Source: Alphaproteobacteria bacterium
GTDB lineage: Bacteria > Pseudomonadota > Alphaproteobacteria > DSM-16000 > Inquilinaceae
Direction: 5' to 3'
Assembly: GCA_028284045.1 (NCBI GenBank)
Contig: JANQSN010000005.1
Location: forward strand, 1 to 64,000
Length of the DNA stretch: 64,000 bases
In this document: piece by piece, positions 1-64,000 of the stretch
How the letters are laid out: each line of letters begins with the position of its first letter
Numbering within the stretch: the stretch's first letter is position 1
Notes under the pieces: generated by a model
Databases searched by the model: none
What the model saw: only the letters and a program-made list of their open reading frames with translations
Told to the model about the DNA's origin: nothing
Program-made: the position numbers and the translations under genes

Positions 1-360
1 ACGGGGTGTGCGACGACCCCACCCACCCCAACGCCAGCACCGCCGCCTGCGCCGCGGGCACCGACGCCACCGACTGCGCCGGCGGGACCGGCCCGGCGCC
101 AGCCGACGCCGCGAATAGCTGCCAGTGGGCCTTCGACGGCGAATGCGACGACGCCGCCTATCCCCACGCCCTGACCAGCCTGTGCGCGGCCGGCACCGAT
201 ACCGCCGATTGCGCCGCCGGGCCCGGCCCCGCGCCCGGCGGCCAGACCAATAGCTGCCAATGGGCGTTCGACGGGGTGTGCGACGACCCCACCCACCCCA
301 ATGCCAGCACCGCTGCCTGCGCCCCGGGCACCGACGCTGCGGACTGTGCCGGCGGGCCGG
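1..360 (+). repeat. Near-identical direct repeat units inside the Cys-rich gene
   Basis: Bases 1-31 and 271-301 are identical, and the next 55 bases or so differ at only a few positions. The offset is exactly 270 bp, or two protein units. The other units are more diverged, so copy number probably changes by recombination. Confidence 0.75.
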
Positions 361-770
361 TGCCGGGCGACGCGGCCAACAGTTGCCAATGGGCCTATGA
401 CGGCGAATGCGACGACCCCAGCTTCGGCCATGCCAGCACCGCCGCCTGCGCGCCCGGGACCGACACCGCCGATTGCACCGGCGGCGGGTCGACCGCGGCG
501 GCCGGCAACGATAGCTGCCAATGGGCGTTCGACGGCGAATGCGACGACCGCCGCTTCTTCGACGCGGTCACCGGTGCCTGCCAGCAGGGAACCGACGCGT
601 CCGACTGCCGCGGCCTTCAGATGCGCCCCGCCCAGCAACTGGTCGGCAACACCTGCCAATGGGCCTTCGATGGGGAATGCGACGACCCGACTTTCCCGGG
701 TTCCACCGGGGCCTGCCCCATCGCCACCGATGACTTCGATTGCATGACGCCGGGTCCCGCGATCAAGTAA
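3..770 (+). CDS. Cys-rich repeat protein, C-terminal part (5' end outside window)
   Basis: The frame is open to the left edge, so only the C-terminal 255 residues or so are visible. They consist of six units of 40-45 residues, the first cut by the edge. Each reads roughly SCQWAFDGECDDP, then about 8 variable residues, then a Cys, then GTDxxDC. Each unit has four Cys, which would allow two disulfides, and a dense Asp cluster that could bind calcium. Units are joined by Gly/Ala/Pro linkers. Units 1 and 3 are almost identical in DNA over about 85 bp (offset 270 bp), pointing to recent duplication. Such repeats are known as accessory modules in exported proteins; the N-terminal part that would show a signal peptide or enzyme domain is missing. 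The function is unknown. Confidence 0.8.
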   Translation, partial: GVCDDPTHPNASTAACAAGTDATDCAGGTGPAPADAANSCQWAFDGECDDAAYPHALTSLCAAGTDTADCAAGPGPAPGGQTNSCQWAFDGVCDDPTHPNASTAACAPGTDAADCAGGPVPGDAANSCQWAYDGECDDPSFGHASTAACAPGTDTADCTGGGSTAAAGNDSCQWAFDGECDDRRFFDAVTGACQQGTDASDCRGLQMRPAQQLVGNTCQWAFDGECDDPTFPGSTGACPIATDDFDCMTPGPAIK

Positions 771-930
771 GGGCCGGACGGATGGGGTGGATGCCGCGGG
801 CGCACGGGATTGTCGTGCGCGCGCGACTTGCGGTATTGGGGCTGAAAGGCCGTCTTTCGTCCCGACCGCCGGCACCGGTGGCCGACAGGCGTTCGGGCGG
901 CCAGGATGATCCTCTTCGCCGAGGCCCCGC

Positions 931-1620
931 ATGAGCAACGCCAAACGCATTCTTCTGGTCGATGACGACGAGACCTTGCGGTCGTCGCTGGCCGAGCAGC
1001 TCGAACTGCTGGAAGGCTTCACCACCAGCCAGGTCGGCGACGGTGCGGCGGCCATGTCGATCGTCAAAGACACCTATTTCGACGCCATCCTCTTGGATAT
1101 CGGGTTGCCGGATATGGACGGCCGCGACCTCTGCCGGCTGATGCGCCGCAGCGGCGTGCGCAGCCCGGTCATCCTGCTGACCGCCGTCGACAGCGATGCC
1201 GACACCATCCTCGGCCTGGAGAGCGGCGCCAACGACTACGTCACCAAGCCGTTCCGGCTGAACGTCCTGATGGCCCGCCTGCGCGCCCAGCTCCGCCAGT
1301 TCGAGCAGTCGGAAGACGCGGTCTTCACCATCGGCCCCTTCACCTTCCGCCCCAGCGCCAAGCTGTTGCTGGACGAAGCGAAGAACACCAAGGTGCGGCT
1401 GACCGAGAAGGAAACCGCGATCCTCAAGTATCTCTACCGGGTCGGCAACAAGGTGGTCGGCCGCGACACCCTGTTGGGCGAGGTCTGGGGCTACAACGCC
1501 GGGGTCACCACCCACACGCTGGAGACCCATGTCTACCGGTTGCGCCAGAAGATCGAGGAGGACCCCTCCAACGCGCGGCTGCTGGTGACCGAGCCCGGCG
1601 GCTACCGCCTGGCCCTGTAA
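931..1620 (+). CDS. OmpR/PhoB-family response regulator (orphan)
   Basis: This 229-residue protein has an N-terminal receiver domain with the acidic pair DDD at 11-13, phosphoacceptor Asp56 in LLDIGLPD and the conserved Lys in VTKPF. A C-terminal winged helix of the OmpR class follows (TEKETAILKYL; THTLETHVYRLRQKIE; GGYRLAL at the end). It should bind DNA as a dimer when phosphorylated. No histidine kinase lies beside it; the next gene is a diguanylate cyclase after a 66-bp gap containing a strong palindrome. The ATG start follows GAGGCCCCGC, a modest ribosome site. Target genes cannot be read from the sequence. Confidence 0.9.
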   Translation: MSNAKRILLVDDDETLRSSLAEQLELLEGFTTSQVGDGAAAMSIVKDTYFDAILLDIGLPDMDGRDLCRLMRRSGVRSPVILLTAVDSDADTILGLESGANDYVTKPFRLNVLMARLRAQLRQFEQSEDAVFTIGPFTFRPSAKLLLDEAKNTKVRLTEKETAILKYLYRVGNKVVGRDTLLGEVWGYNAGVTTHTLETHVYRLRQKIEEDPSNARLLVTEPGGYRLAL

Positions 1621-1651
1621 TTCCCCGTCCTGGGGCGCGGCCGGCCTTGAG

Positions 1652-1687
1652 AGATGCTGCGGCATACGCATTGATGCGTTAGCATCT
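1652..1687. promoter_or_regulatory. Nested inverted repeat between response regulator and cyclase
   Basis: Outer arms AGATGCT (1652-1658) and AGCATCT (1681-1687) are perfect. An inner perfect pair ACGCAT/ATGCGT (1666-1671, 1674-1679) has a 2-base centre. No T run follows, so an operator is at least as likely as a terminator. It ends at the TTG proposed as the start of the next gene. Confidence 0.5.
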
Positions 1688-2823
1688 TGATCTCGGAATC
1701 GTCGGAAGGATCGGCCGACCGACTGTTCAGAAGGCCGCCTTTCGTGTCGCGCAATCCGCCCGCCGAAACCGCCTCCCCGACATCACCCGCCGAGTCGCGA
1801 ACCGCCCGGGCCGGCATGTCGGCCGAAGAGCGCGAAATCCGCCGTTTGGCGGCGCTCGCGCGCTACACCATGCTCGATTCCGATCCGGAGGAGTCGTTCG
1901 ACCGGATTACCCGCCTCGCCGCCACGGTGGCCCAGACGCCAATCGCGCTGTTGTCCTTCATCGACAACCGCCGCCAGTGGATGAAGAGCCGAATCGGCAT
2001 CGATCTCGTCCAGACCGGGCGCGACGGCCTGTTTGCGACGCACCCGATCGACTGTCAGCAGCCGCTGGTGGTTCAGGACACTCACGCCCATTCGACGCTG
2101 GCCACCAGCGCCCTGGTCCAGGGCAAGCCTTACTTGCGCTTCTATGCCAGCGTGCCCCTGGTGACGCCGGACGGCTTCACCATCGGCAGCCTCGCCGTCG
2201 CCGATCTCAGCCCCCGGCAGATGGGCGGGGAAGCGCTGGCGGCGCTGGGCGATCTCGCCAAGCTGTCGATGGACGAGCTGGAGCTGCGCCAGATCGCCAC
2301 CATCGACGCGCTGACCGGCGTGCTGACCCGGCGCGCGCTGTTCGACACGCTGGAGCGGGAGTTCGCCCGCACCCGGCGCGGCCAGCGCGGATTCAGCCTG
2401 ATCGTCTTCGATATCGACCGCTTCAAGTCGATCAACGACAGCCTGGGCCATCCCGCCGGCGACGAGGTGCTGGGCCAGGTGGCACGGCTGTGCCGCAAGC
2501 GCCTCCGCTCCTCCGACGCGATCGGCCGGCTGGGCGGGGAGGAGTTCGCCATCCTGCTCGCCGAAGCCTCGATCGAGCGGGCCGCAGAGGTCGCGGAACG
2601 GCTGCGCAGCTTGATCGAGGGCACGGCCTTCACCGTCGCCGACACCCCCTTCCGGGTCACGGCCAGCTTCGGCGCCGCCTATTGCGACGCCGCCGGCCCG
2701 CCACCGGAGACGCTGATCGCGATCGCCGACCAGGCGATGTACGACGCCAAGCAGGCCGGCCGGAACAGCGTGGTGGTGGCGGAGCGGTCGGCCGATATCG
2801 CCAGCGCGACGGCGAGCGAATAG
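1687..2823 (+). CDS. GAF-GGDEF diguanylate cyclase
   Basis: This protein makes the second messenger cyclic di-GMP from two GTP. Residues about 45-195 form a GAF sensor domain of the type that begins RLAALARYTMLDSDPEESFD. Residues about 205-365 form the GGDEF domain, with an intact active site (RLGGEEFAILL) and an inhibitory I-site (RSSD) five residues before it. The enzyme is therefore probably active and product-inhibited. No membrane segment or signal peptide is seen, so it should be cytosolic. The listed start is TTG; an ATG at 1816 (MSAEEREIRR) fits the usual family N-terminus better, and the first 43 residues may not be translated. The GAF ligand is unknown. Confidence 0.88.
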   Translation: MISESSEGSADRLFRRPPFVSRNPPAETASPTSPAESRTARAGMSAEEREIRRLAALARYTMLDSDPEESFDRITRLAATVAQTPIALLSFIDNRRQWMKSRIGIDLVQTGRDGLFATHPIDCQQPLVVQDTHAHSTLATSALVQGKPYLRFYASVPLVTPDGFTIGSLAVADLSPRQMGGEALAALGDLAKLSMDELELRQIATIDALTGVLTRRALFDTLEREFARTRRGQRGFSLIVFDIDRFKSINDSLGHPAGDEVLGQVARLCRKRLRSSDAIGRLGGEEFAILLAEASIERAAEVAERLRSLIEGTAFTVADTPFRVTASFGAAYCDAAGPPPETLIAIADQAMYDAKQAGRNSVVVAERSADIASATASE

Positions 2824-2848
2824 GAGCCGGCGCCCCGCACACACAGCC

Positions 2849-2879
2849 TTGACCTTCCCCCGGCTGGAAGGTCGAGCCT
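2849..2879 (+). promoter_or_regulatory. CueR/MerR-type operator and promoter of the copper ATPase gene
   Basis: A perfect inverted repeat ACCTTCC-N7-GGAAGGT lies at 2852-2872. It overlaps a good -35 box TTGACC (2849-2854). With the 19-bp spacer typical of MerR-family promoters, a weak -10 box (GAGCCT) falls at 2874-2879. This matches the known layout of CueR-controlled copA promoters. Transcription would start within a base or two of the ATG at 2887, so the message may be leaderless. No cueR gene is in the window. Confidence 0.8.
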
Positions 2880-2886
2880 GGGGCCC

Positions 2887-5217
2887 ATGAGCATCTCCAC
2901 CGCCGACGCGCCCGCCACGGCCGCCGCCACCGACCCCGTGTGCGGGATGTCGGTCGACCCGGCAGCGGCCACCCATCGCCATATGCATGCCGGGATAGTC
3001 TACGTCTTCTGCTGCGACGGTTGCCGCCGCCGCTTCGCCGAGGATCCGGACGGCTGGTTGGACGGCAGCGCCCGCCGCCGTGCGGCGGAGGCCGCCGCCC
3101 GGGCCGGAGACAGCGCCCTCTTCACCTGTCCCATGCACCCCGAAGTGCGCCAGGACGGACCCGGCGACTGCCCGCTCTGCGGCATGGCCCTGGAACCCCT
3201 GGAGATCTCGGCCGACGACACCGGCCCCTCCGCGGAGACGGTGGAGATGCGGCGCCGGACCTGGAACGCGGCCGTCCTGGCGGTGCCGCTGGTGGCGCTG
3301 GCCATGGCGCGCCATCTCTCACCCGGCCTGTTCGGCGGGATCGACGGCCGCTGGCTCAGCGGCGTGGAGATGGCGCTGGCGACGGCGATCATCGCCGGCC
3401 CGGGGTCGATCGTTTGGCGGCGCTTCACCGCCTCGATTGCCGGGCGCCGGGCCAATATGTGGACGCTGATCGGGCTCGGCGTCGCCGCCGCCTATCTCTA
3501 CAGCGTCGCCGCGACGCTGGCGCCGGGATGGTTCCCGGCCGCCCAGCGCCTGGCCGACGGCACGGTCGGCGTCTATTTCGAGGCGGCGGGCGCGATCATT
3601 GCCCTGGTGCTGCTGGGCCAGGCGCTGGAGGCGGCGGCCCGCGACCGCACCGGCGACGCCATCCGCGCGCTGATGCGCCTGGCGCCGCGCACCGCCCGGC
3701 GGTTCGGGCCGGACGGACAGGAGACCGACGTGCCCATCGACGCCGTCGCGGTGGGCGACCGGTTGCGCGTGCGCCACGGCGAGGCGGTGCCGACGGACGG
3801 GCGGATCCTGAGCGGCCGCGGCGTGCTGGACGAGAGCCTGTTGACGGGCGAGCCGGTCCCGGTGGCGCGGTCGGCCGAGGCGCCGGTGACCGGCGGCACC
3901 CTCAACCGCGCCGGCAGCTTCATCATGGTTGCGGAGCGGGTGGGCCGCGATACCACACTGGCGCGCATCGTCCGCCTGGTCGGCGATGCCCAGCGCAGCC
4001 GCGCGCCGATGCAGGGCTTGGCCGACCGAGTGGCGGCGGTCTTCGTCCCCGCCGTGGTTGCCGTCGCCTTGGCGGCGCTGGCCCTGTGGCTGGCCGTCGG
4101 CCAGGATTTGGCCTTCGCCGTCGCCGCCGCGGTGTCGGTGCTGGTGATCGCGTGTCCCTGCGCGCTGGGCCTGGCAACGCCGATCTCGGTGACCGTGGCG
4201 ATGGCCCGCGGTGCCCGCGTCGGCGTGCTGGTGCGCGATGCGGCAGCGCTGGAACGCCTGGCCGCCGCCGACATCTTGGCATTGGACAAGACCGGCACGC
4301 TGACCGAAGGCCGGCCGACGGTGGTCGCGGTCGACCCCGCCGACGGCTGGACGGCGGAGGCGGCGCTGGCCGTCGCCGCGGGGCTGGAGCGGCCCAGCGA
4401 GCATCCGCTGGCCGCGGCCGTCCTCGCCGCCGCGGCGGATCGGGCGATCGCCGACGCGGCCGTCGAAGACGTCGAGACCCTGCCGGGGCGCGGCGTCACC
4501 GGCCGCTGGCAGGGCCGCCCGGTCGCGCTGGGCAGCCCGGCGCTGGTGGGGGACGCCGTCGACAGGACGAACGATGCCGACGTCGCCGCCCGCCGCGCGG
4601 CCGGCGAGAGCGTCGTGGTTCTCACGGTCGACGACCGGCCCGCCGCGACCTTCGCCGTCGCCGATCCGGTGAAGGCGGGAGCCGGCGAGGCGATCGCGGC
4701 GCTGGCGGCCACCGGGCTCGACCCGATGATGGTCAGCGGCGACCATCCCGAAACGGCCGGCGCCGTCGCCCGCACGCTCGGCCTCGACCGCTTCACCGGC
4801 GGTGTTGCGCCGGCGGGCAAGGCCCAACTCGTCGACGCGCTGAAGGGCCGCGGCCATGTCGTCGCCTTCGCCGGGGACGGCATCAACGACGCCCCGGCGC
4901 TGGCGGCGGCGGATGCCGGCATCGCCATGGGCGGCGGTGCCGATGTCGCCATCGCCAGCGCCGGGATCACGCTGGTCCGGGGCGCGCCGGCGGGGCTGGT
5001 GCGCGCCCGGCGGCTGGCCTCCGCCGCGCGGCGCAACATGCGCCAGAACCTGTTGCTGGCCTTCGTCTACAACGCGCTCGGCATCCCGATCGCCGCCGGC
5101 GTGCTCTACCCGGTGTTCGGCGTCCTGCTCAGCCCGATGATCGCCGCGGCGGCGATGAGCCTGTCCTCGGTCTCCGTCATCGCCAACGCGCTGCGCCTCG
5201 CCCGAACGCCGCTGTAG
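2887..5217 (+). CDS. copA: Copper-exporting P-type ATPase (P1B-1), with YHS and metal-binding N-terminus
   Basis: This 776-residue membrane pump should export Cu(I), possibly also Ag(I), at the cost of ATP. The N-terminus has no classical CXXC HMA domain. Instead it has a YHS-type domain ([10 protein letters not shown], then CCDGCRRRF; residues about 17-58) and a short heavy-metal-binding motif ([20 protein letters not shown]; about 81-100). The channel motif is CPC at 423-425. The phosphorylated Asp is D467 in DKTGTLTEG, and the hinge is GDGIND at 663-668. The C-terminal helices carry YN and MSLSS, which mark the copper class. The CueR-type operator just upstream supports copper. Length and motifs look complete. 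Confidence 0.95.
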
Positions 5218-5236
5218 CGGCTCGCGCCCCGTCGAT

Positions 5237-5305
5237 GTCATCTCCGCGAAAGCGGAGATCTCCATCCGATAGGCGCAGAAAGACTCCTGCTTCCGCGGGA
5301 GTGAC
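5237..5305. repeat. Intergenic palindromic repeat downstream of copA
   Basis: A segment begins GTCATCTCCGCGAAAGCGG and ends GCTTCCGCGGGAGTGAC, with inverted ends GTCA/TGAC and an internal CTCCGC-GAAA-GCGGAG hairpin. It resembles the 'GTCATTCCCGCGAAAGCGGG' extragenic repeats common in alphaproteobacteria. It may end copA transcription. Only one copy was recognised here. Confidence 0.6.
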
Positions 5306-5372
5306 GGTCGAGCGACGTCGGGGCTGGCGCTCCACGGCCGCTTCCCAATCCCGATGCCCTTGCGCGGCTGTC

Positions 5373-5452
5373 GTGGAAATTTCACCCACACGTTCTTGAC
5401 GGTTGCAACGCCGTGCCGCATTGTCGGTCGAGATTGTGGGAAATTTTCCCAC
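5373..5452 (+). promoter_or_regulatory. Putative RTX-gene promoter flanked by two palindromic operators
   Basis: A perfect 17-base palindrome GTGGGAAATTTTCCCAC lies at 5436-5452. A related, less perfect box (GTGGAAATTTCACCCAC) lies at 5373-5389, 63 bp upstream centre to centre (about six helix turns). Between them a TTGACG -35 (5396-5401) is 17 bp from a CATTGT -10 (5419-5424). The arrangement suggests a repressor that binds both boxes. The regulator is not identified. Confidence 0.5.
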
Positions 5453-5511
5453 TATCATGATGTCGGCCCCAGAACGCCGACCCCCAAGGACATCGACAAG
5501 GAGACACGCCG

Positions 5512-7236
5512 ATGCCTCACCTTCCCTCCTTCTTCGGCTCGCTGTTCGGCTTTCCGCTGATCGGCAACGCGAACGACAACTTCCTCTTCCGCCTGTTCCC
5601 GGGCCTGATCGACGGCCGCGGCGGCGACGACACGATCATCGGCAGCTTCGGCGCAGACCGGCTGATCGGCGGCGGCGGCGACGACCTGATCCGCGGCTTC
5701 CGCGGACCGGATCTGCTGGACGGCGGGGACGGCGACGATCGCCTGCGCGGCGGCAGCGGCAACGACACCCTGCTGGGCGGCGACGGCGCCGACGACCTGC
5801 GCGGCGGCAGCGGCCGGGACGAACTGGTCGGCGGCAGCGGGGACGACAGCCTGACCGGCGGCCGCGGCTCCGACCGCTTCGTCTTCGACCCGTCCAACGC
5901 GGCCGAAGGCGACGACGTCATCACCGATTTCGACATCGCCGGCGGCGACACCATCGTGCTCAACGCCGCCGATGTGCTGCGCTCCGCCCCCGGCATCGCC
6001 AGCGCCTCGCCCTTCGGTGATCCGGGCGCGGTGGAGGCCGCCGATCTCGACGAGGATCCGGATTGGTCGATCGGTGAGAGCGCCGACGGCTTCGTCGTCG
6101 TCAATCACCCCGGCGGCAGCATCACGATCGACGGCCTCGCCTTCTCCGCGGATCTCAGCTTCGCCGACCTTCTTCCGGTGATCGAGATCGCCAATGTCGT
6201 CGCGGGCACCGACGAGGCCGACCGCCTGCGCGGCGGCCACGACGACGACCTGGTTCTTGGCGGCGCGGGTGACGACTGGCTGAGCGGCCGACGCGGCGAC
6301 GACGTGGTGTTGGGCGAGGACGGCGACGACCGCCTTTGGGGCAACGGCGGTGACGACCTGCTGGACGGCGGTGCGGACGACGACGACCTGTTCGGCGGCA
6401 ACGGGTCCGACACGCTGACCGGCGGCAGCGGCAACGACGACCTGACCGGCAACCGCGGCAGCGACTTCTTCGTCTTCGACCCCTCCAACCCCGACGAGGG
6501 TCTCGACGCCATCGAGGACTTCACACTGGGCGAGGACTTCCTGCAGCTCTCCACCGCCGACATCGCCAAGGCGACGCCGGAGATCCTGACCGCCCTGGCC
6601 GGCGGCGATACCTCGGCCATCACCGACGCGGCAGCGCTGCTGACCGCCCTGGACGGGGCGGCCGACTGGGCGATCGTCGAGAGCGCCCGCGGCAATGTCG
6701 AGGTCGTGCACCCCGGCGGCCGGATCGAGTTCGAAGGGATCAACTTCGCCGGTCAGAGCTTCCTGGACCTCGCCGGGGCGTTCGACCCGGCGGCGCTGAA
6801 CCTGCAGAACGGCGACGGCGACGACAACACGCTGGACGGCACCCGCGGCGACGACCTGCTGAATGGCGAGGCCGGCGCGGATCTGCTGACCGGGGGCAGC
6901 GGCGACGACCTGCTGGTCGGCGGCGCCGGCATCGACCGGTTCCGCTTCGATCCGTCGAACGGCAACGAGGGCGACGACATCGTCGCCGATTTCGCGGTGG
7001 GCGAGGATCTGATCCAGCTCTCCGCCGCGGACGTCGCCCGGTCGCTGCAGATCGATGTCGCGGACCTTGATATCGGCGATCTCGACGCGTCGCCCGATTG
7101 GCGGATCCAGCGGGACGGCGACGATGCCGTCATCGTCCACCCCGGCGGTACGATCACGCTGCTCAACCTCGGCGCGGCGCTCGACGGCGCGACCTTCGAG
7201 GGCATCGCCCCGCTCGCCGTGGAGCTGATCGCCTAG
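5512..7236 (+). CDS. RTX (haemolysin-type) calcium-binding protein, three modules
   Basis: The 574-residue, strongly acidic protein carries clusters of GGxGxDxLxx nonapeptides that fold as calcium-binding beta rolls. It is built from three modules of about 180-200 residues. Each has nonapeptides, then a segment like FVFDPSNxxEGDD with DFxxGED, then a segment with HPGGxI. There is no signal peptide, as expected for export by a type I system with a C-terminal signal; the C-terminus is hydrophobic (LAVELIA). No enzymatic domain is visible, so it may be a surface or matrix protein rather than a toxin. No type I export genes are nearby. The start has a good ribosome site (AAGGAGACACGCCGATG). Confidence 0.88.
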   Translation: MPHLPSFFGSLFGFPLIGNANDNFLFRLFPGLIDGRGGDDTIIGSFGADRLIGGGGDDLIRGFRGPDLLDGGDGDDRLRGGSGNDTLLGGDGADDLRGGSGRDELVGGSGDDSLTGGRGSDRFVFDPSNAAEGDDVITDFDIAGGDTIVLNAADVLRSAPGIASASPFGDPGAVEAADLDEDPDWSIGESADGFVVVNHPGGSITIDGLAFSADLSFADLLPVIEIANVVAGTDEADRLRGGHDDDLVLGGAGDDWLSGRRGDDVVLGEDGDDRLWGNGGDDLLDGGADDDDLFGGNGSDTLTGGSGNDDLTGNRGSDFFVFDPSNPDEGLDAIEDFTLGEDFLQLSTADIAKATPEILTALAGGDTSAITDAAALLTALDGAADWAIVESARGNVEVVHPGGRIEFEGINFAGQSFLDLAGAFDPAALNLQNGDGDDNTLDGTRGDDLLNGEAGADLLTGGSGDDLLVGGAGIDRFRFDPSNGNEGDDIVADFAVGEDLIQLSAADVARSLQIDVADLDIGDLDASPDWRIQRDGDDAVIVHPGGTITLLNLGAALDGATFEGIAPLAVELIA

Positions 7237-7260
7237 GACCTTTCAACGTCATCCGCATAA

Positions 7261-7378
7261 GCCCTCCCCCTCGATGGGGGAGGGTTGGGAGGGGGTGATC
7301 CTTGTCGGCGCGAACCGCGGGCAGACACGTTGCGGCGCCGTCACCCCCACCCTAACCCTCCCCCATCAAGGGGGAGGG
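7261..7378. repeat. Composite inverted repeat with GC-rich hairpins (family member 1)
   Basis: The left arm (7261-7300) has the hairpin CCCTCCCCCTCGATGGGGG followed by AGGGTTGGGAGGGGGTGATC. The right arm (7341-7378) is its inverted relative. It lies between the convergent RTX and hslO genes. The right arm encodes the last four residues (FPPP) and the stop codon of hslO. Related copies are at 22582-22775 and 51131-51172. Confidence 0.85.
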
Positions 7379-8337
7379 AATTCGGATTGGAGGGCGGCGT
7401 CGCGGACGGGGGCGAGGTCCTGCTCGCTCAGCCGGTACTCGGTGGCGCAGAACTCGCACACCACCTGGAACATCCCATCGGGCTCGACATACTCCGCCAG
7501 CTCCTCGGCGGAGAAGGACGCCAGCACCTCGATCAGGCGGCGGCGCGAGCAGCGGCACACCATCTTCAGCGGACGCGGCCGATAGACCCGCACCCCGTCC
7601 TCGTGGAACAGCCGATAGAGCAGGCGATTGGCGGGCAGGTGCTCGCTCAGCATCTCCGCCTCGGTGGCGCTCTCCAGCAGCACCATGGCGCGTCGCCAGT
7701 CATCCTCCGCATCGCTGGCCGGCGCCGGGCGGGCGCCGTCCTCGGCCGGCAGGCGTTGGACCATGATGCCAGCGCCGCGCCAGCCGGCGGACGTCCGGTC
7801 GACGGCGAGCTTGATGCCGGTGTCGATCTGCTCCGACTGGCGGAAATAGGCGTTGACGCAATCGGCCATGGTCTCGCCCTCCAGCGGCACCAGCCCCTGG
7901 TAGCGCTGGGTCTGCGGCCCCTGGTCGACGGTGAAGGCGATGTAGCCCTGGCCCAGCAGCCCCGGCACCGTGGCCGGCGTGTCGGGCGCCAGGCGGTCGG
8001 CGACGACCTTGGCGAAGCCGCGCACATGGCCGGTGGAGGTGACGTCGACCACCAGCGTCGGCACCGCCGCATCGCCCTTGGTCTGCAGGGTGAAGATGCC
8101 GTCATACTTCAAGGTGCTGGCCAGGATGTTGGCCAACACCAGGGTTTCGCACATCAGCCGGGCGACCGGCTCGGGATAGTCGTGCGCGGCGATCACCGCG
8201 TCGGCCACATCGGCCAGCCGGACCAGCCGGCCGCGCAGGCCCGAGGCTTCGATCTGAAAGGGCAGCACTGCATCGATCCCGGCATCGCCGTCGTCGTCCA
8301 CGACGATGACGCCGCCCTCGCCCGCGCCGCCGGTCAT
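7366..8337 (-). CDS. hslO: Redox-regulated chaperone Hsp33
   Basis: Hsp33 is a cytosolic holdase switched on by oxidation of zinc-bound cysteines. The 323-residue protein ends with the family's zinc motif: CRC in MVCRCSRRR, then CEFC about 30 residues later. The N-terminal part has the expected substrate-binding fold ([33 protein letters not shown]). The ATG overlaps the argF stop as ATGA, so translation is probably coupled to argF. This argD-argF-hslO order is common in alphaproteobacteria. The last codons lie inside a dispersed repeat, so the C-terminal FPPP may not be ancestral. Confidence 0.95.
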
Positions 8338-9242
8338 GTCAGGCACCAGCGCAGAATGCCCTTCTGGGTGTGCAGGCGGTTCTCCGCCTCGTCCCACACC
8401 ACCGATTGCGGGCCGTCGATGACCGCGTCGGTCACCTCCTCCCCGCGATGGGCCGGCAGGCAGTGCATGAACACCGCCGTGCTCGCCGCCTGGCTCATCA
8501 GCCGCTCGTTCACCTGATAGGGACGCAGCAGGTTGTGGCGGTTGGCCGCCTCCTTGTCGCCCATCGACACCCAGGTGTCCGTCACCACGCAGTCGGCGTC
8601 GCGGACCATGGCGTCGGGGTCGGTGCCGACGACGATGCGCGCGCCCTCGCGGTGCGCCCAGGCGATCAGGTCGGCGTCGGGCTGCAGCTCCTCCGGGCAG
8701 GCAAGGCGCAGCTCGAAGCCGAAGCTGACGGCCGCCCGGATCCACGACCGCGCCACGTTGTTGCCGTCGCCGCACCAGGTGACGACGCGGCCGGCGATGG
8801 GGCCGCGCCGCTCCTCGAAGGTCAGCACGTCGGCCATCAACTGGCAGGGATGGCTCTCATCGGTCAGCCCGTTGATCACCGGCACCGTCGCCGCCTCGGA
8901 GAGCTGTTGCAGCCGCTCCGACCCATGGGTGCGCAGCATGATGGCGTCGACGTAGCGCGACAGCACCCGCGCGGTATCGGCGATGGTCTCGCCGCGGCCG
9001 AGCTGCAGCTCGCGCCCGCTCAAGATCACCACGTCGCCGCCGAGCTGGCGCATCGCCACCTCGAACGACACGCGCGTGCGGGTCGACGGCTTCTCGAAGA
9101 TCATCGCCAGCGTACGCCCGGCGAGCGGGCGTTCCGCCGCGTCGCGGCCGTTGCGCTTCAGCGCCGCGGCGTCGGCGAGGATCTCGCGAAGCTGCGGTGC
9201 GCCCACCTGGTGCAGGTCGAGGAAGTGGCGCGGCTCAGGCAT
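8334..9242 (-). CDS. argF: Ornithine carbamoyltransferase
   Basis: This enzyme makes citrulline from ornithine and carbamoyl phosphate in arginine synthesis. The 302-residue protein has the carbamoyl-phosphate loop STRTR at 53-57, HPCQ for carbamoyl phosphate, an ornithine-binding DTWVSMG loop and the HCLPAHRG catalytic segment. Its start overlaps the end of argD by 8 bases and its stop overlaps hslO, so the three genes form a tightly packed unit. No active-site residue is missing. Confidence 0.97.
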
Positions 9243-10416
9243 CCACCGGCACCTTCGCCGCGACCACCCGGTCGATGATGCCCAGCGCGTGGTCGATCTC
9301 CGCCGCCTCGACGATCAAGGGGGGCAGCAGCCGGATGACGTTGTCGGCGGCCGGCACGCTGAGCAGGCCGTCGGCGCGCAACGCGGCGATGATCTCCGCG
9401 GCCGGCGAGCGCACCTTCAGCCCGACCATCAGGCCGCGGCCGCGCACGTCCTCGATCGCCGCCGGGTGGCGGTCGGCCAGCGCCAACAATCCGTCGCAGA
9501 AGCGCGCGCCCATCGCCTCGACCTGCGCCAGGAACCCGGGCGCCAGCATGACGTCCAGGACCGCGTTGGCGACCGCCATGGCCAGCGGATTGCCGCCAAA
9601 GGTGCTGCCATGGGTGCCGGGGACCATGCCGATCGCGGCCCGCTCGCTGGCCAACAGGGCGCCGGTGGGAAAGCCGCCGCCCATGCCCTTGGCGACGCAC
9701 ATCAGGTCCGGCCGGACATCGGTCCATTCATGAGCGAACAACCGGCCTGTACGCCCGAAACCGGTCTGGATCTCGTCGAACAGCAAGAGCAGGCCGAACT
9801 CGTCCGCCGTGGCGCGCAGGCCCGCCATATAGGCGTCGTCCAGGGCGCGTATCCCGCCTTCGCCGAGGATCGGCTCGACGCAGATGGCGGCGGTCTCGTC
9901 GCTGACCGCGGCGCGCAGCTCGTTCAGATTGCCCCAGGCCACCTGATCGAAGCCGTCGACGATCGGGCCGAAGCCGCCGACCAGCTTCTCGCTGCGCCCG
10001 GCGGCGATGGCGGCCAGCGTGCGGCCGTGGAAGGCGCCGCCGACGGTGATGACGCGCCAACGCTCCGGATGGCCGATGGCCGACTGGTACTTGCGCGCCA
10101 CCTTGACCCCGCATTCCCACGCCTCCACGCCGGAATTGGTGAAGAAGGCGGTGTCGGCGAAGGTCGCGGCGACCAGCCGGTCGGCCAGGCGCTGCTGCTC
10201 GGCGATCGGGAACAGGTTGGAGGTGTGCCACAGCCGGGTCGCTTGGCTCTGCAGGGTCGCCACCAGATGCGGGTGGCAGTGGCCGAGGCTGCACACGGCG
10301 ATGCCGGCGGCGAAGTCGAGGAAGCGGCGCCCCTCTGCGTCGATCAGCCAGGCGCCTTCGCCCCGCTCGAACGTCGTGTCGGTCCGGTTATAGGTCGGCA
10401 TCACGGCCGGTATCAT
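9235..10416 (-). CDS. argD: Acetylornithine aminotransferase (class III, PLP)
   Basis: A 393-residue PLP enzyme that transfers an amino group from glutamate to N-acetylglutamate semialdehyde in arginine synthesis; relatives also act on succinyl-diaminopimelate. Visible motifs are [15 protein letters not shown], the cofactor-binding [11 protein letters not shown], and the Schiff-base lysine in AKGMGGG. The frame is open to 10476, but the ATG at 10416 follows GGAGAGAGCACC and matches the usual start MIPAVMPTY. It is the first gene of argD-argF-hslO and follows a peptide-binding protein gene by 128 bp. Confidence 0.95.
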
Positions 10417-10544
10417 GGTGCTCTCTCCACGCCTACGGTCGTCGGCGACGGGGCTGGCCGGGGCCGCCGGTCCCATCGGCGATCATCTGTCTGTGTCAAT
10501 CTCCCCGTCGAACGGGCGGGCCGCCCGCTCGACCTTGGCGCCCC

Positions 10545-12047
10545 TCAATCGACCCACCGCGCCGCGGTAAGATCGTTCGCCTGAACCGGGCTGTCGACCC
10601 ACAGGCCCTGAAGGCGCCGGTCGCGCACCCCGTGCTTGGCAAGCTGGAACAGGAAGACCGCCGCCACGTCGTCGGCCAGGATGCGCTGGGCCTCGCCATA
10701 GAGGGCATAGCGCGCCTCGCTGTCCGTGGTCGCGCCGAGCTGCTCCACCACCCCGTCGAACAGCGCGTTGGTGTAGCCGAAGTAGTACTCGTCGCCGCGG
10801 GCGTAGATGGCGATGTCCAGCGGCTCGGTATGCGACACGATCGTCATGTCGTAGTCGAAGCCGTAGAAGGTCTGCTCCAGCCATTGCGGCCATTCCACCT
10901 GCCGCAAGGTGACCTCGACGCCGATCTCGGCCAGTTGCGCCTGCACGATCTCCCCGCCGCGCCGGGCGTAGGACGGCGGCGGCACCGTCAGCACCGCGTC
11001 GAAGCCGTCGGCCAGCCCGGCGTCGGCCAGCAGCGCGCGGGCGCGGGCCGGGTCGTGCGGGTAGCGCTGGCTGTAGTCGACATAGGCCGGATGATGCGGG
11101 GCGAAATGGCTGCCGATGGGCGTGCCGTAGCCGAACATCGCGCCCTCGATCAGCGCCGCACGGTCGATGGCGTGGGCGAGCGCCTGGCGGACCCGGGGAT
11201 CGGCGAAGGGCGCGCGCCGGTGATTGACCGCCAGCACGGTCTCGCCCTCCGTCGTGCCAACTTCGACGACGAAACGATCATCCTCGCCCAGACGCGCCAG
11301 CGCCTCCGGCGCCAACAGATTGGGGAAGGCGTCGAGGTCGCCGGCCAACAGCGCGGCGACCTGGGCGGTCGGGTCGGTGATGAAGCGGAAGGTCACGCGC
11401 TCGAACGCCGCGGCGTCTGCGTCGCGGAAATCCGGGTTGCGCGCCAGGCGGACCCATTCACCCTCGCGCCGCTCGTCGAACCGGTAGGGTCCGGTGCCGA
11501 TCGGGTTCGTCCGGTTGGTCTCCGCACTCTCCGGCGCCACCATCGCCGCATCGCCCCAGCCCATATGGAACAGGAAGAGGCCGTCCGGACGGTCGAGCGT
11601 GACCACCACCGTCCTCGGGTCCGGCGTGTCGATCGCCGCGATCGGCTCGAAGAACGGCTTTTGCGCGTTGGTGCTGTCCTCAGCGGCTGCTCGCTCCAGC
11701 GAGAAGCGGACATCGGCGCTGTCGAAGGCCGTGCCGTCGTGGAAGGTGACGCCGTCGCGCAACGCGAAACGATAGGTCAGCCCGTCGCCGTCGACGGTCC
11801 AGCTTTCCGCGAGACCGGGCACGACGGCGCCGGTCCGATCGATCCGGGTCAGGCTCTCGAACAGATTGGCATAGACCACTTCGTCGATCGCGGCGGCGGC
11901 ATCCGCCGTCGGGTCGAGATGCGGCGGCTCCAGCGTCATGCCGACAACGATCTCGTCCTTGGCGAGCGCCGGCGTGGCCAACAGCGCGCACACGCCGGCA
12001 AGCGCGGCGGCGGCGGTGATGCCGGATGCTGTCGTCGGTCGGACCAT
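10545..12047 (-). CDS. ABC transporter substrate-binding protein, peptide/nickel (SBP_bac_5) family
   Basis: A 500-residue periplasmic binding protein. It starts at the ATG at 12047 (ribosome site GGGAGAGGCAC). A signal peptide of about 29 residues ends LLATPALA before KDEIVVGM. Family signatures follow: EPPHLDPTADAAAAIDEV, GLAESWTVDGDGLTYRFALRDGVTFHDG and IGTGPYRFDE. The family binds oligopeptides, dipeptides, opines or nickel; the ligand cannot be told from the sequence. No permease or ATPase genes are adjacent. Its stop is 128 bp before argD and its start 77 bp after a P1-family peptidase gene, which fits peptide use. Confidence 0.92.
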   Translation of the reverse strand: MVRPTTASGITAAAALAGVCALLATPALAKDEIVVGMTLEPPHLDPTADAAAAIDEVVYANLFESLTRIDRTGAVVPGLAESWTVDGDGLTYRFALRDGVTFHDGTAFDSADVRFSLERAAAEDSTNAQKPFFEPIAAIDTPDPRTVVVTLDRPDGLFLFHMGWGDAAMVAPESAETNRTNPIGTGPYRFDERREGEWVRLARNPDFRDADAAAFERVTFRFITDPTAQVAALLAGDLDAFPNLLAPEALARLGEDDRFVVEVGTTEGETVLAVNHRRAPFADPRVRQALAHAIDRAALIEGAMFGYGTPIGSHFAPHHPAYVDYSQRYPHDPARARALLADAGLADGFDAVLTVPPPSYARRGGEIVQAQLAEIGVEVTLRQVEWPQWLEQTFYGFDYDMTIVSHTEPLDIAIYARGDEYYFGYTNALFDGVVEQLGATTDSEARYALYGEAQRILADDVAAVFLFQLAKHGVRDRRLQGLWVDSPVQANDLTAARWVD

Positions 12048-12124
12048 GTGCCTCTCCCTCGGCCCCCTGAAACGCCCTAACCGGGCGCGGCAGCCGGTCA
12101 TCTTGCGGTGCAGCGCGGACCCGT

Positions 12125-13267
12125 TCAAGCCGCGCCGCCGCCCAGCCCCGCGCCGTGGCGCTGGCGGTAGGACGGCCAGCCGCCCGCCGGCTCCGCCGCG
12201 AAGACACCGCGACCGATGGCGCGGGCCACCACATCGGCGGCGACCGCGCCCAGCCGGCCGATGGCCGCAGCCCGGTCGAGCCCCGCCTCGGCCGGCAACG
12301 CCACCCGGCCGGTCGACAGGACGAACAGCGCGTCGCCGTCGAAGGGCGTGTGCGCCGGGCGCAGCGCCCGGGCCAGCCCGTCCTGGGCCATCACGGCAAT
12401 GCGGGCGGCCTCGTCGCGGTCGATGATGGCGTCCGTGGCGACGACGCCCAGCGTGGTATGCGCGCGCTCGCCCGCCGCGTCGGCCGCCGCCGGGCCACCA
12501 TCCGCCGGCCAGCCGCCATCGCCGTCATCCGCGCCGGCGGCGGCCGGCCGCGGCTGGCCGCCCAGTTCGCCCGCCCGCTCCAACGGCCAGGCCCACAGGC
12601 AGTCCTGGCCCGGCATCACCGGCGTACCGCGGGCGTTGACCGCCATCAGTGCACCCACGGTGGCGCCCAGCGCGGCGACCGGCGCCGATGCCGTGCCGAC
12701 ACCGCCCTTATAGGGCCCGGCGGTCGCCCCGGCACCGGCGCCGACATTGCCTTCGCGGACGTCGCGCCCGGCCGCCCGGCAGGCGTTGACGGCCAGCGCG
12801 CGGAAGGGCGGTTCCGCCGTGGCGTCGGAGCCGATCCAGCCGCGCGGCGGCCCGAAGCCGAGATCGAACAGGCAGGCCGCCGGCACCACCGGTACGACGA
12901 TGCGCCGATCCTCCATCGGCCCGACGTCGAAGCCGCGGCCGGCCGAGGCCAACCAGGCCACAACCCCGTCGGCCGCCGCCAGGCCATAGGCCGATCCGCC
13001 GGCCAAGACGATCGCATCGACCGACTGGACCAGCCGACCGTCCGCCAGCGCATCGGTCTCCCGGGTCGCCGGGCCGCCGCCGCGCACGTCCACCGCGGCG
13101 ACGGCGCGCCGGTCCGGCAGCACCACGGTCACGCCGGTGGGTAGCGTGGCGTCTTCAGCCTGACCGACAAGAAGACCGGCGACATCCGTGATCGCCGAGA
13201 GGGATCTGACGCGCACCGTCTCTCCGGAGCCCATCGCATCACGCTGGGGATGCCCGGCACCGAACAT
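12125..13267 (-). CDS. P1-family peptidase (DmpA/BapA-like aminopeptidase)
   Basis: The 380-residue protein belongs to the DmpA fold, whose members cut themselves and use the freed N-terminal Ser or Thr to hydrolyse beta-peptides or D/L-amino-acid amides. Visible are an N-terminal SAITDVAGLLVGQ, VDVRGGGPATRETD, and VLAGGSAYGLAAADG; the glycine-rich EGNVGAGAGATAG and GGVGTASA segments are near the expected self-cleavage region. A Gly/Ala/Asp-rich insert (about residues 235-265) is unusual. The ATG at 13267 follows GGCGGG directly; the ATG at 13234 is an alternative. No signal peptide is seen. It is probably co-transcribed with the peptide-binding protein downstream. Confidence 0.85.
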   Translation of the reverse strand: MFGAGHPQRDAMGSGETVRVRSLSAITDVAGLLVGQAEDATLPTGVTVVLPDRRAVAAVDVRGGGPATRETDALADGRLVQSVDAIVLAGGSAYGLAAADGVVAWLASAGRGFDVGPMEDRRIVVPVVPAACLFDLGFGPPRGWIGSDATAEPPFRALAVNACRAAGRDVREGNVGAGAGATAGPYKGGVGTASAPVAALGATVGALMAVNARGTPVMPGQDCLWAWPLERAGELGGQPRPAAAGADDGDGGWPADGGPAAADAAGERAHTTLGVVATDAIIDRDEAARIAVMAQDGLARALRPAHTPFDGDALFVLSTGRVALPAEAGLDRAAAIGRLGAVAADVVARAIGRGVFAAEPAGGWPSYRQRHGAGLGGGAA

Positions 13268-13381
13268 CCCGCCAGAAAAGAAGAGGGAGGCGAACCGCGG
13301 TTCGCCGCCCCCGTCGAAGATCCCCGGCCCGGCCCTACCTGAGCGGCAGGACCCGGCCCTGGAACCGAATCGGCTGGCCGC

Positions 13382-13903
13382 TTATTGCGGGCCGAGCACC
13401 GAATCGATCACATGGATCACACCGTTGGAGGCCCGCATGTCCGGCAGACCGATGGAGATCGGATCGTCGTCGATCACCAGCTCCTGGTGCTGGTGGCGGA
13501 ACGCCATGTTGAAGTCGAGCGGCGAGTTGAAGTTGTTCTCCAAATCGTCGTAGCGCCACTCCCGCGGCAGGATGTGCGCGGCCAGGATCTCATGCAGGGC
13601 CAGGCGATTCTCCGGCAGGAGAAGCTCGTCCAGCGTGGCGCCCAGCGCGGAGAAGGCCTCGTCGGTCGGCGCGAGCACGGTGTACTCGGTCCGGTCGTAG
13701 GGCGCCTCGCCCGCCAGACGGGCATCCCAGCCGGCCGCTGCGGCCGCCGCCAGCAGCGTATCGAAGCCGCCGGCCGCCGCCAGACGCTCCGCGACATTCA
13801 GGTGGCTCGGCGGCGGGTTCGCCTGGGCCGACGCCGCCGACGCCGTCAAGGCCGTGGCGAGGCCCGCTGCGGCGGCGATCATGACGTTGCGAATCTTGCT
13901 CAT
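13382..13903 (-). CDS. Secreted fasciclin (FAS1) domain protein
   Basis: A 173-residue protein with a signal peptide (about 26 residues, ending SAASAQA) and one FAS1 domain. Hallmarks are YTVLAPTDEAFSAL (first conserved box), LHEILAAHIL, and the second box with NGVIHVIDSVLGP at the end. Bacterial FAS1 proteins are periplasmic or surface adhesion modules; the partner is unknown. The gene stands alone: 420 bp upstream up to the fnr stop codon hold no convincing gene. Confidence 0.9.
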   Translation of the reverse strand: MSKIRNVMIAAAAGLATALTASAASAQANPPPSHLNVAERLAAAGGFDTLLAAAAAAGWDARLAGEAPYDRTEYTVLAPTDEAFSALGATLDELLLPENRLALHEILAAHILPREWRYDDLENNFNSPLDFNMAFRHQHQELVIDDDPISIGLPDMRASNGVIHVIDSVLGPQ

Positions 13904-14324
13904 CTTTCATCCCCTCGATGCTCGATGGCGATCGTGCCGCCGCGCGACACCCTCGCTCGTTAGGACGCGACCGCCGGGAAACCCCTGTGCCGACTTCCGC
14001 GCAGTTCCACCACCGACTTTTCTCAGCCGTTCATACGCGAACGCGCCCGCCGCGTCGATCTTTAGGCGTTCCAACCCCGAGACCAACGGACGAAACACGC
14101 CGTGGCAGCGGACCGGCCTGCCTTGCCCCCGGCATCGGCCCATCCACACCCAACACGCGGATCACACTATACCCCACAAAGCAAGGTTTTCCAGAGCCTT
14201 CGCGCGCGCTGCCGCAAACGGGGCCTGTCCGCGGCAATCGGGCCACACCGACCGCCCCTTCCGGCATCGACCGGACCGGCGATGACCGGCCGGCCGATGG
14301 CGAGTCGGCCTGTAGCCCGCCGGC
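13904..14324. other. Intergenic stretch between FAS1 gene and fnr
   Basis: Short open frames exist on both strands but none has a ribosome site or protein-like composition. It must hold the FAS1 promoter, read leftwards, and the fnr 3' end. No clear terminator hairpin with a T run was found. Confidence 0.5.
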
Positions 14325-15059
14325 TCAACCGCCTTCGGCGATATCGGTCAGCACCCCCTCGTCGAGGATCTGGACCTTGGAGCCCTCCAACAGGCGGATG
14401 ACGCCGTTGGCCTTGAGCTGGGTGAAGGTGCGGCTGACGGTCTCGGTGGTCAGGCCGAGGAAATCGGCGATGTCCGACCGGCTCATCGGCACTTGCACCG
14501 GATTGTCGCGCTGGCCGCGGCGCGCCGCGCGGCGCGACAGGCCGAGCAGGAAGGACGCGATCTTCTCGCGCGCCGTCTTGCGCCCCAACAGCAGCATCTG
14601 GTCCTGCGCCGCCGCCAGCTCGGTCGACGCCATGGAGAACAGCCGGCGCTGCAGCTTGGGGAATTCCTCCAGCAGCGTGTCCATCTGGCGGCGCGGGAAG
14701 CGGCAGATGGAGGTGGTGACCACCGTTTCCGCGCTATAGGCGTAGCGGTCGTGCACCGACAGCCCGAGGAAGTCGCCGGAGAACAGGAAGCCGGTGATCT
14801 GACGGCGCCCGTCCGGCAGCAGCTTGTACAGCTTCACCGTGCCGGCGGTGACGTTGAACAGGCTGGAGGCGGCATCGCCTTCGGAGAAGATGGTCTGGTG
14901 GGAGTCGAGCCGCTGAAGCTGGACGATATCCGCCAGGCGGGAGAGCTCTTCCTCTTCCAGTGCGCTGCAGACGGTCAGGCTGCGCACCGGACAGGCCCCG
15001 CACGGATGCACCCCGACGGCACCCATGCGCAACGGGCGCCCCATGTCGAACGGAGGCAT
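14325..15059 (-). CDS. fnr: FNR-type oxygen-sensing transcription regulator
   Basis: A 244-residue Crp/Fnr-family protein. Four cysteines sit where an oxygen-labile [4Fe-4S] cluster would bind: C20, C23 and C31 (C-X2-C-X7-C, as in alphaproteobacterial FnrN/FnrL/AadR) and C119. A cNMP-like beta barrel follows, then a dimer helix and a winged helix whose recognition helix reads TTETVSR; E-xx-S-R is the FNR signature for TTGAT half-sites. It should activate or repress genes when oxygen is low. The chosen ATG has GGGGAACGCC upstream; the open frame extends to 15179. Two FNR boxes are in this window, one in its own upstream region. Confidence 0.95.
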   Translation of the reverse strand: MPPFDMGRPLRMGAVGVHPCGACPVRSLTVCSALEEEELSRLADIVQLQRLDSHQTIFSEGDAASSLFNVTAGTVKLYKLLPDGRRQITGFLFSGDFLGLSVHDRYAYSAETVVTTSICRFPRRQMDTLLEEFPKLQRRLFSMASTELAAAQDQMLLLGRKTAREKIASFLLGLSRRAARRGQRDNPVQVPMSRSDIADFLGLTTETVSRTFTQLKANGVIRLLEGSKVQILDEGVLTDIAEGG

Positions 15060-15275
15060 TGGCGTTCCCCGCACTTTATGTCGGGACACGATTGGGCCGG
15101 CTGACGCCGGGCCTGGATCGCACCCCGCCCCCGGGCCGCCTCCCGCGACCCTCCCCTGTAACTTTTGATAGTGAGGCAAGTCGGGACCCAGCGCAAACGC
15201 TAACGAACGTCAACGAACGCGAACATTTCCCCATCATCGCCGCACCGTCATCGCGCCACCCCTGCGCGGACGCCG

Positions 15276-15289
15276 TTGATCCAGGTCAA
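15276..15289 (+). promoter_or_regulatory. FNR box upstream of the 15344 gene
   Basis: TTGATCCAGGTCAA matches the FNR consensus TTGAT-N4-ATCAA at 9 of 10 positions. Its centre (15282.5) is about 61 bp before the ATG at 15344, so a start site near 15324 would put the box at -41.5, the standard activating position. The fnr start is 217 bp away on the other side, so self-regulation is also possible. Confidence 0.75.
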
Positions 15290-15343
15290 GGCGCCCGCCT
15301 CGGCGCCTCTCCAAAGTCGCCCGGTCCAGCCTGCGGAGTCCGG

Positions 15344-15895
15344 ATGCCCGATCGCTTCTCCCCGATACCCCTTGGCGAACGGCAGATTGACCAGGCGTTC
15401 CCCTTGATCCAGTCGATCGCCGCCAACGTGTCGATCGACGAGTGGCGCCGCTATGCGCGCGCCATCCTGGACCGCGCCCAGGACGAGGCCGGCATCATGA
15501 CGGTGCAGGCCTTCGAATACATCCATGGGCTGTTCGCCTATCGGGTCGACCGCAGCCTGCGCCACGACCGCGTCCTGCTGGTCGATACCGTGGCGGTTCT
15601 GGAGCTGTTCAGCCCGAAGCTGGCGATGACCGCGCTGTTGCAGGTGATGGACGACATGGCCGTGGCGCTGGATTGCCGCGCCATCCAGACCTGCGTGCCC
15701 AGCACGGAGCGGATGGAGGGCACCGCGCGGCGCTGGATGATGGAGCAGTTCCAGGATCTCGGCCACAGCATCGACAGCCTGAAGCTCGGCAAGCCGCTCG
15801 CCGACCGTCTGGGCGGCGACCCGCGGCCGACGGGCGGCAGCCCGGCTGGCCGCGGCCGGCTGGTGCGCGTGGCGCGGGCCCCGAGCCGGCTGTGA
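15344..15895 (+). CDS. Conserved-looking hypothetical protein, probable FNR target
   Basis: A 183-residue protein with no motif I can name. The N-terminus (IPLGERQIDQAFPLIQSI) and the following alternating helices and strands are reminiscent of small acyltransferase-like (GNAT) folds, but the acetyl-CoA loop is not evident. Three Trp/Tyr-rich helices and two Cys (both near residue 110, in LDCRAIQTC) are present. The last 25 residues are Pro/Gly/Arg-rich. It lies divergent from fnr, with an FNR box in the activating position, so a role in low-oxygen life is inferred. The frame is open far upstream, but ATG 15344 follows CGGAGTCCGG. Confidence 0.7.
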   Translation: MPDRFSPIPLGERQIDQAFPLIQSIAANVSIDEWRRYARAILDRAQDEAGIMTVQAFEYIHGLFAYRVDRSLRHDRVLLVDTVAVLELFSPKLAMTALLQVMDDMAVALDCRAIQTCVPSTERMEGTARRWMMEQFQDLGHSIDSLKLGKPLADRLGGDPRPTGGSPAGRGRLVRVARAPSRL

Positions 15896-15951
15896 GCCCG
15901 CCTGCCCGGCGAGGAAAAGGGCCGGCGCCGCCGCCCGTCCGTTAGCCCCTG

Positions 15952-17154
15952 ATGTCCGCCCAACGCACCCCCGACCGGCCGGTGATCCGCCTGTTGCCGG
16001 GCCGCGACTCCCGCGCCCGCAACGGCTATCCGTGGATCTATGCCAACGAAATCGCCATGGACGCGACCGCCAAGGCGATTCCGCCCGGCGAGATCGTCCG
16101 CGTCATCACCGACCAGGGCCGCCAGCTCGGCCTGGCCGGGTTCAACCGCCATGCGCTGATCGCCGCGCGCATGCTGACGCCCGATCCGGCACAGGCCATC
16201 GACCAGGACTTCCTGGCCGGCGTGCTGGCGCGCGCGCTCGCCTGGCGCGACCGGCTGTTCGACCGCCCCTTCTACCGGCTGGTCCATGCCGAGGCCGACG
16301 GCCTGCCCGGCACGATCATCGACCGCTACGGCGATTGTGTCGTCGTGCAATGCAACACCGCGGTGATGGACCGGTTGGGGCCGGCTTTGATCTCGGCCCT
16401 GGAAGCGGTGCTCGACCCCGCCGCGATCGTCCTGCGCAACGATGCCGCCGGACGGACGCTGGAAGGGCTGGCGGCCGAGGTCGCCGTCGCCAAGGGCCGT
16501 CTCGACGGCCCGGTGGCGGTGGAGGAGAACGGCTGCCGCTTCCAGGCCGATCTGACGGGCGGACAGAAGACCGGCTGGTTCTACGACCAGCGCGACAACC
16601 GGGCGTTCGCCGGCCGTCTGGCGGCGGGTGCCCGGGTGCTCGACGTCTACACCCATACCGGCGGCTTCGCCGTCCAGGCCGCCGTCGCCGGCGCGGCATC
16701 GGTCTTGGCGGTCGACCGGTCCCAGCCCTCGCTGGACCTGGCGGCGGCCGGCGCTGCGCTCAACCCCTCTGCCGCCCCGATCGACTGGCACAAGGCCGAG
16801 GCGTTCGCGGCGATGGAGCGGCTGGCCGCCGATGGCGAGCGCTTCGGCCTGGTGGTCGTCGACCCGCCGGCCTTCGTCAAGACGCGCAAGGACCTGGGCG
16901 CCGGCCAGCGCGGCTACCGCAAGATGGTGCGGCTCGCGGCCCCGCTGGTGGCTCCCGGCGGGGCGCTGGTCGCCTGCTCGTGCAGCCACCATCTCGACGC
17001 CGCCGGCTTCGCCGACCAGGTCCGCCGCGGGCTGGTCGACGCCAAGCGCCGTGGCCGGGTGATCCGCGAGGCCGGCGCCGCGCCGGACCACCCGGTCCAC
17101 CCCCTGCTGCCGGAGACGCGCTATCTCAAGGCGCTGGCGCTGGTGCTGGACTGA
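15952..17154 (+). CDS. rlmI: 23S rRNA m5C methyltransferase, RlmI family
   Basis: A 400-residue class I SAM-dependent methyltransferase. The N-terminal PUA-like domain starts LLPGRDSRARNGYPWIYANE; the middle has GLPGTIIDRYGD; the catalytic half has the QKTGWFYDQRDNR segment, a SAM loop (VLDVYTHTGGFAVQAA) and VVDPPAFVKTRKDL. The family methylates a cytosine in 23S rRNA (RlmI, C1962 in E. coli). Cys in LVACSCSHHLD is the expected catalytic nucleophile. The gene follows the FNR-box gene by 56 bp and could be read from the same promoter. Confidence 0.92.
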   Translation: MSAQRTPDRPVIRLLPGRDSRARNGYPWIYANEIAMDATAKAIPPGEIVRVITDQGRQLGLAGFNRHALIAARMLTPDPAQAIDQDFLAGVLARALAWRDRLFDRPFYRLVHAEADGLPGTIIDRYGDCVVVQCNTAVMDRLGPALISALEAVLDPAAIVLRNDAAGRTLEGLAAEVAVAKGRLDGPVAVEENGCRFQADLTGGQKTGWFYDQRDNRAFAGRLAAGARVLDVYTHTGGFAVQAAVAGAASVLAVDRSQPSLDLAAAGAALNPSAAPIDWHKAEAFAAMERLAADGERFGLVVVDPPAFVKTRKDLGAGQRGYRKMVRLAAPLVAPGGALVACSCSHHLDAAGFADQVRRGLVDAKRRGRVIREAGAAPDHPVHPLLPETRYLKALALVLD

Positions 17155-17211
17155 CCCGCCCGCAGCCGATCCGGCTATCGCGGGTTGATTAACGGTTCGT
17201 GACCGCTACCC

Positions 17212-17233
17212 GAACAACGTCAACGAGTTGTTC
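17212..17233. promoter_or_regulatory. Inverted repeat upstream of PilZ gene
   Basis: Perfect 7-base arms GAACAAC and GTTGTTC are separated by 8 bases. The site lies 84 bp before the PilZ start. It could be an operator; no regulator is known. Confidence 0.4.
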
Positions 17234-17316
17234 ACTCCAAAAGCGGCAAACTGACACACACACCGGACAACCAATGCGAACGCCCGCGCTTGCGTTCGCG
17301 CCGGGGATCGCCGCCG

Positions 17317-17619
17317 ATGTACAAGGACGCCCAGTCGCCGTCAGCCGTCGCCGAGATTGAGCGGCGCAGTGCCGACCGCTACCCCGTCGATGTGCCGCTG
17401 ACCCTGTCGGTCGGCGATCAGTCGGAGGCCTGCCGGATCGTCGAGCTGTCGGCGAAGGGCGCCCGGCTGCACGCCGATCGCATGCTGTCGGTCGGGGACA
17501 CGCTGGTGCTCGACCTGCCCAGCGCCGGCCGCATCGAGGCAACCGTGGTGCGCTGCACCGACGCCTACGTCGCCGTCGCCTTCGAAGGCGCCGTGATCGT
17601 CGCCCAGATCCGCGGATAG
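17317..17619 (+). CDS. PilZ-domain protein
   Basis: A 100-residue stand-alone PilZ domain. The cyclic di-GMP binding signature is visible as ERRSADRYPVDVPL (RxxxR-like) and later LSAKGARLH, which corresponds to D/NxSxxG with Glu-Leu in place of the usual Asp/Asn. Binding is therefore probable but not certain. Single-domain PilZ proteins act as cyclic di-GMP effectors in motility or surface growth. The window also encodes a diguanylate cyclase (1687) and a Tad pilus. ATG 17317 is preferred over the upstream TTG at 17290. Confidence 0.85.
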   Translation: MYKDAQSPSAVAEIERRSADRYPVDVPLTLSVGDQSEACRIVELSAKGARLHADRMLSVGDTLVLDLPSAGRIEATVVRCTDAYVAVAFEGAVIVAQIRG

Positions 17620-17632
17620 GTCCGCGCGTCTC

Positions 17633-18907
17633 TCACCATCCCAGCCAGTCCGGGCGCAGCGGGATGTTGGTGGCGAAGATCTCCGCCATGCGCCATTGCC
17701 CAAAACTGTAGTTGCTGCGGTAGAGCGTGATCTGCGTGGTGCCGCGGTGATCCTCCGCGGTCCAGGTGGAAGGCAGGCACACCCCTTCCAGTCCCTCAGG
17801 CACGTGATCCTGCATCCGCTCCAGCGCCGCCTTGACGGTCGGCCCGGTAACCTCGCCGTCCGTGCTGCGGGCCGCTGCCAGGGCGTCGTGCATGAAGAAG
17901 GCGGTACACACGCCGCGCATGTAGTGCATGGGGCGCTCGATCTGGCCGGTCTCGTCGGACATCCGGGACACGGCGCGAACCAGGTCCATGCCCGGAACAT
18001 CCGCAGCCCAGGTGCCCGCGGTGACGACCCAGACCATGCCGTTGCCCGCTTCGCCCGCCGCCGCGATGGCGGTCTCGTCCCAGCCATAGACATTCGTCAT
18101 GAACTGGGCATTGACGCCGGCGCGGGCGCAGTCGCGCACCAGCCGCACATTCGACTCGGTCGTGTTGGCGAGGAAGACGTAGCCGGCATCGGCCTCGCGG
18201 ACCGCCGCGCAATGCGCCGAGAAGTCGCCGGGCGCCAGCGAGTAGCGGATCGGCTCCAGCACCTCGAAGCCGAGATCGCGGGCATAGTCGAGACAGGCCG
18301 CCATCGGCGCGTTGGGGAAGGGGTGGTTGTCGCCCATGTACAAGAAGCGCGGCGGCGTCAGGTCCTGCAAGAAGGCCGAGACGTCGGCACCCCCCGTCCG
18401 CCGCCAGTCCGCCGCCGCCCACTGCACCAGGCCCCGGCAGCCGTCGGAATAGGACGGCCCGTAGAAGAAGTTGTAGGGAGCCGGGGTCTCGGTGTGCGGC
18501 GACCGTCCGGTGGGATCGGTCAGGTGACCGGAGGACGAGCCGGAGATGAACACCACCTCGTCGCCCGTCACGAACGGCACCATCGCCTCGGTATCGGCGG
18601 TGCCCCAGCCCAGCACGACGACGGGGCGCAGACTGTCGCGCCAGGCGGCGTAGGTGGCCACCGCCTGCAGCGGGTCATAGCCGTAGTCCACCGTCTCGTA
18701 GGCGATACGGTCGCCATCGACGCCGCCTTCGGCGTTGATGTAGTCCATCGCGTCGATCAGGCCCCGGGCATAGACCTGCGCGACCGGCGAGGTCTCACCG
18801 GTGGTGGTCGCCAGATGGCCGACCGGAATGTCGCCCGCCACGGCGCCGAGCGGCAGGCCGGCCAAGGCGGCCGCGAGGGCCAGACGGAAGGGGGATCCCT
18901 GCGTCAT
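17633..18907 (-). CDS. ABC transporter substrate-binding protein, branched-chain amino acid (LivK/UrtA-like) type
   Basis: A 424-residue periplasmic binding protein with a signal peptide of about 25 residues ending GAVAG. Features of the Peripla_BP_6 fold follow: IPVGHLATTTGETSPVAQVYARGLIDA, YINAEGGVDG, and EVVFISGSSSGHLTDP. The family binds branched-chain amino acids, urea, amides or aromatic acids; the ligand here is unknown. Six or so scattered Cys are more than usual. No permease or ATPase genes are near. The ATG 18907 follows AGAGGATGCG. A perfect FNR box lies 103 bp upstream, so oxygen control is likely for this or the divergent gene. Confidence 0.9.
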   Translation of the reverse strand: MTQGSPFRLALAAALAGLPLGAVAGDIPVGHLATTTGETSPVAQVYARGLIDAMDYINAEGGVDGDRIAYETVDYGYDPLQAVATYAAWRDSLRPVVVLGWGTADTEAMVPFVTGDEVVFISGSSSGHLTDPTGRSPHTETPAPYNFFYGPSYSDGCRGLVQWAAADWRRTGGADVSAFLQDLTPPRFLYMGDNHPFPNAPMAACLDYARDLGFEVLEPIRYSLAPGDFSAHCAAVREADAGYVFLANTTESNVRLVRDCARAGVNAQFMTNVYGWDETAIAAAGEAGNGMVWVVTAGTWAADVPGMDLVRAVSRMSDETGQIERPMHYMRGVCTAFFMHDALAAARSTDGEVTGPTVKAALERMQDHVPEGLEGVCLPSTWTAEDHRGTTQITLYRSNYSFGQWRMAEIFATNIPLRPDWLGW

Positions 18908-18982
18908 CGCATCCTCTACTGATTGGGCATCCGCTGTTGATCGGCGGCGCGGGACTCGACACCAGCCGCCATCGACAGCCAT

Positions 18983-19286
18983 TCTATGGGTTGTAATTCG
19001 AATCTGGAATTGATCGAAATCAAAGACGATGCGGAGAAACCACCCTTAGATAGGGTTGAGCAACCCCGCACAGTTAAATCACCGAGGCAATACCCCTCCA
19101 TCCCGGCAAGAGATGATCCCCGAGCAAGCCTGCTTTTCCTGAGAGGTTAAGCTGCTGCATGGTTGAGTATTGCCTGAAATCTACTTTGTTCCACCGGAGA
19201 CTCTACGCAAGTTTTGCCAAGCGCTTGCGGATCGTCGTTTGGCGTCGGTCCCAGACCGCCGAGCCCCTGCGTGATAGGGAGTACCC
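18983..19286. other. AT-richer divergent regulatory region
   Basis: The region lies between a binding-protein gene (leftward) and an acetate permease gene (rightward). It holds a perfect FNR box and a short palindrome GGGTTGAGCAACCC near 19056-19069. GCAAG (19207-19211) and CTTGC (19224-19228) form a further inverted pair. No gene was found in it. Confidence 0.5.
19010..19023. promoter_or_regulatory. Perfect FNR box
   Basis: TTGATCGAAATCAA matches TTGAT-N4-ATCAA at all ten fixed positions. It is about 109 bp (centre) before the binding-protein start at 18907 and about 270 bp before the permease start at 19287. The closer gene is the likelier target. Confidence 0.85.
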
Positions 19287-19931
19287 ATGGACACCCATGC
19301 CGGCCAGCCGGCGAACCACGCCGACGACAGCGCGGTTCGCCTCGTCGCCATGCCGCCCCTGGAGATGCGAGACACGACGGCCAATCCCGCGCCGCTCGGC
19401 CTGTGCGCCTTCGGGCTCACCACCGTGCTGCTCAACCTGCACAATGCCGGCTTCTTCGGGCTGGACGCGATGATCCTCAGCATGGGGATCTTCTACGGCG
19501 GAATCGCGCAGGTGTTCGCCGGGGTGATGGAATGGCGCAAGGCCAACACCTTCGCCACGACCGCCTTCATCTCCTTCGGGTTCTTCTGGCTCAGCTTGGC
19601 CGGCATCATCATGCTGCCGAAGCTCGGCCTGGCCGACGCCCCGTCGGCCTTGGCCATGGCGTCCTATCTGGGCATCTGGGGCATCTTCGCCACGGTGCTG
19701 TTCATCGGCACCTTCCGACTGAACAGAGCCTTGCAGATCGTCTTCTTCCTGCTGGTCGTGCTGTTCTTCCTGCTGGTGCTGGGCGACCTGACGGGCAACC
19801 GTCAGATCACCCGGATCGCCGGCTACGAGGGCATCGTCTGCGGCGCAGCGGCGATCTACACCGGCCTCGCCCAGGTCCTGAACGAGGTTTATGGACGTAC
19901 GGTCTGCCCGCTGGGCCCGATGCAGAAATAG
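19287..19931 (+). CDS. satP: Acetate uptake transporter, GPR1/FUN34/SatP family
   Basis: A 214-residue inner-membrane protein with six predicted helices. It has the family signature [17 protein letters not shown] near residue 32 and [15 protein letters not shown], where the pore-lining residues of SatP lie. Members carry acetate and succinate, by channel or proton symport. The N-terminus is 30 residues longer than E. coli SatP. Acetyl-CoA synthetase, which would consume the acetate, is encoded about 3 kb away. Ribosome site AGGGAGTACCC is just before the ATG. Confidence 0.92.
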
Positions 19932-20099
19932 CCAGCGGGCAACGCAGCGCACCGGCCAGGCATCGCGTCTCTCTTCCGCGGTCGGCCGGCGTGGTCTAAG
20001 GTCCGCCGCACTCGGCCCCACCGGCCCAGCCGCGCCCGATTTGGTCCGCGGTGGGCAGCCGGCCGATGCTCCCGACCTGCCGCCGCCTGAGCGCCTTTC

Positions 20100-20939
20100 G
20101 TGAACGCCCTGCCCCCCCATCCCTCCGCCACCCGGCCCGTCGCCGCGGCGTCCATGGCGCCGCGGCGCATCGGTCGGGTCAACTGGATCGGGACCGGGAC
20201 GCTCTATCGCAAGGAGGTGAAGCGCTTCCTCAACGTCTTCACCCAGACCATCGCCGCCCCGGTGGTGACGACGCTGCTGTTCTATGCGGTGTTCGCCCTG
20301 GCGCTGGGCGGCATCGTCCGCCAGGCCGGCGACGTGCCGTTTCTGCAGTTCCTAGGGCCCGGCCTGATCATGATGGCGATGGCGCAGAACGCCTTCGCCA
20401 ACACCTCCTCGTCCGTCGTCATCTCCAAGATCCAGGGCAACATCGTCGATGTGCTGATGCCGCCCCTGGCGCCGGCGGAGCTGGCCTTCGCCTGGATCGC
20501 CGCCGGCATCACCCGCGGCGTGCTGGTCGGGCTGGTCACCACCGCGGCGATCCTGCCGTTCGCCGGATTTGCCGTCCACGACCCGCTGTTCATCGCCTAC
20601 CACGCCGTGGCGGCGTCGATGATGATGGCGCTGTTGGGTTCCATCGCCGGCGTCTGGTCGGAGAAGTTCGACCACATCGCCGCCGTCACCAATTTCGTGG
20701 TGACGCCGATGACCTTCCTGTCCGGCACCTTCTATACCGTCGACCGGCTGCCCGAAGGCTGGCAGATCGCCGCCCATCTCAACCCGTTCTTCTACATGAT
20801 CGACGGCTTCCGCTACGGCTTCATCGGGCAGAGCGACGGCACGCTGATGATCGGGCTCGCCGTCATGGCCGTCTGCAATCTGGCGCTCTGGCTGGTGCTG
20901 CTGCGCATGCTGGCGACCGGCTACAAGCTGAAGCCGTGA
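20100..20939 (+). CDS. ABC-2 type transport permease (first of a pair)
   Basis: A 279-residue membrane protein with about six helices and the ABC-2 fold: GTGTLYRKEVKRFLNVFTQ before helix 1, LMPPLAPAEL in the cytoplasmic loop, and LSGTFYTVDRLPEGWQ then LNPFFYMIDGFRYGF near the end. Members export polysaccharides, lipids or drugs with a separate ATPase. The listed start is GTG 20100; the ATG at 20154 is an alternative. It overlaps the next permease as GTGA. No ATPase gene is adjacent. Confidence 0.85.
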   Translation: MNALPPHPSATRPVAAASMAPRRIGRVNWIGTGTLYRKEVKRFLNVFTQTIAAPVVTTLLFYAVFALALGGIVRQAGDVPFLQFLGPGLIMMAMAQNAFANTSSSVVISKIQGNIVDVLMPPLAPAELAFAWIAAGITRGVLVGLVTTAAILPFAGFAVHDPLFIAYHAVAASMMMALLGSIAGVWSEKFDHIAAVTNFVVTPMTFLSGTFYTVDRLPEGWQIAAHLNPFFYMIDGFRYGFIGQSDGTLMIGLAVMAVCNLALWLVLLRMLATGYKLKP

Positions 20940-21757
20940 CCGGGCGCGCCCTGCCGCCGGTACCGGCGCCGCGGCTCGACCGCCGTTTCGGCCGCGTGCA
21001 TTGGCTGGGCATCGCCTTCGTCGCCCGGCGCGATTTCGGCCGGGTGCTGAATGATTGGCCGGAGACGATCCTGGCCCCGGTCTTCTCCACCCTGGTCTAT
21101 ATCGCGGTGTTGTCGCTGGCACTCGGCCCCGACCGCGACAGCCCGGCCGGGGAAGCGGCCTTGACCTTCGCGCTGCCCGGGCTGGTGGCGCTGGCGCTGA
21201 TCCAGCGCTCGGTGGAGACCACCGCCTTTTCGCTGGTCTTCGACAAGCTGGAAGGCTCCATCGCCGACGTGCTGATGCCGCCGCTGTCCTCGGTGGAGCT
21301 GACGCTGGGCTATGTGCTGGCCGGCATGGCGGCGGGCCTGCTGACCGGCGCCATCGTGCTGGCGGCGGTGGCGGTCGCCTTCGCGGTCGTGCCGGCGATG
21401 CCGCTGGTCGCCGCCGCCTTCGCCGGTCTCGGCACCATCATGCTGACGCTGGCCGGCATCGTCATCGGCATCACCGCCGTGAAGTGGGATCACGTCGCCG
21501 CCTGGTTCGTCTTCCTGGTCGGGCCGGTGACCATGCTGTCGGGCGTGTTCGCGCCGGTCGACGCGCTGCCGGCGCCGCTGGATACGCTGATGCAGGTGAA
21601 CCCGGTCTTCTACCTGATCGACGGGTTCCGCGCCGGCGTGCTGGGCGACGGCGCGGCGCCGGTCTGGCTGTCGCTGACGGTGGTCGTGGCGACCACCGCT
21701 ATGTTGTGGGTTGCCGCGGTCCGGACCGTGGCGAAGAGCCCCCGCCTCAGGCCGTAA
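20936..21757 (+). CDS. ABC-2 type transport permease (second of a pair)
   Basis: A 273-residue membrane protein clearly homologous to the gene before it: both share EGSIADVLMPPLS-like and MLSGVFAPVD...NPVFYLIDGFRAG segments. The pair probably arose by duplication and could form a heterodimeric channel. The GTG start at 20936 overlaps the upstream stop (GTGA), so translation is coupled. The same frame is open upstream through the first permease, but that is not protein-like. No ATP-binding partner is nearby. Confidence 0.83.
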   Translation: MTGRALPPVPAPRLDRRFGRVHWLGIAFVARRDFGRVLNDWPETILAPVFSTLVYIAVLSLALGPDRDSPAGEAALTFALPGLVALALIQRSVETTAFSLVFDKLEGSIADVLMPPLSSVELTLGYVLAGMAAGLLTGAIVLAAVAVAFAVVPAMPLVAAAFAGLGTIMLTLAGIVIGITAVKWDHVAAWFVFLVGPVTMLSGVFAPVDALPAPLDTLMQVNPVFYLIDGFRAGVLGDGAAPVWLSLTVVVATTAMLWVAAVRTVAKSPRLRP

Positions 21758-21782
21758 GCGGCCGTCGCCTAAGGATCATCCG

Positions 21783-22550
21783 GTGTCCACCACCCTGTTC
21801 GACCTCACCGGCCGGCGCGCGCTGATCACCGGATCGAGCCGCGGCATCGGCCTCACCTTGGCCCGGGGCCTCGCCGCCGCCGGCGCCGAGATCGTGCTGA
21901 ACGGCCGCGACACCGCCCGGCTGGACGCCGCGGTCGGCAGTTTGGCCGACGCCGGCCACACCGCCAGCGCCTACCCGTTCGACGTTACCGACGCCGACGC
22001 GGTCGAGGCGGCGGTCGCCACCATCGAGGCGGAGCAGGGGCCGATCGACATCCTGGTCAACAATGCCGGCATCCAGGCGCGCGCCCCGCTGGCCGACATG
22101 GCGCCGGCGCAGTGGAACGCGGTGCTGGAGACCAACACCACCGCCGTCTTCCTGGTCGGCCAGGCGGTGGCGCGGCGGATGATCGCCCGCCGGCGCGGCC
22201 GCATCGTCAACATCGCCTCGCTGATGGCCCAGGTCGCCCGGCCGACCATTGGCCCTTACGTCGCCGCCAAGCACGCCGTGGTCGGCCTGACCCGGTCGAT
22301 GGCGACGGAATGGACGCCGCACGGGCTGACCGTCAACGCCATCGGCCCCGGCTACTTCGCGACCGAGATGAACACCGCGCTCGCCGAAGACGCCGCCTTC
22401 ACCGCCTGGCTGGAGGCGCGCACCCCCGCCGGCCGCTGGGGCCGGGTGGAGGAGCTGCAAGGCGCCTGCATCTTCCTGGCCAGCGACGCCGCCGGCTTCG
22501 TCAGCGGCCAGGTGCTGTATGTCGACGGCGGCCTGCTGGCGACGATCTGA
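21783..22550 (+). CDS. SDR-family oxidoreductase (gluconate 5-dehydrogenase-like)
   Basis: A 255-residue short-chain dehydrogenase. The NAD(P) loop is TGSSRGIG, followed by NNAG, the catalytic Ser in NIASLMAQ, and YVAAK, the Tyr-x3-Lys pair. The C-terminal FLASDAAGFVSGQVLYVDGG is typical of gluconate 5-dehydrogenase/KduD-like members. The substrate is therefore probably a sugar acid, but this is only family resemblance. The GTG start follows AAGGATCATCCG. It ends just before a hairpin repeat. Confidence 0.85.
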   Translation: MSTTLFDLTGRRALITGSSRGIGLTLARGLAAAGAEIVLNGRDTARLDAAVGSLADAGHTASAYPFDVTDADAVEAAVATIEAEQGPIDILVNNAGIQARAPLADMAPAQWNAVLETNTTAVFLVGQAVARRMIARRRGRIVNIASLMAQVARPTIGPYVAAKHAVVGLTRSMATEWTPHGLTVNAIGPGYFATEMNTALAEDAAFTAWLEARTPAGRWGRVEELQGACIFLASDAAGFVSGQVLYVDGGLLATI

Positions 22551-22581
22551 TCGCGCGGTAGACCCAGTTGAGACTTGGACC

Positions 22582-22775
22582 TCCCCTCCCCCTCGATGGG
22601 GGAGGGTTAGGGTGGGGGTGACGTTGCCGCACGCCGTCGGCGCCTGTGGGGCGCCCGTCTCGCACCGCAACGTCCGTGTCCATCCAATGGTGCCGTCGAC
22701 GGGTGCTTCTTGATCCGGCTTCCCCGCCGACCAGGATCACCCCCACCCAACCCTCCCCCATCGAGGGGGAGGGCC
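22582..22775. repeat. Composite inverted repeat with GC-rich hairpins (family member 2)
   Basis: The left arm (22582-22622) and right arm (22737-22775) each contain a CCCTCCCCC/GGGGGAGGG hairpin and face each other. The right arm's flank (GCCGACCAGGATCACCCCC) is the reverse complement of the flank of member 1 (GGGGGTGATCC, then TGTCGGC). It lies between the convergent SDR and acs genes, where it may act as a two-way terminator or insulator. Confidence 0.85.
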
Positions 22776-22811
22776 AAAAAAACGGGCGGCGGCGATGAAT
22801 GTCGATTCAGC

Positions 22812-24755
<1,944 letters not shown>

Positions 24756-25081
24756 TGCCGGACGTCCCCTCGACGATGTTTATCGGTTGTTGAGCCGTTT
24801 TCGGCCGCTTTGGCGTAGGCGACGCCGCCGCCCGGCGGAGTGTGATCCCCGTCCTTGAGCGCCGGCGCCGAGGCCATGCTCTCGCATTATCCATCTTTTG
24901 GTGTCCCCCTCAACGCCCGGCGGCAGGGATGCGTTAACCGTTCGCGCCCGACGATCGCCGGAGCGCCCGGGCGGCGGTAGGTGGCGTCGTTAACCAGAGC
25001 TTAAGGGCTCGACGACAAGAATGCCGGGATGAGAGGCCGCCTCAGCCGGCCCGCCAACTGACCAGGACAGGACGTTCCGCC
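24756..25081. other. Divergent regulatory region between acs and a small gene
   Basis: It contains a CtrA-type box, a second TTAACC half-site (24934-24939) and no gene-like frame. The acs promoter must lie near its left end; I could not place it. Confidence 0.5.
24990..25004 (+). promoter_or_regulatory. CtrA-type binding site
   Basis: TTAACCAGAGCTTAA is an exact TTAA-N7-TTAA, the box of the alphaproteobacterial cell-cycle and motility regulator CtrA. It is 78 bp before the ATG of the small gene at 25082. In GC-rich DNA two TTAA blocks at this spacing are rare by chance. Confidence 0.65.
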
Positions 25082-25339
25082 ATGTCGCATGACCGGTCAT
25101 CCCCGTCGCCCATGGTCGCCGTTGACTGTGCCCACGAGCTGGCCGATGCCGGCGAACGGATCTGCGTCGCCGCGTTGGAGACGATCATGAGCGCCGTGGA
25201 GGCCGAGCCGGTCCGCTTCGGCGAGGCCGCCGATACCGTCAAGGTGGTCGCCGAGAGTGTCTCGGAGATGGCGAGCGACCTGTTTCCGGAGGCCGACCGG
25301 GTCTCCACCCTGCGCCCGGCCGAGCCGATCTCCGCCTGA
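25082..25339 (+). CDS. Small hypothetical protein behind a CtrA-type box
   Basis: An 85-residue acidic protein, mostly predicted helix (ADAGERICVAALETIMSAVEAE; AADTVKVVAESVSEMASDLF). It has two Cys and no membrane segment or signal peptide. AGGACAGGACG precedes the ATG. The helical, heptad-like pattern suggests a small regulator or adaptor. I do not recognise the family. Confidence 0.6.
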   Translation: MSHDRSSPSPMVAVDCAHELADAGERICVAALETIMSAVEAEPVRFGEAADTVKVVAESVSEMASDLFPEADRVSTLRPAEPISA

Positions 25340-25388
25340 CCGCGGACGCGCGACGGTCGCCCGGCCGCCGCGCCGGGCGCGCGACGTC

Positions 25389-25811
25389 TTAGGGGATCTC
25401 CGGCGCGATGCCGCCGAGGCGGCAGATATGCGCCCAATGGGCCGGATCGACCGGCATCACCGATAGCCGGGACTGGCGGATCAGCGCGAGATCGCCGAGC
25501 GCGGGATCCTGCTTGATCGCCGCCAGCGTCACCGGATGCGCCAGCGGCCGCTCCGCGCGCATGTCGACCATGCCGAAGCGGCCCGAGGCATCCGACGGGT
25601 CGGGATAGTACTCCCGCACCACCTCGACGATGCCGACGATCTCCTTACCCTGATTGGAATGGTAGAAGAAGGCGCGATCGCCCAGGCGCATCGCCTTCAT
25701 ATTGTTGGCGGCCTGGTGATTGCGCACCCCGTCCCAGGAGTCCACGCCGGCGGCGACATGGTCGTCCCAAGACCAGGTGTCGGGTTCGGATTTCACCAGC
25801 CAATAGGCCAT
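25389..25811 (-). CDS. EVE-domain protein
   Basis: A 140-residue single EVE domain, a PUA-like fold thought to read modified bases in RNA or DNA. Signatures: MAYWLVKSEPDTWSWDD at the start, WDGVRNHQAANNMKAM, GDRAFFYHSNQGKEIVGIVEV, and the C-terminal LSVMPVDPAHW. ATG 25811 is chosen over GTG 25820 because family members start there. It follows the YciI-like gene by 36 bp on the same strand, a pairing usual in this group. Confidence 0.93.
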   Translation of the reverse strand: MAYWLVKSEPDTWSWDDHVAAGVDSWDGVRNHQAANNMKAMRLGDRAFFYHSNQGKEIVGIVEVVREYYPDPSDASGRFGMVDMRAERPLAHPVTLAAIKQDPALGDLALIRQSRLSVMPVDPAHWAHICRLGGIAPEIP

Positions 25812-25847
25812 CGCCACCACCGATCCAGGGAAACCTGAACGGGCGTT

Positions 25848-26132
25848 CTACTCGCTCGGCAGCACCTGTCGGAAGGGGTCGATCGCCACGGAGGCGAACA
25901 GGCCGGCTCGGGCATAGGGATCGCCGGCCGCGAAGGCCTCCGCCGCCGCCCGGTCGGGCACGTCGAGAATGATCAAACTGCCGGCCGGTGCGGCCCCGGC
26001 GTCGTCCAACAACGGTCCCGCCAGCCGGATCATCGGACCCTGTTGCGCCAGATAGTCCAGATGTGCGGTCCGGTTGGCCTTGCGCACCTCAAGAAAGCCG
26101 GGCTTGTCCCGACAGGTCAACGCGAACAGCAT
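25848..26132 (-). CDS. YciI-like protein
   Basis: A 94-residue ferredoxin-like alpha/beta protein of the YciI/YCII family. It has MLFALTCRDKPG at the start, R...HLDYL with the conserved His, and a DPYARAGLF segment with the conserved Asp-Pro. The biochemical role of the family is unsettled; one His and one Asp are thought to form an active site. It is probably co-transcribed with the EVE gene. Confidence 0.92.
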   Translation of the reverse strand: MLFALTCRDKPGFLEVRKANRTAHLDYLAQQGPMIRLAGPLLDDAGAAPAGSLIILDVPDRAAAEAFAAGDPYARAGLFASVAIDPFRQVLPSE

Positions 26133-26253
26133 TCTCGCCCGCCACCACTTCGATCATCGCTCGGATACCGCAATCGGCGCCGCCCGTCGCGCACGCCGTG
26201 GCCCGGGGACCGCGGGCCGTCACAAGGCCGCGTCGGCCCCCGCCAGCCCGGGC

Positions 26254-26403
26254 TCACGTCATCTGGCGGCGCGCGTGACGAAGCCAGTGCGACTGAACGG
26301 ACAGCACGGCTTGCGAGCAGGTGGTGACCGTCTTCGCCATCTCGAAGAAGGTCTGCACGTAGGCGAGCTGCACGCTTACGGGCGTGAGGTACCGTCCGGT
26401 CAT
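26254..26403 (-). CDS. Small hypothetical protein (49 residues) with strong ribosome site
   Basis: An ATG at 26403 follows GAGGAGTGAGACA, one of the best ribosome sites in the window. The 49-residue product begins MTGRYLTPVSVQLAYVQTFF, has an amphipathic helix and ends in a basic tail (HARRQMT). No family is recognised. It precedes an unusually AT-rich 250-bp region and lies between tsaD and the YciI-like gene, all on the minus strand. The frame continues to 26451, but the longer start has no ribosome site. Confidence 0.5.
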   Translation of the reverse strand: MTGRYLTPVSVQLAYVQTFFEMAKTVTTCSQAVLSVQSHWLRHARRQMT

Positions 26404-26660
26404 TGTCTCACTCCTCGATCCTGCCCTTAAGGACGTTATTAGGTGCTCCACCAGCTTAATACTCGCAACGTCGAACCTTGGATCACTTCTCGGATAAAGA
26501 AGATCACCTAAATTTGCTTAGAAGACGAATAATTAGCGGTCCATCTGTCGCGAGATCTTGCCTCGGACGCTCTTCTTAACGGCTCGGCCTACCGCGCCGC
26601 AAGAACAAGCCTGCGATGACTTCAATATTTCCGCGGCGCGGGACGTCAGGACCGGGATGA

Positions 26661-27722
26661 TCAAGCTTTGACGCCGGCCCCGGTGGCGGGCGGGGCATCG
26701 GGATCGAGTGGCCAGCGGGGTCGCGGCGCGAAGTCCAGCGGATCGGCCTGTCCCAGGCGCAGCCGCTCCACCCCGGCCCAGGCGATCATCACGGCATTGT
26801 CGCCGCACAGCGCCGGCGGCGGGACGGTGCAGGTCCAGCCGCGCGCGCCCGCCAAGCCGTCCAGCCGGTCGCGGATCATCCGGTTCGCCGCGACTCCGCC
26901 GGCCGCCACCAGACAGCGGATCTGGGGCTGGGCAGCGGCCGCCGCCGACATCGCCCGGGCCGTCCGGTCCACCAGACAGTCGGCGACGGCCACCTGCACC
27001 GCCGCCGCCAAATCCGCCTGGTCGGACGGATCCATCGGGCCCGGCGGCAGCCCGGCCACCGCCCGGCGCACCGCCGCCTTCAGCCCGGAGAACGAGAAAT
27101 GCGGCTCGCTGCGGCCGACCATCGGCCGCGGCAGGGCGAACCGGCCGGGATCCCGCGCCGCCGCCGCCGCCCGCTCGATCGCCGGCCCGCCGGGATAGCC
27201 GAGGCCGAGAAGCCGGGCGGACTTGTCCAGGGCCTCGCCGACCGCATCGTCGATGGTCGTCGCCAACCGCCGGTACCGGCCGACGCCGTCGACCACCAGA
27301 AGCTGGCAATGCCCGCCGGAGATCAGCAGCAAGAGATAGGGGAAATCCACGCCATCGGTCAGCCGCACCGTCAGCGCGTGGCCTTCCAGATGGTTGACCG
27401 CGAGATAGGCAATGCCGGCCGCGGCGGCGATGCCCTTGGCCATCATCGAGCCGACCATGACGCCGCCGATCAGCCCGGGCCCCGCCGTCGCCGCGACACC
27501 GTCCAGGCGATCCGGCGTCAGCCCCGCCTCGTCCAACGCCCGGCCGACCAGACCGCCCAGCCGGGCGAGATGCGCGCGCGCCGCCACCTCCGGCACCACG
27601 CCGCCATAGGGCGCGTGCTCGGCCACCTGGTCGGTCAGCGGCGCGGACAGCACCCGGCCGTCGCCATCCACCACGGCGGCGGCGGTCTCGTCGCAAGAGG
27701 TCTCGATCCCCAGGACATGCAT
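26661..27722 (-). CDS. tsaD: tRNA N6-threonylcarbamoyladenosine transferase TsaD
   Basis: A 353-residue ASKHA-fold enzyme that completes the t6A37 modification on ANN-decoding tRNAs with TsaB, TsaE and TsaC. The protein starts GIETSCDET, has the metal-binding HLEGH (in AVNHLEGHALT) and LLISGGHCQL, and later GLGYPGGP. Essential in most bacteria. The neighbour is unusual: in many alphaproteobacteria tsaD is divergent from hemC, but here hemC is absent and hemD follows directly. Confidence 0.97.
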   Translation of the reverse strand: MHVLGIETSCDETAAAVVDGDGRVLSAPLTDQVAEHAPYGGVVPEVAARAHLARLGGLVGRALDEAGLTPDRLDGVAATAGPGLIGGVMVGSMMAKGIAAAAGIAYLAVNHLEGHALTVRLTDGVDFPYLLLLISGGHCQLLVVDGVGRYRRLATTIDDAVGEALDKSARLLGLGYPGGPAIERAAAAARDPGRFALPRPMVGRSEPHFSFSGLKAAVRRAVAGLPPGPMDPSDQADLAAAVQVAVADCLVDRTARAMSAAAAAQPQIRCLVAAGGVAANRMIRDRLDGLAGARGWTCTVPPPALCGDNAVMIAWAGVERLRLGQADPLDFAPRPRWPLDPDAPPATGAGVKA

Positions 27723-27997
27723 GGCCGGTCAGTCGTCCAGCCGGCGCCGGCCACAGCCACGCCGGGAAACACCGGCCCAATTCTGAACAGATGGTGGCAA
27801 TCCCGCCTCACCCTGGTGTATCTGAGGGGCGGCCGTTGCGACGGCCTCACCCGTCTTCACGCGGCCCCCTATCCGGCCATGGTCATAGATCAGATGCCGG
27901 ATCGCGCGAAACCACCGACGATATCCCGGTCGGTGTCCTTTCCGCCGACGCCCGACCGATCCGCCGCAGCGGCAGCCTTGGCCGGGGAGACCCTGAG

Positions 27998-30900
27998 ATG
28001 CCCCTGCCCTGGCTGATCACGCGGCCGGCCGAAGAGGCCGAGGAGTTCGCCGAGGTCCTGGCGAAACGCGGTCATGCCGGCATCGTGGCGCCGATCCTGG
28101 AGATCCGCGCCGGCAGCCGGGCACGCGCGGACCTGGACGGCGTACAGGCCCTGCTGTTCACCTCGACGAACGGCGTACGTATGTTCGCCCGCCTGTCGAC
28201 CCGGCGGGACATCCGGGTCCTGACCGTCGGGGACCGCACGGCAACGGCGGCGCGCGACGCCGGTTTCGCGATGGTCGACAGTGCCGCCGGCGCGGCCGGC
28301 GATCTGGTGCGCCTGGCGGAGCGGGAGCTTGACCCCGCGGCCGGCGCCCTCTGGCACGGCGCCGGCGCGCATGTCACCGACGAGCTGCGCCCGGCCTTGG
28401 AGCGTCTCGGATTCGAGCTGCGCACCGTGGTGCTCTATCGCGCGGCGGCGGTCGACCGTCTACCGGAAGCCGCCGTCTCGGCCTTGTCCGACCGTACGAC
28501 CGCCGGTGTCCTGTTTTTCTCTCCCCGTACCGCCGAGGTCTTTGTTAAGCTGGCGGTACAGGCGGGTCTGGCCGATCGGCTGGCGGGGTTGGAGGCGCTG
28601 TGCCTCAGCCGGCCGGTCGCCGATGCCCTCCTGTCGGCGAGCCGCGCGGCCGGCCCCGCCGGCTCACCGGTCCGCTGGGCGCGCGTGCGCGCGGCGGCCC
28701 ATCCCGACCGCAGCGCCTTCCTGGCCCTGCTTGACGACGATGACGAGGGGCGAACCATCGCCCCCGACGAGAGCCTTGCGGAACCGCTCATGACGCCCAG
28801 CGACACGCCGACCGATCCGCCCGCCGCCTCCGAGTCGAGCGAGGCGACAAGCGCCGTCATCGAACTGTTCGGCGGTATCCGCCCGATGGCCACCAAGCTC
28901 GCCATGCCCTTCACGACGGTGCAGGGCTGGAAGAAGCGCGGCAACATCCCCGACCAGCGGCACAGCGACATCGCCGCGGCGGCCGAACGCCATGGCATCG
29001 ACCTGCCGGCCGGGCTGTTGGCGGCGACCACGCCGCCCAGCGGCGATCGCGCGGAGACCGACGCCGAGGAGGCACCGACGCTGACCGCCGGACCGCCCGC
29101 GGGATCGGCGCCCGGCGACGGTGCGACCGACGACAACGAACAGCAGGACGGCCAGGGCGCAGACACCCATGGCAAGACCGTCAGCGGGGAGGAGCGGCCG
29201 GTGACCACGCAGACAACCCAGGCGCCCGAACCGGCGCGCGGCGGCACGACGGGCTGGCTGGCGGCCATCGTCGCGGTGATCGCCGCGATCGCCGCCGCAA
29301 CCGCGCCCTGGTGGGCACCGGAGCGACTGGCCGGCTGGCTGGGCCAGACCCCGGCGTCGGAGATCGACGAGCGGCTGGCGGCTTTGGAAGCCATCGACGC
29401 GCCGGACCTGTCCGGCATCGAAGGCCGGCTGGGCGATCTGGAAGACCGCCTGGCGGCGCTGGAGGCGCCGAGCGACGCACCCACCCCGGCCTCGGCCGAC
29501 CAGCTCGATGCGTTGGCCGGCACCGTGGCGCAGCTTGAGGCGGCCCAGGAGAGTCTGGCTGCCGAGTTGGCCGCCTTGGCCGACCTGGCCGCCCAACCGG
29601 CGGTGGAGGAAGACCCGGCAACCGAACCGGCGCCGACCGATGCGGGCACCGTCGACCCGGCACCGACCCCGGACATCGACGTCGACGGGCTGGTGGCGCG
29701 CCTCGACGCGCTGGAGGCCGATCTGTTCGGCCTGGGCGACACCGTCGGCGGCTCGGCCGATGCGGTGGCGACGCTGGGTGCGCGCCTGGATGAGGTGGAA
29801 GCCACGGCCGGCGGCCTGGACGACCTGCTGGGCCGCCTGTCGGCCATGGAGACGGCCGTCGGCGGCCTCTCCGGCGATCTCGCCGCGCTGATCGAACGGG
29901 ACCCGCTCGCCGGGGCGGAGGCGATCGAGCGCTTCGAGGGCCTGGTGACGCGGCTCGACCGGGTGGACGGCGCGGTCGGCGCGCTGCAGGCCGTGCGGGT
30001 CCGCATGGAGGCCCTGGAGACCGCGCAGACCGCCAACGACATGTTGCGCGACACGCTGTCCAGCGCGATCGACGACGTCAACCAGCGCATCGACGGGCTG
30101 GGCACCGTCGTCGCCCAGACCGAGGACACCGTCGGCCGGTCGCTGGACAACGCCACGGCCCGCCTGGAAGGCGCCCTGGACGAGACGGAGCGAACGCTCG
30201 ACGCGGAGATCGTCGGGATCCGCGGCGATGTCGACGCCGCCGTCGCCGATCTGCAGTCCGAGGTCGGCACCACCGTGGCCGACCTGCAGTCCGACGTCGG
30301 CACCACCGTCGGCGGTCTGCAGGCGGAGGTGGCCGCCGCCGCCGCGGCGACCGACGCGCGGGTCGCCACCGTGGAGGCGTCGGTGGAAGAACTGCTGGCC
30401 GCCGATACCACGACCCAGGCGATCCTGCTGGCGGTCGGCCAGCTTCAGGTGTCGGTGGAACGCGGACAGGGCTTCACCGCGGCGCTGGCCACCCTGGAAG
30501 ACGTCGCCGCCGACGACCCGGCCTTCGCCGATCAACTCGACCGGCTGCGCCCGCATGGCGAGAGCGGCGTGCCGACCCGCGCCCAGCTCGTCGACCGCTT
30601 CTTCCCGATGGCGGAGGCGGCGCGCGCCGCGGAGCGGCTGCCCGACGAACCCGACTGGATCGATCGCACGCAAGCCGCGGTGGAAGGGCTGATCAGCGTC
30701 CGCCCGGTGGCGCAGGAGGTCTCCGGCGACACCACGCCGTTCATCCTGGCCCGCGCAGAGGCGCGGGTGGCCCGCGGCGATCTGGACGGTGCGGTGGCGG
30801 CGGTCGGCGACCTGACCGGTGCGGCGGCCGACGCCGCGGCCGGCTGGCTGGCCGATGCCCAAGCCCGGCTGGCGGCCGAAGCGGCCTTGCAGGTCCTGAC

Positions 30901-31273
30901 CGACGAGGCGGTGGGCCGCCTGACCGGCGCCACCGATCCCGCCGAGGACGCCCCGGCGGCGGAGGACGCCGCATCGGCCGAGGAGGCTGCGCCGCCGGAA
31001 GAGGCCGCCCCTGCCGAGGAAGCCGCACCGGCGGAAGTGGCCACCGAGGACATGGCGACCGAGGACATGGCGACCGAGGACGCGGCCCCGGAGGACGCGG
31101 CGGCAGAAGACGCAGCGCCGGAGGATGCGGCGCCGGCCGAGGACGCGGCTGCGGACGCACCGCCGGCCGACGAGGCCGCCGGCGAGACCCCGGACGACAC
31201 GGCGCCCGCGCAAGACGCCGAGCCTGCCGAGGCGCCGGCCGCCGATACCGAGCCCTCGGACACCTCCGGCTGA
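27998..31273 (+). CDS. HemD-Mic60 fusion: uroporphyrinogen-III synthase joined to a mitofilin-like membrane protein
   Basis: One uninterrupted frame of 1091 residues. Residues 1 to about 245 are a uroporphyrinogen-III synthase (MPLPWLITRPAEEAEEFA; LLFTSTNGVRMFA; GVLFFSPRTAEVF). Residues about 286-337 are a small helix-turn-helix (LFGGIRPMATKLAMPFTTVQ). A single membrane helix lies at about 418-438. A long coiled coil follows to about 815, then a mitofilin-like C-terminal domain (about 820-975) and an Ala/Glu-rich tail with EDAAPEDAA repeats. In related bacteria hemD and the Mic60 gene (COG4223) are separate neighbours. Mic60 shapes membranes in alphaproteobacteria and mitochondria. An internal ATG at 28790 could start Mic60 separately, but its ribosome site is weak. 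The main start, ATG 27998, follows GGGGAGACCCTGAG. Confidence 0.8.
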   Translation: MPLPWLITRPAEEAEEFAEVLAKRGHAGIVAPILEIRAGSRARADLDGVQALLFTSTNGVRMFARLSTRRDIRVLTVGDRTATAARDAGFAMVDSAAGAAGDLVRLAERELDPAAGALWHGAGAHVTDELRPALERLGFELRTVVLYRAAAVDRLPEAAVSALSDRTTAGVLFFSPRTAEVFVKLAVQAGLADRLAGLEALCLSRPVADALLSASRAAGPAGSPVRWARVRAAAHPDRSAFLALLDDDDEGRTIAPDESLAEPLMTPSDTPTDPPAASESSEATSAVIELFGGIRPMATKLAMPFTTVQGWKKRGNIPDQRHSDIAAAAERHGIDLPAGLLAATTPPSGDRAETDAEEAPTLTAGPPAGSAPGDGATDDNEQQDGQGADTHGKTVSGEERPVTTQTTQAPEPARGGTTGWLAAIVAVIAAIAAATAPWWAPERLAGWLGQTPASEIDERLAALEAIDAPDLSGIEGRLGDLEDRLAALEAPSDAPTPASADQLDALAGTVAQLEAAQESLAAELAALADLAAQPAVEEDPATEPAPTDAGTVDPAPTPDIDVDGLVARLDALEADLFGLGDTVGGSADAVATLGARLDEVEATAGGLDDLLGRLSAMETAVGGLSGDLAALIERDPLAGAEAIERFEGLVTRLDRVDGAVGALQAVRVRMEALETAQTANDMLRDTLSSAIDDVNQRIDGLGTVVAQTEDTVGRSLDNATARLEGALDETERTLDAEIVGIRGDVDAAVADLQSEVGTTVADLQSDVGTTVGGLQAEVAAAAAATDARVATVEASVEELLAADTTTQAILLAVGQLQVSVERGQGFTAALATLEDVAADDPAFADQLDRLRPHGESGVPTRAQLVDRFFPMAEAARAAERLPDEPDWIDRTQAAVEGLISVRPVAQEVSGDTTPFILARAEARVARGDLDGAVAAVGDLTGAAADAAAGWLADAQARLAAEAALQVLTDEAVGRLTGATDPAEDAPAAEDAASAEEAAPPEEAAPAEEAAPAEVATEDMATEDMATEDAAPEDAAAEDAAPEDAAPAEDAAADAPPADEAAGETPDDTAPAQDAEPAEAPAADTEPSDTSG

Positions 31274-31324
31274 TCCGACGCCGGTTGATCTGACGCCACG
31301 CCTCTTGCACGACGGGCCCCTGCC

Positions 31325-32680
31325 ATGCGCGCGACCCTCTTCCTGATCCTCAAGATCGCCATCCTCGTCGCCATCGCCGTCTGGCTGGTCGACCGGCCGG
31401 GCTCGGTGCAGATCGTCTGGCAAGGCTATGTGGTGGAGATCTCCTTCGCCCTGTTCGTCCTGGCGATCGCGCTTCTGATGGCGATCGCCGGCCTGGCCTA
31501 CTGGCTCTGGCGGGTGCTGATCCGCTCCCCCCAGACCATCGCGCGGTCGCGCATGCTGGCGCGCCGGGAGCGCGGCTATGAAGCCCTGACCCAGGGCCTG
31601 GTGGCCGTCGCCGCCGGCGATGCGGAAGGGGCGAAGCGGCTGTCGAAGCGGGCCAGCGTGCTGCTCGACGGCCCGCCGCTGACCCAGCTTCTGTCCGCCC
31701 AGGCCGCCCAACTCGGCGGCGACGAAAGCGCCGCGCATGACCGGTTCGAGGCGATGGCCGAACAGCCGGAGACCGAATTTCTCGGCCTGCGCGGCCTGCT
31801 GGCCGAGGCGATCCGTCGGGAGGACTGGCTGGGCGCCCTCGACATCGCCAACCGGGCGCGGCGGCTCAGCCCGAACACGCCGTGGCTCTTGAAGGTCTCC
31901 CTCGACCTGGAGATCCGCCAGCGCAAATGGCTGGACGCGCAGAACACGCTGGCCCAGATGGTGCGGGTCGGCAGCCTGACCAACGCGGAAGGCCAGCGGA
32001 TGCGCGCCGCCATCCTGCTGGAGCGCAGCCGCGAGGCGGAGGGCGAGGGCGACCTCGACCGGGCGCTGGAACTGGCCAACGAGTCCGCCCGCCAGCAGCC
32101 CGACTTCGTGCCGGCGATCGCCGCGGGGGCCGCCCTACTGGGCCGCCTCGGCAAGACCCGCCAAGCGGCGAAGATGATCGAACGGGCCTGGCCGACCCAG
32201 GCACATGACGATCTCGCCGCCGTCTACCGCCGCCTGGGCGGCGATGACGAGGACCCGGTCGCCCGCGTGAAGCGCCTGGAGGGCTTGAACAAGGCCGCAC
32301 CGCTGGAAGCGGCGGGACTGCTGGCGCTGGCGGATGCGGAGATGGCGGCGCGGCTCTACGGGGCGGCGCGCGCTCATCTGACCCAGATCGCCGAGGGCAA
32401 CGCCCATCAGGCGGCGACCCGCGGGGTGTTCCGGCGGCTGGCGGAGCTGGAGATCGCCGAGACCGGCAATGGCGACTCGGCGCGCCGCTGGCTGGAGCGC
32501 TCGGCCAGTGCCCCGCCGGATCGCGCCTGGGTCTGCGATGCCTGCGGCACCGTCGCGGCGGCTTGGAGCGCCATTTGCCCCGCCTGCGGCGCCTTCGCCA
32601 GCATGAGCTGGCGCAGCCCCAGCGAAGGCGTGCATCTGCCCGCCCCCGCGACACCGACCCTGCTGCCGGCGATGCCCTGA
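31325..32680 (+). CDS. hemY: HemY-type TPR membrane protein
   Basis: A 451-residue protein with two N-terminal membrane helices (about 4-22 and 38-60) and TPR helices, as in the HemY N-terminal family found in haem operons. Its role in tetrapyrrole synthesis is not defined. The C-terminus carries a zinc-ribbon-like Cys4 motif (CDACGT, then CPACGAF), typical of the alphaproteobacterial form. It follows the HemD-Mic60 gene by 51 bp, preserving the hemD-mic60-hemY order. Confidence 0.9.
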   Translation: MRATLFLILKIAILVAIAVWLVDRPGSVQIVWQGYVVEISFALFVLAIALLMAIAGLAYWLWRVLIRSPQTIARSRMLARRERGYEALTQGLVAVAAGDAEGAKRLSKRASVLLDGPPLTQLLSAQAAQLGGDESAAHDRFEAMAEQPETEFLGLRGLLAEAIRREDWLGALDIANRARRLSPNTPWLLKVSLDLEIRQRKWLDAQNTLAQMVRVGSLTNAEGQRMRAAILLERSREAEGEGDLDRALELANESARQQPDFVPAIAAGAALLGRLGKTRQAAKMIERAWPTQAHDDLAAVYRRLGGDDEDPVARVKRLEGLNKAAPLEAAGLLALADAEMAARLYGAARAHLTQIAEGNAHQAATRGVFRRLAELEIAETGNGDSARRWLERSASAPPDRAWVCDACGTVAAAWSAICPACGAFASMSWRSPSEGVHLPAPATPTLLPAMP

Positions 32681-32819
32681 TCGGCGCGCCGATCCGATCG
32701 GACGCGGTCGCGGCGCGACGGCGGGCCGGACTGGACAATCGCCCGACCCGGCAGTACCCAGGTCTGCCCGATCGGCCGCCGCTTGGATCGCGGGTCGCCC
32801 CGGCGACGCCGCGTGCCGC

Positions 32820-33878
32820 GTGCCACCCCCATCATCAGCCGGCCTGAGCCAACCTCTCGTGTCGCCTCCCGTCCTTCTTGTTCTGGTGTTCGGGGCGTGC
32901 CTGGCCGTGGCCGCCCTGGCGACGCGGCTGGCGCTGGGCGTGCTGACCCGGCGCGGCATCGTCGACCAGCCCAACCACCGCAGCAGCCACGACCGCCCGG
33001 TGCCGCGCGGCGGCGGCTGGGGCGTGGTGCTGGCGGTGCTGCCGGCCTGGGCGCTGCTCGGCCTCTACGGCAATGGCGGACCGGCGATCCCGGCGCTGAT
33101 CGCGGGCAGCCTGCTGCTGGTCGGGGTGTCCTGGCGGGACGACCTGCACAGCGTGCCGGCGGGCCTGCGCCTGCTCGCCCAGGCGCTGGCGATCGGCCTC
33201 GGCCTCGGCGCCCTGCCGCCCGACGTGGTGGTATTCCAGGACATGCTGCCGCTGTGGCTGGACCGCGCCATCTGCTTCTTCGGCTGGCTGTGGTTCGTCA
33301 ACCTCTACAACTTCATGGACGGGATCGACGGCATCAGCGCCGTGGAGACGCTGTCCATCGCCGCCGGCATCGTCGCCATCGCGCTGCTGGCCGGCCGCCT
33401 CGGCGCGCCGGAAGCCGCGCTGACCGCCGCGCTCGCCGGCGCGGTGCTGGGGTTCGCCGTCTTCAACTGGCATCCGGCGCGCATCTTCCTGGGCGATGTC
33501 GGTAGCGTGCCGCTGGGCTATCTCGCCGGCTGGCTGCTGTTGGATCTGGCGGCCCGCGGCGAGTGGGCGGCCGCCCTGCTGCTGCCAGCCTACTACCTCG
33601 CCGATGCGACGCTGACGCTCCTGGTCCGGTCCGCACGCGGCGCGCGGGTCTGGCAGGCGCATCGCGAGCACGCCTATCAGCGCGCCGTCGCCGCCGGCTG
33701 GCGCCACGACCGGGTGTCGCTGCTGATCCTGGCGGGCAACGCGGTGCTGATCGGCCTCGCCATCGCCGCGGCACTGCCGGACGGACCGCCCGATGCGGCC
33801 CTGCTGGCCGGCGGAGCGGTCGTGGCCGTTGGCCTGCTGGTGGCCCTGCGGCGCATGGCCGCCCGGCCGCCGCGGTGA
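32820..33878 (+). CDS. Undecaprenyl-phosphate glycosylphosphotransferase, MraY/WecA family
   Basis: A 352-residue protein with about ten membrane helices. Family motifs: DQPNHRSSHDRPVPRGGG, NLYNFMDGIDGIS (Asp-rich Mg site), FNWHPARIFLGDVGS and the basic HREHAYQR. It should transfer a sugar-1-phosphate to undecaprenyl phosphate, the first step of an O-antigen, capsule or exopolysaccharide. Start is uncertain: GTG 32820 is listed, and GTG 32859 (VSPPVLLVLV) is possible. Neither has a clear ribosome site. It forms a group with the two following sugar genes. Confidence 0.9.
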   Translation: MPPPSSAGLSQPLVSPPVLLVLVFGACLAVAALATRLALGVLTRRGIVDQPNHRSSHDRPVPRGGGWGVVLAVLPAWALLGLYGNGGPAIPALIAGSLLLVGVSWRDDLHSVPAGLRLLAQALAIGLGLGALPPDVVVFQDMLPLWLDRAICFFGWLWFVNLYNFMDGIDGISAVETLSIAAGIVAIALLAGRLGAPEAALTAALAGAVLGFAVFNWHPARIFLGDVGSVPLGYLAGWLLLDLAARGEWAAALLLPAYYLADATLTLLVRSARGARVWQAHREHAYQRAVAAGWRHDRVSLLILAGNAVLIGLAIAAALPDGPPDAALLAGGAVVAVGLLVALRRMAARPPR

Positions 33879-33891
33879 GCGCGGGCCGCCC

Positions 33892-34812
33892 ATGCGCGTT
33901 CTCGTCACGGGACCCGGCGGTTTCGTCGGCCGCGCGCTGGTCCTGCGGCTGAGCGACGAGGGTCTGGACGTCCGCGGCGCCGGCCGGGCGGAGACCGGCG
34001 GCATCGGCCCTGAGACCGACTGGCGCCCCTGGCTGGACGGCGTGGATGCGGTCATCCATCTGGCCGCGCGCGTGCATGTCATGGGCCGCGACGCACCGCC
34101 GCCGGAGGAAGACTACGACTGGGTCAACGCCGAGGGCACGCGCAAGCTGGCGGAAGATGCCGCCGCGGCGGGCGTGCGGCGCCTGGTCTTTCTCAGCTCC
34201 GCCAAGGTCATGGGCGCCGCCAGCCCGCCCGGCCGGCCCTTCGCCGAGACCGACCCGCCCGACCCGGCCAGCGGCGACCGCTACGCCCAGTCGAAGCGCA
34301 AGGCTGAGATCCACCTCGCCGAGATCGCCGACGCCCAGGGGATCGAGGTGGCGATCCTGCGGTCGCCGGTGGTCTACGGCCCCGGCGTCGCCGGCAACAT
34401 CGCCCGCCTCGCGCGCTGGGTGGAGCGCGGCGTGCCCCTGCCCTTCGCCAGCGTCGACAATCGGCGCAGCCTGGTATCGCTGGCCAACCTGGTCGACGCC
34501 GTCCATCGGATGCTGGTCCATCCCAACGCCCCGGGCCTGACCGCCTTCGTCAGCGATGGGCAGGACCTGTCGACGCCGGCGCTGATCGGCGCGCTCGCCG
34601 ATGCCCTCGGCCGGCCCGCCCGGCTGGTCGCCGTGCCGCCGCGGCTGCTCGCCGTCGCGGCGGCGGCCTCCGGCCGGCGGGACCTGGCGGAACGGCTGCT
34701 CTCGGACTTCGCGGTGACGCCGACCGGGTTGGCGGCCAGGCTCGACTGGCAGCCGATCGAGACGCCGCAGGCCGGCCTGGCGGCCTTTGCCCGCTGGTGG
34801 CGCGACCGCTGA
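33892..34812 (+). CDS. NAD-dependent sugar epimerase/dehydratase
   Basis: A 306-residue extended short-chain dehydrogenase. The NAD loop is GPGGFVG at the start; LAARVHVMG, SSAKVMG and the catalytic pair in YAQSKRK are present. Relatives of this type act on nucleotide sugars such as UDP-GlcNAc (C4 epimerase or 4-keto reductase), often beside WecA-like enzymes, as here. It starts 14 bases after the transferase gene. The exact substrate is not determined. Confidence 0.88.
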   Translation: MRVLVTGPGGFVGRALVLRLSDEGLDVRGAGRAETGGIGPETDWRPWLDGVDAVIHLAARVHVMGRDAPPPEEDYDWVNAEGTRKLAEDAAAAGVRRLVFLSSAKVMGAASPPGRPFAETDPPDPASGDRYAQSKRKAEIHLAEIADAQGIEVAILRSPVVYGPGVAGNIARLARWVERGVPLPFASVDNRRSLVSLANLVDAVHRMLVHPNAPGLTAFVSDGQDLSTPALIGALADALGRPARLVAVPPRLLAVAAAASGRRDLAERLLSDFAVTPTGLAARLDWQPIETPQAGLAAFARWWRDR

Positions 34813-36944
34813 CCCCGCACGCCTTCGGCTTTTCCCGGGACAGCGCGGCCGGCGAGCGGGTATATCGGGAGAGTCAAAGCCTTACGGGGTGCCCGGCCGA
34901 TCGCCGGACCCGCCCACCGCCCGCGAGACCCGCCCCCTTGCCCGCGCGCCTGTTCCGCCTGCCGGTCCGCCCGGCGACCCTGGCCCTGATGCACGACATC
35001 GCCATGTCGGCGCTGGCCTTCCCGGTTGCGCTGGCGCTGATCGGTGCCTGGGGCGGCCTGGTCGCCGACGGGCCGGAGGTGCTGCCCGCGACGGCGCTGT
35101 TCGCCGGGGCGGCGGCGATCTGCTTCCGCGCCTCGGGCATGTATCGCGGCGTGTGGCGCTATGCCTCGATCCGCGACCTGGTCGCCATCGTCGTCGCCAG
35201 CGCCGCGGCGATCGTCCTGTTCCTGCCCGTCATGGCGGTGGCCCAGCCGGCCAACCTGCTGCCCTGGCGGATGCTGGCCGTGTTGTGGCTGTTGATGGTG
35301 CCGATGCTGGCCGGGCCGCGCCTGATCTACCGCGTCTTCAAGGACAGCAGCGCCCAGCGCGCCGGACCGGACGGCCGGCCGCGCGAGCGCGTCCTCCTGG
35401 TCGGTGCCGGCGATGCGGCGGAGCGCTACATCCGCGCCACGGAGGAAGACCCGCGCAGCACCGTGCGCGTCGTCGGCCTGCTCGACGAGAAAGAGCGGCG
35501 GGTCGGGCGCCTGATCCGCGGTATCCCCGTCCTGGGCGGCCTGGATGTCGCCGGTGCCGTGATCGACGCCTTGGCGGCGGAGGGGCGCATGCCCGCCCGG
35601 CTGATCCTCACCAAGGGGCGGGAATGGATCGACGGCTCCGCCATCCGCGACCTGATGGCGGCGGCGGAACCGCGCGGCGCGACGCTGGCCCGGCTGCCGG
35701 GCGACTTCGCCTCCGCCCAGCGGATCACCAACCGGCTGGTGACGCCGGAGCCGGTGGCCCTGGCCGACCTGTTGGGCCGGCCGCAAACCCGCTTCGACCG
35801 CGCGGCGGTGGAACGGCTGCTGGCCGGCCGGCGGGTGCTGGTGACCGGGGCGGGCGGCACCATCGGGCAGGAGCTGTGCCGGCAGATCGCCGCCCTGGCG
35901 CCGGAGCGGCTGATCCTGGTCGACAATGCGGAGTTCAACCTCTACGCCATCGGCCTCGACCTCGCCGAGCGGTTCCCCGACCAGGCCCGCACCGCGGTGC
36001 TGGCGGATATCCGCGACCGGGCGCAGATGGTCCGCCTGTTCCGCGACGAGGCGCCGGCCGTGGTCTTCCACGCCGCCGCGCTGAAGCATGTGCCGATCGT
36101 GGAGACCAATCCCTGCCAGGGCGTGCTGACTAACGCCATCGGCTCGCGCAACGTCGCCGACGCGGCCCGGCTGTGCGGGGCGGCGGCGATGGTGCAGGTC
36201 TCCACCGACAAGGCGGTCAACCCGTCCAACGTGATGGGCGCCACCAAGCGCCTGGCGGAAGGCTATTGCCAGGCTTCCGACGTGCTGGCGCCGGAACCGG
36301 GCGCGACCGCGGGATCGGAAGGCCGGCGCACCCGGTTCATGACCGTGCGGTTCGGCAATGTGCTGGGCTCCACCGGCTCCGTCGTGCCGCTGTTCGAGCG
36401 GCAGATCGCCCGCGGCGGCCCGGTGACCGTCACCCATCCGGATGTCGAGCGCTATTTCATGACCGTCGGTGAGGCGGTGGAGCTGGTCTTGCAAGCCTCC
36501 GCCTACGGGATGCGCAGCGACGCCCAGCGCGGCCGCATCCTGGTGCTGGACATGGGCCGGCCGATCCGCATCGTCGATCTCGCCCGCCAGATGATCCGCC
36601 TGGCGGGGTTGGAGCCGGAGCGCGACGTGCCGATCCGCTTCACCGGCCTGCGCCCGGGCGAGAAGCTGACGGAGGAGCTGTTCGCCCCGGCGGAGCCGCT
36701 GTCGCCCAGCCCGGTCGACGGCGTGCTGATCGCCGCCCCCCGCCCCGCCGACCACGCCATCCTGTCGCGCGCCCTGACCGATCTCGACGAGGCCGCCGGC
36801 CGCGACGACATCGCCCGCGTGCTGACGCTGCTGCACCATCTGGTGCCCGAGTTCCGCAACGACGAGGAAGTGGGTGCGGCGCCGCCAGGCGCCGATCGGG
36901 CGGGACCGGCGCAGAAACCGCCAGCACCCTTCAGCGGATCTTAA
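34797..36944 (+). CDS. CapD/WbpM-type nucleotide-sugar epimerase/dehydratase, membrane-bound
   Basis: A protein of up to 715 residues with an N-terminal membrane part of four helices, a middle CoA-binding-like Rossmann domain (VLLVGAGDAAERY), and a large C-terminal SDR domain (GAGGTIGQEL; VFHAAALKHVPIVE; STDKAVNPSNVMGATKR). It probably acts as a 4,6-dehydratase/5-epimerase on UDP-GlcNAc to supply deoxy-amino sugars. The listed GTG start overlaps the upstream gene by 16 bases; the first 50 residues are low-complexity and a later start (TTG 34938 or ATG 34989) is possible. The preceding two genes belong to the same pathway group. Confidence 0.9.
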   Translation: MARPLTPHAFGFSRDSAAGERVYRESQSLTGCPADRRTRPPPARPAPLPARLFRLPVRPATLALMHDIAMSALAFPVALALIGAWGGLVADGPEVLPATALFAGAAAICFRASGMYRGVWRYASIRDLVAIVVASAAAIVLFLPVMAVAQPANLLPWRMLAVLWLLMVPMLAGPRLIYRVFKDSSAQRAGPDGRPRERVLLVGAGDAAERYIRATEEDPRSTVRVVGLLDEKERRVGRLIRGIPVLGGLDVAGAVIDALAAEGRMPARLILTKGREWIDGSAIRDLMAAAEPRGATLARLPGDFASAQRITNRLVTPEPVALADLLGRPQTRFDRAAVERLLAGRRVLVTGAGGTIGQELCRQIAALAPERLILVDNAEFNLYAIGLDLAERFPDQARTAVLADIRDRAQMVRLFRDEAPAVVFHAAALKHVPIVETNPCQGVLTNAIGSRNVADAARLCGAAAMVQVSTDKAVNPSNVMGATKRLAEGYCQASDVLAPEPGATAGSEGRRTRFMTVRFGNVLGSTGSVVPLFERQIARGGPVTVTHPDVERYFMTVGEAVELVLQASAYGMRSDAQRGRILVLDMGRPIRIVDLARQMIRLAGLEPERDVPIRFTGLRPGEKLTEELFAPAEPLSPSPVDGVLIAAPRPADHAILSRALTDLDEAAGRDDIARVLTLLHHLVPEFRNDEEVGAAPPGADRAGPAQKPPAPFSGS

Positions 36945-36996
36945 GCTCTCTAAGGCATGATGGCAGGGTCCGACACGAGGCGGCCCCCGCACCCCC

Positions 36997-37239
36997 ATGC
37001 ACCTGCCCTCCACCAGCGCCTTGCTGGATGCCTTCGCCCGGATCACCCGGTTCGCCGAGGTCCGCCCACCCCCGCCGCCGGTCGCGGCCGAGCGGCCGGA
37101 GGCTGCGCCCGGCACCCCGGCCGAAACGCGCCAAGCCGTCTTCCCCCCCGACGCCGGCGACCGCCCCGGCAGCGACTTCCGCCACCCCCCAGGCGACGGC
37201 CCCTTCCGCCGCGGGATGCTGGTGGACTTGAGGGTCTGA
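36997..37239 (+). CDS. Small Pro/Arg-rich hypothetical protein
   Basis: An 80-residue frame. The N-terminus (MHLPSTSALLDAFARITRFAEV) could form a helix; the rest is Pro-rich and ends in RRGMLVDLRV. No ribosome site or recognisable domain. It is included because the end looks protein-like and a TTAAG-containing region precedes it; it may not be expressed. Confidence 0.35.
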   Translation: MHLPSTSALLDAFARITRFAEVRPPPPPVAAERPEAAPGTPAETRQAVFPPDAGDRPGSDFRHPPGDGPFRRGMLVDLRV

Positions 37240-37279
37240 GCGGCACGGCGCCTGAGGGTCGTCATGCGGCGGCGACGGA

Positions 37280-39757
37280 TCAGTCCGGCGCATCTGCATC
37301 CAGGATCTCAACGATCGGACCCAGCAGGTCTTCGTCGACCGACCGTCCGGTGGCGTTGAACACCTCTCGATAGTTGCCGACAACGGTCGCCATCAACGAG
37401 GCAAAGGCGGCCGAGTTGCGCAGGAAGAACGGCCGCAGACTCCGGACCGCCTCTTCCGTCGCCGCCAGCGCCTCCTTGCGCCGTCCGAGACCCCATAAGC
37501 GATTGCCCAGGTTGGTGAGCGACCGAACCAGATCGGGCGTTGAGACATCCGGACGGGTGCGCGCCAAGCCGCGGCAGAGTTCCACAGCCTCCCGAGCCGC
37601 CGCCAGCGCCTCCTCCGACCGACCGACACCCGACAGGCGGATGCCCAGGTTGTTAAGCGACGCGGCCAGGTCGGCCGAGAAGGCTTCTGGGCGGGCGCGA
37701 GCCAGGGCGCGGCGGAACTCCACGGCCTCCTGCGTGACCGACAGCGCTTCCTCCCGCTGGCCGACGGCCGAAAGAGCGTTGCCCAGGTTGTTGAGTGACC
37801 GGGCTAGATGGTGAGTGAAGGCGTCTGGATGAGTGTCCGTAAGGTTCCGATATAGCTGAACTGCTTCCTGGATTGCCGCCAACGCCGCCTCATGTCGGCC
37901 GACGTCCGACAGCATCTTCCCAAGATTGTTGAGAGACACCGCAAGGTTGTGCGTGAAGGCGTCCGGACGGTCCCGCGCTAGGTCACGGAAGTGCTCCGTA
38001 GCCTCCTGCGTTACCGCAAGCGCCTCTTCCTGAAGGCCAAGATCTGCCAGATCACCGCCCAGATTGATGAGAGATCGTGCCAAATCGGGCGTGAAGACGT
38101 CCGGATGGGCGTCCGCAAGGGCGCGGCGAAGTTCCACAGCTTCTTGCGTCGCCGCCAGCGCCTCTTCTCGTCGCCCAAGAGCAGACAGATCGACGCCTAA
38201 GTTGGTGAGTGACCGAGCGAGGTGAGACGTGAAGGCATCCGGTTCGAGATCCGCAAGGGCTCGGTGGAGTTCCACGGCCTCCTGCGTCGCCGCCAGCGCC
38301 GCCTCCCTCTCACCAAGATCAGATAGATGCACACTCAGGTTGCCCAGCAGCCGGGCGCGGTCTTCCGGGTTGGCTGCCTGATCCGCCAGAACCGACAAAA
38401 CGGCCGCCCCGAAGCCCGCTGCCCAGTGCGGCGCCCGCTGTTTGACGGTCACCTCGAACGCCGCCGCACGCGTCGGGTCGCGGCGCAGCATCTCGGCCAG
38501 GCACACGTCCAGGGGATGGCTGCCGTGTGCCGTGCGCTCCAACGCCGCCAGGTCGTAGAAGATGCGGCTGAGGCGATCGCCCAGGGTGGCGGCGCCGTCC
38601 CGCAGTGCCGGGAACAGCCAGTCGGGCAGGCGATCATGGCCGACAGGCAAGGCTTTCGGGAACAGGGCGAGGTCGACGAAGGCGGCCGCCGGGCGGTCCG
38701 GCTGCAACGGTGCCAGGCGTCCATCGCGCCACCAGGACGTCCCGCTCAGCAGGTCGACGACGTCGCCTGCGGGCGCCTGGGCGGCACCGGCGGAGACCAG
38801 TTCCCGGATCGCTGGCGGCGCCAAGCCGTCGGCCAGCACCGCTAGGGCCAACAGCCGTTCCAGACCAGCGTCGCCGAGGCCCACCGCCTTGGAGGCGTGG
38901 TGCACCCGCCGACGCTCCCGCCGTGCCAGGTCACGCAGCAGGTCGCCGCCGCCCAGGCCGAATGGGTCGTCGGGTGCCAGCACCGCATGCACGGCGGCGG
39001 CGGCGGCGAACAGCGGCAGGGCATTCTCCGGTGACCGCGCCAGCCAGTCCGCCGCTGTCGACAGGTCGGGCAGCGCGCACCCGGCTTCCTGCGCGAAGTT
39101 TCCTACCGCTTCTTTGATCAAGCCCAGCGCATCCGCCTGTGCCAAGGAGTCCGGTACCGCGACGGCCTGGCGGGCGAAGCGGCCTTCCATCACCTCAGCC
39201 TCCCGCTCCCACGCCTGCGCGGATCGGCGCGATAGCAGGAGCAGGCGGATCGGGTAGGGGCCGTCCTGCCAGTCGGCCAGACGGGCGAGCAGCGCATGGG
39301 TGCGCACTGGCTGCTCTTCGGGGTAGTCGAGGATCAGGAACAGGCCCGGCGGATCGACGTCGAACAGCACGGCCTCGCTGCGCGGCAGGAAGCCGGCGGT
39401 CCAGCCCTCCGCCCTCAGCTCGCGGGCCACGGTCGCGGCGAGGCGCGTCTTGCCCGCGCCGCCCTCACCCGTCACCAGCCGGACAGTCGCCGCCTGCGTG
39501 GGGCTACGCGCCCATTCCAGGATCGCCTGCCGCTCCGCGTCGCGGCCGTACAGTGTCTCCACCAGGCCGTAATCCCAGCGCAGCACGCGGAACAGGTCGG
39601 GTTCACCGTCTTCGAAGGCCTCGGCGAGCGAATGGGCGGGCAGCACCGGCTGGGTCGCCGGCGGCATGCCGGTCGGTGACGGAACGCCACCGCCGGCGCC
39701 GTTGGCCTGCGCAATGTTGCCGCCAAAGCTGAAGGCGAACTGATGCAACGACCCCAT
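37280..39757 (-). CDS. STAND-type NTPase with TPR sensor array
   Basis: An 825-residue cytosolic protein. Walker A is GEGGAGKT (about residue 96-103) and Walker B is LFLILDYPEE, with the acidic pair expected in STAND NTPases. A mixed helical region follows. Seven TPR-like units of 48 residues then repeat (core LxNLGxxLxxLGxxEEALAATQEAVE); the DNA shows the same 144-bp period. STAND proteins are switches: the TPR array senses a ligand, the NTPase oligomerises and an effector acts. No obvious nuclease, protease or TIR effector is visible; the short N-terminus (FAFSFGGNIAQANG) is Gly/Ala-rich. It follows a small membrane-protein gene by 9 bp, which may be the effector. Confidence 0.8.
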   Translation of the reverse strand: MGSLHQFAFSFGGNIAQANGAGGGVPSPTGMPPATQPVLPAHSLAEAFEDGEPDLFRVLRWDYGLVETLYGRDAERQAILEWARSPTQAATVRLVTGEGGAGKTRLAATVARELRAEGWTAGFLPRSEAVLFDVDPPGLFLILDYPEEQPVRTHALLARLADWQDGPYPIRLLLLSRRSAQAWEREAEVMEGRFARQAVAVPDSLAQADALGLIKEAVGNFAQEAGCALPDLSTAADWLARSPENALPLFAAAAAVHAVLAPDDPFGLGGGDLLRDLARRERRRVHHASKAVGLGDAGLERLLALAVLADGLAPPAIRELVSAGAAQAPAGDVVDLLSGTSWWRDGRLAPLQPDRPAAAFVDLALFPKALPVGHDRLPDWLFPALRDGAATLGDRLSRIFYDLAALERTAHGSHPLDVCLAEMLRRDPTRAAAFEVTVKQRAPHWAAGFGAAVLSVLADQAANPEDRARLLGNLSVHLSDLGEREAALAATQEAVELHRALADLEPDAFTSHLARSLTNLGVDLSALGRREEALAATQEAVELRRALADAHPDVFTPDLARSLINLGGDLADLGLQEEALAVTQEATEHFRDLARDRPDAFTHNLAVSLNNLGKMLSDVGRHEAALAAIQEAVQLYRNLTDTHPDAFTHHLARSLNNLGNALSAVGQREEALSVTQEAVEFRRALARARPEAFSADLAASLNNLGIRLSGVGRSEEALAAAREAVELCRGLARTRPDVSTPDLVRSLTNLGNRLWGLGRRKEALAATEEAVRSLRPFFLRNSAAFASLMATVVGNYREVFNATGRSVDEDLLGPIVEILDADAPD

Positions 39758-39766
39758 CGCCCAGCC

Positions 39767-40024
39767 CTACCCGACCGCCAGGCCAATCAGGCCGACCGCC
39801 AGGCCGGCCACCGAAAGGCCCAAGCCGATCCAGTCGCGGGGCGTGCGCCCGCGCGCACCGCTGAGGCCGGCACCGACATGGGTCATGGTCTGGCGGACGT
39901 CGCCGAACACGCTGATGCCGGTTTGGGTGTACCGCGTGTCCGGGCGGCGCGTCCCGCCCGCAACGGCGATGCCGACGACCACAAGAAGACCACCGGCGAT
40001 CATCAGTAGCAGGCCGTCGACCAC
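39767..40024 (-). CDS. Small two-helix membrane protein upstream of the STAND NTPase
   Basis: An 85-residue protein starting at GTG 40024 after GGGAGGGGTGCA. Helix 1 (LLLMIAGGLLVVVGIAVAGG) and helix 2 (IGLGLSVAGLAVGLIGLAVG) flank a polar loop of about 45 residues (TRRPDTRYTQTGISVFGDVR and beyond). Both helices are glycine-rich, which favours packing into oligomers. The gene sits 9 bp before the STAND/TPR gene. It has no family I recognise. Confidence 0.6.
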   Translation of the reverse strand: MVDGLLLMIAGGLLVVVGIAVAGGTRRPDTRYTQTGISVFGDVRQTMTHVGAGLSGARGRTPRDWIGLGLSVAGLAVGLIGLAVG

Positions 40025-40124
40025 TGCACCCCTCCCGGCTGTCCTCTTCGCACAGCAGGATAGCGCAAATGGCCGGACTGACGGCAAGATCGCCGTCTCG
40101 CGCGCCGGAACCGCCGCAATACCC

Positions 40125-41912
40125 CTACAACGCCTCGTTGAAATCCGCGATCAGGGAGGCGATGCGGGCGATGTCGCTCTGGTCCATGATGACGTCGGCG
40201 CGGCGGCGGGCGGCCAGCGCGTCGAGTTGGCGGACGCGTTGCTTGATGCGCAACAGCGAACTGGTCGACATCGAGAGATCCCGGATGCCGAGGCCGATCA
40301 GCAGGGCCGTCAGCCGGGCATCGCCGGCCATCTCGCCGCACACGCTGAGCGGAATGCGCGCGCGCAAGGCCGCCTGGGTGGTGAACTGAACCAGGCGCAG
40401 GACGGCGGGGTGCAGAGGCTCGTACAGCTCCGCCACCTGCTCGTCGCCGCGGTCGATGGCCAGCGTGTACTGGATCAGGTCGTTGGTGCCGAGCGCGAAG
40501 AAATCGCATTCCCGGGCCAAAGCGTCGGCGGCCAGCGCCGCGCCGGGGATCTCGATCATCGCACCCAAGGGCGGCACCGGATCGGCGATCGCCACCCGCC
40601 GGCGCTCCAGCCGCCGCACCACGCGGTCGAGGATCGCCTTGGCCTGGCGGAGCTGGCCCTGCGTCGCCACCATCGGCAACAGGATGCGCACCGGCCCCAG
40701 GGCGCCGGCCCGCAGCATCGCGGCGAACTGGGCCTCCAGCAGGCTCGGCTCCTTCAGCGACAGCCGGATCGCCCGCGCGCCCAAGGCCGGGTTGCTGGAC
40801 GGCGGAAAGCGGTCGCCCAGGGCGGAGGCCAGCTTCTCCCCGCCGACATCCAGCGTGCGCAGGGTCACCGGGCGACCCTGCATGCCCTCCACCACCGCAC
40901 GCAGGGTCTCGAACTGCTCATCCTCCGTCGGCACGTCGCTGCGGTTCATGAAGGAGAACTCGGTGCGCAGCAGGCCCACCCCCTCCGCCGCCACATCCAA
41001 GGCCGCCGCCACCTCGTGCGGCAGGTCGATATTCGCCTGGAGATGCACCGCCTCATGGTCGCGGGTCACCGACGGCACGGCGATCAGGGCGCGGAGCTGG
41101 GCGCGCTCCGCCGCCATGCGGGCCTGGCGGTGGCGGAAATGCTCCAGCGTGGCGGGGTCCGGGTCGACCACCACCTGGCCCGCGGTGCCGTCGACGACGA
41201 TGGTCTGGCCGGATTCGATCCCATGCAGCAGCCCGGCGACGCCCAGCACCGCCGGCAGGCCCAGCGAGCGGGCCATGATCGCGGTATGCCCCTCCGCCCC
41301 GCCCAGCACGGTGGCGAAGCCGCCGATGCGCTCCGGGTCCATCAGCGCGGTGTCGGCCGGGGTCACCTCCTCCGCCAGCACGACGGCGTCCGGCGCCATC
41401 GCGGAATAGGTCGGGTAGCGGCGGTCCACCAGGTTGCGGATCAGCCGGCTGCCGACGTCGCGGATGTCCTGCACCCGGCCGGCCAGATAGCTGTCGTCCA
41501 TCGCGGCGAACTGGCGGACGATGAAGGCCAGTTCCGCCTGCACCGCCCATTCCGCGTTCAGCCGGTGTTCGGCGATGCGCCGGGCGACGCCGCGCACCAG
41601 GCGGCTGTCGCTGACGATGGCGAGATGCGCCTCCAGGAGATAGCGGATCTCCTCCGCCGCCGATTCCGGCAGGCCGGCGGCCTTGTTCATCAGCTTGCGG
41701 AGCTGGCGGCGCGCCTTCGCCGTGGCGTCGGCGAAGCGGCGGCCCTCGTCCGCCACCTCGTCGGGCGGCACGAAGTATTCCGGCACCCGCGCCAGGCCGC
41801 TTTCGATGACATGCGCCGGGCCGATCGCCACCCCCGGGGAGACGGCGAGGCCGGTCAGCACCCGCTCGCGCGACGACGCGGGATCGCGGCGCGGCGGCGG
41901 CTCAGTCCTCAT
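40125..41912 (-). CDS. ptsI: Phosphoenolpyruvate-protein phosphotransferase (Enzyme I)
   Basis: A 595-residue Enzyme I that takes phosphate from PEP and passes it to HPr. The phosphoryl-His is in GGAEGHTAIMAR; PEP-binding motifs ANIDLPHE, LLRTEFSFMNRS and LGTNDLIQYTLA are present. There is no N-terminal GAF domain, unlike nitrogen-type PtsP, but the gene order (EIIA-Man, HPr, EI, with HprK) is that of the alphaproteobacterial regulatory PTS, which often lacks sugar permeases. The ATG 41912 overlaps the HPr gene by 11 bases; the frame is open to 41930. Confidence 0.95.
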   Translation of the reverse strand: MRTEPPPRRDPASSRERVLTGLAVSPGVAIGPAHVIESGLARVPEYFVPPDEVADEGRRFADATAKARRQLRKLMNKAAGLPESAAEEIRYLLEAHLAIVSDSRLVRGVARRIAEHRLNAEWAVQAELAFIVRQFAAMDDSYLAGRVQDIRDVGSRLIRNLVDRRYPTYSAMAPDAVVLAEEVTPADTALMDPERIGGFATVLGGAEGHTAIMARSLGLPAVLGVAGLLHGIESGQTIVVDGTAGQVVVDPDPATLEHFRHRQARMAAERAQLRALIAVPSVTRDHEAVHLQANIDLPHEVAAALDVAAEGVGLLRTEFSFMNRSDVPTEDEQFETLRAVVEGMQGRPVTLRTLDVGGEKLASALGDRFPPSSNPALGARAIRLSLKEPSLLEAQFAAMLRAGALGPVRILLPMVATQGQLRQAKAILDRVVRRLERRRVAIADPVPPLGAMIEIPGAALAADALARECDFFALGTNDLIQYTLAIDRGDEQVAELYEPLHPAVLRLVQFTTQAALRARIPLSVCGEMAGDARLTALLIGLGIRDLSMSTSSLLRIKQRVRQLDALAARRRADVIMDQSDIARIASLIADFNEAL

Positions 41913-42249
41913 CGAACAGGCGATCGACAAGCTGGGCCAGCGCCGACGCGGCCGCCACCGCCTCCGGCCCGTCGACGGTCAGCGAGATCTCGCTGCCGCA
42001 GCCCGCCGCCAGCATCATCAGGCCCATGATCGATTCGCCGCCGACGGTCATGCCGTCGCGGGTGACCGCGACCGACGCGTCGAACTGCCCGGCCAGCTTG
42101 ACGAATTTCGCCGCCGCCCGGGCGTGCAGGCCGCGCCGGTTGCGGATGGCGACGGTGCGCTGGATCGCCGTATCGGACAGGCCGCCGGCGCCCTCGGCAC
42201 CCTCGCCCGGGGTGGCGTGGCGGCCGGCCTCCCCCTCGAATTCAGCCAT
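41902..42249 (-). CDS. ptsH: Phosphocarrier protein HPr
   Basis: A 115-residue HPr with a 25-residue N-terminal extension. The active-site His is in RRGLHARAAAKF, and the regulatory Ser is in GESIMGLMMLAAG, the site that HprK phosphorylates. It sits between EIIA and EI genes; its end overlaps EI by 11 bases. Confidence 0.95.
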   Translation of the reverse strand: MAEFEGEAGRHATPGEGAEGAGGLSDTAIQRTVAIRNRRGLHARAAAKFVKLAGQFDASVAVTRDGMTVGGESIMGLMMLAAGCGSEISLTVDGPEAVAAASALAQLVDRLFDED

Positions 42250-42348
42250 TTCCTCCCCCGAATCTCATTTTTGGCGGATCGATGCGCAGGGCAGATCAGG
42301 GGGGTTGCTGCCCGGTTGCGCGGTATCGATCCCTAATCGTCCACACCG

Positions 42349-42846
42349 CTATTGTCCGTCGGCCAGCAGGGCCGAGGCGACGTTGATGTATTTGACCCCA
42401 GCATCGCGCGCCGCGGCAACCGCCCGCGGCAGGCTCTCGCTGACCCGTACCGAGGCCAGCTTGATCAGCATCGGCAGATTGATGCCGGCGATCACCTCGA
42501 TGCGCTGCTTCTCCATCACCGAGATCGCCAGGTTGGACGGCGTGCCGCCGAACATATCGGTCAGCAGGACGACGCCGCGGCCCCGGTCCACCGCCGCGAC
42601 GCGGTCGAGGATCTCCCGGCGGCGCTGCTCCATATCGTCGTCAGGGCCGATGCAGACGGCGGCAATGCCCTCCTGCGGGCCGACCACATGCTCCAGGGCG
42701 GCGATGAACTCTTCGGCCAGCCGGCCATGGGTCACCAGCACCAGGCCGATCGTGTCGCTCGCCGCCGCCGTTTCCGACGGTCCCCCTTGGGCAGGCGCCA
42801 ACGCGTCACCAGGGCCGCGATCGGAGGGTGTGTGGTTGCCCGTCAT
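42349..42846 (-). CDS. PTS EIIA component, mannose family
   Basis: A 165-residue cytosolic protein of the EIIA-Man fold. The phosphoacceptor His is in VLVTHGRLAEEF; LLTDMFGGTPSNLA and INLPMLIKLA are the other family boxes. In alphaproteobacteria this EIIA works in a regulatory phosphorelay, not sugar transport. The first 30 residues are low-complexity. ATG 42846 has AGGACGG just upstream; TTG 42879, overlapping rapZ, is the longer option. Confidence 0.93.
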   Translation of the reverse strand: MTGNHTPSDRGPGDALAPAQGGPSETAAASDTIGLVLVTHGRLAEEFIAALEHVVGPQEGIAAVCIGPDDDMEQRRREILDRVAAVDRGRGVVLLTDMFGGTPSNLAISVMEKQRIEVIAGINLPMLIKLASVRVSESLPRAVAAARDAGVKYINVASALLADGQ

Positions 42847-42871
42847 CCGTCCTGCTCCAGCCTTCGCCGAT

Positions 42872-43792
42872 CTAATCAACCACCAGATCGCGATGCGTCA
42901 AGCCGACCGATACGCCGGCCTCGCCCAACCATCGGGCGAGCCGCTCGCTGACATAGACGCTGCGGTGCCGGCCGCCGCTGCAGCCGACGGCGATGGTCAG
43001 ATAGCTCTTGCCTTCGCGCGCATAGCGCGGCAACAGCGGGCCGATCAGGCTGGTCAGTCCCTCGAAGAACCGCGGGAAGTCGGGATCGGACGCCACCGCC
43101 CGGCCCACCGGCTCGTCCAGGCCCGACATCGGCCGCAAGGCGGGGTCCCAATGCGGGTTCTTCAAGAAGCGGACATCGAACACCAGGTCGGCCTCCCGCG
43201 GCAGGCCCGCGCGGTAGGAGAACGAGGTGAGGAAGACCAGAAGGCCCGGATCGCCGGTCAGGCGAAACTGACCATGGATGTGGCGGCGCAGATCGGGGGT
43301 CGCGGACAGCGAGGTATCGATCACCAGATCCGCCTGGTCGCGGATCGGCGCCAGCGTTCTCAGCTCGTAGAGGATGCCGTCGGCGACCGGCCGGTCGAGC
43401 GCCCGCGGATGGCGCCGCCTTGTTTCGGTAAACCGCCGCTGCAGCACCTCGACATCGGCGACGATGAAGGCCAGGCGTACCGACAAGTCGGCCCGAGCCT
43501 TCAGCGCGGCGATCTGGTCGAGGAAGGTGTCGGCGGCGAAGCCGCGGGTCCGGCTGTCGACCACGACGGCCAGGGGCCGGCCGGCCTGGTCCGCCCCGTC
43601 CACCAGGGCCGACAGAAGCTTCAGCGGGACGTTGTCGATCGCCTCGTAGCCGAGGTCCTCCAGGCATTTCAGCGCGGTGGACAGCCCCGCCCCGGACAAC
43701 CCGGTCAGCACCACCACCGGACGGCGCGGGTCCGCCCGATCCTCAAGGTCGGCCGCCGGGCCGTCCGCGGCCGCCTCGCCTGCCTCATGCAT
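42872..43792 (-). CDS. rapZ: RapZ-family nucleotide-binding protein
   Basis: A 306-residue protein of the RapZ/YvcJ family, which in E. coli binds small RNAs to control glucosamine-6-phosphate synthase. The C-terminal domain (GCSGGRHRSVYVSERLARWL; HRDLVVD) is intact. The Walker A motif reads GLSGAGLST, with Leu where Lys is expected; the codon is CTG. The Walker B-like segment LAFIVADVEVLQRRF is present. The gene is next to hprK, as in many alphaproteobacteria. Nucleotide binding may be weak or altered. Confidence 0.92.
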   Translation of the reverse strand: MHEAGEAAADGPAADLEDRADPRRPVVVLTGLSGAGLSTALKCLEDLGYEAIDNVPLKLLSALVDGADQAGRPLAVVVDSRTRGFAADTFLDQIAALKARADLSVRLAFIVADVEVLQRRFTETRRRHPRALDRPVADGILYELRTLAPIRDQADLVIDTSLSATPDLRRHIHGQFRLTGDPGLLVFLTSFSYRAGLPREADLVFDVRFLKNPHWDPALRPMSGLDEPVGRAVASDPDFPRFFEGLTSLIGPLLPRYAREGKSYLTIAVGCSGGRHRSVYVSERLARWLGEAGVSVGLTHRDLVVD

Positions 43793-43861
43793 CGCCCCGG
43801 TCTTCCCCGCTAGCAGGCTCTCCGGGATCGAGGGGAAGAGACCCGTCTCCCCGATCCCGAC

Positions 43862-44425
43862 TCAGCGCGACGGCCAGCCCTCCACCAGAAGGGGCCATGC
43901 CGGCTCCGTTGTAAAGCGGGCGGCGGCCACCGCCAACCACAGCAATGCCGCGGCGTCGGGTCGCCACGGGTCGAGGGTCAACAGCGGCAGGGCGACGCCC
44001 GCCAAAACGGTCTCAGCCGGCGCCGGCAGCCGTTCCGGCGGGGCTGCGGCGTCCAGGCGGACCACCAGCACCAGTGGCGCCGCCCGGTCATGGGCCAGCC
44101 GCGCCAGCCCGGCGCCGCGCACCTCGATCCACCCGGCCAGCGATTGCACGGGACGGGCGAACACCACCCCGTCCACGGCTGCGACCCGCACCCGGTCGTC
44201 GGCGACCAGACGGCCGCCGCCGGCGATCAGCCGCAAGGCCAGCGACGACTTACCCGACCCCGCCGGGCCGGTCAGCAGCACGCCTTTGCCGTGGCACGCG
44301 ACGGCCGTCGCGTGCAGCCCGGCCGGCGCGCCACCGCGGTCCGGGGCGGCCGGCGGCGGCTCAGCTCCCGGCGGCAAGGTCCAGGCTGTAGGTCGACTGC
44401 CCGTCGAAGACATAGACGCGGACAT
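43862..44425 (-). CDS. hprK: HPr kinase/phosphorylase, short (C-terminal domain) form
   Basis: A 187-residue protein holding only the kinase domain. The P-loop is GPAGSGKSS; LVADDRVRVAAV is the metal-binding region; IEVRGAGLARL is the HPr-binding loop. Short forms are usual in alphaproteobacteria, where the kinase acts on HPr-Ser in the ChvG/ChvI-PTS network. The start is unclear: the frame overlaps the SH3/PPC gene by 65 bases, and the first 35 residues are not family-like. The true start may be near the LHATAV segment. Confidence 0.85.
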   Translation of the reverse strand: MSASMSSTGSRPTAWTLPPGAEPPPAAPDRGGAPAGLHATAVACHGKGVLLTGPAGSGKSSLALRLIAGGGRLVADDRVRVAAVDGVVFARPVQSLAGWIEVRGAGLARLAHDRAAPLVLVVRLDAAAPPERLPAPAETVLAGVALPLLTLDPWRPDAAALLWLAVAAARFTTEPAWPLLVEGWPSR

Positions 44426-45842
44426 AGTAGGTGCCGGACATCAGCGACCACTCTAGCCACTCGTCCTCCCGGCCGGGGTTGAGGGAGCTGGCCAGCACCG
44501 TCGAGCCGTCGCCGTCCAGCAATTCGACATCGACATCCGAGGCCAGCCCGGACAGCTCGACCGTCAGCATCTGCGGCGCGTCCACGGTGACGGCATAGAA
44601 GTCCTGTTCGTCGCCCGGCCCCACCCAGTCGGAGAAGGTCTCCGCCTGCCCCGCCGTCAGGGTCACCGGCCGCGCCTCGCCGACGCTGTTGCCGGCGTTG
44701 TCCTCCGGCATCGGGCCGGCGGCGACGGCGGCGACGCTGACCTCATAGTCGGTGCTGCCGGAGAACGGCACGACGACGACGTAGTAGGTGCCGGGCGACA
44801 CCTGGGTCTCCATCCACTCGTCGCTGCTGCCGCCCTCGGCGGAGGAGGCCAGGACCGTCCCGAAATCGTCCTCCAGGCTGATATCGGCGTCGTCGCTGAG
44901 GCCGCCCATGGTCACCGTCACGGTCGAGCGCTCGGTGACGGAGAAGGCGTAGACATCCGCCGGATCGCCCGGGCCGACCCATTCCGACACGGTGGCCCCG
45001 CCGCCGGTCAGGTCGCCGAGATCGGTCGCCGCGGCCGGCTCGTCGCCCACCGTATCGTCGGGCGGCGGATCGCCGGGCAGGCCGGTCAGGGTCAGCGAAT
45101 AGGGCGTCTCGCCCTCATACATATAGACCTCGATGAAGTAGAAGCCGGGCGCCACCGTCAGGAAGAAGGCCTCGTCCGACGATCCGGCGGCCGCGCTGTC
45201 GGTCATATACTCGCCATTGCCGTCCAACAGCGTGATGTCCGCGTCGGCCTGCAGGCCGGTCAGCGTCGCCTCCAGCTCCGTCCAGTCGGAGACCTCGAAG
45301 CTGTAGAAGTCGGAGACGTCCTCGGGCCCGACGAAGGCCTGGCGGGTGATCGGCTGGGCGCCCAGCAAGCCCAGCGGCTGGGCCGCGTCCATGGAGTTGT
45401 CGGCCGAGGCGACGAACCCACCCTCGCCCGGCGCCGCGCCGTCGCCGCCCGGCAGCATCACCCGCATCGGCTCCAGCACCGGCTGCCAGACATAGCCGAC
45501 GGCCCCGTCGTCGAGTTCGACGCGATACCAGGGGCCGGTGGCGACCCGGCCGGTGACGAAGATCTGGTCGCCGAAGTCCAAGGTCGCCAGGCGCTCGCTG
45601 GCCGCATCCGGTTCCGCCCGCACCGCCGCACTGACCCAGGTGACGAAATAGGGACCGTCGATCGGCTCGGCGATCACGACCGCGTCGGCGTCGCTCTCCG
45701 ACGGGTCGTCCGTCTGCGCGGTGGCCGGGCCGGCGGCCAGGGCGATGACCAGGGCACCGGCGGCGACCGGGGCCAGCGCGCGGATGCGCCCGGCGCGCGG
45801 CCGCACCGGGAGGCCGCAGCCGGCACCGTCTTGATCTGTCAT
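44361..45842 (-). CDS. Exported SH3 and PPC-domain protein
   Basis: A 493-residue protein with a late, arginine-preceded signal peptide (hydrophobic core ALAPVAAGALVIALA, ending TAQ at about 43). An SH3-like domain (about 60-125: VTWVSAAVRAEPDAASERLA; PWYRVELDDGAVGYVW) is followed by three pre-peptidase C-terminal (PPC) domains. Each of these has FYSF/VYAF, then ITLLDGNG-like and GTYYVRVY-like strands. PPC domains usually accompany secreted enzymes; no catalytic domain is present. It lies in the middle of the ChvI-ChvG-HprK-RapZ cluster, so a periplasmic sensing role for ChvG is inferred. Confidence 0.85.
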   Translation of the reverse strand: MTDQDGAGCGLPVRPRAGRIRALAPVAAGALVIALAAGPATAQTDDPSESDADAVVIAEPIDGPYFVTWVSAAVRAEPDAASERLATLDFGDQIFVTGRVATGPWYRVELDDGAVGYVWQPVLEPMRVMLPGGDGAAPGEGGFVASADNSMDAAQPLGLLGAQPITRQAFVGPEDVSDFYSFEVSDWTELEATLTGLQADADITLLDGNGEYMTDSAAAGSSDEAFFLTVAPGFYFIEVYMYEGETPYSLTLTGLPGDPPPDDTVGDEPAAATDLGDLTGGGATVSEWVGPGDPADVYAFSVTERSTVTVTMGGLSDDADISLEDDFGTVLASSAEGGSSDEWMETQVSPGTYYVVVVPFSGSTDYEVSVAAVAAGPMPEDNAGNSVGEARPVTLTAGQAETFSDWVGPGDEQDFYAVTVDAPQMLTVELSGLASDVDVELLDGDGSTVLASSLNPGREDEWLEWSLMSGTYYVRVYVFDGQSTYSLDLAAGS

Positions 45843-45908
45843 CGGTCGAGTCCTTGTTGAAGAGAGTATCGAGGGTCGTCGGCCCAGTCGGTCGGGGTCA
45901 CGCGCACT

Positions 45909-48152
45909 CTACAGCGCCGGGATCCGGACGGTGAAGCGGGCGCCCGGCCCATCCTGGCGGTTCTCCGCGGCGATGGTGCCGGCATGCGCCTCGACGATCT
46001 GGCGGGAGATGCTGAGGCCGAGGCCGGAATGCGCGCCGAACTTCTCGCGCGCCGGCCGCTCGGAATAGAAGCGGTCGAAGATCGCCTGCAGCTTGTTGGG
46101 CGGGATGCCCGGCCCGCGGTCGCTGACCGTGACCTCGACCATGTCGCCGTCGCGGCGGGCAGCCAGCTCGATCCGCTCACCGGGCGGGGAGAAGCTGATG
46201 GCGTTGCCGATCAGGTTGCGGAACACCTGGACCAGGCGCCCTTCCAGCCCGGCGACCACCAGCGGCGCGTCGCCCGCCACCGGCACGGCGACGACCAGGG
46301 GTCCACCTTCCTCCGCCGTGCCGACATAGAGATCCGCCAGCATGCGCAGCATCTCCGGCATGTCGACCGGTTCGGCACTGGCCCGGCTCAGCTCGCTGTC
46401 CAGGCGCGAGGCGTCGGAGATGTCGCTGATCAGCCGGTTCAGGCGCTGCACATCCTCCACGATGATCGACAACAGGCGGCGCTGCTGCTCCGGATCGCTG
46501 ATCCGCGCGGTCGTCTCCACCGCGCTGCGCAGCGAGGTCAGCGGGTTCTTGATCTCATGCGCGACATCGGCGGCGAACCGCTCGGTCGCGTCCATGCGGG
46601 TCCACAACGCCTCCGTCATGTCGCGCAGCGAGCGCGAGAGATCGCCGATCTCGTCACGCCGCGCACTGAAATCGGGGATCGAGTGCTCGCGGGTATGGCC
46701 GCGGCGCACCCGTTCCGCCGCCTGGGCGAGCCGGCGGATCGGGCGGGTGATCGACGACGCGAGATAGACCGACAACAGGACGGTGACGATCAGGGCACCG
46801 ATGAAGACGCTGAGGATGTCGGCGCGCACGGAGCGCATGGCGCGCTCGATATCCACGGAATCGGTGGTCACCAGCACCGCCCCCATGACGATGCGCAGGC
46901 GCTGCACCGGCACCGCCGTGCCGAGGATCAGGCCGCCGTCGTCGGCCGCCCAGATCTGGTCGTCGACATCCCCGGTCAGCGCGGTGACCACCGACCGGTA
47001 GTCGCCCGCCCGCTGGGCCGCCCGCTCGCGATAGGTCGGCCATTCCCGGCGGTCCGGCACCAGCCGGGAGAGCCAGCCGACGGCGTCGTCGAGGCCGCGG
47101 ATGATCCAGCCCCGGTCGTCCATCGGCGCCAGGGGCTGGACCTCAATGACGCCGCCGGGCTCGCCGAGCTGGCGGCTGTCGGCGATCAGCCGGCCGTCGA
47201 CGTCGAAGACGCGGGTGCGGGTGTCGGTGATCTCGTAGAGACGCCGCACCATCTGCTGGGCGATGCCGGGATCCACCCCCTGCGGCTCGTCATAGCGGCC
47301 GACGGCCGCCCCTTCGGCCAGCGCCGTCGACAGGATCATCGCCTCGGTGCGCAGGGCCCCCAGCTCCGCCTGGATCAGCCGATCCTCGTAGCGGCCGAGA
47401 TAGAGCAGGCCGGCCACCAGGATCGCTAGGGCCAGGATGTTGACCGCCAGGACCCGCAGGGTGAGCTTCGAGACCGACCGCCGGCGCTGACGCGCCGCGC
47501 GGTCGGTGAGGCGGCGGGGTTCCGCCTCGGCCGGCGCGGCGGCGGGTTGTTCGACCGGTGCGACCGGCGCGGCCGGCGCGGCCGGGGGCCGCCTGTCGGA
47601 TCGGGGTGGCCTGCCGGCGATCGGCGGTCGTTCGGCGACGGGCGGCTTGCCGATCGAGGGCGGCTGATCGGCCGGCGGTGGGGTGCCCGTCGGCGGCGCG
47701 GACGTGGGCGGGCGATGACCGTCGGCCGCCAGCGGCGGCCGTCCCCCCGGTGACGTCGGCGGCGCGGCCGGCCGGGGCCGGGCCGCCGCGACCAGTCCCG
47801 CTGGCGGCACGGCATCGGATTTGGGGGGCAGCGGCGCGGCGACGGCCGGCTCCGGGGTGCGGCGGAGATGCGGCGCGCGGGCGGGCGATGGCGTCGGCCC
47901 AAGGCTCGGCGCCGACGCCCGGCCCGTGGCGGGCGGCGATGCGCGGAGCGGCGGGGCTGGCTTCGTCGCGGGCGGCGCCGGGGCCGCCTCTTCGGTCTCG
48001 GTGGGATCGGGCTCGGCCGGTTTCGGCGCGGTCGATTCCCGCGCGGCCAGGACCCCGCTGTCGGCGACCAGCCTCAGCCGGCGGACCGCGCCGCCATCGC
48101 CACCGCCGGGCCGGGTGTCGTCATCCGATGGCCTGCCCCGGCGGTCGTCCAA
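45909..48152 (-). CDS. chvG: Envelope-stress sensor histidine kinase ChvG/ExoS
   Basis: A two-pass membrane kinase. A long Pro/Ala/Arg-rich cytoplasmic N-terminus (about 190 residues if TTG 48152 is the start) precedes helix 1 (LAVNILALAILVAGLLYLG). A periplasmic sensor of about 200 residues, helix 2, a HAMP domain (ITRPIRRLAQAAERVRRG), the phospho-His in DVAHEIKNPLTSLRSA, and NLIGNAISFSP, DRGPGIPP and SGLGLSISRQI complete it. The kinase responds to acid or envelope stress in rhizobia. TTG 48152 is two bases after the chvI stop; a longer frame runs through chvI but is not protein-like. The Pro-rich start has not been described for the family, as far as I know. Confidence 0.9.
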   Translation of the reverse strand: MDDRRGRPSDDDTRPGGGDGGAVRRLRLVADSGVLAARESTAPKPAEPDPTETEEAAPAPPATKPAPPLRASPPATGRASAPSLGPTPSPARAPHLRRTPEPAVAAPLPPKSDAVPPAGLVAAARPRPAAPPTSPGGRPPLAADGHRPPTSAPPTGTPPPADQPPSIGKPPVAERPPIAGRPPRSDRRPPAAPAAPVAPVEQPAAAPAEAEPRRLTDRAARQRRRSVSKLTLRVLAVNILALAILVAGLLYLGRYEDRLIQAELGALRTEAMILSTALAEGAAVGRYDEPQGVDPGIAQQMVRRLYEITDTRTRVFDVDGRLIADSRQLGEPGGVIEVQPLAPMDDRGWIIRGLDDAVGWLSRLVPDRREWPTYRERAAQRAGDYRSVVTALTGDVDDQIWAADDGGLILGTAVPVQRLRIVMGAVLVTTDSVDIERAMRSVRADILSVFIGALIVTVLLSVYLASSITRPIRRLAQAAERVRRGHTREHSIPDFSARRDEIGDLSRSLRDMTEALWTRMDATERFAADVAHEIKNPLTSLRSAVETTARISDPEQQRRLLSIIVEDVQRLNRLISDISDASRLDSELSRASAEPVDMPEMLRMLADLYVGTAEEGGPLVVAVPVAGDAPLVVAGLEGRLVQVFRNLIGNAISFSPPGERIELAARRDGDMVEVTVSDRGPGIPPNKLQAIFDRFYSERPAREKFGAHSGLGLSISRQIVEAHAGTIAAENRQDGPGARFTVRIPAL

Positions 48153-48154
48153 TC

Positions 48155-48859
48155 TCAGCTTTCCTTGTATCGGTAACCGACGCCGTACAGGGTCTCGATA
48201 TGCCCGAACGCGCCGTCCACCAGCTTGAACTTCTTGCGGATGCGCTTGATGTGGCTGTCGATCGTCCGGTCGTCGACATAGATGTGCTCGCCATAGGCCG
48301 CGTCCATGAGCTGATCGCGGCTCTTGACGTGCCCCGGCCGCTGGGCCAGCGCCTTGACCAGCAGGAACTCCGTCACCGTCAGGTCGATCATCTGGCCGAC
48401 CCAGGAGCAGGCGTGCCGCGCGCTGTCCAGCACCAGGTCGCCGCGGACCATCACCTCGTTGGGATCGGACTTCGCCTCGCCCCCATCCTGGGTGAGCTGC
48501 TCGCGCCGCAACAGGGCGCGGATGCGCTCGATCAGCAAGCGTTGGGAGAACGGCTTCTTGATGTAATCGTCGGCCCCCATGCGCAGGCCGAGCAGCTCGT
48601 CCACCTCGTCGTCCTTGGAGGTCAGGAAGATGACCGGGACGTTGGAGTCCTGGCGCAGCCGCTGCAGCAGCTCCATGCCGTCCATGCGGGGCATCTTGAT
48701 GTCCAAGACGGCGAGATCCACGGGGCGGGTCGACAGCCCGCGCCAGGCTTCGTCGCCGTCGGCATAGGTCTTGACCTCGTAGCCTTCGGCTTCCAGCGCC
48801 ATAGAGACTGAGGTCAGGATGTTGCGGTCGTCGTCGACCAGCGCGATGGTGTTGGTCAC
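48155..48859 (-). CDS. chvI: Response regulator ChvI (OmpR family)
   Basis: A 234-residue partner of ChvG. The receiver has [11 protein letters not shown], the phospho-Asp in [11 protein letters not shown], and KKPF; the winged helix ends [16 protein letters not shown] and [10 protein letters not shown]. In relatives it controls exopolysaccharide, motility and envelope genes. The GTG start follows GGAGCAAGAGAGCAAG. The upstream 204 bp separates it from a divergent PNPOx-like gene and should hold both promoters. Confidence 0.95.
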
Positions 48860-49063
48860 CTTGCTCTCTTGCTCCAAGCTGCAGGGCCGGCGGCCGAGAA
48901 AGGGCGGCGCGGCCGGATAAGGCGTCGGCCGTCGGGCAAGACCCTGCCGCGGCACTATGGCCCATTTGCGGTGGCGATGTCACCGCAACCGGGCAATCCG
49001 CCCCAATCTCTGCCGCATCTCCGCCCCGATTGACGGCCATTGCGGCCGCTTGAGGACGCGACG

Positions 49064-49513
49064 ATGAGCCCACAGCCCCCGGAAACCGCCCGCCGCCTGC
49101 TCGCCGAGGCCGGCCATGCCGCGCTGGCGAGCCTCGGCCCCGACGGCCATCCCCATGCCTCGCTGGTGCTGCTGGCGACGGCACCGGACCTGACACCGCT
49201 GATGCTGCTGTCGGACCTCTCCCAGCATGCCGCGCATCTGAAGGCCGATCCGCGGATGAGCCTGCTGATCGACGGCGCCACCCGCGCTGAGCGCGACCTG
49301 ACGGAGCCGCGGCTGACCGTCACCGGGCGCGCCGCTCCCCTCGACGACGGCGCGCTGGTCGACCGCTTCGTCGCCCGCCATCCGAGCGCGCGGACCTATG
49401 CCGGCTTCGCCGATTTCCGCCTCTACGCCGTCACGCCCCAGGCCGGCCTTCTGATCGCCGGCTTCGGCGCCATTCACCGCCTGGAAGCCGCCGATCTCAA
49501 GGCCGAGGCGTGA
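49064..49513 (+). CDS. Pyridoxamine 5'-phosphate oxidase-like flavin/haem protein
   Basis: A 149-residue split-barrel protein of the PNPOx-like (HugZ-type) family. Visible strands: GHAALASLGPDGHPHASLVL, TPLMLLSDLSQHAAHLKADPRMSLLID, and LTVTGRA. Members bind FMN, F420 or haem; the ligand is not clear. It lacks the C-terminal part of HugZ proteins, so a simple flavoprotein is the best guess. ATG 49064 has GAGGACGCGACG before it. Confidence 0.85.
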   Translation: MSPQPPETARRLLAEAGHAALASLGPDGHPHASLVLLATAPDLTPLMLLSDLSQHAAHLKADPRMSLLIDGATRAERDLTEPRLTVTGRAAPLDDGALVDRFVARHPSARTYAGFADFRLYAVTPQAGLLIAGFGAIHRLEAADLKAEA

Positions 49514-49517
49514 CCGA

Positions 49518-50234
49518 TCAGGCGCAGCGTTCCAGGAGCGTGGCGCGGCTGGGCTGCAGGATGCGCCGCGCGTCGCCGTCGGGTTCGGACACCCGCTCGA
49601 ACCCCGCGCGCAAGGCCGGCTCCACGGCGGCGATCTGCGCTTCGCGGTCCGGGTCGACGGCGATGAACCGGCGCCGCCAGGCGTCGAAATCGCGGTGGCG
49701 TACGGGCGCGTCGTATTCGATCTCCTGCGCCAGGCGGAAGCCGGGGCCGCGGCCGGCCTCGACCAGGCAGGCATAGGCGGCGGCGCGCACCGCCGTCTCG
49801 TCCTCCACCGCGCGCACCAGCTCGAAATAGGCGCCGGCGGCCAGCGGCTCGACCACCAGCAAGCGGCCGCCGGGCCGGAGCACGCGGGCCGCCTCCGCCA
49901 CGGCCGGGCCCATGGCGGCCGTCGGCACGTGATGGAAGGCGTTGAGGAAGACGACGGCATCGGCCACGGCGTCGGCGAAAGGCAGCGCCTCCGCCACGCC
50001 GCCGACATAGGCCGGGGCGGCGGTCTGCCCGCGCTCCGCCGCCGCCTTGGCCGATGCGGCGCGGCCCGCCGCCAGCATCGCCCGCGACGGCTCCACCGCG
50101 ATAACCCCGCCGGCGCCTTCCCGGGCGAAGCGGCGGGCGAGGGCCCCGTCGCCGGCGCCGACCTCCACCACCAGCCGGCCGGCCAGCGGCAGCAGCCGGT
50201 CGAAGACTTGCGTGTGCTTCAGAATCTGGGTCAT
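49518..50234 (-). CDS. Class I SAM-dependent methyltransferase
   Basis: A 238-residue methyltransferase with VVEVGAGDGALARRFA (SAM loop), ALPFADAVADAVVFLNAFHH (motif II) and EAARVLRPGGRLLVVEPL (motif III). The substrate is not known; the fold resembles small-molecule or lipid methylases. Its ATG overlaps the stop of the PhnD-like gene (ATGA), so the two are translated together. Confidence 0.87.
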   Translation of the reverse strand: MTQILKHTQVFDRLLPLAGRLVVEVGAGDGALARRFAREGAGGVIAVEPSRAMLAAGRAASAKAAAERGQTAAPAYVGGVAEALPFADAVADAVVFLNAFHHVPTAAMGPAVAEAARVLRPGGRLLVVEPLAAGAYFELVRAVEDETAVRAAAYACLVEAGRGPGFRLAQEIEYDAPVRHRDFDAWRRRFIAVDPDREAQIAAVEPALRAGFERVSEPDGDARRILQPSRATLLERCA

Positions 50235-51121
50235 CGCGCGGGTCCCTCGGTCGGGGCCTGCATAGCGGGGCCGGCGTGCGGGGTCCAGTCGCCCAGCGTC
50301 GCCGCCTCGGCGATCAACGCGCGGGTGCGGTCGTAGGCGTCCGGCTGCGGCGGGCCGATACCGGCAAGGCGCAGGCGCCGGCGATGCGGTGCGACCGCCG
50401 GGTCGTCGATGGCCGCCGCCAGGGCGGCGTAGAGGCCCGCGACCGCCGCGTCGCTGCGGTGGCCGGCCGTGATGAACGGCAGGGGCGGCGCCCAATCCGT
50501 CCAGGCGATGCGGCGCACGGCCAGCGCCTCCGGTGCGGCGATGTCCTGCAGCAGGGCCAGCGTCACCGCATCGATCGCCGCCGCGTGCGCCTCGCCCGCG
50601 GCGACCGCGCACAGGCTGGCGCGATGGCTGCCGGTCAGCAGGACCCGGCCGACCACCGAGTCGTCGGCCGCCGTCGCCAAGGGTGCCAGGCTAGCGCGAA
50701 AGGCGACGCAGCCGGAATGCGAGCCCCATTCGTTGACCGCGACGGTGGCGCCGCGCAGATCCGCGAGCGCGTCGACCGCCCCGCGGACGCCCGCGACGAT
50801 GGCGCTGCGATAGGCGCTGCGTCCACCGACGGGTTCGCAACCGGGGGCGTCGTAGGCCGGGATGGCGACCAGCCGGACGGCACCGGCCAGGGTTTGCACG
50901 AAGGGCGCGCCGCAGGTCTGGGCGAGCAGCAGACCGGGATCGCGCCACACCGCCGCAAGGGACTGGTTGCGCTCCAAGTATGCCGGGACCCGCGCGACAC
51001 CGCCGCGGCGCAGCCGTGCCGCGATACCAGCCCACAGCGCATCGGTCGCCGGGCGCAGCGCCGGCAGGTCGTACATGCCGAGGCTGGCAAGCGGGCGGGC
51101 ACCCACCCTGCTCAGGTCCAA
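50231..51121 (-). CDS. PhnD-like substrate-binding protein without a signal peptide
   Basis: A 296-residue protein of the phosphate/phosphonate-binding (PhnD-like) fold: ASLGMYDLPALRPATDALW, LLLAQTCGAPFVQ, VAIPAYDAPGCEPVGGRSAYRSA, and RVLLTGSHRASLCAVAAGEA. Typical binding proteins are exported, but no signal peptide is visible here, so it may be cytosolic and sense or deliver a ligand. TTG 51121 is listed; GTG 51106 and ATG 51076 are alternatives. A hairpin repeat ends 10 bases or so upstream and provides the only GGAGGG in the leader. It is translated with the methyltransferase below it. Confidence 0.82.
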   Translation of the reverse strand: MDLSRVGARPLASLGMYDLPALRPATDALWAGIAARLRRGGVARVPAYLERNQSLAAVWRDPGLLLAQTCGAPFVQTLAGAVRLVAIPAYDAPGCEPVGGRSAYRSAIVAGVRGAVDALADLRGATVAVNEWGSHSGCVAFRASLAPLATAADDSVVGRVLLTGSHRASLCAVAAGEAHAAAIDAVTLALLQDIAAPEALAVRRIAWTDWAPPLPFITAGHRSDAAVAGLYAALAAAIDDPAVAPHRRRLRLAGIGPPQPDAYDRTRALIAEAATLGDWTPHAGPAMQAPTEGPAR

Positions 51122-51130
51122 TCGACCTGA

Positions 51131-51172
51131 AGCCCTCCCCCTTGATGGGGGAGGGTTGGGAGGGGGTGGTCA
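51131..51172. repeat. GC-rich hairpin repeat (family member 3, single arm)
   Basis: The core CCCTCCCCCTTGATGGGGG and its tail AGGGTTGGGAGGGGGTGG match the left arm of the 7261 and 22582 elements. Only one arm is present. It lies after the DUF2794 stop and just before the PhnD-like start, both on the minus strand. Confidence 0.85.
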
Positions 51173-51216
51173 CGTCGGTGCAAGAGGCGGATTGAGAAAA
51201 CGCCCTATCGACGGGG

Positions 51217-51558
51217 CTAGCGGACCAGCGACAGCGGCGGCGGCAGGGCGGCCAGCGCCTCGGCCAGGTCGACCGACCGGGCGAGGCGGCGCTGGCCGTC
51301 GAACAGCGAATAGTCGACGCCGCGCGCGCTGGAGACCTTCACCACGGTGAAGACCGGCTGCTCGCTGGTGTGGCGGAAGATGCTGAACAGCGCCATGCCG
51401 ACGGTGTGGTCGACGGCGTAGTCCCGCCACTCCCCACACGCCACGCGTACGGCGTAGGCCGACAGGATGCGCGACAGTTCCGCACGGTTGAAATAGACCC
51501 GTCCCCGGCGCCGGCGCGCGTCCCGCTGGTAGTCGCTGAGGCGGACGATATGGGTCAT
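51217..51558 (-). CDS. DUF2794 protein
   Basis: A 113-residue protein of the DUF2794 family, largely confined to alphaproteobacteria. The family core is present: FNRAELSRILSAYAVRVACGEWRDYAVDHTVGMALFSIFR. No function is known. ATG 51558 is used because the upstream frame to 51651 is Pro/Gly-rich and not conserved in style. About 300 bp divergent region to the thermonuclease follows. Confidence 0.9.
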   Translation of the reverse strand: MTHIVRLSDYQRDARRRRGRVYFNRAELSRILSAYAVRVACGEWRDYAVDHTVGMALFSIFRHTSEQPVFTVVKVSSARGVDYSLFDGQRRLARSVDLAEALAALPPPLSLVR

Positions 51559-51857
51559 GCCGCTGGGCGTATTCTTCCTGGCGGTGCCTCCGCCCTGTCG
51601 CCCCGGCGGCCTGTCGGCAAGGGGCTTCACGGGCGGGATCGGCGCACTCAATCGACGGAAAGGCGGGCCGACTGAAAATCGGGCTGCTTCAGGGTCGGCG
51701 TGGGCCGGCCGTGGGACCGATCGCGGTCGCCCACGACCTTGCGGTTTCGGAAATATGAAGCCTGGGGCGCCGGGGGTCCAGCCCGTCGACCGGCGATTGG
51801 CCGGGTCGGGGTGGGACGCGCCGGTTAACCGATCGGAAAACCACGCGCGATAGCCTG

Positions 51858-52397
51858 ATGCCCGCCATGTCGCACCCCGCCCGGATCCTCTGCGCCGCCG
51901 TCCTGCTGGCCGGCGCCCTGCTCGCCGCCCCGCCTGGTGCGGCCCAGATGCAGTTCGAGCCCGGCGACACCGTCACCGGCACCGGCCAGGCGGAGGAAGG
52001 CGACATCCTGGCGGTCGGCGGCCGCACGCTGCGCCTCTACGGCATCGACGCGCCGGAGTTGGGCCAAAACTGCCGCGACCGGCGCGGCCGTCTCTATGAC
52101 TGCGGGGCGGCGGCGCGCAACGTGCTGACCCGCTTCGTGACCGGCCGGGCCCTGGCATGCGAGGTCTACGCCAACACCATCGACGGGCTGGAAACCGGCC
52201 GCTGCTTCGCCGGCGACACCGATATCGGCGGCCTGATGGTGCAGAGCGGCTGGGCCTTCTCCTACCGCGCCTTCTCCCACCGCTACGAAGCCGCGGAAGG
52301 CCAAGCCCAGGCCCATCGCCGCGGCTTCTGGGAGGGCCGGGTGATGCGGCCCTCGGTGTGGCGCACGGAACAGATGCGCGAGGCCGGCGGGATGTGA
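51858..52397 (+). CDS. Secreted thermonuclease-family protein (SNase-like)
   Basis: A 179-residue protein with a signal peptide (ILCAAVLLAGALLAAPPGAA) and an SNase/OB fold. LYGIDAPELGQNCRDRRG matches the family's DAPE-type metal site, but it is short compared with Staphylococcus nuclease; the RxxE-type catalytic Arg/Glu pair is not clear. Such proteins are common in alphaproteobacteria and may bind rather than cut nucleic acid. A broken 3' copy lies 0.9 kb downstream. Confidence 0.85.
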   Translation: MPAMSHPARILCAAVLLAGALLAAPPGAAQMQFEPGDTVTGTGQAEEGDILAVGGRTLRLYGIDAPELGQNCRDRRGRLYDCGAAARNVLTRFVTGRALACEVYANTIDGLETGRCFAGDTDIGGLMVQSGWAFSYRAFSHRYEAAEGQAQAHRRGFWEGRVMRPSVWRTEQMREAGGM

Positions 52398-52650
52398 TCG
52401 AGGGGCGGGTACCCGCCGCTCAAGCCCGCCGCACTGCTCCCATCGCGTTGACCCTTGGCCGCCGGTGACACCCGAATAGGCGCATAACGTTACTTAATTT
52501 CGTTAACGGCGGCCGCATCAACGGATTGTTCCATTCATTAGAAAGCTATGGTAACGTTTGTTGCGTGGAGAATGGTCCGGTTCCGGATGGCGGCCGGTCA
52601 CCCTTCTCCTCTGACAATCGCGGTCCGTTTGGACTGTTTGGGAGGAAGAG

Positions 52651-52884
52651 ATGGACGCAATAGGCACACAGCGTGCGGCGCACGACGACATGGTTTTCGA
52701 CATGGCATCGGACGCGCCGGCGGACATGCGCCCGCATGACACGGATTCCCGCGCGAAGGCGTCGACGGCCATCCGCTATCTGGATTCGCTGGGCTTCATG
52801 ATCGTCCAGCAGCCGTTCGGATGGATGACGGGTGCCGGGCAGGAGGACGACTACCCCCTCACCCACGCCCGCGTCTGGGGCTGA
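52651..52884 (+). CDS. Small hypothetical protein
   Basis: A 77-residue acidic protein. GGGAGGAAGAG before the ATG is a strong ribosome site. The centre (STAIRYLDSLGFMIVQQPFG) may form a helix and strand. No family recognised. Upstream DNA is AT-rich, with an inverted AACGTTAC/GTAACGTT pair (about 52486-52558) that may be part of the promoter. Confidence 0.55.
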   Translation: MDAIGTQRAAHDDMVFDMASDAPADMRPHDTDSRAKASTAIRYLDSLGFMIVQQPFGWMTGAGQEDDYPLTHARVWG

Positions 52885-53114
52885 CGCACCGACGCGATCG
52901 GGGAACTGGTTTGGGGTGGGTAGGAGGGCGGTTTCGGGTTCGACGGCGCCCGCCGAACCGCTCTATCCGATTGTTTTCTTGGGTTTTCGGGAAGCTGGGC
53001 GACACTGCCCAGCTTCACGCTGCTTGGTGGGTGACGTTGCGTCAGGGCCAAGCCTGACACCAGCCGCCCTCCTGCTTGCGCCGGTGCCGGTTCCGTCATC
53101 ATCTGCGGCCTCCA
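52885..53114. other. Non-coding stretch with a strong hairpin
   Basis: No protein-like frame. It holds the hairpin at 52991-53016, then runs into the nuclease gene fragment. Confidence 0.5.
52991..53016. terminator. Strong hairpin, possible terminator
   Basis: Perfect 10-base arms GAAGCTGGGC and GCCCAGCTTC with a 6-base loop. On the plus strand no T run follows. On the minus strand the arm is followed by CCGAAAACCC, not T. It could still stop transcription or protect RNA ends. Confidence 0.4.
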
Positions 53115-53304
53115 CTTCGCCGGCGACACCGATACCGGCGGCCTGATGGTGCAAAACGGCTGGGCCTTCTCCGACCGTGCATACTCCCACCGCTGCGAAG
53201 CCGCGGAAGGCGCCCATGCCCACCGTAGCGGTTTCTGGGAAGGTCGGGTGACGCGGCCGTCGGTGTGGTGCACGGAGTAAAGCCGGACACCGTCGGGATG
53301 TGAT
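53115..53304 (+). pseudogene. Decayed 3' copy of the thermonuclease gene
   Basis: Bases 53115-53304 align with 52205-52400 of the intact gene, with point changes and small deletions. The frame reads GDTDTGGLMVQNGWAFSDRA and continues to an early TAA at 53278 where the gene has an Asn/Gln codon. The 5' half is gone, so it cannot make a signal peptide or the OB-fold start. It is a tandem-duplication remnant. Confidence 0.85.
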
Positions 53305-53466
53305 TGGCGTGCCGGGGGCCGCGCATTAATTGAATCTGTCGATGCGTAGCCTCGAAGCGGGGCTCCGCCCTGGCCCAACACTGGTCCGCAAATGACCCTG
53401 AGCGGCCATTTACCTCTCTGCGAGCGGCGACCGGTTTGAGACCATTGCGGACCTCGCGCACATCGG

Positions 53467-54651
53467 TCAGAGGGTCTTCGCGATCGGTGAGATGACTGCC
53501 TCAGTTCGAGAACCCTCATCAGATTTTAGGATCAGAGAAACTTCAGTCTCATCCGTATCCAGCAATTCCGGCTGAGCGACAGCTCCCATCACGTCAATAA
53601 CTTCGACAACAGGATAGTTTCGACGTTCTTCAAGCCATCTGGCCACTTGGCGATGTGCGCCATTCGGTAGCGCGACTTCTCGCGGGAGCTTCGCGTCTGC
53701 CGTGAAGAACTGCTGAACGATATTCCAAGCAGAATAAAAAGTCTCCATGAACGAGCCGTCATAAGGCAACGGACAAATTATCAGATTTTTCGAGTCATCT
53801 TTCCGGAGCTGATCCGACTTTCCTTCAGCTGCCGGAATGATACCGACCCTGAGGCCATTCGCTCCCTCCAAAGCGCGAGGGTTTATCTTCACCGACGTTC
53901 CGATCCAGCGATCGCTATCAGTACAGCCCAAAAACAGATCGGCCTTCCAGAGCCCATTTATAGATGTTGGTAGCGAAGCACGCGTCGTAGGGCGACGAAA
54001 TGCGGCTGCTAATCGCGTGAGGTAGTTTCTCAGTTTGGGAGGTTGCGATTGCTTTCCAGTCAGTAATCTAGAATCATCTGTTAATATCTCCCGGGCCGTT
54101 GCAATGATTTGTTGTGTCCCATTCTTTTCGACCCCGAATAAAATAGACTGATGAGCGTCTCCGGGCACTTTGCATTGCTTGAGAGCATCAGACACGCGGT
54201 CTAGCACTTTCGCATCTTGGTTCTGTATTGCCTCATGGACTGCGTATTCGTAGCAGATTCCGCAATCACCGTCGCCATGTCTGCGGAGACGCCCAAGCAT
54301 CTGCAAATCTATTATTGTCTTGCCGCCAGCTTTTTGCACAACCTCCGATTGCAAGGAATGCAGAAGACCTTGTAGTATAGGGCGAACAACTGCGAACATC
54401 GCAGAGACGTCATCGGCGACTGGTGAGCGTTGTCGCTCTATGCGGAGATCTAGTTGGTCCTGCATTTGACCCAGCACTCTGGGAAACGCGACTAAGCAGT
54501 GTGGTTTGCATTTAGACCGCGCGTTACGAAATCGCAACCACAAGCCGAGCGAGAACGTCCGCAAAGTCCGCACAGCGGTCGTGCCGGTCAAGATGTTCGA
54601 ATTCCGCTCCTGGCACATAGCCGAAGGTGTGAGAAGCCGGCGAACGAACAC
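53467..54651 (-). CDS. Low-GC accessory gene of unknown function, possible nuclease-like fold
   Basis: A frame of up to 394 residues in DNA much poorer in GC than its surroundings. It has no signal peptide or membrane helix. The middle reads GLWKADLFLGCTDSDRWIG and then VKINPRALEGANGL; a strand-Asp-strand-Lys pattern of this type is seen in PD-(D/E)xK nucleases, but the assignment is a guess. A Cys-rich patch (CGICYEYAVHEAI) is also present. Later come FMETFYSAWNIVQQFF and LVE-like strands. The start may be ATG 54465 (MQDQLDLRIERQ) or upstream; the first 60 residues are doubtful. It has no visible partner genes and is probably acquired. Confidence 0.6.
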   Translation of the reverse strand: MFVRRLLTPSAMCQERNSNILTGTTAVRTLRTFSLGLWLRFRNARSKCKPHCLVAFPRVLGQMQDQLDLRIERQRSPVADDVSAMFAVVRPILQGLLHSLQSEVVQKAGGKTIIDLQMLGRLRRHGDGDCGICYEYAVHEAIQNQDAKVLDRVSDALKQCKVPGDAHQSILFGVEKNGTQQIIATAREILTDDSRLLTGKQSQPPKLRNYLTRLAAAFRRPTTRASLPTSINGLWKADLFLGCTDSDRWIGTSVKINPRALEGANGLRVGIIPAAEGKSDQLRKDDSKNLIICPLPYDGSFMETFYSAWNIVQQFFTADAKLPREVALPNGAHRQVARWLEERRNYPVVEVIDVMGAVAQPELLDTDETEVSLILKSDEGSRTEAVISPIAKTL

Positions 54652-54666
54652 GAGATCCCGCCCCCC

Positions 54667-55701
54667 TTACCCCGTCGGATCCTCCCCGACCCGCACCACC
54701 ATCTTCCCGAAGTTCCCGCCGCGCAGCAGCTCGATGAAGGCCGACGGCGCCGACGCCAGCCCCTCACGAACATCCTCGCGGTAGCGGATGCGGCCCTCGG
54801 CGAGCCAGCGGGCCATGTCGCGGTCGAAATCGGGTTGGCGGTCGGCGAAGTCGTAGATGATGAAGCCGCGGACCGTCAGGCGGTTCACCAGGACCGTGCG
54901 CATGAACTGCGGCACGCGGTCCGGGCCGTCGGGCAGGCCGGTGGCGTTGTAGTGGGCGATGGTGCCGCAGATGGGCATGCGGCCGAACGGGTTCATCAGC
55001 GGCAGAACGGCGCGCAGGACAGGCCCCCCGACATTCTCGAAGTAGACGTCGATGCCGTTCGGGCAGGCTGCCGCCAGGTCCTGGCGGAACGTGCCGGACC
55101 GGTGGTCGATGCAGGCGTCGAAGCCCAACTCCTCGCGCACGAAGGCGCATTTGTCCGCGCCGCCGGCGATGCCGACCGCCCGCGCCCCGGCGATCCGGGC
55201 GAGCTGGCCGACGACGGAGCCAACGGCGCCGGAGGCTGCGGCAACCACAACGGTCTCGCCGGGCTGCGGCCGGCCGATCTCGCCGAGGCCGACATAGGCG
55301 GTCAGCCCGGGCATGCCCATGACCCCAACATAAGTCGACAAGGGCGCAACCGCGGGGTCGACCCGGCGCAGATCCGCCGGTGCGGCCAGCCAATGCGTCT
55401 GCCAACCGCCATCGCCCAGCACCAAGTCGCCCGGGGCGAAGCCGCCGGCCGACCCGGCGACCACCCGGCCCACCGTGCCACCGACGATGACCTCGCCGAG
55501 GCCGACCGGCGCGGCATAGGACGGCCCGTCGATCATCCGCCCCCGCATATAGGGGTCCAGCGACAGATAGATCGTCTCGCACAGCAAGTCGCCGTCGCCG
55601 GGCGCCGGCAGCGCCGCCGTCTCCAGGCGGAAATCCTCCAGCCGGGGTTCGCCCTTCGGACGGGCGGCGAGCACGATGCGCTGGATCTCGGTCTCGGACA
55701 C
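54667..55701 (-). CDS. NADP-dependent alkenal/one oxidoreductase (MDR family)
   Basis: A 344-residue zinc-free medium-chain reductase of the prostaglandin reductase/CurA type. YLSLDPYMRGRM, the glycine-rich VVAAASGAVGSVVGQLA with the nucleotide loop, YFENVGG and GFIIYDFADR are present. It likely reduces the double bond of enals or enones. GTG 55701 (GGAGTTGAACCGCCC upstream) is preferred over ATG 55752, whose extra residues are a short repeat. Confidence 0.92.
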   Translation of the reverse strand: MSETEIQRIVLAARPKGEPRLEDFRLETAALPAPGDGDLLCETIYLSLDPYMRGRMIDGPSYAAPVGLGEVIVGGTVGRVVAGSAGGFAPGDLVLGDGGWQTHWLAAPADLRRVDPAVAPLSTYVGVMGMPGLTAYVGLGEIGRPQPGETVVVAAASGAVGSVVGQLARIAGARAVGIAGGADKCAFVREELGFDACIDHRSGTFRQDLAAACPNGIDVYFENVGGPVLRAVLPLMNPFGRMPICGTIAHYNATGLPDGPDRVPQFMRTVLVNRLTVRGFIIYDFADRQPDFDRDMARWLAEGRIRYREDVREGLASAPSAFIELLRGGNFGKMVVRVGEDPTG

Positions 55702-55752
55702 GGGCGGTTCAACTCCTTGACTCTCGGCCGGTCCTTGGCTCTCGGCCGGCAC

Positions 55753-55992
55753 GGGCGGGCAGATCCCCGGTTACCATGGCCGGCCGCGCGTCCTCCAGGA
55801 TTGGTTGCCGCGGCGTTAACCGCTTGTCGACCATTCGATGCTTCACTGGAAGGGTTGCGAGGTGGATCGACCCGCCGGACCCGCCGACGCTTGGCGTGTG
55901 GCCGGCACCCACGGGCACGCGCGCGCGGAGGGCCGGTCCGTCCGACCGCGTCGCCTGGCCTTGACAGCGTATTGGAGGCGTTGGCCGACCCG
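55753..55992. other. Divergent region before the pentapeptide gene
   Basis: It contains a TTAACC half-site (near 55815) and no gene. It must hold both flanking promoters. Confidence 0.4.
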
Positions 55993-57360
55993 ATGGCGCC
56001 GCTCACCCCCCTGCCGCCCGAGGAACTGCAAGAGATGGTCGCCCGCCACCGCGACTATCTCGCGCGGGTGCGCGGCGGCCGGCGCCTGGTGCTCAGCCTG
56101 CGCGATGCCTCCGGCGTCGACTTCAGCGGCTACCAGATGGCCTATGGCGAGTTCCGCGGCGCACGGCTGTGCAACGCGGTGTTCAACGGGGCCGATCTGC
56201 GCAGCACCGACTTCTTCGGCGGCGACCTCAATGCGGCCGACCTGCAGCGCGCCGACCTGACCGGGGCCAGCCTGCGCGGCGTGCGCCTGCGCGAAGCCAA
56301 TCTGGAAGGCGCCACGCTGGTCGATGCCGACCTGCGCGAGGGCACCATGTTCCGGCGCGGGTCCGACGGCGAGCTGTCGGCGCCGTCGAACCGGCTGCTG
56401 GTCACCGATCTGGCGGGCGCCAAGCTGGCGCGGGCCGATCTGGCGAACGCCGATCTCAGCCGCGCCGTCGGCAGCGGTGTCGATCTCAGCTTCGCCAATC
56501 TGCGCGGCGCCCGGCTGCAGGGCGCGATGATGCAGGACTGCCGGCTTCGCGGCGCCAATTTGGAAGGCTCCGACCTGTCGCGCTGCCGGCTCGATCGGGT
56601 CGACCTGAACGGCGCCAATCTGGCGGATGCCCGCCTCGACGGCGCGGCGCTGACCGACGCCGACCTGACCACCGCGATCCTGGAAGACATCGACCTGTCC
56701 CGCGTCGACCTCAGCACGGCGCGCCTGGCGCTGCCGTTGGAGACCATCGACCGGCCCTTCACCGAGATCGTGGAGGCGCATGGCCGCTGGGTGGCGTCGC
56801 TGGGGCGCGACGGGCAGCGCGCGGTGCTGACCGGCATCTCGCTGATCGGGCGGTCGCTGTCGCGGCTCGACCTGGCAACCGCCCAGCTCAACCGGACCGT
56901 GCTGTGCCGGGTCGAGATGAGCGAATGCCGCCTGGCGATGGCGGATCTCAGCGAGGTCAACGCCGCCGGCGCGACTCTGGACCAGGCCGATCTGCGCGGG
57001 GCGGATCTCAGCCAGGCGATCCTGCGCGGGGCGGATCTCCGGCGCGCCGATCTGTCGGCAATGCCGATCGCGCATGACGGCCGTCAGTTGGACTGGCCGA
57101 CCCGGCTGATCGGCGCCGATCTCGGCCATGCCCGGCTCGACCTGGCGGATCTGCGCGATGCCGATCTCAGCGGGGCGATCCTCACCGGCGCCAGCCTGCG
57201 GTCGGCGGATCTCCGGCGCAGCATCCTGCACCGGGCCGACCTGCGTGGCGCAGACCTGCGCGGCGCCCGCCTCGACGGCGCGGATCTCGCCGACGCGCTG
57301 CTGCCCCCGGCCGACCCGCTATCGGAGGCCCCGGCCAATCCGTTGGCTGCGCTGGGCTGA
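55993..57360 (+). CDS. Pentapeptide-repeat protein
   Basis: A 455-residue protein made largely of A(D/N)LXX repeats that form a right-handed beta helix. Two blocks (about 45-245 and 300-440) are split by a globular insert (ETIDRPFTEIVEAHGRWVAS, about 255-290). Length and mixed layout do not match the gyrase-protecting Qnr class, so a scaffold or binding role is more likely. The same frame is open upstream for 500 codons, but ATG 55993 is where protein-like sequence begins. Confidence 0.87.
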   Translation: MAPLTPLPPEELQEMVARHRDYLARVRGGRRLVLSLRDASGVDFSGYQMAYGEFRGARLCNAVFNGADLRSTDFFGGDLNAADLQRADLTGASLRGVRLREANLEGATLVDADLREGTMFRRGSDGELSAPSNRLLVTDLAGAKLARADLANADLSRAVGSGVDLSFANLRGARLQGAMMQDCRLRGANLEGSDLSRCRLDRVDLNGANLADARLDGAALTDADLTTAILEDIDLSRVDLSTARLALPLETIDRPFTEIVEAHGRWVASLGRDGQRAVLTGISLIGRSLSRLDLATAQLNRTVLCRVEMSECRLAMADLSEVNAAGATLDQADLRGADLSQAILRGADLRRADLSAMPIAHDGRQLDWPTRLIGADLGHARLDLADLRDADLSGAILTGASLRSADLRRSILHRADLRGADLRGARLDGADLADALLPPADPLSEAPANPLAALG

Positions 57361-57403
57361 CCCTGCGGCAGCAGGTTCGCCCGCCGGCAGGGCCGGCGAG
57401 CGA

Positions 57404-58099
57404 CTACAGGCGGCGATAGGACATCTGGTCGAAGAAGCTGCGCTCCAGCTCGCGCAGCACCTCCAGCGTCGTCTCCAGCTTCTCCGCCATCTCCGGCCGG
57501 CTGAGAAAGGCGCGGCCGCGCTCGGCGTCGAGATCCTCCAGGCGATCGCGCAGCGCCTGACCGCGGCGGGTCAGGCGAAGCCGGCTCATCCGCCGGTCGC
57601 GCTGGGAGCGGGTCTGCTCCAGATACCCCGATTCGGCGAGCTTGCGGATGTTGTAGGTGGCGGTGGTGGACAGGTAGTAGCCGCGGTCCAAGAGATCCCG
57701 CAGTTCCACCTCGCCGTCGCCGAGATCCAGCAGCATCAGCGCCTGAACCGGCGTGATCGCGTCGTCGCCGGCGCGCGACAGCGCCACCCGGACGATATCG
57801 AGATAGCGGCGATGCAGCCGCTCGCACAGGCGTGTCGTCTCGACATAGACGGCGTCGAGAGCCGCCGCGGCGTCTTCGTGCCCGCCGGCGTCGCGCGCCG
57901 CCTCTTCGTGCGTGTCGGGGGCGACCGTGTCGGGGGCGACCGTGTCAGGCGCGACCGTGTCAGGCGCGCCCGTGTCGGCAGCACGCGTGTCGGCCTTGCG
58001 GCCCCGCGTGGTCGCTGGGGCCGACTTGCGGGGCGGGGCATCCTCCGCCGAGCCGGTGCCGTCGGGCGCCGGGGGCGCGGTGTCAAACCGGCTCGTCAC
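57404..58099 (-). CDS. MarR-family regulator with long disordered N-terminus
   Basis: A 231-residue winged-helix regulator. After a Pro/Ala/Asp-rich, low-complexity first 70 residues comes the helical dimer domain (VYVETTRLCERLHRRYLDIV) and the DNA-binding wing (YYLSTTATYNIRKLAESGYL; SQRDRRMSRLRLT). It resembles the LdtR-type MarR regulators of alphaproteobacteria. GTG 58099 has AAGGACGATGC upstream. The N-terminus carries APDTV repeats from a 15-bp DNA repeat. Ligand unknown. Confidence 0.85.
   Translation of the reverse strand: MTSRFDTAPPAPDGTGSAEDAPPRKSAPATTRGRKADTRAADTGAPDTVAPDTVAPDTVAPDTHEEAARDAGGHEDAAAALDAVYVETTRLCERLHRRYLDIVRVALSRAGDDAITPVQALMLLDLGDGEVELRDLLDRGYYLSTTATYNIRKLAESGYLEQTRSQRDRRMSRLRLTRRGQALRDRLEDLDAERGRAFLSRPEMAEKLETTLEVLRELERSFFDQMSYRRL
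57912..57992. repeat. 15-bp tandem repeat in the MarR gene
   Basis: Five units begin GTGTC and read GTGTCGGGGGCGACC or a near form; two are identical. On the minus strand each codes for five residues close to APDTV. Length changes would stay in frame. Confidence 0.9.
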
Positions 58100-58334
58100 G
58101 CATCGTCCTTCAACGTCTGGGTGCCCGCGCGACAACCGTTTCGCCGTGCGCTCATCGATCATCAGAGCGCGGCCCACGATCGAACGGTCGTCGTCGAGGC
58201 ACCGCCGGACCTTTGGCAACAGAGTCTACACCAGTCCGGCGGCGGACGGGAACGGGCTCCGCTCGGCCGGCCCGAGGGCCCGCGGCCGCCGGTCCCGGCC
58301 GCCGGTGGCGCGGCAACCCTGATCGGTCGCAGGG

Positions 58335-58901
58335 TCAATGGCGCGGCCGGAAATAGGCGACGTGATAGAGATCGCTGTCCTGGTTGAGAAGGTCCAGCAT
58401 CCAGGCATCGTACTCGTACCGCACCTCGGAGATGATCAGCCGGTCGCCGATATTGGACATCAGACCGGCCGGCTCCCCGGTCAACGTCTCCGACACGTTG
58501 CCGAAACGGCCCGACAGGGTCGACGACGCGGGCGAGGACTGACGATCGGTGATGCGCACGGTGCCGTCGGACTCCACCTCCGCGATGGTCAGCACCAGGA
58601 GGCCATGGTCGCCGATCTCGAAGGGGGTCAGCGTCTGATCCGCGGCGGCGAAGATGCCGGCGTAGTCCGCGGCCACCAACTGCTTCTCGCGCGCCACCAG
58701 GTCCCCAAGCGTCGAGGCGGTGCGGCTGAGCTTCTGGTTCAGCATGACATAGCGGCCGATATCCGCCGCACCGATCACCATGGTGACCAGGATCGGCGCG
58801 ATCAGGACGAACTCGATGATCGGGCTGCCGCGGGTGTCTCCCAGGAAACGCGACACGGCGCCCGCAGACCGCCGCGCTGGCCGGTGGTATCGAGCGATCA
58901 T
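58335..58901 (-). CDS. tadE: TadE-type pseudopilin
   Basis: A 188-residue protein with the TadE/TadG signature: GSPIIEFVLIAPILVTMVIG, where the Gly-Ser before a hydrophobic helix with Glu is the prepilin-like cleavage and helix. The rest is a periplasmic domain with no motif. It is likely a minor subunit of the Tad (Flp) pilus. GAGGGAAGACG precedes ATG 58901. It follows the other TadE-type gene by 94 bp. Confidence 0.82.
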   Translation of the reverse strand: MIARYHRPARRSAGAVSRFLGDTRGSPIIEFVLIAPILVTMVIGAADIGRYVMLNQKLSRTASTLGDLVAREKQLVAADYAGIFAAADQTLTPFEIGDHGLLVLTIAEVESDGTVRITDRQSSPASSTLSGRFGNVSETLTGEPAGLMSNIGDRLIISEVRYEYDAWMLDLLNQDSDLYHVAYFRPRH

Positions 58902-58995
58902 CGTCTTCCCTCTCAGGCGATCCGTGGAGCCGGGATGCGCCGCGGGACGGCCGACCCCTTCCGCCGGGCGCGCCGGGCCGTCTTGCGTTGCTGCG

Positions 58996-59601
58996 TCAGG
59001 GGGGCTCATTGCGCACCGCGATACTGGCGCTCAGGGAGAACAGCCCGTTGTTCGGCAGCACCGCCCCAACCAGGGGCGTCACCGTCGACCAGTCGGCGGT
59101 GACCCGGTAGACCACCACGTCGCCCGCGCTGCCCGCCCCGGGCGTGCCGTTGCCGGCATCCCAACTGCCGTTGTCGTTGGCGTCCACAAAGGGCTCGCCG
59201 ACGTCGTAGTCGCCGCTGTCGTCGAGATCGGTGAAGTGTTCCGCTTCGACGATCTCGTCGAAGTCGGGATAGACCGTGATCTCCACATCGTCCGGCCCGA
59301 TCGTGACCAGGCCATAGGTGCCGTCGTTGATCACTTCCGCGATATGGGCCTCGCGGGTCGTCCCGCTGACGGACTGCAGCGTCAGTCCGAATCGCGACGC
59401 CTCGCGAATGCTGCCCTCCAAGAGGACGCTGACGAAGATCACCAGCGCGAACTCCATGACCCCGATCACCATGGCCAGCAGCATCGGCGCCACCAGGGCG
59501 AATTCCAGGACGGCCGCGCCCGACCGGCCGGCCATCGGCTGACCGGCGTCGGCGCGCCGGCGGCGCGTCAGGGTGCGAAGCGCTCGTGTGACGTTACTCA
59601 T
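58996..59601 (-). CDS. TadE-type pseudopilin with calcium-loop-like repeats
   Basis: A 201-residue TadE-family protein with a basic N-terminus and hydrophobic helix (GAAVLEFALVAPMLLAMVIG). Residues about 125-150 read DLDDSGDYDVGE then DANDNGSWDAGN, two dockerin- or EF-hand-like loops. Such loops occur in TadE proteins of this group and could tune pilus assembly with calcium. The ATG lies 50 bp from the divergent TadD gene. Confidence 0.82.
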   Translation of the reverse strand: MSNVTRALRTLTRRRRADAGQPMAGRSGAAVLEFALVAPMLLAMVIGVMEFALVIFVSVLLEGSIREASRFGLTLQSVSGTTREAHIAEVINDGTYGLVTIGPDDVEITVYPDFDEIVEAEHFTDLDDSGDYDVGEPFVDANDNGSWDAGNGTPGAGSAGDVVVYRVTADWSTVTPLVGAVLPNNGLFSLSASIAVRNEPP

Positions 59602-59651
59602 CGGCTTGAATGTGCTAGTGGATCGACGGATAAGCGGGCCGCCGCCGCGGC

Positions 59652-60641
59652 GTGGGCGAACCAGGCCGGCATGGGGACGAGACGGGACGGCGTATGGGCG
59701 AGAGGTCGCGAACGGACCACCGGCGGGCTGATTGGCCGCGAGACGGTCAGCCGCGAGACGGTCAGCCGCGAGACGGTCAGCCGCGAGACGGTCGGCTGCG
59801 CGCCGAACGGCGATCGGCCGCGCGACGCACCGGACGGATCGCCCTGGCCGTTGCCCTGGCCGGTCTGATCGGCGGCTGCGCCTTCTTCGAACCGGAGGCG
59901 GAGGAGGAGATGAACCCGGCGCTGGCGGCCGCCCGCTCGCCGGAGACCCTGCTCCGCCTCGGCGCGTTCGCCGAAGGTGGCGGCGATCTGGCGACCGCCG
60001 TGCAGTTCTATCAGCGCGCCCACGCCGCCGACCCGTCCGATCCGGAACCGCTGATCCGGCTCGCCACGCTCTTGTCGGCGATCGGCGCCCATGGCGAGTC
60101 CGTTGCCGCCTATCGCGCGCTCGCCACCCTGCAGCCCGCCAACCGCGAGGTGTCGCGCGCCCTGGCCAATGCGCTGATCGCCAGCGGCCAGCCGGAAGGC
60201 GCCATCGACGTCCTGAACACCGCGCCCCAGGGGCGGAGCGATCCGCGGCTGTTGAGCAGCCTGGCGGTGGCCTATGACATGCTGGGCCGCCATGGCGAGG
60301 CGCAACGCAGCTACGCCCAGGCCCTGACGCTCAACCCGGCCGATCTCGACATCCGCACCAATCTCGCGCTGTCGCACGCGCTCGCCGGCAACGACAGCCT
60401 GGCGATCGAGACGATGAACACGATCGTCGCGGCACCCGGTGCGGATCGCCGCCACCGCCAGGCGCGGGCACTGGTCCTGGCGCTGGTCGGACGGACGGAC
60501 GAGGCCGCCGCCGCCGCCGCCCGCGACCTCGACGAGGCCGGGGTGTCGGCGGCGCTCGACTACTACCGGCGCCTGTTGGACCTGCCGTCCAGCGCGGCGC
60601 GCGCTCGGGCGATCGGCGGCGCGCCCATCGGATCGGCGTAG
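59652..60641 (+). CDS. tadD: TadD-type TPR lipoprotein
   Basis: A protein of about 315-329 residues. After a Arg/Asp-rich first 60 residues comes a lipobox (LAVALAGLIGGC), then TPR helices (LLRLGAFAEGGGDLATAVQFY and following). TadD helps assemble the Tad secretin. It starts divergently from the TadE gene and runs towards tadC. ATG 59694 is an alternative to GTG 59652. The N-terminus carries PRDGQ repeats. Confidence 0.85.
   Translation: MGEPGRHGDETGRRMGERSRTDHRRADWPRDGQPRDGQPRDGQPRDGRLRAERRSAARRTGRIALAVALAGLIGGCAFFEPEAEEEMNPALAAARSPETLLRLGAFAEGGGDLATAVQFYQRAHAADPSDPEPLIRLATLLSAIGAHGESVAAYRALATLQPANREVSRALANALIASGQPEGAIDVLNTAPQGRSDPRLLSSLAVAYDMLGRHGEAQRSYAQALTLNPADLDIRTNLALSHALAGNDSLAIETMNTIVAAPGADRRHRQARALVLALVGRTDEAAAAAARDLDEAGVSAALDYYRRLLDLPSSAARARAIGGAPIGSA
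59736..59795. repeat. 15-bp tandem repeat in the tadD gene
   Basis: Four units of CCGCGAGACGGTCAG (last one altered) code for PRDGQ. They lie between the start and the lipobox, so the cytoplasmic or pre-signal part of TadD varies in length. Confidence 0.9.
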
Positions 60642-60667
60642 AGGCCTGGTCATCCGCCCGCCCCCCG

Positions 60668-61642
60668 TCACATCGTCAGCAGCTTGTCGATCACGGCCAG
60701 GGCCGCCGGCCCCAGCAGCACGACGAACAGCGGCGGCAGGATGAACAGGATCATCGGGACGGTCAGGATCGCCGGCAGGCGGGCCGCCTTCTCCTCCGCC
60801 TTCATCATCCGTTCGTTGCGCAGCTCGTGCGCCAACACCCTCAGCGACTGGGCCAGCGGAGTCCCGTATCGCTCCGACTGCATCAGCGTGCCGACCATGC
60901 CGCGCAGACCCGGCAGGTCGTTGCGGGCCGACAGGTTCTCCAGCGCCTGACGCCGCTCCGGCAGGAAGCCGAGTTCGACGGCCGTCAACCCCAGCTCGTC
61001 GGACATCTCCGGGAAGCTTTCCGACAGCTCGCGCGACACCCGCTGGAACGCCGAGTCCAGGCTGAGCCCGGCCTCCGCGCAGATCACCATGAGATCCAGC
61101 GCATCCGGCAGCGACCGGTTGAGCAGGAGCTTGCGCTTATCGGCCTGATTTTTCAGGTAGATGTCCGGGCCATAGAGGCCGGCGCCGATCGCCGCCACGG
61201 CCAAGAACGACTTGGTCGCCGTGCTGTAGTCGGTGACCGGCAGGACGAACAGGAAGAGGATCGCCCCGATCCCGAGCGCGAAGGGCAGCGTCGCCTTGGC
61301 GAACAGATAGATGACCTGGCCGTCGCGCGACCGGATGCCGGCGCGCGCCAGCTTGCGCACGGCCTGGTCCGCCTGTTTCGACTTCATCAGTTTGAGCTGA
61401 TCGACCACCCGCGACATCATGCCGATGGTCTGGACGAGGCGCTCGCGCGCCTTGGGCATCTGGCTTTCGCGGCGGAGCTGCTTCTGGCGCGTCTGCAAGG
61501 CGCGGGCGCGCGCCGTGCCGGCCGACGGCGGCAGCGCGGCCAGCCAGACCGCCCCCACCGTGAACGCGGCCGCCAGCATCGCCATCAGGCTGATGGCCAT
61601 CTCCGGCGACAGGCCGAGCGGCAGGTTGTCCCAGATGTTCAT
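60668..61642 (-). CDS. tadC: Tad pilus inner-membrane protein TadC
   Basis: A 324-residue GspF-type membrane protein with about four helices. Core family sequence DALDLMVICAEAGLSLDSAF and VLAHELRNERMMKAEEKAARLP is present. With TadB it forms the platform for the pilus motor. ATG overlaps the tadB stop (ATGA). Confidence 0.94.
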   Translation of the reverse strand: MNIWDNLPLGLSPEMAISLMAMLAAAFTVGAVWLAALPPSAGTARARALQTRQKQLRRESQMPKARERLVQTIGMMSRVVDQLKLMKSKQADQAVRKLARAGIRSRDGQVIYLFAKATLPFALGIGAILFLFVLPVTDYSTATKSFLAVAAIGAGLYGPDIYLKNQADKRKLLLNRSLPDALDLMVICAEAGLSLDSAFQRVSRELSESFPEMSDELGLTAVELGFLPERRQALENLSARNDLPGLRGMVGTLMQSERYGTPLAQSLRVLAHELRNERMMKAEEKAARLPAILTVPMILFILPPLFVVLLGPAALAVIDKLLTM

Positions 61643-62624
61643 ATCTCGAAGCGCACCATCTTCGCCATGACCAGGACGCCGATGGCCAGCCAGCCCAGAC
61701 CCACCGCCATCATGACCTGACCGCGCAGATCATGGATCAGCGGCTGGATGTATTCGGGGTTCATGCTCCCGATCAGCGCGAACATGATGAAAGGCAGTGC
61801 TCCAATGATGACAGCACTGGCCTTCGCCTCGGCAGAGAGCGCCTTGATCTTCAGTTTCGTCTGTTGCCGCCGGCGCAAGATGTCCGAAAGGTTCTCCAAC
61901 GTCTCGGCGAGATTGCCGCCGGTCTCGCGCTGAACGGACAGCGCAACGACGAAGAAGTTGAAGTCCGCAAGCTGCAGCCGGCGGGCCGTCGCCCACAGCG
62001 CGTCGTCGAGCGTCCGCCCGATCCCGAGATCGCCGGCCACGGTGCGGAACTCGCCGGCCAGCGGTTCCGCCAGCTCGTCGGAGACGACCTTTATGCTGTC
62101 GGTGATCGGCAGGCCCGATTTCAAGCCGCGGACGATCAGGTCGAGCGCGTCGGGGAACAGCTTGACGAACCGCTTCAGCCGACCCTCGATCGCCATGCCG
62201 ACCCACAGATGCGGCAGCAGCAGCCCGCCGCCGAAACCGACCGACAGCCCGACCGATGCCTTGCCGGTCGCTTGCCAAAGACCAATCCCGATGATCACCC
62301 CGACGATCAGGTTGATCAGCAGGTAGCGGGCCAGCGTGAGCGGCCGGCCGGTCCGGCTCAACCGATCGCGCAGGATCCCCGGCCGCGGCAACAGCCGGCC
62401 GGCCAGCTTCTCCAGCGGCGAGGTATCGCCGACCGAGCGCCGAACGCTGACCGGGGCGGCATCGTGGTCGAGCGATCCCTTGGTGAGACGCAGGCTGACC
62501 TGCTGCGCCCGGCGGCGCGCGCGGCGCCCGTCGCCGCCCACCGTGATCACGGCGAGGCCGAGGATGGCGATCGCCGCCGCGGCGCCGGCGGCGACCACCA
62601 GCAATTGCGGATCGATACCGTCCA

Positions 62625-62625
<1 letters not shown>
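61639..62625 (-). CDS. tadB: Tad pilus inner-membrane protein TadB
   Basis: A 328-residue GspF-type protein (DALDLIVRGLKSGLPITDSI; VQRETGGNLAETLENLSDILRRR). Its ATG overlaps the cpaF stop (TGATG) and its end overlaps tadC, so the three are one unit. Confidence 0.95.

Positions 62626-64000
<1,375 letters not shown>

Follow-up and report, generated by a model that had tools for sequence, protein, structure and literature searches.

What does an 85-residue protein do when its gene follows an exact CtrA-type box? We pursued this question for a locus within the window, a 64-kb stretch of alphaproteobacterial DNA. PMC6180460 gives the full CtrA site as TTAA(N7)TTAA and states that full sites near −35 activate transcription. 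PMC2877005 describes motility and signal-transduction targets in the CtrA regulon of alphaproteobacteria, and, as expected for a member of that regulon, the small gene has a full TTAA(N7)TTAA site.

Promoter, coding potential and predicted fold of the small gene

The full box, TTAACCAGAGCTTAA (24990–25004, + strand), has palindromic fixed positions and counterparts in relatives. An exact TTAA-N7-TTAA ahead of a small gene had been reported by the first-pass annotation, and we confirmed it as the sole exact copy in the 64-kb window, where dinucleotide shuffles average 0.01. The reported box position was right, while the spacing of 78 bp was not: the box ends 77 bp before the ATG of the 85-codon ORF (25082–25339, +). 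Within the 150 bp before the ORF, an 8/8 box was reached by 0/1000 shuffles. Direct reading added a TTAACC half-site upstream of the full box (24934–24939, +) and a ribosome-binding-like AGGACAGGAC just 5′ of the ORF (25064–25073, +), which has purine-rich counterparts in several relatives. A candidate −10 element, AAGAAT, was picked out by eye 12 bp past the box (25017–25022, +), on the basis of AT-rich hexamers that several relatives have ~9–12 bp past the right half-box.

The ORF is flanked by two genes that served as synteny anchors, the divergent gene at 22812–24755 (−), which we take from its sequence to be acs (acetyl-CoA synthetase), and a convergent gene for an EVE-domain protein at 25389–25820 (−; PF01878, E 4.5e-48). 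The gene order is acs, small ORF, EVE-domain gene and then a YCII-domain gene. A ATTATCCA-like block 5′ of acs (24885–24900) is kept in the acs upstream regions of several relatives and reads on the reverse strand as TGGATAAT, which is −10-like. A second small ORF in the window (26254–26451, −), with a YLTP...VQ...CSQAVLSVQS motif and no significant Pfam match, is kept beside YCII/EVE genes in G012 and G004 (L006 848–1042 and L007 2368–2562).

An 88-aa antisense frame overlaps the 85-aa ORF, and a single-sequence search of 60 other genomes returned no relative of the window protein at E ≤ 0.01, as might be expected of a spurious frame in GC-rich DNA and not a real protein-coding gene. We nevertheless regard that explanation as hardly credible. 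Profiles built without the window protein ranked it best of the 761 frames in the window (E 2.3e-5 and 5.1e-6), and its place and orientation are kept in different families. By NG86, two of the three pairs compared show purifying selection on the small gene, namely G004/G012 (dN 0.012, dS 0.126, dN/dS ~0.09) and G170/G250 (dN 0.084, dS 0.635, dN/dS ~0.13); the third pair, two Azospirillum genes, gave dN 0.235, dS 0.372 and dN/dS ~0.63. GC content by codon position (0.69/0.51/0.89 for positions 1/2/3) also fits a gene. Single-sequence searches gave no relatives, and the family described below was found only by synteny and then by profiles. A weak match in the same genome (C19:17747, E 0.003) was rejected as antisense to a gene whose product resembles a signal-peptide peptidase.

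The product had been described at first pass as a small helical protein, which holds as a prediction: AlphaFold2 without an alignment modelled helices at residues 10–41 and 46–67 with a turn at 42–45 (mean pLDDT 74, pTM 0.42). The Azospirillum protein gave a poor model by the same procedure (pLDDT 61), with the same helix order. Foldseek against the PDB, using the single-sequence model of the window protein, found no match.

Conservation of the box with the gene

Within the window's family (17 genomes), acs also adjoins EVE in G004, G012, G006, G008, G009 and G005. The first five carry the small ORF at the same place, in the same orientation and preceded by a TTAAC motif. The acs–EVE interval of G005 is occupied by a predicted lipoprotein gene together with a Rieske-like one, and has neither the small ORF nor the TTAAC motif. 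In G284 the small gene has the two neighbours that it has in the window, acs on one side and EVE on the other, while in G109 and G347 EVE lies within about 1.5 kb of it. Many genomes with CtrA have acs next to EVE (gaps of 2 kb or more were not counted as clear adjacency) and are without the small gene, which is therefore dispensable. In G078, from another family, the place between acs and EVE is taken by a different small ORF, which contains cysteine and is preceded by a TTAACC half-site (L063, 2251–2496). This ORF was left out of the family on the appearance of its sequence; it may have replaced the small gene without being homologous to it, or be a relative that has diverged very far.

We scored the best match to TTAA-N7-TTAA in the 150 bp upstream of 13 syntenic or homologous small genes from the window's family, the Azospirillaceae and one further family. 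The box was 8/8 in six (G000, G004, G012, G066, Azospirillum sp. TSO35-2 and Azospirillum sp. 412522) and 7/8 in four (G006, G008, G009 and G317), and these ten good boxes end 57–81 bp before the start. The G008 ORF, which fails the sequence test, was kept in this promoter count by synteny only. The remaining three genes have no convincing box (6/8 in G170 and G210, 5/8 in G250), and with these exceptions the box is conserved with the small gene in relatives. The first-pass annotation had named loss of the box where the gene is kept as the observation that would speak against its proposal; with 8/8 or 7/8 in 10/13, retention is the prevailing pattern. Sites of 7/8 also occur in five deeper relatives, in AT-rich DNA that lessens the weight of such a match, and these were scored without a shuffle control; the 7/8 site of one deeper relative, G211, lies 143 bp from the gene.

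Since the intergenic region is common to both genes, the box might serve the divergent acs, or it might be fortuitous, with the small ORF adjacent by chance. The whole genome (4.32 Mb) contains 30 distinct exact TTAA-N7-TTAA sites versus 18 for the reversed control pattern, so that a lone box is weak evidence and it is conservation that counts. Conservation makes this explanation very improbable: the distance to the small ORF is held in 10/13 genes, whereas the 150 bp before acs contained an 8/8 match in 0/13 loci and a 7/8 match in 3/13, one of which (G009) is the box of the small gene itself, read from the opposite side. The acs loci include L193 and omit G317, so the two sets of 13 are not quite the same. 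G005, moreover, keeps acs and EVE while both the small gene and the motif are missing, and we rejected the assignment of the box to acs on these two grounds. In the corresponding 150 bp before EVE, no match of at least 7/8 was present in the ten usable rows of 13 (the L129 row was dropped because of a wrong slice and two rows were too short).

The other 29 exact boxes in the genome fall into 26 loci. Among the genes that they precede are ctrA (two boxes), fliI, motA, flgB, fliX/flgI, flaF, DUF1153, flagellin and PilZ genes, as well as an MCPsignal gene and two genes for HAMP receptors, both truncated where the locus ends. A Pfam scan of 20 proteins from 17 of the 26 loci identified MotA, an FlhB-family protein, a flagellar rod protein, FliX, FlgI, FlaF, DUF1153 and flagellin, along with a response regulator and a weak Tad match; the gene read as fliI matched the ATP-synthase nucleotide-binding domain. 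We take the flagellar rod protein to be flgB, and DUF1153 includes the CtrA inhibitor SciP. Non-motility proteins at boxed loci were BacA, an RTX-repeat protein and a subtilase, and two of the 20 proteins had no Pfam match. The other exact boxes mark a motility/chemotaxis regulon in this genome.

Family resemblance to the chemoreceptor signalling tip

The gene was originally annotated as having no known family. That description stands insofar as the 85-aa window protein has no Pfam match, but it does not extend to the profile family, which resembles the chemoreceptor signalling tip. A 12-member profile searched against 387 genomes found 12 short frames (84–133 aa) at E ≤ 1.3e-20, ten of which were in the profile and two of which (G123 and G347) were new; the next hit was a 594-aa frame at E 1.5e-11. 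An 11-member profile over 387 genomes of the class matched orthologues and many long frames. We read ten fetched loci from the 387-genome search, and five showed typical MCPs, which carry a 27-residue sequence or close variants of it in the matched stretch.

Profile A6 (12 members) was compared with 177,635 PDB sequences, and the 13 best matches were chemoreceptors, all at the hairpin tip (best E 4.7e-5), including the tip fragments 3ur1_C (85 aa) and 4jpb_B (90 aa). The best PDB relatives of the family also include 6s18, 1qu7, 2ch7 and 3g6b/3g67. An hhalign comparison of the family with 14 MCP tips scored 43.7; 200 column shuffles averaged 9.7 and reached 21.1 at most, and the reversed family scored 12.5. 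With 16 members the score was 49.4 (shuffle maximum 18.2), and without the deep subfamily it was 44.0. Since the family profile had itself retrieved the MCPs used for hhalign, the independent evidence comes from the PDB search. The small proteins are not a Pfam or NCBIfam family above cut-off. Pfam MCPsignal matched at the tip below cut-off (L194 9.4e-5, L095 0.014 and L140 0.02), with the best relative at 22.8 bits versus a PF00015 gathering score of 34.6, and DUF6127 hit a single member below cut-off (L095, E 5e-4). NCBIfam yielded nothing beyond weak matches, several of them to chemoreceptors, and tblastn in plasmids gave no match.

By profile and synteny, the window protein belongs to this standalone tip family as a divergent member. 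Its E-value was 0.027 against the deep subfamily alone and 0.0008 against the Azospirillaceae plus G009. Compared with MCPs on its own, it gave no significant match (17.8 by hhalign, inside the shuffle range, and E 0.74 with the MCP-tip profile); its tip identity rests on the family. In leave-one-out profiles the G008 ORF was not recovered, and G210 (E 0.25) and G006 (E 0.0097) were weak, so membership of these three rests mainly on place.

The likeness to the MCP signalling domain (PF00015) consists of profile similarity over ~50–60 residues centred on the hairpin tip and a predicted helix-turn-helix. Family members (~75–95 residues) differ in lacking sensor, membrane and HAMP parts as well as the long coiled coil and the methylation regions, and the window protein, at 85 aa in all, has two short helices in place of the long cytoplasmic hairpin with methylation helices. 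The family turn is usually shorter, the family scores below the Pfam cut-off, and it has its own conserved residues, with a conserved T-S-L-x-x-L-D helix face in the microprotein. On these profiles, the small proteins seem best described as free-standing receptor tips, resembling the part of MCPs that binds CheA and CheW.

The same proteins could instead be CtrA-regulated helical hairpins with another job, such as a polar, flagellar or membrane accessory, their MCP-tip likeness being old ancestry or convergence without any binding of chemotaxis proteins. Several observations would suit that explanation. The window member is too divergent to match MCPs alone, and members outside the deep subfamily retain little of the MCP turn, with its acidic/arginine pattern mostly lost in Azospirillaceae and own-family members of the 16-member alignment. 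In the loci read, the small gene adjoins acs/EVE or other genes and is never inside a che operon. However, an unbiased PDB profile search would not be expected to return chemoreceptor tips as its 13 best matches, the deep members (G211, G284, G109, G123 and G347) keep a clear tip with QTNLVALDKT(I/L)A or close variants, and CheW-domain proteins occur in 17/17 carrier genomes. We consider a job outside chemotaxis unlikely, and favour a chemoreceptor-tip microprotein.

CtrA co-occurrence and a proposed role in chemosensory arrays

CtrA was above the NCBIfam cut-off in 9/17 genomes of the window's family and 28/37 genomes of a second set; in G000 it lies at C24:77016–77687 and scored 420 bits versus a cut-off of 350. 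All 15 small-gene genomes scored (G000, G004, G006, G008, G009, G012, G066, G378, G170, G250, G317, G210, G211, G284 and G109, which are all carriers but G123 and G347) contained CtrA. CheW-domain proteins were absent from G002, G005, G011 and G013–G016, and CtrA was absent from the same seven genomes. G005 thus keeps the acs–EVE adjacency without CtrA, CheW, box or small ORF. CtrA alone is not sufficient for presence of the small gene, since several CtrA-positive genomes with acs–EVE adjacency are without it, as is G003, which has CtrA and CheW yet only a long receptor-like frame and no standalone tip gene that we could find. G007 and G010 were searched for the small gene with the single window protein only, and the G010 EVE locus was also read. 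Together with G001, the only one of them to keep CheW-domain proteins, the seven genomes above make eight of the 17 in the family without CtrA above cut-off. In G000 (C24:76687–82029), no more than about 5 kb separates ctrA from a 942-aa frame that contains a CheW domain, a probable cheA, and the spacing is similar in G004, G009, G066 and G109.

The first-pass suggestion that the product could join a cell-cycle or motility regulon gains support from box conservation, the presence of CtrA in 15/15 carriers scored and the boxes at motility and chemotaxis genes. The chemoreceptor-tip resemblance would turn that broad suggestion into a specific chemotaxis hypothesis. Our preferred reading, to which we assign a probability of about 0.58, is that the ORF encodes a CtrA-controlled, free-standing chemoreceptor-tip microprotein, which would tune chemosensory arrays by docking on CheW/CheA or on receptor trimers. 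Phosphorylated CtrA would bind TTAA-N7-TTAA near the −35 region and switch the small gene on together with flagellar and chemotaxis genes. The product would fold as an antiparallel helical hairpin copying the CheA/CheW-binding tip of MCPs, would most likely dock in the groove of CheW or CheA P5, or join receptor trimers of dimers at the tip, and may cap, fill or tune chemosensory arrays while the motility programme is on. As predicted from sequence, the link of the small gene to the CtrA regulon is well supported, whereas we infer the CtrA binding and activation, the partner binding and the effect on the array.

Placement of the microprotein in the CheW/CheA-P5 groove or at the trimer contact is suggested by the sites of the MCP tip, the 4JPB fragment and the family profile match. 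PMC5706961 assigns to the MCP tip the sites for trimer formation, CheA-P5 and CheW, and PMC6746300 describes 4JPB as a ternary complex of CheA P4-P5, CheW and an unzipped fragment of a chemoreceptor analogue. The TM14 tip fragment in that crystal (3UR1 is similar) has 85–90 residues from the same tip segment as the family, but it is a laboratory construct, while the family here is natural with its own conserved promoter box. ParP of Vibrio, which acts in array integration, is likewise not a receptor, yet it becomes part of the core unit through the receptor-tip interface (PMC5706961). It differs in bringing an SH3-like partner that grips the tip, whereas the protein here would supply the tip. 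The literature searched yielded no description of the small gene as a CtrA target, the CtrA link coming here from sequence analysis, and no natural standalone MCP-tip protein; that literature was thin on subscription papers, and absence is unproven. The regulatory part of the reading would add a candidate target to the known CtrA regulon.

Few signalling machines are understood as well as chemosensory arrays, whose inventory of parts is regarded as almost complete; a conserved microprotein of little more than a receptor tip would come as a surprise there. Being similar in size to the crystal receptor-tip fragment, it lends itself directly to binding tests, and the CtrA box offers a regulator of the cell cycle or of motility a concrete means of setting the composition of the array. 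A further step, which we put forward tentatively and with some doubt, is that a natural soluble tip tied by CtrA to the motility/cell-cycle programme competes with receptors at the CheA/CheW ring, or completes them there, setting array assembly or kinase gain by developmental state. If true, this would be a new class of chemotaxis component across distant alphaproteobacterial families, sited unexpectedly beside acs/EVE, and array assembly or kinase gain would be set by developmental state, beyond ligands and methylation.

Follow-up and report, generated by a model that had tools for sequence, protein, structure and literature searches.

An in-frame join of hemD and mic60 in an alphaproteobacterial genome and in many of its relatives

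The locus described here raises the question of whether the genes for uroporphyrinogen-III synthase (HemD) and the membrane organiser Mic60, which lie in one reading frame, form a genuine fused gene, and of what would be made from it. It lies in the window, the whole stretch of 64,000 nucleotides that was analysed, which is part of a genome of 4.32 Mb in 63 contigs that is rated 100% complete. Judging from the sequence, we consider it probable that this is a genuine gene fusion, in which loss of a stop codon has joined the operon neighbours hemD and mic60, resulting in a membrane-anchored HemD.

The reading frame and its parts

Table 1. Features of the fused hemD-mic60 gene and of its neighbours in the window
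Feature	Position	Strand	Basis
tsaD, divergent neighbour of the fused gene	26661..27722	-	profile matches
Shine-Dalgarno-like GGGGAG before the HemD start codon (anti-SD pairing, -7.6 kcal/mol)	27984..27989	+	sequence
Fused hemD-mic60 reading frame, 1091 aa	27998..31273	+	ORF and translation
Uroporphyrinogen-III synthase (HEM4) domain, residues 6-245	28013..28732	+	profile match and conserved columns
Junction, residues 246-264 (place of the HemD stop codon in split relatives)	28733..28789	+	alignment with relatives
Internal in-frame ATG (residue 265), position of the relatives' Mic60 start	28790..28792	+	junction translations
carph-isopro helix-turn-helix-like domain, residues 286-336	28853..29005	+	NCBIfam, 1.4e-16
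Predicted membrane helix, about residues 418-440	29249..29317	+	hydropathy
Predicted coiled-coil region, about residues 452-770	29351..30307	+	sequence; weak coiled-coil type profile matches
C-terminal mitofilin domain, residues 783-971	30344..30910	+	Pfam; 7pv1 match
Low-complexity acidic Ala/Glu/Asp/Pro tail	30950..31270	+	sequence
hemY (HemY_N, TPR, zinc ribbon), following the fused gene in the operon	31325..32680	+	profile matches

The frame runs from its ATG through 1091 codons without a stop to a TGA, and it contains both a HEM4 match (PF02602, residues 16-213, 9e-30, 103.9 bits against a Pfam cut-off of 27.5) and a Mitofilin match (PF09731, 1.5e-21, 77.4 bits against a cut-off of 27.4). 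This confirms an earlier note on this DNA, which had placed HemD and Mic60 in one frame with no stop between them and had also given the correct order of parts, namely HemD, helix-turn-helix, membrane helix, coiled coil and a mitofilin-like end. The HemD part keeps 46 of the 49 columns that are conserved at ≥80%, including two invariant ones (Tyr and Ser), and the mitofilin part keeps 16 of 17 conserved columns, with residues 900-972 matching the solved Mic60-Mic19 structure 7pv1 (2.4e-5). The strongest hydrophobic stretch of the whole protein, by hydropathy, is at residues 418-436, and the order characteristic of Mic60, an N-terminal membrane helix followed by a coiled coil, is thus present, the coiled-coil part being seen from the sequence and weak matches only.

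HEM4 and Mitofilin each match once in the whole genome, in both cases at the fused gene, and a comparison of the entire fused protein with the contigs of the genome returned only an unrelated low-complexity match. Conversion of hydroxymethylbilane to uroporphyrinogen III is a putative activity of the HemD part, predicted from its being the sole HEM4 gene of the genome. Membrane bending and the organisation of inner-membrane folds are known for other alphaproteobacterial Mic60 proteins (PMC12136173), and the same role is putative for the Mic60 part described here. At the 70.6% GC of this window, 20 codons would be free of stops with a probability of about 0.75, so that the open junction alone is weak evidence for a fusion, and the real evidence comes from the relatives.

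The carph-isopro helix-turn-helix precedes the membrane helix of Mic60, so that a membrane organiser would carry a domain of DNA-binding type on its cytoplasmic face. In the 160 loci retrieved, the carph-isopro profile matches about 50 frames.

Recurrence of the join among the Alphaproteobacteria

The census was drawn from a search of 60 relatives, from class surveys for Mitofilin and HEM4 and from the 160 retrieved loci, and its base are the 155 alphaproteobacterial loci at which hemD and mic60 are adjacent. The two genes are fused in 56 of these, in frame with exactly one intervening stop in 21, in frame with more stops in 6, and out of frame in 72. The fused share, about one third, is to be taken as approximate, as the sample was not strictly random (listed fused cases were taken first, followed by most other loci with listed Mitofilin places). 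The matching fusion that the earlier note had proposed to look for in related genomes is thus found, and the note's premise that the group keeps hemD and mic60 as separate genes was wrong, since fused cases occur in 25 of the 68 alphaproteobacterial families sampled. A few loci needed individual treatment: G012, whose contig breaks off within the coiled coil, is nevertheless counted as fused, G185 and G210 looked fused in the first classification and lost the mitofilin match in the second, and G043 was left out of the count as the automatic pick took another copy, although HEM4 and Mitofilin were confirmed in one frame.

Among the fused relatives are G004 and G012, which belong to the same family as the genome studied, and four species of genus g3. 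Uniformly fused genera are g3, g47, g51 and g140, with four species each, and g93 with three. The same domain order is found in same-frame HEM4-Mitofilin examples elsewhere (G004, G011, G099, G052 and G139); such frames differ from that of the window in linker length, in the carph-isopro domain and in the internal start, which some of them lack altogether.

In-frame arrangements make up 83 of the 155 loci where one third would be expected (p=1.8e-7), and 34 of 65 when counted by family (p=0.001), relatedness being only partly removed in either figure. On a tree of HemD, Mic60 and HemY the fusion state requires at least 23 changes, compared to a mean of 45.7 for shuffled labels, which indicates that fusion arose or was lost many times and yet is heritable and stable in several genera. 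The simplest mechanism is that one stop codon is lost or gained between operon neighbours that happen to share a frame. In the fused pair G004 and G012, the 15-codon tail that follows HemD up to the ATG is rich in synonymous changes and poor in amino-acid changes (pS 0.62, pN 0.06), so that it is translated and under constraint; in most other fused genera the linker evolves loosely. Pure chance was considered as the cause of the open frame, and the junction alone would be compatible with it, but the in-frame excess and the uniformly fused genera argue against it.

Exactly one in-frame stop separates HemD from Mic60 in 21 relatives, for example G055, G008, G017, G057 and G020, and read-through of this stop would likewise give a fusion. 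At G043:C1 the hemD-mic60 locus is present three times; two of the copies form an inverted pair where the contig begins (1-8000) and the third lies near its end (about 4596500), a pattern suggesting that the assembly went wrong at the ends of a circular chromosome.

Products of the joined genes and competing explanations

In the reading that we prefer, the frames of hemD and mic60, which are neighbours in the conserved operon hemC-hemD-mic60-hemY, would have agreed, and loss of the single HemD stop would have joined them. Translation from 27998 would then give a protein of 1091 residues; the in-frame ATG at 27791, further upstream, would extend this protein by 69 residues ahead of the HemD domain and is the less likely start. 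Mic60 has its N-terminus in the matrix or cytoplasm and its C-terminus in the intermembrane space or periplasm. By this topology, the HemD and helix-turn-helix parts would be cytoplasmic and, across one membrane helix, the coiled coil and mitofilin domain periplasmic, so that the soluble HemD would be anchored to the inner membrane via Mic60. Such a tether would follow from the anatomy of the protein, while a functional benefit is putative. HemD would be made only as part of the fusion, and some free Mic60 may start at the ATG at 28790. The possibility raised in the earlier note, that HemD is translated alone, does not exist here, as no stop follows HemD and the genome has no other HEM4 gene; if uroporphyrinogen III is made by HemD, the fusion must be made.

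It is a serious possibility, if one that falls short of being probable, that the locus is decoded twice, as the fusion from 27998 and as free Mic60 from the ATG at 28790, in which case only a fraction of Mic60 would carry the enzyme. Junction translations place a Mic60 start ATG at the matching position in fused as well as split relatives (window '...LAEPL-M-TPSDTP', G004 '...GEERT-M-DPADEP', G011 '...RTANG-M-DPTPDKP', and the split G003 '...SEAS-M-TDATETP'). The best SD-like sites before the first domain of Mic60 have medians of -6.4 kcal/mol in fused loci, -4.8 in those with one stop and -5.9 in those out of frame, those of the fused frames being as strong as in split genomes and stronger than the median of -3.5 for length-matched random segments (fused vs null, p=1e-8). 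Judged by these sites, many fused genes probably start Mic60 internally too, and so would yield both the fusion and free Mic60; that a strong internal ribosome-binding-site-like sequence is kept in many fused relatives suggests that free Mic60 is still wanted. Also in favour of an internal start, the 15 codons before the ATG are without synonymous change in genus g3. Against it, the ATG of this genome is preceded only by a weak GGAA (28780-28783) with no clear SD motif, its -3.5 kcal/mol being equal to the null median, although this does not argue the internal start away, because the SD-like sites of tsaD and hemY in the same genome are equally weak. The site is weaker than -4 kcal/mol in 14 of the 56 fused frames, this genome included, and in four of them (G059, G137, G139 and G234) there is no start codon at all between HemD and the first domain of Mic60, so that these are obligate fusions.

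A lasting tether would be lost if a protease cut the fusion into HemD and Mic60, which we think improbable. The junction and the N-terminal linker are probably disordered (rich in Asp, Glu, Pro and Ser) and evolve loosely in most fused genera, which speaks for such a cut, but no protease site was identified, and the linker is short in the fused genomes that lack an internal start. More improbable still is a sequencing or assembly artefact, in which a missed stop or a compensating frameshift would join two genes. A single substitution would be enough for this, as 21 relatives with exactly one stop at this place illustrate; however, the same open join is found independently in the same-family genomes G004 and G012 and in many other genera, and the composition of the junction is coding-like. 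An artefact was rejected as a general cause because the join recurs in many genomes, and for the same reason an error peculiar to this assembly is unlikely.

Returning to the favoured gene fusion, the join is best read as a tolerated or mildly useful streamlining of the operon, which would provide a fixed 1:1 output and a membrane tether, rather than as a new machine built for a purpose. Many families do without the fusion and keep hemD and mic60 separate, so that it is no requirement, and an in-frame join may be neutral, as loss of a stop is cheap in high-GC genomes. We regard as rather doubtful, if less so than proteolytic separation, the bolder proposal that HemD-Mic60 is a selected and repeatedly evolved arrangement in which an early enzyme of the haem pathway, placed on the bacterial membrane organiser, would link tetrapyrrole supply to the building of respiratory membranes, and in which an internal start would set how much Mic60 is tethered and how much is free.

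The core organiser of mitochondrial cristae descends from its alphaproteobacterial relative, Mic60. The recurrent fusion of this protein to a haem enzyme provides comparative evidence of a possible link between both functions beyond their shared operon, and it opens the direct question of whether uroporphyrinogen III is synthesised at the membrane or where the membrane folds. There is also a warning for annotation, as proteins of 600-1200 residues that are annotated in these bacteria as 'uroporphyrinogen-III synthase' often contain a concealed Mic60, and surveys that count separate Mic60 genes can miss those that are fused.

Related fusions and the surroundings of the operon

The closest named relative of HemD-Mic60 is the HemD/HemX fusion of other proteobacteria (NF005411, PRK06975). 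In both, an N-terminal HemD is followed by a single membrane helix and then by a C-terminal part that is mostly alpha-helical and coiled-coil, and both are built from neighbouring genes of a hemC-hemD-x-hemY operon. They differ in the C-terminal part, which is HemX (PF04375) in one and mitofilin in the other; at E≤1 the window protein is matched by neither of the profiles PF04375 and NF005411 and so does not belong to HemD/HemX, and a comparison of the Mic60 and HemX profiles gave one weak match of 26 columns (28% probability). The HemD/HemX fusion itself, a parallel case that speaks for a genuine fusion in the window, is present in G577 (NF005411, 873 bits against a cut-off of 414); G553 has HEM4 and HemX domains, but only 180 bits for NF005411.

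In alphaproteobacteria, a HemC-HemD-IMMP-HemY operon has been described head to head with TsaD-GpsA-YciI-EVE (PMC7641849). The window shares this arrangement, with EVE, YciI and TsaD as minus-strand neighbours of the fused gene and HemY downstream, but hemD and mic60 are separate genes in the published case while here they form one frame; the window also lacks hemC and gpsA. In the open-access literature searched, a HemD-Mic60 fusion was not found described, and mitofilin appeared with HemD only in PMC7641849. The join of HemD and Mic60 is thus real, recurrent and little noticed, and is a variant of the kind of fusion known from HemD/HemX.

The gene for glycerol-3-phosphate dehydrogenase (gpsA) normally separates tsaD from the YciI gene; it is absent from that place (26133-26660), and the whole assembly has no match to PF01210 or PF07479. 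In the fused relatives G004 and G012, PF01210 gives no more than weak matches, so that the loss of gpsA may be common to the three genomes.

A further difference concerns hemC, which in relatives is located upstream of hemD and is absent from this window. The earlier note had remarked on its absence beside hemD and tsaD, and this was borne out: a search for a hemC remnant between tsaD and hemD gave no convincing match, and the gene lies on another contig (G000:C32:79030-79695), where hemB follows it directly downstream. The hemC product stands apart, with a mean identity of 42% to family members as against 54-73% for each of these, while the HemD of this genome is not unusual, which suggests that hemC has been replaced by a foreign or second copy.
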